DNA from: Pseudomonadota bacterium
Lineage (GTDB): Bacteria > Pseudomonadota > Alphaproteobacteria > Rhodobacterales > Rhodobacteraceae
Direction of reading: 5' to 3'
Length of the DNA: 43,159 bases
Assembly (NCBI GenBank): GCA_027592105.1
Contig: JAQCLA010000002.1
Coordinates: 1-43,159 of the forward strand
Below are positions 1 to 43,159 of the stretch, piece after piece (position 1 is the stretch's first letter; each line of letters opens with the position of its first letter). Both the position numbers and the translations under genes were made by a program. A model generated the notes under the pieces. It saw only the letters and a program-made list of their open reading frames with translations, was not told the origin of the DNA and made no database searches.

Positions 1-842
1 AACACCATCGACAGGTAGTTGGGGATGCCTGCCGCCACGATCTCGGGGGTGACGAGCAGGTAGAACAGCAAGATCACCGGAAATGCCAAGACCAGATTGG
101 CCACGAAGGTCACACCGATATCAAGCTTGCCGCCAAAATAACCCGCGGGGACCCCAAGGGTGATGCCGACCATGAAGGCAAATAAGGTCGCAAGTGGCGC
201 GATCTTCAGCACCTCGAAGGCGCCATAGATCATCCGACTGAACACGCAGCGCCCCAGATTGTCACCGCCGAGCAGGTAATAGACATATTGCCCCTCGCGC
301 GGAGCGGGCAAAACACTGCCCGGAAGTTCGTTGCGCATTTGGCTGATGACATCGATGGGCCCATGCGGCGCGATGCTTTGCACGAAGATCGCCGCAAAAA
401 CCCAAAACATCACCAGTCCGAAACCGGTCATGCCGATGGGGCTGTCGAAAAGCTTACCATATAACCCAAGGCGACGCTTGAAGCCGATCGAAAGCGCGAA
501 AAGCACCACAAGCCCGATCCAGACAGGGGTGAGCCGCGCGGCCATGGCGCCAATGATCCCCGATCTTTGCGGATCGTTCAAAACAACGCCGCCGATGATA
601 TGGCCGATGCAGACCAGCAAGAACACCAGCACCGCATAGCGCATCGTCATCAGCGAATAATCGACCGGCCCGCGCTGGAGGCTGAGCGAGTGATCGGCAT
701 TGATCACCATCTCGCCGGGGCGCATGCCGCCCAAGCTCAGCGCGACATTGACCACGAAGGCGGCCGCGAACACAACCACGGCGGCAAGCATGATCGGATT
801 GAGAAAAAGACCGATTTCACCGGACCATGATAGGGGTTCCAT
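1..842 (-). CDS. ABC transporter permease, DppC/OppC type (3' end truncated at the window edge), with a long N-terminal membrane extension
   Basis: Manual reverse-strand translation from ATG at 842: MEPLSWSGEIGLFLNPIMLAAVVVFAAAF...; DppC-like core from about aa 140 (SPIGMTGFGLVMFWVFAAIFVQSIAPHGP...LLGGDNLGRCVFSRMIYGAFEVLKIAPLATLFAFMVGITLGVPAGYFGGKLD). Not in the ORF track because it runs off the window. Confidence 0.85.
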   Translation of the reverse strand, partial: MEPLSWSGEIGLFLNPIMLAAVVVFAAAFVVNVALSLGGMRPGEMVINADHSLSLQRGPVDYSLMTMRYAVLVFLLVCIGHIIGGVVLNDPQRSGIIGAMAARLTPVWIGLVVLFALSIGFKRRLGLYGKLFDSPIGMTGFGLVMFWVFAAIFVQSIAPHGPIDVISQMRNELPGSVLPAPREGQYVYYLLGGDNLGRCVFSRMIYGAFEVLKIAPLATLFAFMVGITLGVPAGYFGGKLDIGVTFVANLVLAFPVILLFYLLVTPEIVAAGIPNYLSMV

Positions 843-855
843 CTGCCCGTCCTCC

Positions 856-1944
856 TCAGGATATGCGGATACGCGGGTTCAGATACACATAGCCGATATC
901 CGAGATCAGCTGTGTCACCAAAACCACGAAGACGGCCACGACCGAACAGGCCAGCAGCAATTCAATGTCATTGTTCGAGGCGGCCTGAACCAAGGTCCAG
1001 CCAAAGCCGTTGTAGTTGAACAATGTCTCAACGATGACGACGCCGGTCAAAAGCCACGGGAATTGCAGCATGATGACGGTGAAGGGCGCGATTAGCGCGT
1101 TTCTAAGCGCGTGCTTGAGCACGATATTGCGAAAGCTCACCCCTTTGAGGCGGGCTGTGCGGATATATTGCGCGGTCATCACCTCGGCCATCGAGGCGCG
1201 CGTCATCCGCGCGATATAGCCCATGCCGTAAAAGGCGATGGTCATCACGGGCAAGGTGAAATTCCAGAAATTCGGCCCATCCATCGCGCTGCGCGCCGAG
1301 CCGAGGAAAAGGGTGCCGCTGTCAAGCCAGCCCCATTGCACCAGCAAGGGCGAAATCCCCGTCTGGGAAGAGGCCAAAAGCACGATGAAGATCACCCCCG
1401 ACACATATTCCGGCGTCGCCGTCGTGCCGATGGAGAAGGTGGACAAGACACGATCCGTGCGGCTGCCCTCGCGCATACCGGCCAGAACGCCGACCAAAAG
1501 CGCTGATGGCACGATCACGGCAAAGGCCCAGAACATCAAGATCCCGGTCAGCGCCAAGCGGCCACCGATGATATTGGCAACCTCGTCGTCCGAGACGGTG
1601 GAATGGCCCAGATCACCCTGCAGCAGGCCGCAAAAACGCGGTGCGGTTTCGGGCGTGTCGCCCGCATCCAAACAGCGCCCCCGCCATTGCCCTGTGGGTT
1701 CATCCAGCCGCACCCAACCTGGCACTACGCCCAGCCATTCGCCATAGCGCATGGCCAATGGACCGCCATAGCCGTTGCGATCGAGCCACGAGACGACCTC
1801 GGCATCGCTCATGCGCGCATTGCCTTGGGTCTTGGCTAGTTTTTCGAGGTTCGGGGCGAGATTGGTGAGAAAAAACACCACGAAGGTCAGGCAAAGCGCC
1901 GTCAGGATCATGACGCCAAAGCGGCGCAGGATGAAAAATGCCAT
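856..1944 (-). CDS. ABC transporter permease, DppB/OppB type
   Basis: Tracked ORF 856..2007; likely start MAFFILRRFGVMILTALCLTF at 1944. Inner-membrane permease signature ...YIRTARLKGVSFRNIVLKHALRNALIAPFTVIMLQFPWLLTGVVIVETLFNYNGFG. Confidence 0.9.
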   Translation of the reverse strand: MAFFILRRFGVMILTALCLTFVVFFLTNLAPNLEKLAKTQGNARMSDAEVVSWLDRNGYGGPLAMRYGEWLGVVPGWVRLDEPTGQWRGRCLDAGDTPETAPRFCGLLQGDLGHSTVSDDEVANIIGGRLALTGILMFWAFAVIVPSALLVGVLAGMREGSRTDRVLSTFSIGTTATPEYVSGVIFIVLLASSQTGISPLLVQWGWLDSGTLFLGSARSAMDGPNFWNFTLPVMTIAFYGMGYIARMTRASMAEVMTAQYIRTARLKGVSFRNIVLKHALRNALIAPFTVIMLQFPWLLTGVVIVETLFNYNGFGWTLVQAASNNDIELLLACSVVAVFVVLVTQLISDIGYVYLNPRIRIS

Positions 1945-2081
1945 TCGTCGCTGTGTCCTTACCGAGAGGGTCGCCGGATCGCGCCGCGCGCGGATGGACG
2001 GTCCCACGTATGGGTTGGTTCAGGCAGCCGGGGCCGAGGACCGGGGCGACCATTGGGCCGCCCCAGCAATTCAGGTGCAGA

Positions 2082-3719
2082 TCAGGAGGCAAGCCCCAGA
2101 TGATGCACGTTGATCTCGAACTTGGGATGCATATCCGCGTTCAAGACACCCTCGCGATAGTGGCGGAACAGCGAGCGCCAGAACGGGATGAAGGTCACCG
2201 CTTCTTCTTGCATGATCTGCTGCAGGCGGGCCGTCACCACGCGGCGGGCATCGGCATCTTGAATGCCGTTTGCCTGATCGAGAAGGCTGTCGAACTCGGC
2301 ATTCGAAAAGCCGGTCTCGTTCCATGCCACGCCCGAGCGATAGGCGAGGTTGAGGATCTGCACACCCAGTTCGCGATGGTTCCACTCGGTCGACGAGAAG
2401 GGATAGTTCAGCCAGTCGTTCCAGAAGGTCGAGCCGGGTAGAACTTCGCGCGTGACGGTCATGCCAGCATCGCGCATCTGTGCCGCGAGCGCGTCACAGG
2501 TGAAGCGACCCAAACCATCGTCGAGCGACACAAGCGTGAACTCATGATCGGCATGACCCGCTGCCGCAAGGCGTGCCTTGGCTGCGGCCTTATCGACCAC
2601 CATGGGGGGCAGTTCGGCATATTCCGGGTGGATCGGGCAGACATGGTGGTTCTCGCCGACCGTGCCTTGGCCGTTGATGCCCAGCTCCAGCACCGCCGAC
2701 AGATCAACCGCTTCCAGCATAGCGCGGCGTACCTCGACATTGTCGTAGGGGGCGTTCAGCTGGTTGGGGCGGACAACGATGGTGGCACCTGTGGTGACGT
2801 TGGACTGGTTCCAGCCCACAGCCGAGAACAGGTCGACGAATTCGCCGACCGTCTGATAGGTCATGTCGAATTCACCCGCCTCGGCGCTGGCAAACCATGC
2901 CGCCGGGTCGGTCCCCAGATCGACGAAGGTGACCTCGTCCAGATAGGCATTGCCCCAATAGGTGTGATCGGTATTGCGCTCCAGACGGCACGAAATGCCG
3001 ACCTGGTAGTCGGCGATCTTGTAGGCACCCGTGCCCACGCCGTGATCGAGCGGGTTGGTGCCGATCAGATCGCGATGCTGGATCGCACCGGGATAGTCGG
3101 CCATGCCGGGCACCAGCGTGATGTCGGCGGCGGGCAGGTTGATCTGCATGGTCAGCGGGTCGACAACGACCACGCCGCCGTCGCGCACCTTGCCGGTGCT
3201 GGCATCGACCAGACCGCCCATGCGCGCGGCCATCGAATTGCCCTCGACCGTGCTGTCGCACCAGCCGATGAAGTTGGCGGCCACATCCTCAGCGGTGAAA
3301 TCATCGCCATTGTTCCACTTGACGCCCGGACGCACGCGCAGCGTGTACTGGGTCGCATCGGCATTGGCCTCCCAGCTTTCGAGCAGAACGCCCGAGAACG
3401 ACCCGTCGCGGTTGTATTCGATCAGGTATTCCACCAGGCCCCGGGTGACATTGGCCAATTCGGACCAATCGAAGGTGCGAGGATCTTTCAGCGCCAGCAC
3501 GCTTTGCTGGATGCGCAGCTTACCGCCCATAGGCGGGGTGGCACGCTGTGCCATGGCAGGCTTGAGCCCGATCATGGAATAGGCTGCTGCCGCCGAAACA
3601 CCCAGCGCTGTCGCACGCACCAGGAATTCGCGCCGGTTCATCTGACCCGCTTTGTATTCGCGGGCATACATTTCCGCGACCGGATGGGTCGTCCGCTTTC
3701 CGCCGGAATGATGTGTCAT
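2082..3719 (-). CDS. ABC transporter substrate-binding protein, extracellular solute-binding family 5 (peptide/nickel type), Tat-type signal
   Basis: Tracked ORF; likely start [18 protein letters not shown] at 3719; [31 protein letters not shown] resembles a Tat signal; SBP_bac_5-like body ([35 protein letters not shown]). Confidence 0.9.
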
Positions 3720-3968
3720 ATATCTTCTCCCTGTGTCGTTTTTGCGGACAGCTATCGCGCTGTCCTTATTCACCGCGGCGACAAATGAAATATCTGCCAA
3801 CGGACACCCGCATTCGGCGGTTTTTCTTTCGTTCCGTCAATCACTAGTTGTGATCAATCCTGAGCCGTTCCCGACCCCGCCCCGATCAAAAACGACATGG
3901 GCCCCGACCGCAACCCCCAGAAAGGTTTTTTTTTGCATGGCCGAGTCGTCCCGCTGGGCGATGTAAGG

Positions 3969-4757
3969 TCAGCGACCCGCACGATAAGCGATGGGGGCTT
4001 TTCCGGTCGCTTGTTGAAAGGCGCGGGTGAAATACGCCGCCGAAGAAAAGCCCAGTGTCTCGGCAATTTCGCGGGCGGGCATGTCGGTGTCGCGCAGCAG
4101 GCGACGGGCGTCGTACATGATCCGTTCGTTGAGAAGCGCCAGCGCCGGACGCCCAGAGGCATCGCGGCAGACACGCGACAGATGGGTGGGCGTCACGTTG
4201 AGCGCTTGGGCATAATCGGCCACGCCAGCGCCGCTGCGAAAGCGCACCTCGACGGCATCGGTGAAATCCTCGGCCAGACGATGTGATCTTTCCCGCAGTG
4301 CCAGCCCATGATCATCGCCCGTTTCCCGCGTGATCCAAGCCGAGATCAAAAGCCCATATCCCATCAAGGCACGGTTCATCGCAGGGGCTTGGGTGCTGAT
4401 CTCGCGCTCGGCCCTTTCAAGGTGGCCCGTCAAGCTGGCCTGTCCTTCGATGGTTGCGATGCGCCGCTGAAACGGCGTTTGCGGCAGACCAAGGTCATTG
4501 TCGGCAGGCAAGGCCAGTTCGATCCCTTGCAATTGCGCCGGAAGTTCCATCGCCATCTGTGTGCCAGCCGGCAAGAACATCGCCGTGTTCGGACCATAGC
4601 CGCGCGTCACCCCGCGGATCGTCGCGCGCCCTTGGCCACGGGTGATCCAATACAATCGATGCAGCGGTTGGCTATGCAATAACTCCAACCGCCACGCATC
4701 TTTCATGCGCAGCTTGCCAAGCGAGGTGATGCGAAAACCTTGGGCCGAGTCGGTCAT
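3969..4757 (-). CDS. AraC-family transcriptional regulator
   Basis: 262 aa ORF; C-terminal AraC HTH ([72 protein letters not shown]). Confidence 0.9.
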
Positions 4758-4854
4758 GGCGCGAGGCTGGGCTGCATGTCGGAATTATGCAAGCGAGTTG
4801 GGATTGAAGCGCTGTGATTGCGCGAAAGTTAGCGCTTTTGTGCAATCGTTGCGC

Positions 4855-5733
4855 CTAGCTTGGGTCGATGCCGCGCCAATCGCCCATGCGCGCGCGAAAC
4901 CATGTGCGCTGACGCTTGGCATATTGCCGCGAGGCGATGATCGCGGCGTCCCGCGCTTGGGTCAGGGTCAATTCACCATGCAGATGCGATATCAGTTCCT
5001 GCGCACCGATTGCCTTCATCGCAGGCAGGTTCGGGTTCCAGCGGGGCCAGTTCGCCTCGGCCTCTGCCAATGCGCCGCGATCCAACATCATATCGAACCG
5101 CCGCGCGATGCGCGTATTCAGCCATTCAACCGGCGCATCCATCCGCAGCGCGGTGCAGCTTGCCAGGGGCAGCAGCGGCGCGGGCGTGTCGGCCTGCCAC
5201 GCGGCAAGCCCTTGGCCGGTGGCCTGCAACACTTCCCATGCGCGTTGCACGCGCGCGCGATTGTTCAGGTCGATCCCCTTGGCGGTCGCAGGGTCGAGGG
5301 TGGCAATCATCTCGGTCAGCGACAGCGCATCGGCCTTGGTGCGGATCGCGGCCGGGGTTGCCGGGATATCGGCCAAGCCTTCGGTCAACGCGCGAAAATA
5401 GAGACCTGTGCCGCCCACGATAATCAGACGCGGCCCAGCCATCAGCGCCGCCACCTCGCGCAGCCAGTGGCCGACCGAATAGGCTGCGTCCCATGCGACA
5501 TGACCATAAAGCCGGTGCGGTGCTGCCGCCAGATCGGCGGCATCGGGGCGCGCGGTCAGCACGCACCAGTTTTCATAGACCTGCAAAGCATCGGCATTCA
5601 CGATGATCCCGCCTTGGGCCTGCGCGATGCGCAGAGCCAAGGCGGATTTGCCCGATGCCGTCGGGCCCGCGATCAGAACGGGGCGGTCAGCGGGGATGGT
5701 ATTCAAATCAATCAATGCGTTGCTCTGCGACAT
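4855..5733 (-). CDS. miaA: tRNA dimethylallyltransferase
   Basis: [31 protein letters not shown]...[22 protein letters not shown]...[40 protein letters not shown]. Confidence 0.95.
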
Positions 5734-5874
5734 TCACGCCAGCGCCACGGGCGGCACATCGGGGTTTTGGGTCATTTTGGCCCTGCAAGAGGCGTTGAAC
5801 CCTGTGCGGTTTTAGACCATGGTGCGCGGTGCGCAATGCGCTGTGGTCACTTTCCCAAATCAAGGAGCTCGCCC

Positions 5875-6609
5875 ATGTCCGATAGCCCAACCGCACCGGC
5901 CGATGCCCGCTACAGCCGGGTGATGTTGAAAATCTCGGGCGAGGCGTTGATGGGCGATCAGGGATATGGCCTGCATCCGCCAACGGTCGAGCGCATCGCG
6001 CGCGAGGTGAAATCGGTTCATGATCTGGGTGTCGAGATTTGCATGGTCATCGGTGGCGGCAACATCTTTCGCGGCTTGCAAGGCAGCGCCCAAGGCATGG
6101 AACGCACAACCGCCGATTATATGGGGATGCTGGCCACGGTGATGAATGCGCTGGCGATGCAATCCTCGCTGGAATCGATTGGCGTCTATACCCGCGTGAT
6201 CAGCGCCATCACCATGAACGAGGTGGCCGAGCCCTATATTCGCCGCCGCGCGATCCGCCATCTGGAGAAAAAGCGCGTCTGCATCTTCGCCGCTGGCACG
6301 GGCAACCCCTATTTCACCACCGATACCGCCGCGACCTTGCGCGCCTCCGAGATGGATTGTCAGGCGATCTTCAAAGGGACCAAGGTCGATGGTGTCTATG
6401 ACAAAGACCCCAAGAAGCACGCCGATGCCAAGCGCTATGAGACTGTCACCTATGACGAGGTCTTGGCCCAGCATCTTGGTGTGATGGATGCTTCGGCCAT
6501 CGCCCTGGCGCGTGAGAATAGCCTGCCCATCATCGTGTTCAGCCTTGATGAGCCGGGTGGTTTCAAGGGTATTCTGGCCGGGCGCGGCACCTATACCAAA
6601 GTGTCCTGA
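5875..6609 (+). CDS. pyrH: UMP kinase
   Basis: Start ATG at 5875 after [24 protein letters not shown]...[10 protein letters not shown]...[34 protein letters not shown]. The tracked ORF start at 4642 is spurious (antisense to miaA). Confidence 0.95.
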
Positions 6610-6715
6610 ACGCCACCTCGGGCAATTGTCTGGGCGGATTCGGCAAGTCGGTTCTGGAAACCGCGCGCGGCTTTGGGTATCACGCCCCCAACAGGAGCGA
6701 TAAAGGGCCGAGCAG

Positions 6716-7282
6716 ATGGCAGAAGACGAACTTGACATCGACCTCGATGATCTGGCGCGCCGCATGGACGGCGCATTGGCTGCGTTGCGGACGGAATTCG
6801 CCTCGCTCAGGACTGGCCGCGCATCGGCCAGCATGTTGGAACCGGTGATGGTCGATGCCTATGGGCAGATGACGCCGATCAACCAAGTCGGCACCGTCAA
6901 CGTGCCCGAACCGCGGATGGTCACGGTCAATGTCTGGGACAAGGGCCTTGTCGGCAAGGTTGAGAAAGCGATCCGCGAAAGCGGTCTGGGTATCAACCCG
7001 CAGCTCAACGGCACCATCATCATGCTGCCGATCCCGGAACTCAACGAAGAACGCCGCCGCGAATTGACCAAGGTCGCGGCCCAATATGCCGAACATGCGC
7101 GCGTCGCCGTGCGCAATGTGCGCCGCGACGGTATGGACCAGATCAAAAAAGCCAAAACCAAGGGCATGTCTGAAGACGATGTGAAGCTTTGGGAAGAAGA
7201 AGTGCAGGAATTGACCAACGGCCATATCGCCAAGGTCGATGCCGCCCTTGAAACCAAACAAGCCGAGATCATGCAGGTCTGA
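6716..7282 (+). CDS. frr: ribosome recycling factor
   Basis: [61 protein letters not shown]... canonical RRF. Confidence 0.97.
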
Positions 7283-7285
7283 TCG

Positions 7286-7309
7286 AATGGCCCCCAGCGG
7301 GGCCATTTT
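7286..7309 (+). terminator. terminator-like stem-loop in the frr-uppS spacer (possible attenuator or processing site)
   Basis: AATGGCCCC-CAGC-GGGGCCATT perfect 9-bp stem (7286-7307), then TTC. Confidence 0.5.
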
Positions 7310-7350
7310 CAGTTGGTGTCCTTTGTTTCCCATTGTCAGGATTGTCGTAA

Positions 7351-8067
7351 ATGCCCAAGGAATCCACCCGACCCGATCATGTCGCCATCATTATGGATGG
7401 GAATGGACGTTGGGCCCAAATGCGCGGGCGGCCCCGGCTATTCGGCCATGCGGCGGGCGCGCGTAGGGTCAAGGAAATCGTGCGCGCCTGTCCCGATCTG
7501 GGTGTGCGCTACCTGACGATTTTCGCCTTCTCGACCGAGAATTGGAAACGCACCCAGACCGAGGTCGCAGGGCTGATGCGGCTGTTCAAACGCTATATCC
7601 GCCGCGAGGCGCAGGCGCTGTTCGACGAGAATGTACGCGTGCGTTTCATCGGTGATCGTGTGCGGCTCGAGCCTGCGCTGGTCGATTTGATGGATGGGTT
7701 GGAGTTGATGACCGCCGGCAATTCCGGGACCAATCTGACCATCGCGCTCAACTATGGTGGCCGCGACGAGGTGACCCGCGCCGCGCGGCGCTTGGCGCAT
7801 GATGTGGCGTTGGGCAGGCTCGACCCACGCGAGGTCAGCGATGAGACCTTTCCACGCTATCTCGATACCCATGTCCTGCCCGATCCCGATTTGGTGATCC
7901 GCACCAGCGGCGAGGCGCGGATTTCGAATTTCCTGCTCTGGCAATCGGCCTATGCCGAGTATGAATTCATCGACACGCTTTGGCCCGATTTCAGCCCCGA
8001 GGTATTTGCCCAAGTCATCGGCCGATTTGGTCAGCGGGAACGGCGCTTCGGCGCGGTCATGGCCTGA
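7351..8067 (+). CDS. uppS: isoprenyl transferase / undecaprenyl diphosphate synthase
   Basis: RPDHVAIIMDGNGRWAQMRGRPRLFGHAAGARRVKEIVRACPDLGVRYLTIFAFSTENWKR. Confidence 0.95.
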   Translation: MPKESTRPDHVAIIMDGNGRWAQMRGRPRLFGHAAGARRVKEIVRACPDLGVRYLTIFAFSTENWKRTQTEVAGLMRLFKRYIRREAQALFDENVRVRFIGDRVRLEPALVDLMDGLELMTAGNSGTNLTIALNYGGRDEVTRAARRLAHDVALGRLDPREVSDETFPRYLDTHVLPDPDLVIRTSGEARISNFLLWQSAYAEYEFIDTLWPDFSPEVFAQVIGRFGQRERRFGAVMA

Positions 8068-8116
8068 GGGCAGCTTGGGCTTGGCGCGCGACAGTTTCTC
8101 GGATTTGGCCACGCGG

Positions 8117-8866
8117 ATGGCCACGGGTCTTGTGCTTGCCTTGATCGGTTTATCGGCTGTCTGGGCGGGGGGATGGTGGTTCACGGCCTTGGTCGTGATC
8201 CTTGTCGCGGCCTTGGTCTGGGAATTGGTCCGCATGCTGGGCGGATCGGCGCGCGGGGCTATCATCCTTGGTGTGATGGCGGGGGCTGCGATCTTGGCCA
8301 CCAAGCTGGCACCGCTTGTTGTGGCATTGATCTTGGCGCTCAGCGTGCCCTTGGCGGCGATGGCCATGCTTGCACGGCACAGGCGGCTGTTCGTGCTGAC
8401 CATCGCGATGATCCTTCTGGCCGGGGTCGGGCTGATCTTTCACCGCGACAGCTTTGGCCTGACTTGGATGCTGTGGCTGGTGCTGGTGGTCGTGGTGACC
8501 GATATCTTGGGCTATTTCGCGGGCCGGCTGATCGGCGGGCCGAAGTTCTGGCCGCGTGTCAGCCCGAAAAAGACATGGTCCGGCACGGTCGCCGGCTGGG
8601 TCGGGGCAGGGGTCGTGGGTTGGGCCTTCATGGCCCAGACCGGCGTCGGGGCCGAGTTGGTGGTGATATCGGTCGCGCTGAGCGTGGCGAGCCAGATGGG
8701 CGATGTTGCGGAATCGGCGCTCAAGCGACAGATGGGCGTCAAGGACAGTTCCAACCTTTTGCCCGGACATGGGGGCGTCTATGATCGCTTCGACGGGCTT
8801 CTTGGGGCGGCCTTTCTTTTGGTCATCGTGGAAAGCCTGACGGCCTTTCCGCCGCCCCCTCTTTGA
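8117..8866 (+). CDS. cdsA: phosphatidate cytidylyltransferase (start uncertain; a non-ATG start further upstream is possible)
   Basis: C-terminal CdsA signature PKFWPRVSPKKTWSGTVAGW...GDVAESALKRQMGVKDSSNLLPGHGGVYDRFDGLLGAAFL. Confidence 0.9.
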   Translation: MATGLVLALIGLSAVWAGGWWFTALVVILVAALVWELVRMLGGSARGAIILGVMAGAAILATKLAPLVVALILALSVPLAAMAMLARHRRLFVLTIAMILLAGVGLIFHRDSFGLTWMLWLVLVVVVTDILGYFAGRLIGGPKFWPRVSPKKTWSGTVAGWVGAGVVGWAFMAQTGVGAELVVISVALSVASQMGDVAESALKRQMGVKDSSNLLPGHGGVYDRFDGLLGAAFLLVIVESLTAFPPPPL

Positions 8867-8889
8867 CTGCCCAGCGAAAGAAGGGGCCG

Positions 8890-10062
8890 ATGCGCAGCAT
8901 TTCCATTTTCGGGGCGACAGGATCGATTGGGCAAAACACAGTCGATCTGATTGCACGCGCACCCGATGCCTATCGGGTGGTGGCGCTGACGGGCGGGGCC
9001 AATATCGCCAAACTGGCCCAAGATGCGATCCGGCTGAAGGCCGAGATCGCCGTGACGGCCCATGATAAACATCTGGATGATTTGCGCGCGGCCTTGGCTG
9101 GCACCGGCATCACGGCCACGGCAGGCGAGGCCGCCTTGATCGAAGCAGCCGATCGGCCCGTCGATTGGGTGATGTCGGCCATCGTGGGGGCGGCTGGCCT
9201 TGCGCCGGGGTTTCGCGCGTTGCGCCATGGTGGCACGCTGGCCTTGGCCAACAAGGAAAGCCTTGTGACCGCAGGCCCGCTTTTGCTGGCCGAGGCGCAG
9301 GCGCATGGCGCCACGATCTTGCCCGTTGATAGCGAACATTCGGCGGTGTTCCAAGCGCTGGTGGGTGAAGATATCGCCGCGGTCGAGCGCATCATCATCA
9401 CCGCCTCGGGTGGGGGGCTGCGTGATTGGCCGATCGCGGCCTTGGCATCGGCCACGGTCGCCGACGCAGGCGCGCATCCCAATTGGGCGATGGGTCAGCG
9501 CATCACCATCGACAGCGCGTCGATGTTCAACAAAGGGATGGAGTTGATCGAGACGCGCGAATTTTTCGGGGTGACCCCGGCGCAGATCGAAACCGTGATC
9601 CATCCGCAATCGCTGATCCATGCGCTGGTGGGGTTCAATGACGGGGCGCTGATGGCGCATCTGGGTGCGCCCGATATGCGCCATGCGATCGGCTATGCGC
9701 TCAATTGGCCCGACCGCCGCCATTTGCCCGTCGCGCGCCTCGATCTGGCGCAGATCGCCACCTTGGAGTTTCGCGCGCCTGATCCGCAGCGGTATCCGGC
9801 CTTGGCGATCGCGCGTGCGGTGATGGAAACGCGGGGCCGGGCAGGGGCGGTGTTCAACGCGGCCAAAGAGGTCGCGCTGGATGGTTTTATCGCCGGACGC
9901 ATCGGTTTTATGGATATGGCGGCGGTCGTGGACCGGACGCTTGACGAAATAACGTCGCAGCTCTGCCTCAGTTCTTCCATGTCGAACCTTGAGGATGTGC
10001 TGATGACTGACCACATGTCACGTCAGACGGCATGGGCACAGATCACAAAAATGGAGCGTTAA
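8890..10062 (+). CDS. dxr: 1-deoxy-D-xylulose-5-phosphate reductoisomerase
   Basis: MRSISIFGATGSIGQNTVDLI...LALANKESLVTAG...PVDSEHSAVFQAL...HPNWAMGQRITIDSASMFNKGMELIE. Confidence 0.96.
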   Translation: MRSISIFGATGSIGQNTVDLIARAPDAYRVVALTGGANIAKLAQDAIRLKAEIAVTAHDKHLDDLRAALAGTGITATAGEAALIEAADRPVDWVMSAIVGAAGLAPGFRALRHGGTLALANKESLVTAGPLLLAEAQAHGATILPVDSEHSAVFQALVGEDIAAVERIIITASGGGLRDWPIAALASATVADAGAHPNWAMGQRITIDSASMFNKGMELIETREFFGVTPAQIETVIHPQSLIHALVGFNDGALMAHLGAPDMRHAIGYALNWPDRRHLPVARLDLAQIATLEFRAPDPQRYPALAIARAVMETRGRAGAVFNAAKEVALDGFIAGRIGFMDMAAVVDRTLDEITSQLCLSSSMSNLEDVLMTDHMSRQTAWAQITKMER

Positions 10063-10069
10063 GCACCCG

Positions 10070-11398
10070 ATGGAATTCATTCCCCAGTTCGGCAATTTCG
10101 CCTTCACGATCGCGGCTTTCGTCGCGGCCTTGTCCATCATCGTGGCGATCCATGAATATGGGCATTACATCGTGGGCCGTTGGTCGGGTATCCATGCCGA
10201 GGTGTTCTCGATCGGTTTCGGCCCGGTCTTGCTTGGCCGCACGGACCGGCACGGCACGCGCTGGCAGATCGCGGCGCTGCCTTTCGGGGGGTATGTAAAA
10301 TTCCTGGGCGATGCGGATGCCGCCAGCGGCAAGGACGGCGAGGCGATGGATGCGCTTGATGTGACCGAGCGGCGACGCTCCATGCATGGTGCGCCGCTTT
10401 GGGCGCGTGCGGCCACGGTTGCGGCGGGGCCTGTGTTCAACTTCATCTTTTCGATCCTGATTTTCGCAACGGTGTTGTTCTTCACCGGTCGTCCGACCGA
10501 AGAACCGCGCGTCGGCGCACTCACCCCGCTGCCGGCCGAGATGCAACAGCTGATGGCGGGCGACCTGATCTTGGCACTCGATGGTCAAGAGGTTTCGGCC
10601 TTTGGTGATGTGTTCACCATCGCCGAGGATCTGCCGCCTGCGCCAAGCGTGGTCTACACCGTGGAACGTGACGGCGCGGTGATCCAGACCGAGGCGGCCT
10701 TTCCTCTGATCCCGCTGGTCGATACCGTGGCGCCGCAATCGGCGGCCTTTGCCGCGGGCTTGCAGCAAGGCGATGTGATCCGCGCGGTGGATGGCGCGCC
10801 CATCTATGCGTTTCGCCAATTGCGCGACACGGTTGCCGTCGCCGAAGGCACACCGCTGACGCTTTCGATCTGGCGGGCCGGCGCGCCGGTCGAGGTGACG
10901 TTGATCCCACGCCGCACCGATCTGCCGCTGGCCGAGGGCGGCTTTGAGACGCGCTGGCTGATCGGCGTGACGGGTGGTTTCAGCTTCGAGCCGGTGCGCG
11001 AGGGTGTTGGCCTGTTCGCATCCATCGGTTTCGGGGCAGAGCAGACATGGTTTGTCGTGCGGTCATCGATGTCGGGGCTTTGGCATATCATCACCGGCGC
11101 GATTTCGTCGTGTAACCTGCAAGGACCGATCGGGATTGCCGAAACCTCGGGCGCGGCGGCAAGCCAAGGCATCGACAATTTCATCTGGTTTATCGCGGTC
11201 TTGTCGACCGCTGTGGGCCTGTTGAACCTGTTTCCGATCCCCGTTCTGGATGGCGGACATCTGGTTTTTCACGCCTATGAGGCGGTCAGCGGCAAGCCGC
11301 CATCGGATAAGGCGATGCGGTTGTTCATCACCCTCGGTTTGACGCTGGTTTTGTCTCTCATGCTGTTTGCGCTGACCAACGATATCTTTTGCCCCTGA
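10070..11398 (+). CDS. rseP: site-2 membrane metalloprotease RseP
   Basis: HEYGH zinc motif (IVAIHEYGHYIVGRWSGIHAEVFSIGFGPVL), PDZ region, C-terminal LNLFPIPVLDGGHLVF. Confidence 0.95.
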   Translation: MEFIPQFGNFAFTIAAFVAALSIIVAIHEYGHYIVGRWSGIHAEVFSIGFGPVLLGRTDRHGTRWQIAALPFGGYVKFLGDADAASGKDGEAMDALDVTERRRSMHGAPLWARAATVAAGPVFNFIFSILIFATVLFFTGRPTEEPRVGALTPLPAEMQQLMAGDLILALDGQEVSAFGDVFTIAEDLPPAPSVVYTVERDGAVIQTEAAFPLIPLVDTVAPQSAAFAAGLQQGDVIRAVDGAPIYAFRQLRDTVAVAEGTPLTLSIWRAGAPVEVTLIPRRTDLPLAEGGFETRWLIGVTGGFSFEPVREGVGLFASIGFGAEQTWFVVRSSMSGLWHIITGAISSCNLQGPIGIAETSGAAASQGIDNFIWFIAVLSTAVGLLNLFPIPVLDGGHLVFHAYEAVSGKPPSDKAMRLFITLGLTLVLSLMLFALTNDIFCP

Positions 11399-11496
11399 GG
11401 CGGGCGTTCATCTTCACGGGAATTCCATAAGGCTGCCGCAGCATTGCCACAATACGGGGAGAGGGTGACAGCACGTCGCCCAACCCGGAGCATGCC

Positions 11497-11634
11497 ATGA
11501 AACTGCTTATGGAAAGCACCCGCAGCATGTCGCTTTTGGTCCTGTTCAACATGGACCGTTTCTTGGTGCCGCTTTTGATCATCGCGGCGCTTTTTCTCGC
11601 GGGCGCGTTGTTCGACTACGCCACCGAGTTCTAG
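11497..11634 (+). CDS. 45-aa putative small membrane protein (not in the ORF track)
   Basis: ATG at 11497 preceded by CCCGGAG at about 7 nt spacing; MKLLMESTRSMSLLVLFNMDRFLVPLLIIAALFLAGALFDYATEF*; one hydrophobic segment; same strand between rseP and bamA. Confidence 0.6.
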   Translation: MKLLMESTRSMSLLVLFNMDRFLVPLLIIAALFLAGALFDYATEF

Positions 11635-11710
11635 GCGCGCTTGCACCCTCATCGCGCCCTTGCGGGGGCGGTGATCTTTCGGTTTTGCAGCACGCGCCTT
11701 TGGGTTCGTT

Positions 11711-11739
11711 TTGACAACCCACCGACCCTCCGCTAGGCA
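11711..11739 (+). promoter_or_regulatory. candidate sigma70-type promoter for bamA
   Basis: TTGACA (11711-11716), 17-nt spacer, TAGGCA (11734-11739), just upstream of the bamA start. Confidence 0.45.
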
Positions 11740-11774
11740 GGAAATGTCTGCTGGGAAATTTGGGGTTGGATGAG

Positions 11775-14129
11775 ATGAGTCGGCATGTCCTGTTTTCGCC
11801 GTCGCGTATGAGGCGTCAGCTAATCGGTGCGTTGCGCCTGCGGTCTCTATCCGGCCTGTTTGCGGTGCTTTTGGTCATCTCGGGAAGTTTGATCGCCCCA
11901 TCGGCAAATGCACAAACCTTTAGCTTTTCGCGTTTCGATGTCGTGGGAAATGCGCGGATCAACGATTCTGCCATTTTGACCTATGCCGCGATCACACCGG
12001 GCAGCGAAGTCTCTGGCGCGCAGGTCAATGATGCGCTGCAACGCTTGCAGAACACCGGGCTGTTTGAATCGGTCGAGATCACGCCGCGTGGCAACACGCT
12101 GGTTATCACCGTGCAGGAATATCCCACGATCAACATCATCTCGATCGAAGGCAATGAGCGGCTGGATGATGACGCGCTTTTGCCGGTCATCAGCTCGACA
12201 CCGCGCCGTACCTATTCGCCCAGTGTGGCCGAACAAGACGCCAATGCCATCGCCGAGGCCTATCGCGTCTCGGGCAGGTTGACCGCGACTGTGACGCCGC
12301 GCGTCATTCGGCTGGCCGATAACCGCGTCAATCTGGTCTTCGAGATCGCCGAGGGCCGCGTGGTGGAAACCGAGCGCATTACCTTTGTCGGCAACCGCGC
12401 CTATTCCGATCGCCGCTTGCGCCTTGTGCTGGAAAGCACGCAGGCCGGGATTTTGCGCCAGATCATCCGCCGCGACACCTTCATCGCCGAGCGGATCGCG
12501 CTTGATCGGCAGCTTTTGTCCGATTTCTACCTAGATCGCGGCTATGTCGATTTTCAAATCCTGAGCGTGACACCCGAACTCGCGCGTGGGCGAGACGCAT
12601 ATTTCGTGACCTTCAACATCCGCGAAGGTCAAAGCTTTTCGTTGGGTACGATCGCGACCACCTCCGAGATCTCCGAGGCCGATGCTGCGATCTATCAAGA
12701 TGTCATTCGCATCCGCTCCGGCCAAACCTATAGTCCGCGCTTGATCGAGACCACGATCAGCCGGATGGAGGCTTTGGCCACGCAGCAAGGCCTGCGTTTC
12801 GTGCGGATCGAACCGCGCATCACGCGCAACGAAGAGACACGCACGCTGGATGTCGAATTCCTGATCCGTCGTGGTGAGCGGGTCTTTGTCGAGCGTATCG
12901 ATATCGAAGGCAATGTGACGACGCTCGACAGCGTCATCCGTCGCCAGTTTACCACGGTAGAAGGTGACCCCTTTGATCCGCGCGCCATCCGGCAAGCGGC
13001 CGAACGCATCCGCGCGACCGGCTTTTTCGCCGATGTCGATGTTGAATCGCGCGCTGGCACATCTGCCGACCAGATCATCGTCGATGTCGATGTCGAAGAG
13101 CAGCCGACCGGCACCTTGGGATTTTCGGCAAGTTTCTCGACCGATACAGGGCCGGGGCTTGCGGTAAACTTCGCCGAGTCCAACTTCCTTGGTCGCGGCC
13201 AGTCGTTGGATTTTGGCTTCAACACGACCGATGGCAGCCGCGCCTTCAACCTGTCGTTCACGGAACCCGCTTTCCGTTCGCGCGATCTGGAGTTGGGGCT
13301 GAACGCCTTTTATACCGAGACCAACGATCAAAACCGCAATTTCGACACGCTTGATGTCGGGCTGCGCACCAGCTTGGGCTTTCCGATTTCCGAATTTGGT
13401 CGCCTGAATACATATGTCGGCTTAGAGCAAAACGAGATCTCGGGGCTTGATGCGGCCAGCAGTTCGCCCATCTTGTTTGCCGAACAGGGCGAGCGCGTTT
13501 TGTCCTTTGTCGGGCTGCAATATGCCTATGACACGCGCAATGGTGGGCTTGATCCGACGCGCGGTGTGCGGCTGCAGTTCGGGCTCGAATATGCAGGTTT
13601 GGGTGGCGATACCGAGTATCTGCGCGCAAGCTTCCTCGGCATCGCAGAGCAGCAAGTGCTGCGCGAAGATGTAACCTTGCGTGCCAGTTTCGAAGGCGGC
13701 GCGCTGGAGATGTTGGGCGGGTCAAGCCGGCTTTCGGATCGTTTCTTCCTGTCCAGCCGCCAGATGCGTGGTTTCGATGCCTTCGGCCTTGGGCCGCGCG
13801 ATATCGGTGCAACCAACCAAGATGCGCTTGGTGGCAATTTCTTCACGGTCGCGCGCTTCGAGGCGGCATTCCCCTTGGGGCTTCCTGATGAATACGGGAT
13901 TTCGGGTGGGCTGTTTTATGACATCGGCTCGGTCTGGGGGCTTGATAACAGGGTGGGGGCCGGCGGGGCACTGGTTGATGACAGCCAGCAATTCCGTTCC
14001 TCGATCGGTGTGTCGATTTTCTGGAACACGGCGATCGGACCGCTGCGCTTCAACTTCTCGCGCGCGCTCGAATTCGAAAGCTACGACCGGACACGCGATT
14101 TCGATCTGACCGTCGAGACGCGGTTCTAA
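11775..14129 (+). CDS. bamA: outer membrane protein assembly factor BamA
   Basis: Signal peptide ...SGSLIAPSANAQ, POTRA repeats, C-terminal beta-barrel ending ...RDFDLTVETRF (terminal Phe). Confidence 0.95.
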   Translation: MSRHVLFSPSRMRRQLIGALRLRSLSGLFAVLLVISGSLIAPSANAQTFSFSRFDVVGNARINDSAILTYAAITPGSEVSGAQVNDALQRLQNTGLFESVEITPRGNTLVITVQEYPTINIISIEGNERLDDDALLPVISSTPRRTYSPSVAEQDANAIAEAYRVSGRLTATVTPRVIRLADNRVNLVFEIAEGRVVETERITFVGNRAYSDRRLRLVLESTQAGILRQIIRRDTFIAERIALDRQLLSDFYLDRGYVDFQILSVTPELARGRDAYFVTFNIREGQSFSLGTIATTSEISEADAAIYQDVIRIRSGQTYSPRLIETTISRMEALATQQGLRFVRIEPRITRNEETRTLDVEFLIRRGERVFVERIDIEGNVTTLDSVIRRQFTTVEGDPFDPRAIRQAAERIRATGFFADVDVESRAGTSADQIIVDVDVEEQPTGTLGFSASFSTDTGPGLAVNFAESNFLGRGQSLDFGFNTTDGSRAFNLSFTEPAFRSRDLELGLNAFYTETNDQNRNFDTLDVGLRTSLGFPISEFGRLNTYVGLEQNEISGLDAASSSPILFAEQGERVLSFVGLQYAYDTRNGGLDPTRGVRLQFGLEYAGLGGDTEYLRASFLGIAEQQVLREDVTLRASFEGGALEMLGGSSRLSDRFFLSSRQMRGFDAFGLGPRDIGATNQDALGGNFFTVARFEAAFPLGLPDEYGISGGLFYDIGSVWGLDNRVGAGGALVDDSQQFRSSIGVSIFWNTAIGPLRFNFSRALEFESYDRTRDFDLTVETRF

Positions 14130-14139
14130 GGGGCGCGAT

Positions 14140-14757
14140 ATGCGCATCACGGCTTTCCGCGGCATGATGGCAGGGCTGGCCTTGGCCCTGTCACCGATGG
14201 TTGCCGCTGCGCAAGGTGCGCAAGCAACGCCGCTCAACAGCGCCGCAATCGTGATCATCGACCAAGAACGCCTGCTGACCGGGTCGCGCTATGGCCAGCG
14301 CATCCAGCAAGAGGTCGAGGAGGCAGGCGCCGCCCTTGTCGCCGAGAACCGCCGCATCGAGGCGCAATTGTCCGACGAAGAGCTGCGCCTGACAGAACAG
14401 CGCGCAACGATGAGCGCCGATGCGTTTCGCCCGCTTGCGCAGGAGTTCAATATCCGCGTCGAAGGCATCCGTGCCGCCCAAGAGGCGAAAAGCCGTGCCT
14501 TGCAGGCACAAGCAGAAGCCGCGCGGACGCAGTTCTATGAATTGGCCTTTCCGGTTCTTGTCGATCTGATGCGCATGCGTGGGGCGAGTGTGCTAATGGA
14601 TAATCGCGCGGTGCTGCTGTCGGTCGACGGGATCGACATCACCGAGGCGGCGATCACGCGTATCGACGCCGTGATCGGTGAAGGTGGCGATGCACCGCTG
14701 ATCGATCTTGACGGCACAAGGCGCCTTTCACCCCCGACCGACGGCACGACGCCGTGA
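14140..14757 (+). CDS. OmpH/Skp family periplasmic chaperone
   Basis: Signal peptide followed by AAIVIIDQERLLTGSRYGQRIQQEVEEAGAALVAENRRIEAQLSDEELRLTEQR; position after bamA. Confidence 0.88.
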   Translation: MRITAFRGMMAGLALALSPMVAAAQGAQATPLNSAAIVIIDQERLLTGSRYGQRIQQEVEEAGAALVAENRRIEAQLSDEELRLTEQRATMSADAFRPLAQEFNIRVEGIRAAQEAKSRALQAQAEAARTQFYELAFPVLVDLMRMRGASVLMDNRAVLLSVDGIDITEAAITRIDAVIGEGGDAPLIDLDGTRRLSPPTDGTTP

Positions 14758-14828
14758 GCCGGTCGCTTGCCGCATGGCCGGCAAGTTGATACCAGTCGCT
14801 TCAGCCTGCATTCAATACCCGAGGACAC

Positions 14829-15308
14829 ATGACGGCAGATACGCCCACAACCGCCGATATCGCGCTGATCCAGCGCATCATCCCGCATCGCTATCCGTTC
14901 CTTTTGGTGGATCGCGTGCGCGATATCGTGCCGTTTCAATCGGCCGTCGGCATCAAGAACGTCACGATGAACGAGCCGCATTTTCAGGGGCATTTCCCCG
15001 GTGCGCCCATCATGCCCGGCGTCACCATCGTCGAGGCGATGGCGCAAACCGCGGCGGTGATGATCGGTGTCTCGGCGGATTTGGCCGATAAGAACCTGCT
15101 GGTCTATTTCATGGGGATCGATGGCTGCAAATTCCGCCGCAAGGTGGTGCCGGGCGATATCGTCGAGATGCATCTGACCACGCTGCGCGGCAAGCCGGGC
15201 GGCAAGGTCTGGAAATTCGGTGGGCAAGCTTTTGTCGATGGCGATCTGGCCGCCGAGGCCGAGTTCACCGCGATGATGGATCTTGGTGCGTCGCAGGGGG
15301 CGGCGTGA
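14829..15308 (+). CDS. fabZ: 3-hydroxyacyl-ACP dehydratase FabZ
   Basis: [14 protein letters not shown]...[31 protein letters not shown]. Confidence 0.96.
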
Positions 15309-16111
15309 TGGGTATCGACCCCGGCGCAAAGATCCATCCGATGGCGGTGGTCGAGGCGGGGGCCACGATTGGCGCCGGCTGCGTGATCGGCCCATTCTGC
15401 CATGTCGGGGCCGAGGTGACGCTGGCCGCCGAGGTGACCCTCAAATCCCATGCAGTGGTGACGGGCTTGACCGAGATCGGCCAAGGCTCGGTGATCTTTC
15501 CTTTCGCCAATATCGGCGATGTGCCGCAAGATCTGAAATATAGCGGCGAGAAAACCCGTCTGATCATCGGCCAGCGCAACCGCATCCGCGAGGGCGTGAC
15601 GATGAACACCGGCACCGAAGGTGGCGGCGGCATCACCCGCGTCGGCGATGACGGGCTGTTCATGGCTGGTGCCCATGTCGCCCATGACGCGCAGGTGGGC
15701 GATCGTGTCATCATGGCCAATAACGCCGCTGTGGCGGGCCATTGCATCATTGCCGACGATGTCATCATCGGCGGGCTTTCCGGTGTGCATCAATTCGTCC
15801 GCATCGGCAAAGGTGCGATCATCGGTGCGGTGACCATGGTGACCAATGATGTGATCCCCTACGGGCTGGTGCAGGGACCGCGCGGTATGCTCGATGGTCT
15901 CAACCTTGTGGGCCTCAAGCGGCGCGGCGTCGCGCGCGAGGATATCATGGCGCTGCGCGCGGCCTTTCAGGCGCTGGCGCAGGGTGATGGTGCGTTCCAA
16001 GATCGTGCAAAACGGCTGCTCGATGATGTGGCCGGGCAATCGCAATATGTGCGTGATATCGTCGATTTCGTGCTTGGCGAAAGCGACAGATCCTTTCTGA
16101 CGCCGGGCTGA
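15308..16111 (+). CDS. lpxA: acyl-ACP--UDP-N-acetylglucosamine O-acyltransferase
   Basis: Left-handed beta-helix hexapeptides, GLSGVHQFVRIGKGAIIGAVTMV, GLVQGPRGMLDGLNLVGLKRRG; overlaps fabZ by 1 nt. Confidence 0.96.
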   Translation: MGIDPGAKIHPMAVVEAGATIGAGCVIGPFCHVGAEVTLAAEVTLKSHAVVTGLTEIGQGSVIFPFANIGDVPQDLKYSGEKTRLIIGQRNRIREGVTMNTGTEGGGGITRVGDDGLFMAGAHVAHDAQVGDRVIMANNAAVAGHCIIADDVIIGGLSGVHQFVRIGKGAIIGAVTMVTNDVIPYGLVQGPRGMLDGLNLVGLKRRGVAREDIMALRAAFQALAQGDGAFQDRAKRLLDDVAGQSQYVRDIVDFVLGESDRSFLTPG

Positions 16112-16117
16112 GGGATC

Positions 16118-16894
16118 ATGGGCAGGCGCGCCATCATCGCGGGGGCGGGGGCCTTGCCCCTGCTTGTGGCCGCCGCCGGGCCTGCGATTGTGGTGCGTTT
16201 CGCGGGTGCGCCGGGCGGCACGGATGGTGCCGATCTTGTGGCGCAGTTCGAGCGATTGGGCGCGCTTTTCGCCGATCTGAAATCGCATGGCGTGGACGAG
16301 CTTTGCTTGGCGGGGGCCATGCGGCGTGTGGGTTTTGACCAAGCGCGTTTGGACGCCGAGACCAAGGCGCTGTTGCCGCGATTGGCCACGGCGATGGGGC
16401 AGGGCGATGATGCGCTGTTGCGCAGCATCGTGGCAATCTTCGAAGAGCAGGGATTTACCATTCGCGGTGCACATACGTTGCGCCCCGATCTGGTGGCGCG
16501 TGCAGGCGTTTTATGCGGACAGGCCATCGCCACTACAGATGCGGCGCGCGCGCGCGGCGTCCTTGCCGCCATCGGCCCGCTTGATGTGGGGCAGGCGGCC
16601 GTCGCCGCGCAAGGCCAGATCCTTGGGGTCGAGACTTTGCAAGGCACCGATGCGCTGTTGCGTTTCGTGGGCGACACCATGCCAGCATCGGGTGGTATCT
16701 TGGTTAAACGCGCCAAACCCGGTCAGGATCTGCGCGTCGACATGCCCGCCATCGGCCCCGACACGGTCGCGCTTTGCGCGCAGGCCGGCCTTAAGGGGAT
16801 CGAACTTCAGGCCGAGCATGTGTTGTTGTTGGATCGTGACGCGGTCTATGCCGCCTGTGCGCAGCACGGCATCAACCTGTGGGCCGTGCCATGA
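16118..16894 (+). CDS. lpxI: UDP-2,3-diacylglucosamine diphosphatase LpxI
   Basis: 258 aa LpxI-like (IIAGAGALPLLVA...DGADLVAQFERLGALFADLKSHGVDELCLAGAMRR; GGILVKRAKPGQDLRVDMPAIGPDTV) between lpxA and lpxB. Confidence 0.9.
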   Translation: MGRRAIIAGAGALPLLVAAAGPAIVVRFAGAPGGTDGADLVAQFERLGALFADLKSHGVDELCLAGAMRRVGFDQARLDAETKALLPRLATAMGQGDDALLRSIVAIFEEQGFTIRGAHTLRPDLVARAGVLCGQAIATTDAARARGVLAAIGPLDVGQAAVAAQGQILGVETLQGTDALLRFVGDTMPASGGILVKRAKPGQDLRVDMPAIGPDTVALCAQAGLKGIELQAEHVLLLDRDAVYAACAQHGINLWAVP

Positions 16895-18072
16895 CGCTGC
16901 AGCTGTTCTTGGTGGCGGGCGAGCCTTCGGGCGACAGGCTGGGTGCCGCGCTGATGGCCGGGATCAAGGCTTTGACCCAAGGCCCCGTCAGCTTTCACGG
17001 CATCGGTGGCCCCTTGATGCAGGCCGAAGGTTTGCAGACGCTTTTCCCGATGGAAGAACTCTCGGTCATGGGGCTGACCGAGATCTTGGCCAATTACCGC
17101 CGCCTTGCGCGCCGGGTGCAGCAAACGGCGGATGCGGTCGTTGTCATGGCCCCCGACGCCTTGATCACGATTGATATCCCCGAGTTTTCGCTGCGGGTCG
17201 CGGAAAAGGTCAAGCAAGAAGCCCCTGATCTGCGCACCATCCATTATGTCGCCCCCACTGTCTGGGCTTGGCGACCGGGGCGGGCCAAGAAAATGGCCAA
17301 ATTCGTCGATCATGTGCTGGCACTTCTGCCCTTCGAGCCGCCCTATATGGAGGCGGCGGGCATGGGGTGCGATTTCGTGGGCCACCCGGTCGTGACCGAG
17401 GAACAGGCCACCGAGGGCGAGATTGCGGCGTTTCGGGCCAAGCACCTAGCCGATGAAGGGCCGGTCATCCTCGTGCTGCCCGGCTCGCGCCGCGCCGAGG
17501 TTGAGCGCCTGATGCCGGTCTTCGGCGCGGCACTCGGCGATGTTTTGGCCCGCCACCCCGATGCGCGGATCGTGTTGCCAGCGGCACCGGCGGTGGCAGG
17601 TATCGTGGCCGCTCGTATCAAGGATTGGCCGGGCCAGCCCGTCATGCTTGATCCGCGCGGCGTGGCACCTGAAGATTTCGCCGCGGAAAAACGCGCAGCT
17701 TTCACGGTGGCCGATCTGGCGCTTGCGGCCTCGGGCACTGTCAGCCTTGAGCTTGCGGCGACCGACACGCCGATGGTGGTGGCCTACAAGATGAGTTGGT
17801 TGAGCCAAAAGCTGATCGGCGCATTGCTGCGCGTCGATACGGTGACGCTGGTCAATCTGGTGACCGATAGCCGGACGATCCCCGAGTTTCTTTCCGAGCA
17901 CTGCCGCCCCGCGCCGATTGCAGCGGCGATGAACCATCTGATGGAAGATGAGCGCGCGCGGGCGGATCAGCTCGATGCCATGGCGCTGACGATGCGGCGC
18001 TTGGGTCGCGGGGGCGAGGCACCTTGGCTGCGCGCGGCCCGCGCGGTTCTGGCGCAAATCGCGCCCGATTAA
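16891..18072 (+). CDS. lpxB: lipid-A-disaccharide synthase
   Basis: LFLVAGEPSGDRLGAALM...HYVAPTVWAWRPGRAKKMAKFVDHVLALLPFEPPY; 4-nt ATGA overlap with lpxI. Confidence 0.96.
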   Translation: MTLQLFLVAGEPSGDRLGAALMAGIKALTQGPVSFHGIGGPLMQAEGLQTLFPMEELSVMGLTEILANYRRLARRVQQTADAVVVMAPDALITIDIPEFSLRVAEKVKQEAPDLRTIHYVAPTVWAWRPGRAKKMAKFVDHVLALLPFEPPYMEAAGMGCDFVGHPVVTEEQATEGEIAAFRAKHLADEGPVILVLPGSRRAEVERLMPVFGAALGDVLARHPDARIVLPAAPAVAGIVAARIKDWPGQPVMLDPRGVAPEDFAAEKRAAFTVADLALAASGTVSLELAATDTPMVVAYKMSWLSQKLIGALLRVDTVTLVNLVTDSRTIPEFLSEHCRPAPIAAAMNHLMEDERARADQLDAMALTMRRLGRGGEAPWLRAARAVLAQIAPD

Positions 18073-18539
18073 CGCGTGAAATCGGCCAATATGGCCCCGG
18101 ACAATTCCAGCAAACGCTGGGGCGCGATGGAAAAGATATGGCGCGGCGTGCCAGCGGCGGCATAGACCAGCTCGAAATCTAAAAGCTTTGGGTCGAACCA
18201 TGACCGGATCGGGCTGAGGTGCCCAACCGGGGCTACACCGCCGATGGCAAAACCCGTTTGCGCCCGGATCAGATCGGCATCCGCCTTGCCCAAGGCGGCG
18301 CCCGCAAGCGTGCTGGCCTTGACGGTATCGACCTGATTGCCGCCCGCCGTGATGAATAGCACCGCGTCGCCCTTGGCCTCGGCCCTGAAAATGATGGATT
18401 TGGCGATCTGATCGACGCCGCAGCCAGCTGCGCGGGCCGCATCCTCGGCCGTGCGTGTGCCATCGGCCATCTCGACCACATCGCTTGCCACACCGGCGGC
18501 ACGCAGCGCCTCTTCCACCCGTTTCAGACTTTTCGACAT
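18069..18539 (-). CDS. YbaK/EbsC-type aminoacyl-tRNA deacylase
   Basis: MSKSLKRVEEALRAAGVASDVVEMADGTRTAEDAARAAGCGVDQIAKSIIFRA...TGFAIGGVAPVGHLSP. Confidence 0.88.
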   Translation of the reverse strand: MSKSLKRVEEALRAAGVASDVVEMADGTRTAEDAARAAGCGVDQIAKSIIFRAEAKGDAVLFITAGGNQVDTVKASTLAGAALGKADADLIRAQTGFAIGGVAPVGHLSPIRSWFDPKLLDFELVYAAAGTPRHIFSIAPQRLLELSGAILADFTR

Positions 18540-18633
18540 CTCGGCCCTTTCCTCCCAGCGCCGCCTTGATCTCAGGGCCGCGCGAGATGTGCAAGCCGTT
18601 GACCACGGGGGGCAAGCGGGCCTAACTCGGGCC

Positions 18634-21432
18634 ATGAGCTTTGCATCGCGCCTGACCCGCCATCCGATCCCCTTCAGCGCCGCGCGCGGTGATGAGGGTT
18701 GGGCAGCACTTCATGGTGTCGATCTTGCCTTGCGCCCGCTGATCACAGGCGCGGCGGGGTCATCGCCCTATTTATTCGCGCTGATCCTGCGCGAGGCGGA
18801 ATGGCTGTCGGATGCGTTGCAAGTCGCGCCTGACGACACCATCGCCGCCCTGATCGCCGAGGCCGCACGGCTGGATCACGCCACACTCGATCGCGGGCTG
18901 CGCCAGCTCAAGCGGCGCGCGGCGCTGGTGGTGGCGCTGGCCGATCTGGGCGGGCTATGGCCCTTGCACCGCGTCACGCAGGCCTGGACCGATTTCGCCG
19001 ATGCCTGTCTGAAGGCGGCGCTGATCACCCATGTCGGGCTGGAAGCGCGGCGCGGTAAGATCCCCGGCATGACCGAGCAGGACGCCGAAAGCTTTGGCGC
19101 GGGCATGGTGGCGCTGGCGATGGGCAAGATGGGGGCGGGGGAACTCAACTATTCCTCCGATATCGACCTGATCTGTTTCTTCGATGATGAGCGGTTCGAT
19201 CCCGCCGATGCGATGGAGGCGCGCACAGCCTTTATCCGCGCAACCCGCCGCATGGCGGCATCGCTGTCCGACACCACCGATGAGGGCTATGTCTTTCGCA
19301 CCGATCTGCGGCTGCGCCCTGATGCGAGCGTCACGCCTGTTTGTATCTCGCTCACGGCAGCGGAACGCTACTACGAGGCCGAAGGGCGCAGTTGGGAACG
19401 CTCGGCCTATATCAAGGCGCGGCCAGCGGCGGGTGATCTTGCGGCGGGCGCGCGGTTTCTTGATACGCTTACCCCCTTTGTCTGGCGCAGGCATCTGGAT
19501 TTCTCGATGGTGCAAGACACGATCGATATGCGGCAGAAAATTCGTGATCACAAGGGATTGTACGGCAATCTTAAACTTGAGGGTCACAATATGAAACTCG
19601 GTGCGGGCGGTATCCGCGAGATCGAGTTTTTCGCCCAGACCCGGCAACTTGTCGCCGGGGGCCGCGACCCTGCCTTGCGTGCGCGGCGGACGGTCGATGC
19701 GCTTGGCGCGCTTGCCACGGCGGGTTGGATCGGCACGGATGTGGCGGATGAGCTGACCGATCACTACACCCACCACCGCGAGATCGAGCATCGCATCCAG
19801 ATGATCGACGATGCCCAGACCCATGATTTGCCCAAATCCGCCGAGGGTTTTGCCCGCCTTGCCCATTTATGCGGGACAGATGACATCGCGGCCTTTCGCG
19901 CGGGGCTGACCCAAAGGCTGGCGCGGGTCGAAATGATCTGTGGCGATCTGTTCCAACCGGGCAAGGCGGCGGCTGATGGCGAGGTGGCGGTGCCGCCCGA
20001 ACAGGCCGAAATCGTGGCTCGGTGGCCCACATATCCGGCGCTGCGGTTCGAGCGGGGCCATGCGATCTTTGCCCGGCTCAAGCCAGATCTTCTGCGCCGC
20101 TTTCAGCGTGCCGCACGCCCCGATGAGGCGCTGTTGAATTTCGATAGTTTTCTCAAGGGACTACCAGCTGGCGTTCAACTCTTTTCCTTGTTCGAGGCAA
20201 ACCCCAGCCTTGTCGATCTGATCGTCGATATTTGCGCCACCGCGCCGGGGCTGTCGCTGTATTTGTCGCGCCATGCAAGCGTGTTGGATGCGGTGCTGGA
20301 TGGGCGCTTCTTTGCACCTTGGCCCGGAACACAGGCGCTTCTGGCCGAACTTGCGGAGGTTTTGGCAGGGTCCGAGTTTGAAGGTCAGCTTGATCAAGCG
20401 CGGCGCTGGCAAAAGGAATGGCACTTTCGCATCGGTGTGCATCAATTGCGCGATCTGATCGACGAAGAGGTCGCGATGGCCCAATACACCGATCTGGCCC
20501 ACGCCGTGCTCGGCGCGCTTTGGCCTGTCGTTTGTGACGAGATCGCCCGCCGTCACGGCCCGCCGCCGGGGCATGGCGGTGTGGTCTTGGGGATGGGCAG
20601 TTTGGGGGCCGGGCGGATGAGCGCAGGCTCCGATCTCGATCTGATCGTGATCTACGACCCCGCCGATACCGAACAAAGCGACGGACCGCGCCCACTTGAT
20701 CCGCGCGGCTGGTATGCCAAGGCGACAAAGGCGCTGATCACCGCCCTTTCTGCGCCAACCGCTGCGGGCACGCTTTACGCCGTGGATATGCGGCTGCGTC
20801 CTTCGGGGCGGCAAGGGCCGGTGGCCACGGCGATCACGGCCTTTGCTCATTACCAACGCGTCGAAGCCTGGACATGGGAGCATATGGCACTGACGCGCGC
20901 GCGCGCCATGGCAGGCCCCGCCGATCTTTGCAACAGGGTGGAGGAGATCCGCCGCGCCGTGATCGCGGAAAAGGCCGATCCGGCCAAGGTGCGGGCCGAT
21001 GCGGCCGAAATGCGCGGCCGCCTTGCCGCCGCCGGGCGCGCAGGCAGCACATGGGCCATCAAGGAGGGGCAGGGCGGGCTGCAAGATGTCGAACTTTTGG
21101 GACAGGCCGTGGCCTTGGCGACAGGATCAGCGGCCCGCGCCACGGCCGCGCAATTGGCCCATGCGCCGGAACTGGGCTGGCTCGATGCCGGCCAGGCCGC
21201 CGATTTGATCGCCGCACATGGGCTTTTTGCCCGTGTGCAGGCCGCAACCCGGCTCTTGACCGATACGGCGCTCGACCCCGGTGCGATCGGCGATGGGGGG
21301 CGTGATTTTTTGGCGCGTGTCGCGGATGCGCCATCGGCTGACGCGCTTGCATTGAAATTGGATGAAAAGCGGGCCTATATCGCCGAGATCATCGACGCCG
21401 TGTTGGGCGCCGTCCCCCGCGAGGAACACTGA
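18634..21432 (+). CDS. glnE: bifunctional [glutamine synthetase] adenylyltransferase / deadenylase
   Basis: Two nucleotidyltransferase motifs: LAMGKMGAGELNYSSDIDLICFFDD and VLGMGSLGAGRMSAGSDLDLIVIYD; INDKxxxR-like IDMRQKIRDH. Confidence 0.93.
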   Translation: MSFASRLTRHPIPFSAARGDEGWAALHGVDLALRPLITGAAGSSPYLFALILREAEWLSDALQVAPDDTIAALIAEAARLDHATLDRGLRQLKRRAALVVALADLGGLWPLHRVTQAWTDFADACLKAALITHVGLEARRGKIPGMTEQDAESFGAGMVALAMGKMGAGELNYSSDIDLICFFDDERFDPADAMEARTAFIRATRRMAASLSDTTDEGYVFRTDLRLRPDASVTPVCISLTAAERYYEAEGRSWERSAYIKARPAAGDLAAGARFLDTLTPFVWRRHLDFSMVQDTIDMRQKIRDHKGLYGNLKLEGHNMKLGAGGIREIEFFAQTRQLVAGGRDPALRARRTVDALGALATAGWIGTDVADELTDHYTHHREIEHRIQMIDDAQTHDLPKSAEGFARLAHLCGTDDIAAFRAGLTQRLARVEMICGDLFQPGKAAADGEVAVPPEQAEIVARWPTYPALRFERGHAIFARLKPDLLRRFQRAARPDEALLNFDSFLKGLPAGVQLFSLFEANPSLVDLIVDICATAPGLSLYLSRHASVLDAVLDGRFFAPWPGTQALLAELAEVLAGSEFEGQLDQARRWQKEWHFRIGVHQLRDLIDEEVAMAQYTDLAHAVLGALWPVVCDEIARRHGPPPGHGGVVLGMGSLGAGRMSAGSDLDLIVIYDPADTEQSDGPRPLDPRGWYAKATKALITALSAPTAAGTLYAVDMRLRPSGRQGPVATAITAFAHYQRVEAWTWEHMALTRARAMAGPADLCNRVEEIRRAVIAEKADPAKVRADAAEMRGRLAAAGRAGSTWAIKEGQGGLQDVELLGQAVALATGSAARATAAQLAHAPELGWLDAGQAADLIAAHGLFARVQAATRLLTDTALDPGAIGDGGRDFLARVADAPSADALALKLDEKRAYIAEIIDAVLGAVPREEH

Positions 21433-21716
21433 TGTCGACCAATAAGCCCGCCGCCGTCCCGATCGATCCCAAGGGTCTGATCCGCGAATCCTTTCGGATC
21501 GACGGGATCACCGATGGGGAATGCCGCTCCATCTTTGTTGATTGGGCGCTCAGCCTCTCGGGCGCTGACCCGCGCGAGGCGATCACGGCCCTTCTTGCAC
21601 GCTATACGGATGCGCCCGTCGACCATCCGATGCTGGCGGTGCTGCGCGCAGGGCTGGAGGCCAGCCCAAAGGGCGGTCGGCGTGGCGGGCGCGCGGCGCG
21701 CGTGACGCAAGGCTAA
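21432..21716 (+). CDS. hypothetical protein, 94 aa, translationally coupled to glnE
   Basis: TGATG overlap with the glnE stop; MSTNKPAAVPIDPKGLIRESFRIDGITDGECRSIFVDWALSLSG...; codon usage consistent with neighbours. Confidence 0.75.
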   Translation: MSTNKPAAVPIDPKGLIRESFRIDGITDGECRSIFVDWALSLSGADPREAITALLARYTDAPVDHPMLAVLRAGLEASPKGGRRGGRAARVTQG

Positions 21717-22687
21717 TCGCGCGGTTTGTTGCCATGCGTGCCACGCTCACGATAGGGCGTGGTGGCATAATGGGCGCGGTAGCATTTCGAGAAATGCGAA
21801 GGCGAGGCAAAGCCGCAAGCCAGCGCCACATTGATCACGCTCATATCGGTCTGCATCAGCAGGTTGCGCGCCTTTCCCAGCCGCAATTCCATGTAATAGC
21901 GCTTGGGGCTGCGGTTCAGATAGCGGCGAAACAGGCGTTCCAGCTGGCGGGTCGACATATCGACATCGCGTGCCAGCGTGGCGGGGCTGATGGGCTCCTC
22001 GATATTTTGCTCCATCATCCGGATCACTTGGCCAAGCTTGGGGTGGCGCACGCCGATCCGCGTGGGGATCGACAGGCGCTGCGTGTCTTGGTCCGTGCGG
22101 ATCGAGGTATAGATCAGCTGATCGGCCACAAGGTTGGCCAGATCCTCACCATGATCATCGGCGATGATCTTGAGCATCAGATCGATGGAGGCCGTGCCGC
22201 CCGCCGTGGTGATGCGGTTGCCGTCGATGACGAAGACGGATTTCGTCAGCGTTACATCTTCGAATTCCTCGATGAAACTGTCTTGGTTTTCCCAGTGGAT
22301 CGTGGCGCGCTTGCCGTCGAGAAGACCAGCCTTAGCCAGCGTGTAGCCTGCCGTGCAAAGCCCACCGATGGTGGCCCCTTTGCGCGCCTCGCGGCGCAGC
22401 CAGTTGAGCATCTTTTTCGTGGTGGCCGAGGCTACATCGATGCCGCCGCACACCAGCACCGTGTCATCGCGGGTGATGTCGGGCAAATCGCAATCGAGCT
22501 TGAAGCCGATGCCCGCCGAACACCACGCAACCTCGCCGCCTTCACCGGCAAGCGTCCAGCGGTAGAGTTCCTTGCCGGACATGCGATTGGCGATCCGCAA
22601 CGCCTCGACCGCGCTGGAAAAGCAAAGCATGGTGAATTGGTCCAACAATATGAAGACATATTGCTTGGGGCCGATCTGGTCTGGCAT
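21713..22687 (-). CDS. GlxA-family transcriptional regulator (DJ-1/PfpI-like domain plus AraC HTH)
   Basis: YVFILLDQFTMLCFSSAVEALRIANRM...GGLCTAGYTLAKAGLLDGKRATIHWE...; C-terminal AraC HTH MSTRQLERLFRRYLNRSPKRYYMELRL...VALACGFASPSHFSKCYR. Confidence 0.92.
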   Translation of the reverse strand: MPDQIGPKQYVFILLDQFTMLCFSSAVEALRIANRMSGKELYRWTLAGEGGEVAWCSAGIGFKLDCDLPDITRDDTVLVCGGIDVASATTKKMLNWLRREARKGATIGGLCTAGYTLAKAGLLDGKRATIHWENQDSFIEEFEDVTLTKSVFVIDGNRITTAGGTASIDLMLKIIADDHGEDLANLVADQLIYTSIRTDQDTQRLSIPTRIGVRHPKLGQVIRMMEQNIEEPISPATLARDVDMSTRQLERLFRRYLNRSPKRYYMELRLGKARNLLMQTDMSVINVALACGFASPSHFSKCYRAHYATTPYRERGTHGNKPRD

Positions 22688-22794
22688 TTGCGGTCTCGTC
22701 TTGGCACGTTGCGTGTGTCGCGGTTGCGCGCACAGATCGAGCGAAAGCAGCTTTTTTGCGCAGGCGCAATCCCCGGTCGTGTCGATTTAAGGCA

Positions 22795-22823
22795 TTGGAA
22801 GCCAAGGCAAGCCAGCCTATAAC
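22795..22823 (+). promoter_or_regulatory. candidate sigma70-type promoter for the class II DAHP synthase gene
   Basis: TTGGAA (22795-22800), 17-nt spacer, TATAAC (22818-22823), 36 nt before ATG 22860. Confidence 0.55.
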
Positions 22824-22859
22824 CCGACCGCGTGACCAGACCACAGGAGATGCACCGCC

Positions 22860-24239
22860 ATGACCAGAACGAGCGGAACGGCTTGGACCAAAACCGATTG
22901 GCGCGCCAAGCCGCGCGTGCAAATGCCTGTATACCCTGACGCGGATGCCCTTCACAGCGTCGAGACGCAGCTGTCGAAATACCCGCCATTGGTCTTTGCG
23001 GGCGAGGCGCGGCGGCTGAAAAAGCAGCTTGCCGCCGCCGCGCGCGGTGAGGCTTTCTTGCTTCAGGGCGGCGATTGCGCCGAAAGTTTCGCGGAATTCT
23101 CGGCCGACAATATCCGCGATACCTTCAAGGTCATGCTACAGATGGCGATGGTGCTGACCTATGGCGCCAAGGTTCCCGTGATCAAGGTGGGCCGCGTCGC
23201 CGGGCAATTCGCCAAGCCGCGCTCGGCCCCCACCGAGGTTATCGGCGGCGTCGAGATGGACAGCTATAAGGGCGACATCATCAATGATATCGCACCCACG
23301 CCTGCCGCGCGCATTCCCGATCCGACCCGGATGCTACAGGCCTACACACAGGCTGCGGCCTCGCTCAACTTGCTGCGGGCGTTTTCGACAGGTGGCTTTG
23401 CCGATATCCACCGCGTGCATAGCTGGACGCTCGGCTTCACCGATCATGAAGACGCGGACAAATACCGCGATATGGCCAACCGCATCCAAGACAGCCTTGA
23501 TTTCATGGCGGCTGCTGGCCTGTCGGGCGAAACGAACCATGAGCTGAGCACGGTTGATTTCTACACCAGCCACGAAGCGCTGCTTTTGGAGTATGAAGAG
23601 GCGCTCTGCCGCGTCGATAGCACCACGGGCAAATGGCTAGCAGGGTCGGGTCATATGATCTGGATCGGCGATCGCACGCGCCAGCCTGACGGCGCGCATG
23701 TCGAGTTTTGTCGCGGTGTGCAGAACCCGATCGGCTTGAAATGCGGTCCCAGCACCAAGGAAGACGACCTCAAGGTCCTGATGGCCAAGCTCAACCCCGA
23801 GAATGAGCCGGGCCGGCTGACACTGATCGCGCGCTTTGGCGCAGGCAATGTGGGCGATCACCTGCCGCGCCTGATCCGCACGGTGCAGGCCGAGGGGGCC
23901 AATGTGCTTTGGTCATGCGATCCGATGCATGGCAATGTCATCAAATCCTCGACCGGCTATAAAACCCGACCCTTTGACGCGATCTTACGCGAGGTGCAGG
24001 AATTCTTCGCCATTCACCGCGCCGAAGGCACAGTGCCAGGTGGCGTACATTTCGAGATGACCGGCAAGGATGTGACCGAATGCACCGGTGGTATGCGTGC
24101 GGTGAGCGACGAGGATTTGTCCTCGCGTTACCACACGGCCTGCGATCCGCGTTTGAACGCCTCGCAATCGCTGGAATTGGCGTTTCTTGTGGCTGAAGAG
24201 CTGCAGCAAAGCCGCGAAGCGCTGCGCGCCGCGGTGTGA
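22860..24239 (+). CDS. class II 3-deoxy-7-phosphoheptulonate synthase
   Basis: [14 protein letters not shown]...[40 protein letters not shown]...[12 protein letters not shown]; plant-type AroA-II signature. Confidence 0.95.
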
Positions 24240-24259
24240 TGTCACCGTAGGGCTGCGGC

Positions 24260-24835
24260 TTAGCCGCGCCCGCCGGGGATCAGGCGCAGCAAGGGGCCCT
24301 CGGCTGTCATCGCGCTGAGCGTGGTCAGGCGGGCTTGGCGGATATGAAACCGGGCGGGCCGTTCGGCGGCCATCGCGGCGCGACCGTCCATGCAGAGAAT
24401 TGCGCGGGTGATGGCACCGTGTTGATCGCGGAGCGGCAGCATGACCAACGGCACCTGCACAGGCCGGGCTGCGGTCGCTTGTGCCGGTGCGATCAAGGTC
24501 ATGCTCAGCATCGAGGGGCCGGTGAACACCCGAAGCGCAAGATCATGCAAGCGCGCCCTTGTGCCCAGCGCAAACAGACTACGCAGCGGCATACCGCGCG
24601 CCTCGACCCCCAAAAGTGCGCTTAACCCCTGACCACCGACGCGAAACCGCATCCGCCCGGCCGCTCCGATATCGACCAGCCCCGCCATATGCAGCCATGG
24701 GCCAAGGATGCTTGGGTCCAAATCCGCGCGGGCGGGAACTAGATGGCCACGGCGCAACCCTTGCCAATAGGCGATCAACGGGTCGAGCCCGTGACCTGGC
24801 GGGGGGTGAGGGTCGGATGGTTCGCGGTGATCCAT
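24260..24835 (-). CDS. PAS-type (PAS_5-like) domain protein
   Basis: MDHREPSDPHPPPGHGLDPLIAYWQGLRRGHLVPARADLDPSILGPWLHMAGLVDIGAAGRMRFRVGGQGLSALLGVEARGMPLRSLF; resembles the alphaproteobacterial PAS_5 family. Confidence 0.75.
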   Translation of the reverse strand: MDHREPSDPHPPPGHGLDPLIAYWQGLRRGHLVPARADLDPSILGPWLHMAGLVDIGAAGRMRFRVGGQGLSALLGVEARGMPLRSLFALGTRARLHDLALRVFTGPSMLSMTLIAPAQATAARPVQVPLVMLPLRDQHGAITRAILCMDGRAAMAAERPARFHIRQARLTTLSAMTAEGPLLRLIPGGRG

Positions 24836-24950
24836 GGGGCGGCGCGGTCTCGACTTGGTTACCCAAACCTTACTACCGTGGCGGCAAGCGACGGGGCAGG
24901 GGGAGAATCGATCATTGGTTAACGCAGTACAGACCGGGGTCATCACCTCG

Positions 24951-25820
24951 ATGACCGGCTTTGCCACGCGCGATGGCGCGGATGGTAAGGGGCTCAGCTG
25001 GAGTTGGGAGCTGCGCGCCGTCAATGCGCGCGGGCTTGATCTGCGGTTTCGGCTGCCCGACGGCTTGGGCGCGCTCGATGCGCCCTTGCGCCGGGCCTTG
25101 AGTGCCGCGTTGACGCGCGGGTCGGTCAGCCTGTCATTGCGGGTCGGCCGCGAGGGCGGCGGGGCTGGCGATGGCATTGATGACGCCCGGCTTTCGCATG
25201 CGCTGGCACAGGTCTTGCGGATCGAAGCGGCGGCGATGGCGATGGGCGTTGCGCTGCGCCCGGCCAGCCCGGCCGAGATCATGGGGCTGCGCGGCCTGCT
25301 CGATGGGCCCGAGATAGGCCTGCCCGACCCCGAGATGCTTTTGGCCGATATCGACCTGCTTTTGGCCGCTTTCACCGCGATGCGGCAGGCTGAGGGTGCG
25401 GCCCTTGCTGCGATTCTGCTGGCACAGATCGATCACATCGCAACGCTCGCCGATCAGGCCGACGCGCTGGCCGCTGCGCGCGCGCAATCACAGGCCGCGC
25501 GTCTGCGCATGGCTGCCCAAAGCTTGCTTGAGGGTGCCGAGATCGACGAGGCGCGGCTGCTGCAAGAGATCGCGACCTTGGCGCTCAAGACTGATGTCAC
25601 GGAAGAAATCGACCGGCTGCGCGCCCATGTGACCGCGGCGCGCGCGCTTTTGGCGCAAGGGGGCGCTGTTGGGCGCAAGCTTGATTTCTTGATGCAAGAG
25701 TTCAACCGGGAGGCCAATACGCTGTGTTCCAAAAGCCAAGATCACGCGCTCACCGCTGTGGGGCTTGACCTTAAACTGGCCATCGACCAGACCCGCGAAC
25801 AGGTTCAAAACGTGGAGTGA
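24951..25820 (+). CDS. yicC: YicC family endoribonuclease-like protein (possible TTG start at 24915)
   Basis: MTGFATRDG...[28 protein letters not shown]...[50 protein letters not shown]. Confidence 0.93.
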
Positions 25821-25822
25821 CC

Positions 25823-26482
25823 ATGACCGCCACCGACCCGATGGCCCGCCGTGGTCTGTTGATCATCCTGTCCTCGCCTTCGGGTGCGGGCAAATCGACC
25901 TTGGCCAAGATGCTGATGTCATGGGATCCGTCGCTGCGCTTTTCCGTCTCGGCCACAACCCGCGCCCCGCGCGCAGGCGAGGTGGATGGCGAGCATTACC
26001 ATTTCATGGCCGAGGCTGAGTTCAAATCCCTCGTCGCCAAGGGTGCGATGCTGGAACATGCCCATGTCTTTGGCCATTTCTACGGCTCGCCCATGGCCCC
26101 CGTCGCCACCGCGATCGAGGCCGGGCGCGATGTGCTGTTCGATATCGATTGGCAAGGTGCGCAACAGATCCGCAATTCGGCGCTGGGGCGGCACACTTTG
26201 TCGATCTTCATCCTGCCGCCATCCATCCCCGAGTTGCGCCGCCGTTTGGAAAGTCGTGGGCAAGACGGGGCGGATGTCATCGCCAAGCGCATGCAGAAAA
26301 GCTGGGATGAGATCAGCCATTGGGATGGCTACGACTATGTCTTGATCAACGACGATCTGGAGACGAGCTTCGCGCGGCTGAAAACGATCATCACCGCCGA
26401 GCGGCTACGGCGCGCGCAACAACCGGGGCTGGCCGATCATGTGCGCCATCTTCACCGGCAATTCGAGGAGGGTCAGCCATGA
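25823..26482 (+). CDS. gmk: guanylate kinase
   Basis: [54 protein letters not shown]. Confidence 0.96.
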
Positions 26483-26997
26483 TCTACGCTTGGGAGGGGA
26501 TTACCCCCGTCGTTGATGCCGATAGTTGGGTGGCCCCCGGCGCGCATGTGATGGGGCGCGTGGTGCTATGCGCGGGTGCAAGCGTTTGGTTCGGTGCCAC
26601 CTTGCGCGGCGACAACGAGGAAATTCGCATCGGCGAAGGCTCCAACGTGCAAGAGGGCTGCATTTTTCACACCGATATGGGGTATCCCTTGTCGGTCGGG
26701 CGTGACTGCACCATCGGGCATAACGCGATTTTGCACGGCTGCACCATCGGCGATGGATCGCTGATCGGGATGGGGGCCACGGTTCTCAATGGGGCGGTGA
26801 TTGGGCGCGGCTGCTTGATCGGGGCGGCGGCCTTGATCCCCGAGGGTAAGATTATCCCCGATGGCAGCCTTGTGATGGGCATGCCGGGCAAGGTGGTGCG
26901 CGCATTGGATGCCGAAGCGCAGGAAAAGCTTTTGCAATCAGCCCGGAATTACGCCGACAAGATGCGCCGCTTTCGGTCGGGATTGGTGGCGCTTTAG
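26479..26997 (+). CDS. gamma-carbonic-anhydrase-like hexapeptide-repeat protein
   Basis: ATGA overlap with gmk; [100 protein letters not shown]. Confidence 0.92.
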
Positions 26998-27001
26998 GCG
27001 C

Positions 27002-27625
27002 TTAGGCGGTAGAGATCACCAGCCCATCATCGCTTGCGACGTAATTCAACGTCAGATCGAAGAGCGCGAGCGTGGCATGAAGGGCGGGAAACTGTGCCTC
27101 GCTGGCCTTCAGGGGGCGTGCTGCTGCGTTCATGCCGAAATGCAGCACAGACCATAAGGCTGGATCATGGGTGACGCGGGGTGCCTTGGCGTTCAGGCGC
27201 AGATGCCCGCCCGCCTCTTGCGTGATGGTCACATCGCCGCCCATGGGAAGGGCCGTTTCGGCGCAAAGCAGCATCAGATAGCCCATCTTGACCCGGTGGC
27301 GCGGCAAATCCTCGGCCACGGCCCAGCTGACATGCAGGCGCGCGCCCTGCCAAGGGCTTTGGGCTGTTGTCTTGGCCTCGCGCGCGGAAAGGATTTGGGT
27401 TGGGGCGGCTGCGCCAAAGGCGATGCGCATGAAACGCACCCGTGCCTGCGCATCGCGCACCGCGTCGCGGATCAGCGCCATTTCCGGCCCGCGCGCCGCC
27501 CCTGTCATCTCGATCAACTCCACCCCGTTGCCGATCGCGCCCAGCGGGTTTACGAGGTCATGACACAGCCGCGAGGCAATCAATTCGGCAAGGCTTTGAT
27601 GCCCTTGAGGCGTATGGTCATTCAT
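27002..27625 (-). CDS. chpT: histidine phosphotransferase ChpT-like (CckA-ChpT-CtrA phosphorelay)
   Basis: LAELIASRLCHDLVNPLGAIGNGVELIEMTG (H-box-like SRLCHDLVNPLGAIGNG), 207 aa, size and layout of ChpT. Confidence 0.88.
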   Translation of the reverse strand: MNDHTPQGHQSLAELIASRLCHDLVNPLGAIGNGVELIEMTGAARGPEMALIRDAVRDAQARVRFMRIAFGAAAPTQILSAREAKTTAQSPWQGARLHVSWAVAEDLPRHRVKMGYLMLLCAETALPMGGDVTITQEAGGHLRLNAKAPRVTHDPALWSVLHFGMNAAARPLKASEAQFPALHATLALFDLTLNYVASDDGLVISTA

Positions 27626-27640
27626 GAGGCGGACCTTTCC

Positions 27641-27826
27641 ATGCAGGACGATCTAAGCACGATCCTTGAGCCGGGCATGTTCGTGCGTGCGCCCGACACC
27701 CCGGATTGGGGGCTGGGGCAGGTGCAGTCGAATATCGGTGGAAAGATCACGGTCAATTTCGAGAACGAGGGCAAGCTGGTGCTGGATGCGCGCCATATCC
27801 GCCTGCAGATCGTATATCTCGACTGA
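27641..27826 (+). CDS. DUF3553-like small protein, 61 aa
   Basis: MQDDLSTILEPGMFVRAPDTPDWGLGQVQSNIGGKITVNFENEGKLVLDARHIRLQIVYLD; matches the recognisable DUF3553 pattern. Confidence 0.8.
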   Translation: MQDDLSTILEPGMFVRAPDTPDWGLGQVQSNIGGKITVNFENEGKLVLDARHIRLQIVYLD

Positions 27827-27874
27827 ACCATTCTATCGTCACCGGACCTTGCGCCCCAGGCTAAGCGCCACCGG

Positions 27875-27890
27875 TTAATACGAGTTTAAC
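27875..27890 (+). promoter_or_regulatory. candidate CtrA binding site
   Basis: TTAA-TACGAGT-TTAAC: perfect match to the TTAA-N7-TTAAC CtrA consensus. Confidence 0.55.
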
Positions 27891-27983
27891 GCACACCGCG
27901 ACAGATTTGCAGGGCTGTGTTTGGTTTGCAAGCGGGTCTGGGCCTGCTAAAGCCATCGCCACAGGGGTTACGCGCGTCATATC

Positions 27984-28757
27984 ATGCAGATCGATGATCG
28001 CCATTTCGAGCTTCGCTTGGCACAAGATCGCGCCGATCTGCATGCCGCACAGCGTATGCGCTATGATGTCTTCGTGGCCGAACTGGGCGCGGATGGGCCG
28101 ATGGTCGATCATGATGCCCGGCGCGAGATCGACCGCTTTGATGCGCATGTCGATCACCTGTTGCTGCATGACACCCGCAGGGCCAAGGGCGATCAGGTCA
28201 TCGGCGTCTATCGGCTTTTGACCGAGGATGGGGCAAAGGCGGCCGGACAATTTTATTCCGAGGATGAATATGATCTGACAGCCCTCAAGCAAAGTGGGCG
28301 GCGTTTGCTGGAGCTGGGGCGGTCGTGCCTGCATCGCGATTATCGCGGCGGCACGGCGATGATGCATCTTTGGGCGGGGCTTGCGGGCTATATCGCCGCG
28401 CGCGAGATCTCGGTGTTGTTCGGCGTGGCCAGTTTTCACGGATGCGATCCTGCACCCTTGGCCGGACCTTTGTCGCTGTTGCATCACCGGCATCTGGCGC
28501 CGCCGGAACTGCGCCCCGTGGCGCGCGATACGGGCTATCAGCGGATGGATTTGATCGCCGAGGCCGATCTAGACCGCCCGACGGCCATCCGCGCCGTGCC
28601 TGCCTTGATCAAGGCCTATCTGCGTTTGGGTGGCGTCGTGGGGCAGGGGGCCTATCTCGATCGTGCCTTCAACTGTCTGGATGTATGCCTTGTCATGGAT
28701 GTCACCCAGATCCCCGCGACGTCGCGCGCGATCTATCAACGGGGTGGCGGGCAATGA
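27984..28757 (+). CDS. olsB: L-ornithine N(alpha)-acyltransferase (GNAT family)
   Basis: RYDVFVAELGADGPMVDHDARREIDRFDAHVDHLLLHD...GRRLLELGRSCLHRDYRGGTAMMHLWAGLAGYI...LFGVASFHG; followed by olsA. Confidence 0.9.
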   Translation: MQIDDRHFELRLAQDRADLHAAQRMRYDVFVAELGADGPMVDHDARREIDRFDAHVDHLLLHDTRRAKGDQVIGVYRLLTEDGAKAAGQFYSEDEYDLTALKQSGRRLLELGRSCLHRDYRGGTAMMHLWAGLAGYIAAREISVLFGVASFHGCDPAPLAGPLSLLHHRHLAPPELRPVARDTGYQRMDLIAEADLDRPTAIRAVPALIKAYLRLGGVVGQGAYLDRAFNCLDVCLVMDVTQIPATSRAIYQRGGGQ

Positions 28758-29584
28758 GCCAGACTTGGCATGGGTTGGCCGAACCCGCACCGCGCCCGCT
28801 TGGTTGGGCCGATTGGCTGCGCATCGCGTTACGCGGCACGCCCTTGTTCATCCTATTGCTGTTTTGCTTTCCGCTTTTATTGGTGCTGCGCCTGCCCGAA
28901 CGGCTGATCTTTGGCCAAGCGCGCCCCGTGACGCCCTACATCACGCAGTTTGTTTGCGTCACGGCCTGTCACATCTTGGGGCTTGGCCGGGTGATGCATG
29001 GCAAGCCGATGATCGGGCCGGGGGCCTATGTGGCCAATCATGTCGGCTGGCTGGATATTTTCGTGCTGAATGCGGGCAAGCGGCTTTATTTCGTCGCCAA
29101 GTCCGAGGTGGCGGGCTGGCCCGGCATCGGCTGGCTTGCGCGTGGCACCGGTACGGTCTTTATCGCACGCGATCGTCGCCATGCCGCCGCACAGACGCGT
29201 TTGTTCGAGGATCGCCTGCGCGCGGGCCATCGGCTGTTGTTTTTTCCAGAAGGCACATCAAGCGACGGGCGGCGGGTCTTGCCGTTCAAAACCACGCTTT
29301 TCCAAGCTTTTCATAGTGAGCGGCTCAGCGCGATTTTGCAGATCCAACCCGTCACGCTGATCTATCATCCGCCTGTGGGCGAAGATCCGCGCTTTTATGG
29401 CTGGTGGGGAGATATGGCCCTGACGCCTGCGATCTTGTCCGTTCTGGCCGCACCCCGCCAAGGCAGGGTGGAGGTGGTTTACCACACCCCCCTGAAGGTC
29501 AGCGATTTTGCTGATCGCAAGGTATTGGCGTTGACCGCCGAGGCCGCCGTGCGCGCGGGCCTACCGCCTGCGATGCGCGATTAA
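28754..29584 (+). CDS. olsA: lyso-ornithine lipid acyltransferase (PlsC family)
   Basis: ATGA overlap with olsB; acyltransferase motifs YVANHVGWLDIF and FFPEGTSSDG. Confidence 0.9.
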   Translation: MSQTWHGLAEPAPRPLGWADWLRIALRGTPLFILLLFCFPLLLVLRLPERLIFGQARPVTPYITQFVCVTACHILGLGRVMHGKPMIGPGAYVANHVGWLDIFVLNAGKRLYFVAKSEVAGWPGIGWLARGTGTVFIARDRRHAAAQTRLFEDRLRAGHRLLFFPEGTSSDGRRVLPFKTTLFQAFHSERLSAILQIQPVTLIYHPPVGEDPRFYGWWGDMALTPAILSVLAAPRQGRVEVVYHTPLKVSDFADRKVLALTAEAAVRAGLPPAMRD

Positions 29585-30366
29585 AGCGCGGTCCAGCCGC
29601 CATCCACGCTGATCGTGGTGCCCGTGATCTGGGCCGCTGCATCCGAGCACAAGAACACCGCCGTGCCGCCCATCTGCGCCACAGTGGCGAATTCGCGCGA
29701 GGGTTGGCGCGCCAGCATCACTTCGCGCACAACGGTGTCGCGGTCCATGTTGTGGGTTTTCATTTGATCGGGGATCTGCGCCTCGACCAAGGGTGTCAGC
29801 ACATAGCCGGGACAGATCGCGTTGGCGGTGATGGGTTCCTCGGCTGTTTCAAGTGCCGTGACCTTGGTCAGCCCCACCACCCCATGCTTTGCCGCGACAT
29901 AGGCCGATTTGAACGGGCTTGCCGTCAACCCATGCGCCGAGGCGATATTGATCACGCGGCCCCACCCAGCTGCCCGCATCAACGGTAGGGCGGCCGCTGT
30001 GGTGTGAAAGGCCGACGACATGTTGATCGCAATGATCGCATCCCATTTCTCAGGCGCGAAATCGGGGATGGGGGCGACATGCTGGACACCGGCATTATTG
30101 ATCAAGATATCGCAGCGCCCGGCCTGTGCGATCAAATCGCGGCAAGCCGCGGCCTTGGACATGTCGGCGGCGATATAGCGCGCGCTGATCCCGTATTCGG
30201 CCCCAAGCGATTCGGCCAAGGCGTGATCTTCGGCCCGGTCAGTGAAGGAGTTGAGCACGATATCGGCACCGGCACGCGCCAACTCGGCGGCGATGCCAAG
30301 GCCGATACCGGAATTCGAGCCGGTGATGATCGCGGTCTTGCCGGAAAGATCGGTGCTGATGGCCAT
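29581..30366 (-). CDS. bdhA: 3-hydroxybutyrate dehydrogenase (SDR family)
   Basis: GKTAIITGSNSGIGLGIAAELA...NNAGVQHVAPIPDFAPEKWDAIIAINMSSAFHTTAAALP...SAYVAAKHGVVGLTKVTALE...ANAICPGYVLTPLVEAQIPDQ. Confidence 0.93.
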   Translation of the reverse strand: MAISTDLSGKTAIITGSNSGIGLGIAAELARAGADIVLNSFTDRAEDHALAESLGAEYGISARYIAADMSKAAACRDLIAQAGRCDILINNAGVQHVAPIPDFAPEKWDAIIAINMSSAFHTTAAALPLMRAAGWGRVINIASAHGLTASPFKSAYVAAKHGVVGLTKVTALETAEEPITANAICPGYVLTPLVEAQIPDQMKTHNMDRDTVVREVMLARQPSREFATVAQMGGTAVFLCSDAAAQITGTTISVDGGWTAL

Positions 30367-30457
30367 GGCGGTGCTGTCCTTGTGATCGGTGAATCTTTGG
30401 TGCGAATCCTATCGCTCTGCCAAGGGACGGAACAGGGCATGGCATGTCGCGGGGGCC

Positions 30458-30486
30458 AAAAAAAACGCCGGCACAAGGCCGGCGTT
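30458..30486 (-). terminator. rho-independent terminator on the minus strand with no annotated upstream gene
   Basis: Read on minus: AACGCCGGC-CTTGT-GCCGGCGTT, then an uninterrupted T tract (8 A's at 30458-30465 on plus). 9-bp perfect stem. Confidence 0.8.
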
Positions 30487-30561
30487 CAGTTATTGAGGCA
30501 GGTTTCATACAGGCAAGAAACCTATCGAGCAGTGAGCACTTTATAAGCAAAGGCTTGGCCG

Positions 30562-30590
30562 TTGTCCAACCGAAAAGTTTGCAGTATGCG
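30562..30590 (+). promoter_or_regulatory. candidate promoter for the YejA-like substrate-binding protein gene
   Basis: TTGTCC (30562-30567), 17-nt spacer, TATGCG (30585-30590). Confidence 0.3.
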
Positions 30591-30646
30591 CCCGCCCTCG
30601 GTAGCCTTATGCCAATGCGCATTGAAGCAAAGAGGATTGTTCGAGC

Positions 30647-32467
30647 ATGAGAACAGAATGTTTCGCGAAAATGGTCGGGGTCGCGGCCCTGTCGCTTGTA
30701 AGCGCAATCGGCCTATCCGGGGCAGGTATGGCGCAGCCGATGCACGGGATCGCAATGTATGGTGAGCCAGCCCTCGGGCCGGATTTCACCCATCTGCCCT
30801 ATGCCAATCCCGACGCGCCCACGGGCGGGCGTATCGTGACCGGCGAAACCGGCAGCTTCGACAGCCTCAATCCCCATATCCGCGCAGGCTCGGTTCCGTG
30901 GCAGTTGCGGCTTTTGGCCTACGAATCGCTTCTGGGCCGGTCGTGGGACGAACCCTTCACGCTTTACGGGCTATTGGCCGAATCGGTCGAAGTGGCCCCC
31001 GACCATGCATGGGTGGAATTCATCCTCCGCCCCGAGGCGCGCTTTTCGGATGGAAGCCCGGTTACCGTCGCCGATGTGATCTGGTCCTATGAGACACTCG
31101 GCACCATCGGCCATCCGCGCTACCTCAATGCTTGGACACGTGTCTCGGGGATCGAAGCGGTCGGTGAGCGCGGCGTGCGGATCAGCTTTTCCGAACCCGA
31201 CCGCGAATTGGCGATGATCATGGGGCTACGCCCGATCCTCAAGGCCGCACAATGGGAAGGGCGCGATTTCACCCAGTCGGGCCTCGATGTCGTGCCGATC
31301 GCCACCGCTCCTTACGTCGTCGATGATTTTGAAGCGGGGCGTTTCGTCAGCCTGAAGCGTAACCCCGATTACTGGGGTCGCGATCTGCCGTTTCGGCGCG
31401 GCACCAATGTGATTGACGAGGTGCGGATGGAGTTTTTCACCGATGGCACCGCCATGTTCGAGGCCTTTACCGCCGGAATCCTGTCGACCATGCGCGAAAC
31501 ATCGGCGCAAGCGTGGGCCACGAATTACGATTTTCCCCGTGTGCGCGCAGGCGAGGTGGTCTTGGCCGAAGTCAACCACCAGCGCCCCTCGGGCATGACG
31601 GGGCTCGTGATGAACACGCGCCGCGATCATTTTGCCGATTGGCGGGTGCGTGAGGCCATGATCCAGGCCTTTCCGGCCGAATTCATCAACCAGACGATGA
31701 ATGGCGGCGTCGATCCGCGCATCACCTCCTATTTCGCCAATTCGCCCTTGGCGATGCAGGCAGGCCCGGCGACGGGACGGGAGGATGAATTTTTGGCCCC
31801 CTTCGCCGCCGATCTCTTGCCCGGCGCGCGCGAGGGGTATGTCATGCCCGTCTCTGACGGGTCTGAGCGCAACCGCGCCGGCATCGCAGCCGCACTGGCC
31901 GCATTGGAAGAGGCAGGCTTTACAGTGCAAAATGGCGTGATGACCAAGCCCGATGGCACGCCCTTTACCTTTGATATCTTGCTTCAGACCGGCTCGGCCG
32001 AAAATGACGCGATCATCAATATCTATACCGAGGCGCTGACCCGTCTGGGGATCAATGTCACCGTCAGCCGCGTGGATGCCGCCCAGTTCCGCGAACGCCG
32101 CGATGTCTTTGACTTCGACATGGTCTATGAACGCTATGGCCTGTCGCTCAGCCCTGGCAATGAGCAATATAGCTATTGGGGCTGCGCCAGCCGCGACACG
32201 CAAGGCTCGCGCAACCTGATGGGCGCTTGCCACCCCGCGATTGAGGCGATGGTGAGCAGGATGCTCAATTCCGAAAGCCAAAATGATTACCTCGCAGCCG
32301 TGCGCGCGCTTGATCGTGTCCTGACGTCCGAGCGCTATGTCGTGCCGTTCTGGCACAACCCGGTCAGCCGCATCGCCCATAGCGCCGAGCTGCGCTTTCC
32401 CGATGTGATCCCGATCTACGGCGATTGGATCGGCTGGCAGCCCGATGTCTGGTGGGTTGCCCCCTAA
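30647..32467 (+). CDS. ABC transporter substrate-binding protein, family 5 (YejA-like), orphan
   Basis: Signal peptide ...LSLVSAIGLSGAGMAQPMHGIAMYGEPALGPDFTHLPYANPDAPTGGRIVTGETGSFDSLNPHIRAGSVPWQLRLLAYESLLGRSWDEPFTLYGLLAESVE; YejA-type features. Confidence 0.9.
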   Translation: MRTECFAKMVGVAALSLVSAIGLSGAGMAQPMHGIAMYGEPALGPDFTHLPYANPDAPTGGRIVTGETGSFDSLNPHIRAGSVPWQLRLLAYESLLGRSWDEPFTLYGLLAESVEVAPDHAWVEFILRPEARFSDGSPVTVADVIWSYETLGTIGHPRYLNAWTRVSGIEAVGERGVRISFSEPDRELAMIMGLRPILKAAQWEGRDFTQSGLDVVPIATAPYVVDDFEAGRFVSLKRNPDYWGRDLPFRRGTNVIDEVRMEFFTDGTAMFEAFTAGILSTMRETSAQAWATNYDFPRVRAGEVVLAEVNHQRPSGMTGLVMNTRRDHFADWRVREAMIQAFPAEFINQTMNGGVDPRITSYFANSPLAMQAGPATGREDEFLAPFAADLLPGAREGYVMPVSDGSERNRAGIAAALAALEEAGFTVQNGVMTKPDGTPFTFDILLQTGSAENDAIINIYTEALTRLGINVTVSRVDAAQFRERRDVFDFDMVYERYGLSLSPGNEQYSYWGCASRDTQGSRNLMGACHPAIEAMVSRMLNSESQNDYLAAVRALDRVLTSERYVVPFWHNPVSRIAHSAELRFPDVIPIYGDWIGWQPDVWWVAP

Positions 32468-32489
32468 GCTTACCCGCTCAAGCCAAAGA

Positions 32490-32519
32490 AACGGCGCCTT
32501 CGGGCGCCGTTTTGTTTTT
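32490..32519 (+). terminator. rho-independent terminator of the YejA-like gene
   Basis: AACGGCGCC-TTCG-GGCGCCGTT, then TTGTTTTT; 9-bp stem with a TTCG tetraloop. Confidence 0.88.
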
Positions 32520-32622
32520 GGGCGGATTGCCTGAAAACGGCAATCATCCATGTCGCATCCGAACGCGACTGCGCCTGTGTTGCGGCGGCACATGGAGAGG
32601 AAGACATCACGCAGGACATCAC

Positions 32623-33501
32623 ATGCGCTACGGGATCAGTGTGGGGCTTGTGATTGCCGCGGCGCTTTTGTGGTCCATGCAAGGGCTGATTTTCCGTCAA
32701 ATCGACATGGCCGAGCCTTGGGCGATCTTGTTTTGGCGCTCCTTGGGAATGATCCCGGTCATCGCGTTATTTATCTTATGGCAAGATGGGCGGCATGGGC
32801 TGCGCGGGCTTTGGCAGGTGGGATTTGCGGGGGTCATCGGCGCGCTGGGGCTGATCTTTGCCTTTGGCGGGGCGATCTATGCCATCCAATCTACGACCAT
32901 TGCCAATGCGGTTTTCCTGTTTTCCGCCTCGCCTTTCATTACCGCACTTTTGGGCTGGGCCGTGCTTGGTGAAAAGGTGCGCGGACGCACTTGGGTCTCG
33001 ATCGGGGTTGCGGCCATCGGCATCGCCGTGATGGTGCAAGGCGGGCTTGATCGGGGCGCTTTGCCTGGCAATATCGCCGCACTGTGCAGCGCGGCAGGAT
33101 TTTCGGTGTTCACCGTCACCCTGCGCCGGAGTGCCACCGCGGCAATGCCCATCGTCTTGCTGAGCGGCATCTTCAGCTTGATCGCAGGGGCAGGCGGCGC
33201 ATGGCTCAGCCTGACGCCACTGGTCGTGCCCGTGGCTGATCTGGGTTGGTCGCTCGGGATGGGGGCGGGCACGCTGGCCTTTGGCATGGTGCTCTACAGC
33301 TTGGGCAGTCGCGTGGTCCCGGCGGCTGAGTTGACACTGATCTCGCTGCTCGAGGTGATGCTGGCCCCGCTTTTGGTCTGGCTGGTGATCGGTGAAACCG
33401 TCAGCCAAGCCACCCTGTTGGGCGGTGTCTTTGTTTTGGGGGCGGTCTTGCTCAATGCAACGGGGCGCGCGTCGCGCAGCAAGGCGACGGCGCTGGCGTG
33501 A
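32623..33501 (+). CDS. DMT superfamily (EamA-type) transporter
   Basis: About 10 hydrophobic segments in two repeats; IANAVFLFSASPFITALLGWAVLGEKVRGRTWVSIGVAAIGIAVMV and LISLLEVMLAPLLVWLVIGETVSQATLLGGVFVLGAVLLNA. Confidence 0.9.
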   Translation: MRYGISVGLVIAAALLWSMQGLIFRQIDMAEPWAILFWRSLGMIPVIALFILWQDGRHGLRGLWQVGFAGVIGALGLIFAFGGAIYAIQSTTIANAVFLFSASPFITALLGWAVLGEKVRGRTWVSIGVAAIGIAVMVQGGLDRGALPGNIAALCSAAGFSVFTVTLRRSATAAMPIVLLSGIFSLIAGAGGAWLSLTPLVVPVADLGWSLGMGAGTLAFGMVLYSLGSRVVPAAELTLISLLEVMLAPLLVWLVIGETVSQATLLGGVFVLGAVLLNATGRASRSKATALA

Positions 33502-33505
33502 CGGG

Positions 33506-34222
33506 TTATTCCGCGGCTTCGGGCAATTTGCCCTTCGGGTCCACTTTCACGCCACCCTCGCCATTGGGATAGACCAAGCCCGCCGAGATGATCAGCTTGG
33601 CCGCATCCTCGACCGACATATCCAGCACGATCACATCCTTGCGCGGCAGGAACAGCAAAAAACCCGATGTCGGGTTGGGCGTCGTCGGCATGAAGACCGA
33701 GACCATCTCTTCCGGACCATGGCGGCGCGCGATCTCGCCCTTGGCGGTGGTCGAGATAAAGGCAATCGCCCAAACCCCTTTGCGCGGATGCTCGATCAAA
33801 CAGGCCTTCTCGAAATTCTGCTGGCCTTGTTGCAGCACCGTCTCGACGATCTGCTTCAGCCCCGAGTAAAGCGAGCGGATCACCGGGATCGATAAAACAA
33901 GGCTTTCCGCCCAGCGGATCAGCGACCGCCCGATCAACCCTTTGGCGACCCACCCCACTAGAATGGTGAAAATCAAGAAAGTGGCCACGCCGATGCCACG
34001 GATATCAACCTCGATGCCGGTATAAAGCCGGATCAGATAGGCCGGATTATAGGCATTCGGGATCAGCGGGAGCACCCAGCTGTCGATCCAGCCAAACAGC
34101 GACCAGATCAGCCAAACCGTGATCCCGATCGGCGCAATCACGATCAGCCCGGTGAAAAAGCTCGACCGGAGCGATGCGAATAGGCCACGGCGTGGCGGCG
34201 GAGGTGGGGGTGGTAGCTGCAT
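33506..34222 (-). CDS. DUF502-family membrane protein
   Basis: GLFASLRSSFFTGLIVIAPIGITVWLIWSLFGWIDSW...SLYSGLKQIVETVLQQGQQNFEKACLIEHPRKGVWAIAFIS; poly-Pro N-terminus MQLPPPPPPP. Start could be 34279. Confidence 0.88.
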   Translation of the reverse strand: MQLPPPPPPPRRGLFASLRSSFFTGLIVIAPIGITVWLIWSLFGWIDSWVLPLIPNAYNPAYLIRLYTGIEVDIRGIGVATFLIFTILVGWVAKGLIGRSLIRWAESLVLSIPVIRSLYSGLKQIVETVLQQGQQNFEKACLIEHPRKGVWAIAFISTTAKGEIARRHGPEEMVSVFMPTTPNPTSGFLLFLPRKDVIVLDMSVEDAAKLIISAGLVYPNGEGGVKVDPKGKLPEAAE

Positions 34223-34318
34223 ATCTCTCGTCGGGTCCGGCCCAATAGCGCGGCGGCCAATGGCCGCTTTATCGGGCATATGTAGGCCGCGCGCGGGTCT
34301 GGCACAAGCGCCGCGCGA

Positions 34319-35251
34319 TCACCCCTTGGTCATGGCCTTGGCAATCGCGGCCCCAAGGCGCGCATTGTTCAACACCAGCGCGATATTGGCCGATAGGCTG
34401 CGCCCCTTCGTCAGCGAAAACAGCCGGTCAAGCAAGAACGGCGTGACGGCTTTGCCCATGATGCCCTGCGCGCTAGCCTCGGCCTGTGCCATGGCAATCA
34501 ACGGTGCCAGATCGGCGCTTGGGATTTCATCGGCGAAAGGGATCGGGTTGGCGATCAACTGTCCACCGGGCAAGCCAAGGGCCGCGCGCATATGGTGGGC
34601 GGCAGCGATCATCGCGGGGTCATCCATGCGCAGCGGTGCGCGCAGCCCGCTCTCCCGGCTCCAAAAGGCGGGGAAAGCATCTTGGCCAAAACTGATAACC
34701 GGCACGCCAAGGGTTTCCAGCACCTCCAGCGTTTTGGGCAGATCAAGGATCGCCTTGGCTCCGGCCGCCACCACCGTGACAGCTGTTTGCGCCAATTCAT
34801 GCAGATCGGCCGAGATATCGAAACTCTCCTCCGCGCCGCGATGCACGCCGCCGATCCCACCCGTGGCAAAGACCGCGATCCCCGCCCTTGCGGCGCAGAT
34901 CATCGTTGCGGCCACCGTCGTGGCCCCTGTGCCGCCCTGCGCAAGACAGGCGGCGAGATCCGCCCGGCTCAGCTTGGCCACGCTGCGTGCTTGGCCCAGT
35001 GCGTGCAACCGCGCGTCATCGAGCCCAACATGGATCTCCCCCGCGAGCACCGCGATGGTCGCAGGCACGGCACCGGCTGCGCGCACGGCATCCTCCACCG
35101 CTTGGGCGGTCTCCACATTCTGCGGCCAAGGCATGCCATGGGTGATGATGGTCGATTCCAAGGCCACGATGGGTGCGTTTTCCGCGTGGGCCGCCGCGAC
35201 CTCCTCGCCAAAGCGCAGGGGCAGGGGGGGGAGAGGTTGTGATTGGGTCAT
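34319..35251 (-). CDS. psuG: pseudouridine-5'-phosphate glycosidase
   Basis: PIVALESTIITHGMPWPQNVETAQAVEDAVR...GGTGATTVAATMICAARAGIAVFATGGIGGVHRGAEESFDISADLHEL; indigoidine-synthase-A-like family. Confidence 0.93.
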   Translation of the reverse strand: MTQSQPLPPLPLRFGEEVAAAHAENAPIVALESTIITHGMPWPQNVETAQAVEDAVRAAGAVPATIAVLAGEIHVGLDDARLHALGQARSVAKLSRADLAACLAQGGTGATTVAATMICAARAGIAVFATGGIGGVHRGAEESFDISADLHELAQTAVTVVAAGAKAILDLPKTLEVLETLGVPVISFGQDAFPAFWSRESGLRAPLRMDDPAMIAAAHHMRAALGLPGGQLIANPIPFADEIPSADLAPLIAMAQAEASAQGIMGKAVTPFLLDRLFSLTKGRSLSANIALVLNNARLGAAIAKAMTKG

Positions 35252-36141
35252 GCTGGTTGATCCGAACTGACATAGGCGGCGGCGGCTGCAATGGCGCGCG
35301 CGAGCGCCGCTTGTCCTGTCACGCCGGCAAGTTCCGCGGCGATATGGGCCGCCATGAAGGTATCGCCCGCCCCGGTAATGCGGCGCGCGGTGAGTGCGGG
35401 CGGTTGGGCCACCAGCCGCTGATCCGCCTGCGCGGCGACAGCCACGCCCGGACCATCCGTGACCAAAACCCGCCGCGCGCCGGCATGGATCAGCGCATCG
35501 GCGGCGGCCATGGCACCCGCGGGCTTGGTCCCGGTCAACAGCCCGGCTTCCTCGCAATTGACGTAAAGCGTGGCGCGCGGATGACTGAGAAGGGGGCGCA
35601 ACCGCGCGGCCTTGCCCGGCGAGGCAGGCGCAATCCTCAGATCGGCCGCGCCAAAGGCAGGGCTTTGGGCGATCTCTTCCAACAGCCCCTCGGTCAGATT
35701 GCCATCAAGCGCCACAACCCCTGACCAAGGTGCGGCAGCGTTGGCCAATCGCCCATCATGCAACGGGGCCAAGATGCGCGCGCCTGCGGCCTCCAGCGAA
35801 TGGGCATCGGCCAAGGCCGCCAAAAGCCCGCCTTGCGCCTCGATGGCCATATATTGATCGGTCGGCAGATCGGGATCGATCAACACCGTGTCGCAATCCA
35901 GCCCCTTAGCGCGGCAAGATGCCAAAAGCGCGTGCCCCTCGGCATCATTGCCCACCACCGACAAAAGCGCAGGACGCAGATCAAAGCGCGTGAGTGTCAT
36001 CGCGATATTGAGCGCCACACCACCGGGCAGGCGGGTAATGCGCCCCGGCTTGTCATTGCCGGCCTGCATCGCGTGATCGGTGCGCCCGATGATGTCCCAC
36101 AGGACCGAGCCAATGCACAAGATATCCGGTGTCTTCCCCAT
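35248..36141 (-). CDS. psuK: PfkB-family kinase, likely pseudouridine kinase
   Basis: PfkB features (GRITRLPGGVALNIAMTLTRFDLRPALLSVVGNDAEG...ARRITGAGDTFMAAHIAAELAG); ATGA overlap with psuG. Confidence 0.85.
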   Translation of the reverse strand: MGKTPDILCIGSVLWDIIGRTDHAMQAGNDKPGRITRLPGGVALNIAMTLTRFDLRPALLSVVGNDAEGHALLASCRAKGLDCDTVLIDPDLPTDQYMAIEAQGGLLAALADAHSLEAAGARILAPLHDGRLANAAAPWSGVVALDGNLTEGLLEEIAQSPAFGAADLRIAPASPGKAARLRPLLSHPRATLYVNCEEAGLLTGTKPAGAMAAADALIHAGARRVLVTDGPGVAVAAQADQRLVAQPPALTARRITGAGDTFMAAHIAAELAGVTGQAALARAIAAAAAYVSSDQPA

Positions 36142-36180
36142 GTCCTTGCTCTAGCCTTGCGGTTTGCGCGCGTCTATCCG

Positions 36181-36239
36181 CTTCTTCGTTTTATAAATAT
36201 CCGGGGGGGGTCGCGGCACGCGACGGGGGCAGCGCCCCC
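36181..36239 (-). repeat. REP-like palindromic intergenic element (two adjacent GC-rich hairpins plus AT-rich tail)
   Basis: Read on minus: GGGGGC-GCT-GCCCCC, GTCGCG-TGC-CGCGAC, CCCCCCCCGGATATTTATAAAACGAAGAAG; form typical of repeated intergenic palindromes in Rhodobacterales. Copy number not checked. Confidence 0.5.
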
Positions 36240-36395
36240 ATTGTGGCGCAGGCTTGCCGGTCCGCGCGGGTCCAAGGGGCGTATTTCCCACAAACCAAAG
36301 GGGTAGGGGTTGCCAAGCCCCCTGAAACCCCGTAATTGCGCGCTCACTTCACAGGCGAAGGCGGGCCACCAAGGGAGACATCCTTGTTGCGTCCA

Positions 36396-36450
36396 CCGGT
36401 TGGGGAAACCCTGAACCTTCGCCCTAGGCGCAAACCGGAAAGGAACACGA
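36396..36450 (+). promoter_or_regulatory. structured rpsB 5' leader (candidate autoregulatory leader)
   Basis: CCGGTT (36396-36401) pairs with AACCGG (36433-36438), enclosing hairpin CGCC-CTA-GGCG (36420-36430); SD AAAGGAA follows directly. Confidence 0.4.
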
Positions 36451-36451
36451 T

Positions 36452-37252
36452 ATGGCGCTTCCAGATTTTTCTTTGCGACAGCTGCTCGAGGCTGGCGTTC
36501 ACTTCGGTCACCAGACACAGCGCTGGAACCCGCGTATGGCACCCTACATCTATGGTGACCGGAACGGCATCCACATCATCGATTTGACGCAGACGGTCGA
36601 ATTGCTCGACCAAGCGCTCAACGTCGTGCGCGAGACTGTGGCCAAGGGCGGCCGCATCCTGTTCGTCGGCACCAAGCGTCAGGCCCAAAAGCCCATCGCC
36701 GATGCCGCCGAGCGTTGCGCGCAATACTACATGAACCACCGTTGGTTGGGCGGCACGCTCACCAACTGGAAGACGGTGTCGAACTCGATCTCGCGCCTCA
36801 AGGAAATCGACGCGCTGATGGCCGCCGGTGTCGAGGGTCTGACCAAGAAAGAACGTCTTGGCATGGAACGCGATCAGGCCAAGCTGCAGGCTTCGCTTGG
36901 TGGGATCACCGAGATGGGCGGTTTGCCCGACCTGCTTTTCGTCATCGACGTCAACAAGGAAGACCTCGCCATCGCAGAGGCGCGCAAGCTTGGTATTCCC
37001 GTGGTCGCGGTTGTCGATACCAACTGCCCGCCCGATGGCGTGGATTACATCATCCCCGGCAATGACGATGCTGCCCGTGCGATCGCGCTTTACTGCGACC
37101 TGATTAGCCGCGCGGCACTCGACGGGATGTCGGCGCAGCTGCAGACCGCTGGTGTCGATCTTGGTTCGCTGGAAGAGGGCAGCTTGGAAGAGGCGCTGAC
37201 CGACGTGGTCGAGCCTGCACCCGCAGCCGAAGAGCCAGCCGTCGAAGCCTGA
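36452..37252 (+). CDS. rpsB: 30S ribosomal protein S2
   Basis: [56 protein letters not shown]. Confidence 0.98.
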
Positions 37253-37323
37253 GGCTTTCGTCATCCAAATGATACGCGCGCGGGGCATGCCTCGCGCGCA
37301 GACCGAATTTCAGGAGAACGCTC

Positions 37324-38199
37324 ATGGCGATTACCGCTGCAATGGTAAAGGAACTGCGCGAAGCAACAGGCGCAGGCATGATGGATGCCAAGAAGGCATT
37401 GACCGAAACCGATGGTGATTTCGAAGCCGCCGTTGACTGGCTGCGCACCAAGGGTCTGGCCAAAGCCGCAAAGAAATCGGGCCGCACCGCAGCCGAGGGC
37501 CTTGTGGCCGTGGCTGTTGCCGCAGGCACCGGTGTTGCGGTCGAAGTGAATTCCGAAACGGATTTCGTGGCCAAGAATGCAGAGTTTCAGGGCATGGCCG
37601 CCGCCATCGCCGAGGCCGCACTTGGTGCAGCCGATCTGGACGCGCTCAATGCAACCCAGATTAACGGCACACCCGTCGAAACCGTCATCACCGATGCCAT
37701 CGCCAAGATCGGCGAGAACATGGCCCTGCGCCGTATGACCAAGCTCGATGGTCAGACCGTGGTGTCTTATGTCCACAACGCGGCCGCACCCGGCATGGGC
37801 AAGATCGGCGTTTTGGTTGCCATCAATGGCACCGATGAAAGCTTTGCCCGCCAGGTCGCGATGCATGTTGCAGCCGTCAACCCGGCCGCATTGAACGAAG
37901 ATGCTGTCGACCCCGAGATGGTCGCGAAGGAGCGTCAGGTCCAGATCGACATCGCACGCGAATCGGGCAAGCCCGATGCCGTGATCGAAAAGATGATTGA
38001 TGGCCGGATGAAAAAATTCTTGGCTGATATCACCTTGGTCAACCAAGCTTTCGTCATCAACCCCGATCTGACTGTTGGCGCAGCTGCCAAGGAAGCCGGC
38101 GTTGAAATCACCGGCTTCGTGCGCCTTGAAGTTGGTGAAGGCATTGAGAAAAAAGAAGAAAACTTCGCTGAAGAAGTGGCCAAGGTCGCCAAGGGCTAA
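37324..38199 (+). CDS. tsf: elongation factor Ts
   Basis: [61 protein letters not shown]. Confidence 0.98.
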
Positions 38200-38224
38200 C
38201 CCCTGATTAAAGCGCTGAATGATG

Positions 38225-38256
38225 AACGGGGCAGGGCATGGCGCTGCCCCGTTTTC
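38225..38256 (+). terminator. rho-independent terminator of rpsB-tsf
   Basis: AACGGGGCAG-GGCATGGCG-CTGCCCCGTT, then TTC; 10-bp stem. Confidence 0.75.
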
Positions 38257-38287
38257 TATTGGGCAGAGCATGTCACGCTCTCACGCG

Positions 38288-38725
38288 CTATGCGCGTGTC
38301 AGATGGCCCTTGAGCGCATCAAGCGCCAAGTTGTAGCCGCGGGCGCCAAAACCTTGGATCACACCAACACAGACCGGTGCGATGAGCGAGACATGGCGAA
38401 ATGCCTCGCGCGCATGGGTGTTTGACAGGTGCAATTCAACCACCGGCAAAGCGATGGCGCTGATCGCATCACGCAACGCGACCGATGTATGGGTGTATGC
38501 GCCGGCATTGATAATCACGCCCGCCATCGTGCCGCGCGCGGCATGAAGATGATCGATCAGGATGCCTTCGCAATTGGATTGCGCACAGCTGACAGTTAGC
38601 CCGATGGTCGCGCCATGGGATATGCAAGCCGCCTCGATATCAGCAAGCGTGGTCGCGCCGTAGATCTCGGGCTCGCGCGTGCCAAGCAGGTTCAGGTTCG
38701 GGCCGTTCAGGACCAGTATTTGCAT
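38288..38725 (-). CDS. aroQ: type II 3-dehydroquinate dehydratase
   Basis: [31 protein letters not shown]...[20 protein letters not shown]...[19 protein letters not shown]. Confidence 0.96.
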
Positions 38726-38954
38726 AATGTCATCCTCTGGCGCGCAGTATAGGGGTTTGGCAAAGCGGCGGAAGGGGCAATTATCTCGCCATGCCTAAGC
38801 GCAAAAAAGAAAGAGAATATAACATTCTATGGCGTAGCCTTAAGGTTCACCTTCAAACGCGCCCCAAGTCCTACATCCATTTATTTAACATAATACTGAT
38901 TATAGGATATTGGGGCGCGCGATGAGAGGCTGCTCTCTTCATCCCCGATACGCC

Positions 38955-39641
38955 CTATCCCAGTGCGTAACCCGCACCGCGCACGGTTCTGATCGGGTCG
39001 CCATGTGCCCCTGCCTTGAGCGCTTTGCGCAGACGGCCCACATGCACATCGACCGTGCGGCTATCGACATAGATATCGCGGCCCCAGACGCGGTCGAGCA
39101 ATTGCTCACGGCTCCACACCCGGCCTGGGCGCTCCATGAATGCGGTCAAAAGCCGAAACTCGGTCGGCCCAAGGCGCAGCTGCTCACCTTGGCGATAGAC
39201 GCGATGCTCGGCCAGATCGATCATGATGTCATCATAGTCGAGCCGCTCACCCACTGTTGCGGGACGCACGCGGCGCAGCTGGGTGCGCAGCCGTGCCAAT
39301 AGCTCTGCCACGGAATATGGCTTGGTGATATAATCATCCGCACCGGTCTCAAGGCCCCGGATCTTGTCGGTCTCTTCCGAGCGCGCAGAAAGCATGATCA
39401 CGGGAATTCGCGCCGTATCGACACCCATCTTGAGTTGGCGGCACACCTCGATCCCCGAGACATGCGGCAACATCCAATCGAGCACGATCACATCGGGCGG
39501 TGTTTCACGCACCAAGACCAAGGCTTCATCGCCGGCTTCGGCGGTGATGACCTGATAGCCTTCGGCCTTGATGTTATAGGCCAGAACCTCGCGCTGTGCG
39601 GGTTCATCCTCGACCACAAGTACCAGCGGTTCCCCGGCCAT
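38955..39641 (-). CDS. phoB: phosphate regulon response regulator PhoB
   Basis: Receiver (VLDWMLPHVSGIEVCRQLK, VIMLSARSEETDKIRGLETGADDYITKPYSVAELLARL) plus OmpR-type wHTH; next to phoU-pst. Confidence 0.95.
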   Translation of the reverse strand: MAGEPLVLVVEDEPAQREVLAYNIKAEGYQVITAEAGDEALVLVRETPPDVIVLDWMLPHVSGIEVCRQLKMGVDTARIPVIMLSARSEETDKIRGLETGADDYITKPYSVAELLARLRTQLRRVRPATVGERLDYDDIMIDLAEHRVYRQGEQLRLGPTEFRLLTAFMERPGRVWSREQLLDRVWGRDIYVDSRTVDVHVGRLRKALKAGAHGDPIRTVRGAGYALG

Positions 39642-39653
39642 GTCCCCTGCCCC

Positions 39654-40370
39654 TTACACACCGCGCCCGGCGTCGAGCGCGGTGGCGTCTTGCTTGGGCC
39701 GGTCATCGTCGGGCATGTCGCCGGTCACCAGATAGATCACCTGTTCGGCGATCGAGGTGACATGGTCGCCCATCCGCTCGATATTCTTGGCCATAAAATG
39801 CAAATGCATGCAGGTGGTGATGTTGCGCGGATCTTCCATCATGAAGGTCAGATATTCGCGAAACAGCGCCGAATACATCTGGTCGACATCACGGTCACGC
39901 GCGCGCACATCCGCCGCCAAAGCAACATCGCGCTGGATATAGGCGTCCAGCACATCCTTGAGCATCAATTCGACCTGGCGCGCCATCCGGCGCAGCGAGG
40001 CGGCCGTGCCATTGACCGGCGGGCTGTCGATGATGGTTTCGGTGCGCTTGGCGATGTTCTTGGCGTAATCGCCAATCCGCTCAAGATTGGTCGACACCCG
40101 GAACACCGTCAGAACCGTGCGCAAATCCGTGGCGATGGGTTGACGCTGCGCGATAATGCGGGCCGCTTCTTCGTTGACCTGTTCTTCCAGCGCGTCGATG
40201 GCGCGGTCGCCATCACGCACGGTGCGCGCCTGTTCGATGTCGCGGGTTTCAAGCGCCTCGGTGGCGCGCGCGATGGCTTCTTCGACCAAGCCGCCCATGC
40301 GCATGATTTGCGCTTGGATGCCTTCGAGGTCGCGGTCGAAGCCCGATACGATATGCTCTGATGATGGCAT
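39654..40370 (-). CDS. phoU: phosphate signalling protein PhoU
   Basis: HIVSGFDRDLEGIQAQIMRMGGLVEEAIARATEALETRD...LERIGDYAKNIAKRT...MHLHFMAKNIERMGDHVTSIAEQVIYLVTG. Confidence 0.96.
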   Translation of the reverse strand: MPSSEHIVSGFDRDLEGIQAQIMRMGGLVEEAIARATEALETRDIEQARTVRDGDRAIDALEEQVNEEAARIIAQRQPIATDLRTVLTVFRVSTNLERIGDYAKNIAKRTETIIDSPPVNGTAASLRRMARQVELMLKDVLDAYIQRDVALAADVRARDRDVDQMYSALFREYLTFMMEDPRNITTCMHLHFMAKNIERMGDHVTSIAEQVIYLVTGDMPDDDRPKQDATALDAGRGV

Positions 40371-40401
40371 GGTTATCCCCCCTGCCCTATACGAAAAAGC
40401 C

Positions 40402-41199
40402 TCAACCGATCCGGCCTGTGATGTAGCTTTCGGTGCGTGGATCGTCAGGATTGGTGAAAATCTTCGATGTATTGCCGTATTCGACCAGATTACCGAGGTG
40501 GAAGAAGGCGGTTTGCTGGCTGACGCGTGCGGCCTGTTGCATCGAGTGGGTCACGATCACGACCGAGAATTTGGCGCGCAGCTCGTCGATCAATTCCTCG
40601 ACCTGCGCCGTGGCGATGGGGTCGAGCGCGGAACAAGGTTCGTCCATCAAGAGAACCTCGGGGCCGGTGGCGATGGCGCGCGCGATGCAAAGGCGCTGCT
40701 GCTGACCACCCGAGAGGCCAGTGCCCGATTCTTTGAGACGATCCTTTACCTCATTCCATAGCGCGGCCTTGCGCAGGCTTTCCTCGACGATTGTGTCGAG
40801 ATCGGCCTTGGTGCGGGCCAAGCCGTGGATTTTGGGCCCATAGGCGACATTGTCATAGATCGATTTGGGGAAAGGGTTGGGCTTTTGAAACACCATCCCC
40901 ACCTTGGCACGCAGCTGCACGGGGTCAACGCGGCTGTCATAGATATCTTCGCCATCGATACGGATATCACCCTCGACCCGCGCGATGGAGACCGTATCGT
41001 TCATCCGGTTCAAACAGCGCAGAAAGGTCGACTTGCCACAGCCCGAGGGGCCGATGAAGGCCGTGACCGTATTGGTCAGGATATCGACATCGACGTCCTT
41101 GAGCGCATGTTTCTCGCCATAGTACACCTGCACGCCGCGGGCGGTGATCTTGATGTCCTGTGCGTCCACAAGTCTCTCCGTCATGAGTTGGTCGTCCAT
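40402..41199 (-). CDS. pstB: phosphate ABC transporter ATP-binding protein
   Basis: [47 protein letters not shown]...[43 protein letters not shown]. Confidence 0.97.
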
Positions 41200-41209
41200 G
41201 TTCCGTTCC

Positions 41210-42571
41210 TTACCAGCGCCGCTCGAAGCGACGACGCAGCACGATGGCCAAGATGTTCATGATCAGCAAAAAGGCCAACAATACGATAATTGCCCCTGCG
41301 GACCGCTCGATAAAGGCCGGGTCGGCCCGGGAAGCCCAAGAATAGACCTGCACCGGCAATGCCGTCGCCGGGTCGAAGATACCGCCGTCAAACGGCCCCG
41401 CCGGGTAGTTTGCCACAAAGGCTACCATGCCGATCAGCAGCAAGGGTGCCGTTTCACCCAAAGCCGATGCCAACCCCAAGATCGTGCCGGTCAAGATCCC
41501 CGGTGCCGCCAAGGGCAGCACATGGTGAAACACCACCTGCATCTTCGAGGCCCCAACCCCCATCGCCGCGTCGCGGATCGAGGGCGGGACGGCGCGAATG
41601 GCCGCGCGTGTCGCGATGATGATCGTGGGCAGTGTCATCAAGGTCAGCACCAGCGCCCCCACCAAAGGCGAGGATTGCGGGAACTGCGCAAAATTGATGA
41701 AGATCGCGAGCCCCAAGATGCCATAAACGATCGACGGCACCGCGGCGAGGTTCGAGATATTCACCTCGATCAAATCGGTCCAGCGGTTCTTGGGCGCGAA
41801 TTCCTCCAGATAGATCGAGGCCGACACGCCCAGCGGCAGCACCATCAAGGCCACCAAAAGCATCATATAGGCCGAGCCGATCATCGCCACGCCCAGACCC
41901 GAGGCTTCGGGCCGCTGGTCGGATGCATCAGGATTGGTCAGAAAGCCCCAGTTGAACTTGAGCGACAAAAGCCCGTCATCGACCATTCGATCGGCCAGAT
42001 CGAGCTGGGCCGGAGAGATATTGACGTCAAGCTCGGCGATTGCACGCGTCACGCGCCCCTTGAGATAGCCGTCCACGCGCCCTGTGGCATATCCCTCGAA
42101 GGGGATGGTTTGGCCCAAAAGCGACGGATCTTCGATCACCATACGGCGCAGGCGCGCGGGCGTGTCCCGCGAGATGAAGGCCGCGATTTCCCGATCGCTG
42201 ACCCCTTCGGTCGAAATGCCCCGTTCGGTGAGATAGGCGATCAGATTGTCGTTCAACAGACCCGTGTAGCCGATGGTGGTCACACGCATCATTTCATCGC
42301 GCTGGCGGTTCCCGTTCGGGTCAAGCCGCTCGGCATCCAAGGTCACCGGGAAGGAAAAGGTCGCCTGCCGAAAGGCCGAGACGCCATCCGAAAAGATCGT
42401 CCAAAGCATGATGAACAACACCGACAGGCTGACGCAGATCGCGACGACGCCATAATATTTGAACCGGGTTTCGGCAGCGTTGCGCTTTTTCATCCGTTCG
42501 GTCTGTTGCAACAGCGATGTTGCGGGCTTGGCCGGGCTTTGCGGTGTCGCCGCTGCGGTTGCGTCAGTCAT
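41210..42571 (-). CDS. pstA: phosphate ABC transporter permease PstA (with N-terminal DUF3333-like region)
   Basis: PstA permease core ([47 protein letters not shown]...[51 protein letters not shown]); start ATG at 42571. Confidence 0.94.
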
Positions 42572-43159
42572 TCGTACTGCTCCCGGTATCTGCGCACGAC
42601 CCACAACGCAAAGATGTTCAGCCCCAAGGTGATCACGAACAGCGTGATCCCCAGCGCAAAGGCCACCAGCGTTTCGGCCGAGTTAAATTCCAAATCACCC
42701 GTCAACTGGCTGACGATTTTCACGGTGATCGTGGTCATTGCCTCGAACGGGTTCAGGTCGAGCTTGGCCGAGGCCCCTGCCCCCATGGTCACGATCATCG
42801 TCTCACCGATCGCACGGCTGGCGGCCAACAAGATTGCGCCAACGATACCCGGCAATGCGGCGGGCAAGATCACCTGACGCACAGTTTCCGACTTCGTGGC
42901 ACCCAAGCCATAAGAGCCATCGCGCAGCGATTGCGGCACGGCATTCATGATGTCGTCGGTCAGTGACGAAATAAACGGAACCTGAAGAATGCCAATCACG
43001 ATACCCGCCGTCATCACCGATGACCCGGAGGTGCCAAGCCCGGTCGGTTCGGCGATATATTCACGCAAGAAGGGGCCGACTGTTACCAGCGCAAAAAGCC
43101 CGAAAACCACCGTGGGGATGCCTGCGATCACCTCGATCAGCGGCTTGACGACAGAACGC
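42568..43159 (-). CDS. pstC: phosphate ABC transporter permease PstC (5' end outside window)
   Basis: EVIAGIPTVVFGLFALVTVGPFLREYI...LTDDIMNAVPQSLRDGSYGLGATKSETVRQVILPAALPGIVGAILLAASRAIGETMIVTM; overlaps pstA by 4 nt. Confidence 0.94.
   Translation of the reverse strand, partial: RSVVKPLIEVIAGIPTVVFGLFALVTVGPFLREYIAEPTGLGTSGSSVMTAGIVIGILQVPFISSLTDDIMNAVPQSLRDGSYGLGATKSETVRQVILPAALPGIVGAILLAASRAIGETMIVTMGAGASAKLDLNPFEAMTTITVKIVSQLTGDLEFNSAETLVAFALGITLFVITLGLNIFALWVVRRYREQYE

Follow-up and report, generated by a model that had tools for sequence, protein, structure and literature searches.

Which gene is served by a CtrA-type box that lies between a DUF3553 gene and the ornithine-lipid genes olsBA? 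A preliminary description of this DNA (the window, i.e. the whole stretch of 43,159 nucleotides analysed, from a Roseicyclus-like Rhodobacterales assembly that is 78% complete) had proposed that the box places olsBA and thereby ornithine-lipid synthesis under the control of CtrA. According to our analysis this target looks wrong, or is at best secondary, and the box probably forms the upstream half of a chpT promoter on the minus strand beyond DUF3553. The following features are referred to below; gene identities were checked by HMM.

27002 to 27625, minus strand: chpT, encoding the histidine phosphotransferase of the CckA-ChpT-CtrA relay, the proposed target (PF10090, E=4e-23)
27641 to 27826, plus strand: DUF3553 gene, divergent from chpT (PF12073, E=3e-26; present in 80 of 80 related loci)
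27849 to 27852, minus strand: predicted region of transcription start towards chpT, placed by the box-to-start distance of 23–24 nt (PMC6180460)
27858 to 27863, minus strand: −10-like element TAGCCT, its A 12 nt past the box end, the distance seen in R. sphaeroides fla2 promoters
27874 to 27890, no strand (palindromic): CtrA-type full site GTTAA-TACGAGT-TTAAC, from motif and conservation in relatives
27926 to 27950, plus strand: olsB promoter-like pair TTGC-N17-CTAA, found in 16 of 24 loci
27984 to 28757, plus strand: olsB, encoding L-ornithine N(alpha)-acyltransferase (NF052554, E=6e-120, above cut-off)
28754 to 29584, plus strand: olsA, encoding lyso-ornithine lipid O-acyltransferase, with an ATGA overlap with olsB (NF052552, E=8e-124, above cut-off)

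The chpT product also matched the NCBIfam ChpT models (E=6e-29), yet stayed under their cut-offs.

Position and conservation of the box

The sequence TTAATACGAGTTTAAC is located at 27875-27890 on the plus strand, exactly where the preliminary description had placed a perfect CtrA-type box. Together with the preceding G it forms a palindromic 17-mer (27874-27890), whose two halves are perfect inverted repeats, so that the box reads equally well on the minus strand (27874-27889). It lies in the noncoding spacer between DUF3553 and olsB and is separated by 93 nt from the ATG of olsB (27984), close to the earlier estimate of about 95 nt. The box had also been described as lying between chpT/DUF3553 and olsBA; this holds for DUF3553, but chpT is not the immediate neighbour, its start being 249 nt away with DUF3553 intervening.

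Within the whole window TTAA-N7-TTAA occurs a single time, namely as the box. The pattern was present in 5 of 100 dinucleotide shuffles of the window, and the mean for TTAA-N7-TTAAC in such shuffles was 0.02. In 13 genomes of the same genus TTAA-N7-TTAAC gave 167 strand matches versus 73 for the reversed control. Since this enrichment is only about 2.3-fold, a lone match could easily be due to chance and conservation had to decide. At the level of sequence the pattern by itself is weak evidence, and it is the conservation that makes the box convincing.

Starting from olsB relatives, 80 loci were taken from a public genome collection (81 with the window), and the order chpT (minus), DUF3553 (plus), olsB (plus) is kept in all 80. 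Conservation upstream of olsB in relatives, named as a check in the preliminary description, is indeed found: GTTAA-N7-TTAAC is exact in the DUF3553-olsB spacer of 13 of the 81 loci (window included) and has one mismatch in 36 further loci, so that 49 of 81 carry it with at most one mismatch. Other half-site spacings (3-6 and 8-12) reach only 0-4 of the 81 loci each at the same stringency. Around the window, the box is set back from DUF3553 in 21 of the 22 rows that make up a well-supported OlsB clade, and this set-back-box label requires 5 changes on the tree versus 20.8 with shuffled labels. Of 30 genera of the family that were drawn separately, 12 had a chpT-olsB box with no more than one mismatch; in other Rhodobacteraceae the box is degenerate, located at the DUF3553 stop codon, or absent.

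The genome of the window encodes a protein recognised by its sequence, which we take to be the CtrA orthologue (G000:C134, locus L149). Furthermore, a box upstream of cckA, a known CtrA target, is present in this genome (G000) and in its relatives. Because motif, conservation, CtrA orthologue and a promoter layout shared with cckA all agree, the box is well supported as a real, conserved CtrA-type site, to which CtrA would bind.

Promoter layout on the two sides of the box

In CtrA-activated promoters of R. sphaeroides the mapped starts follow the site by 23–24 nt and position −11 is invariably A; mutating either the CtrA site or A(−11) lowers promoter activity (PMC6180460). It follows from these two distances that the A sits 12–13 nt after the site, with which the fliF2p primer sequence agrees. 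We scored this position in the 21 loci in which the noncoding DNA next to the box is long enough. Loci with the box at the DUF3553 stop codon were set aside from this count, because the stretch is coding there; in distant relatives, where the box has this location, the −10 test is uninformative. On the minus side, facing chpT, 21/21 loci, including the window, have an A 12–13 nt past the box and 17/21 have TA at 12/13, whereas on the plus side, facing olsB, the same loci have an A in 4/21 and TA in 0/21. Other two-base offsets on the minus side reach at most 14/21, windows overlapping 12/13 excepted. Binomial P values for the −10 signal assume independence and are too small for related sequences; as the set-back-box label needs only about 5 tree changes, naive P values overstate the signal. 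Nevertheless, since no other minus-side window exceeds 14/21, the −10 signal stands out from shared ancestry.

The minus-strand sequence of the window at this place is GTTAAACTCGTATTAAC-CGGTGGCGCT-TAGCCT. The start codons of chpT and DUF3553 are separated by a gap of 15 nt, which leaves only the inside of DUF3553 or the DNA beyond it as a place for the chpT promoter. Differences in DUF3553 by codon position numbered 165/133/385, and judged by sequence DUF3553 is a true coding sequence. A minus-strand ORF antisense to DUF3553 (27622-27831) was rejected as a gene, as the codon-position pattern fits DUF3553. Asn39 of DUF3553 (window 27755-27757) is encoded by AAT in 18/20 genomes, Asn31 in 9/20. 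The predicted leader is antisense to DUF3553; no terminator-like site was found between box and chpT, and the leader has no Rfam match and an ordinary folding energy (z −0.79), and on these grounds a structured leader or riboswitch was rejected. The distances from the box to chpT and to olsB had standard deviations of 22 and 25 nt and did not discriminate between the two genes.

On the olsB side the TTGC/CTAA pair, present in 16/24 loci, compares with a shuffle mean of 0.5 and a maximum of 3, and its spacer is 17 in 13 of the 16 loci. The pair is found 17–50 nt downstream of the box at a varying distance. Given this conserved pair, olsB seems to have a promoter of its own with the box at no fixed distance, and it is most likely that olsBA is transcribed from this downstream promoter. 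The olsB start is accordingly expected near 27957 and not, as had been predicted, near 27920. A scan with the sigma-70 consensus gave one weak plus-strand match (27956-27985), which overlaps the olsB start codon and was not used. No match to the Pho box CTGTCAT-N4-CTGTCAT was detected near olsB within 3 mismatches. The pho regulon locus noted earlier about 10 kb away does exist; phoB, phoU, pstB and pstA are located on the minus strand at 38955-42604 of the window.

Upstream of cckA, the box was seen in the genome of the window and in four genomes of the same genus, with TA at 12–13 in 5/5. It is present in 29/30 genera of the family, 27 of the 29 having an A at 12–14; in cckA promoters from the far family this A is kept but TA is mostly missing. 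The cckA box thus resembles the box described here in belonging to a relay gene and in having a similar site and −10 layout. Differences are found in position (60–105 nt upstream of cckA for the start of the box versus 249 nt from chpT) and in distribution (29/30 genera versus 12/30 for the chpT-olsB box with at most one mismatch).

Possible regulation of chpT and alternative readings

According to the mechanism that we favour, phosphorylated CtrA would act as an activator rather than a repressor: it would occupy the −35 region by binding to 27874-27890 and would bring RNA polymerase to the −10 element at 27858-27863, and transcription would start near 27850, cross DUF3553 in antisense and enter chpT. 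CtrA would in this way feed back on how much of its own phosphotransferase is supplied, next to the box that the family has at cckA. A close parallel is provided by the fla2 promoters (fliF2p/fliL2p) of Rhodobacter (Cereibacter) sphaeroides, which likewise combine TTAA-N7-TTAA near −35, A(−11) at 12–13 nt and a palindrome between divergent units (PMC6180460). Unlike here, these promoters serve flagellar targets through leaders of 12–33 nt, while chpT would be reached through a leader of about 225 nt; such a leader across another gene is unusual and counts against a chpT promoter at this place.

Since the site is palindromic, it could also act in both directions and control chpT on the minus and olsBA on the plus strand, as is documented in R. 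sphaeroides, where the divergent promoters of fliF2 and fliL2 share a single site (PMC6180460). The conserved olsB promoter-like pair downstream of the box and an A at box+13 on the plus strand of the window would fit such an arrangement. However, most relatives do not have this plus-side A (4/21 versus 21/21 on the minus side), the olsB promoter lies at widely varying distances, and the layout is conserved on one side only, which differs from the fla2 site. No paper on control of olsB or ornithine lipids by CtrA was found in the literature searched. We regard the bidirectional arrangement as possible but unlikely. The more specific proposal that one palindromic site sets both chpT, through its antisense-spanning leader, and olsBA, and that in the Roseicyclus clade membrane composition is thereby coupled to CtrA feedback, is somewhat more doubtful again.

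Alternatively, the box might drive an antisense RNA against DUF3553, with chpT being transcribed from a promoter inside DUF3553. The transcript would indeed cross all of DUF3553 in antisense, and an element concealed on the minus strand may underlie the preference for AAT at Asn39. As there is no terminator-like site before chpT, the RNA would be expected to continue into this gene, and neither the folding of the leader nor the Rfam search speaks for a functional RNA; we consider it improbable. It is very improbable that a regulator other than CtrA binds the repeat, or that the repeat is a chance relic: the half-site spacing of FNR sites differs from 7, the spacing of 7 is conserved in the box, and the layout matches that of the cckA promoters. 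In its favour, an FnrL site has been predicted at chpT of D. shibae, and a half site can be common to CtrA and Dnr sites (PMC7232146). The least probable reading is the original one, in which the box mainly controls olsBA: the spacer lies directly upstream of olsB, likewise in related loci, but the olsB side has no conserved −10 at activation distance, olsB has a separate promoter, and the conserved layout is on the opposite strand. Direct control of olsBA by CtrA is therefore possible but unsupported.

Control of chpT by CtrA would be new with respect to Dinoroseobacter and Ruegeria, where previous work placed chpT, unlike ctrA and cckA, outside the CtrA feedback loop (PMC7232146, PMC3692519). 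For Dinoroseobacter shibae CtrA sites were reported at ctrA, cckA, divL and clpP, and chpT expression is independent of CtrA (PMC4046655, PMC7232146). In C. sphaeroides XrpA represses chpT, and according to a 2025 paper chpT had not been reported as a member of the CtrA regulon (PMC11999139). Ruegeria KLH11 resembles the situation proposed here in that CtrA feeds back on its own relay by ctrA autoregulation, and differs in that chpT was not found to be preceded by a CtrA site (PMC3692519). The cckA site of KLH11 did not respond to CtrA (PMC3692519), which illustrates that a site need not act. A chromosomal chpT fusion in KLH11 showed a 2-fold drop in quorum-sensing mutants, and the signal molecule had no effect on a plasmid fusion of the stretch immediately before chpT (PMC3692519); as we read these data, a regulated promoter farther upstream could explain the difference. 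A promoter beyond DUF3553 would escape searches that cover only the short gap before chpT. If this promoter is real, chpT is inside the CtrA loop in the clade of the window.

CtrA-like boxes at other genes

A CtrA-like box is also located upstream of a PAS sensor kinase gene (L002, L162, L169), which we assume to be a possible relative of divL; a RegB-like kinase gene adjoins it in L002. Two contigs each have an rpoN-like gene with GTTAAC-type palindromic boxes located 91 nt in front of it (G000:C152:29981-29997 and G000:C285:430-446; L005, L008), as also seen in L167. These boxes are without an A at 12/13; sigma-54 may be linked to CtrA here, or the assembly may contain two strains. Finally, genomes of the same genus carry palindromic boxes between carA and a divergent gene (L157, L164), two of which overlap in L157.
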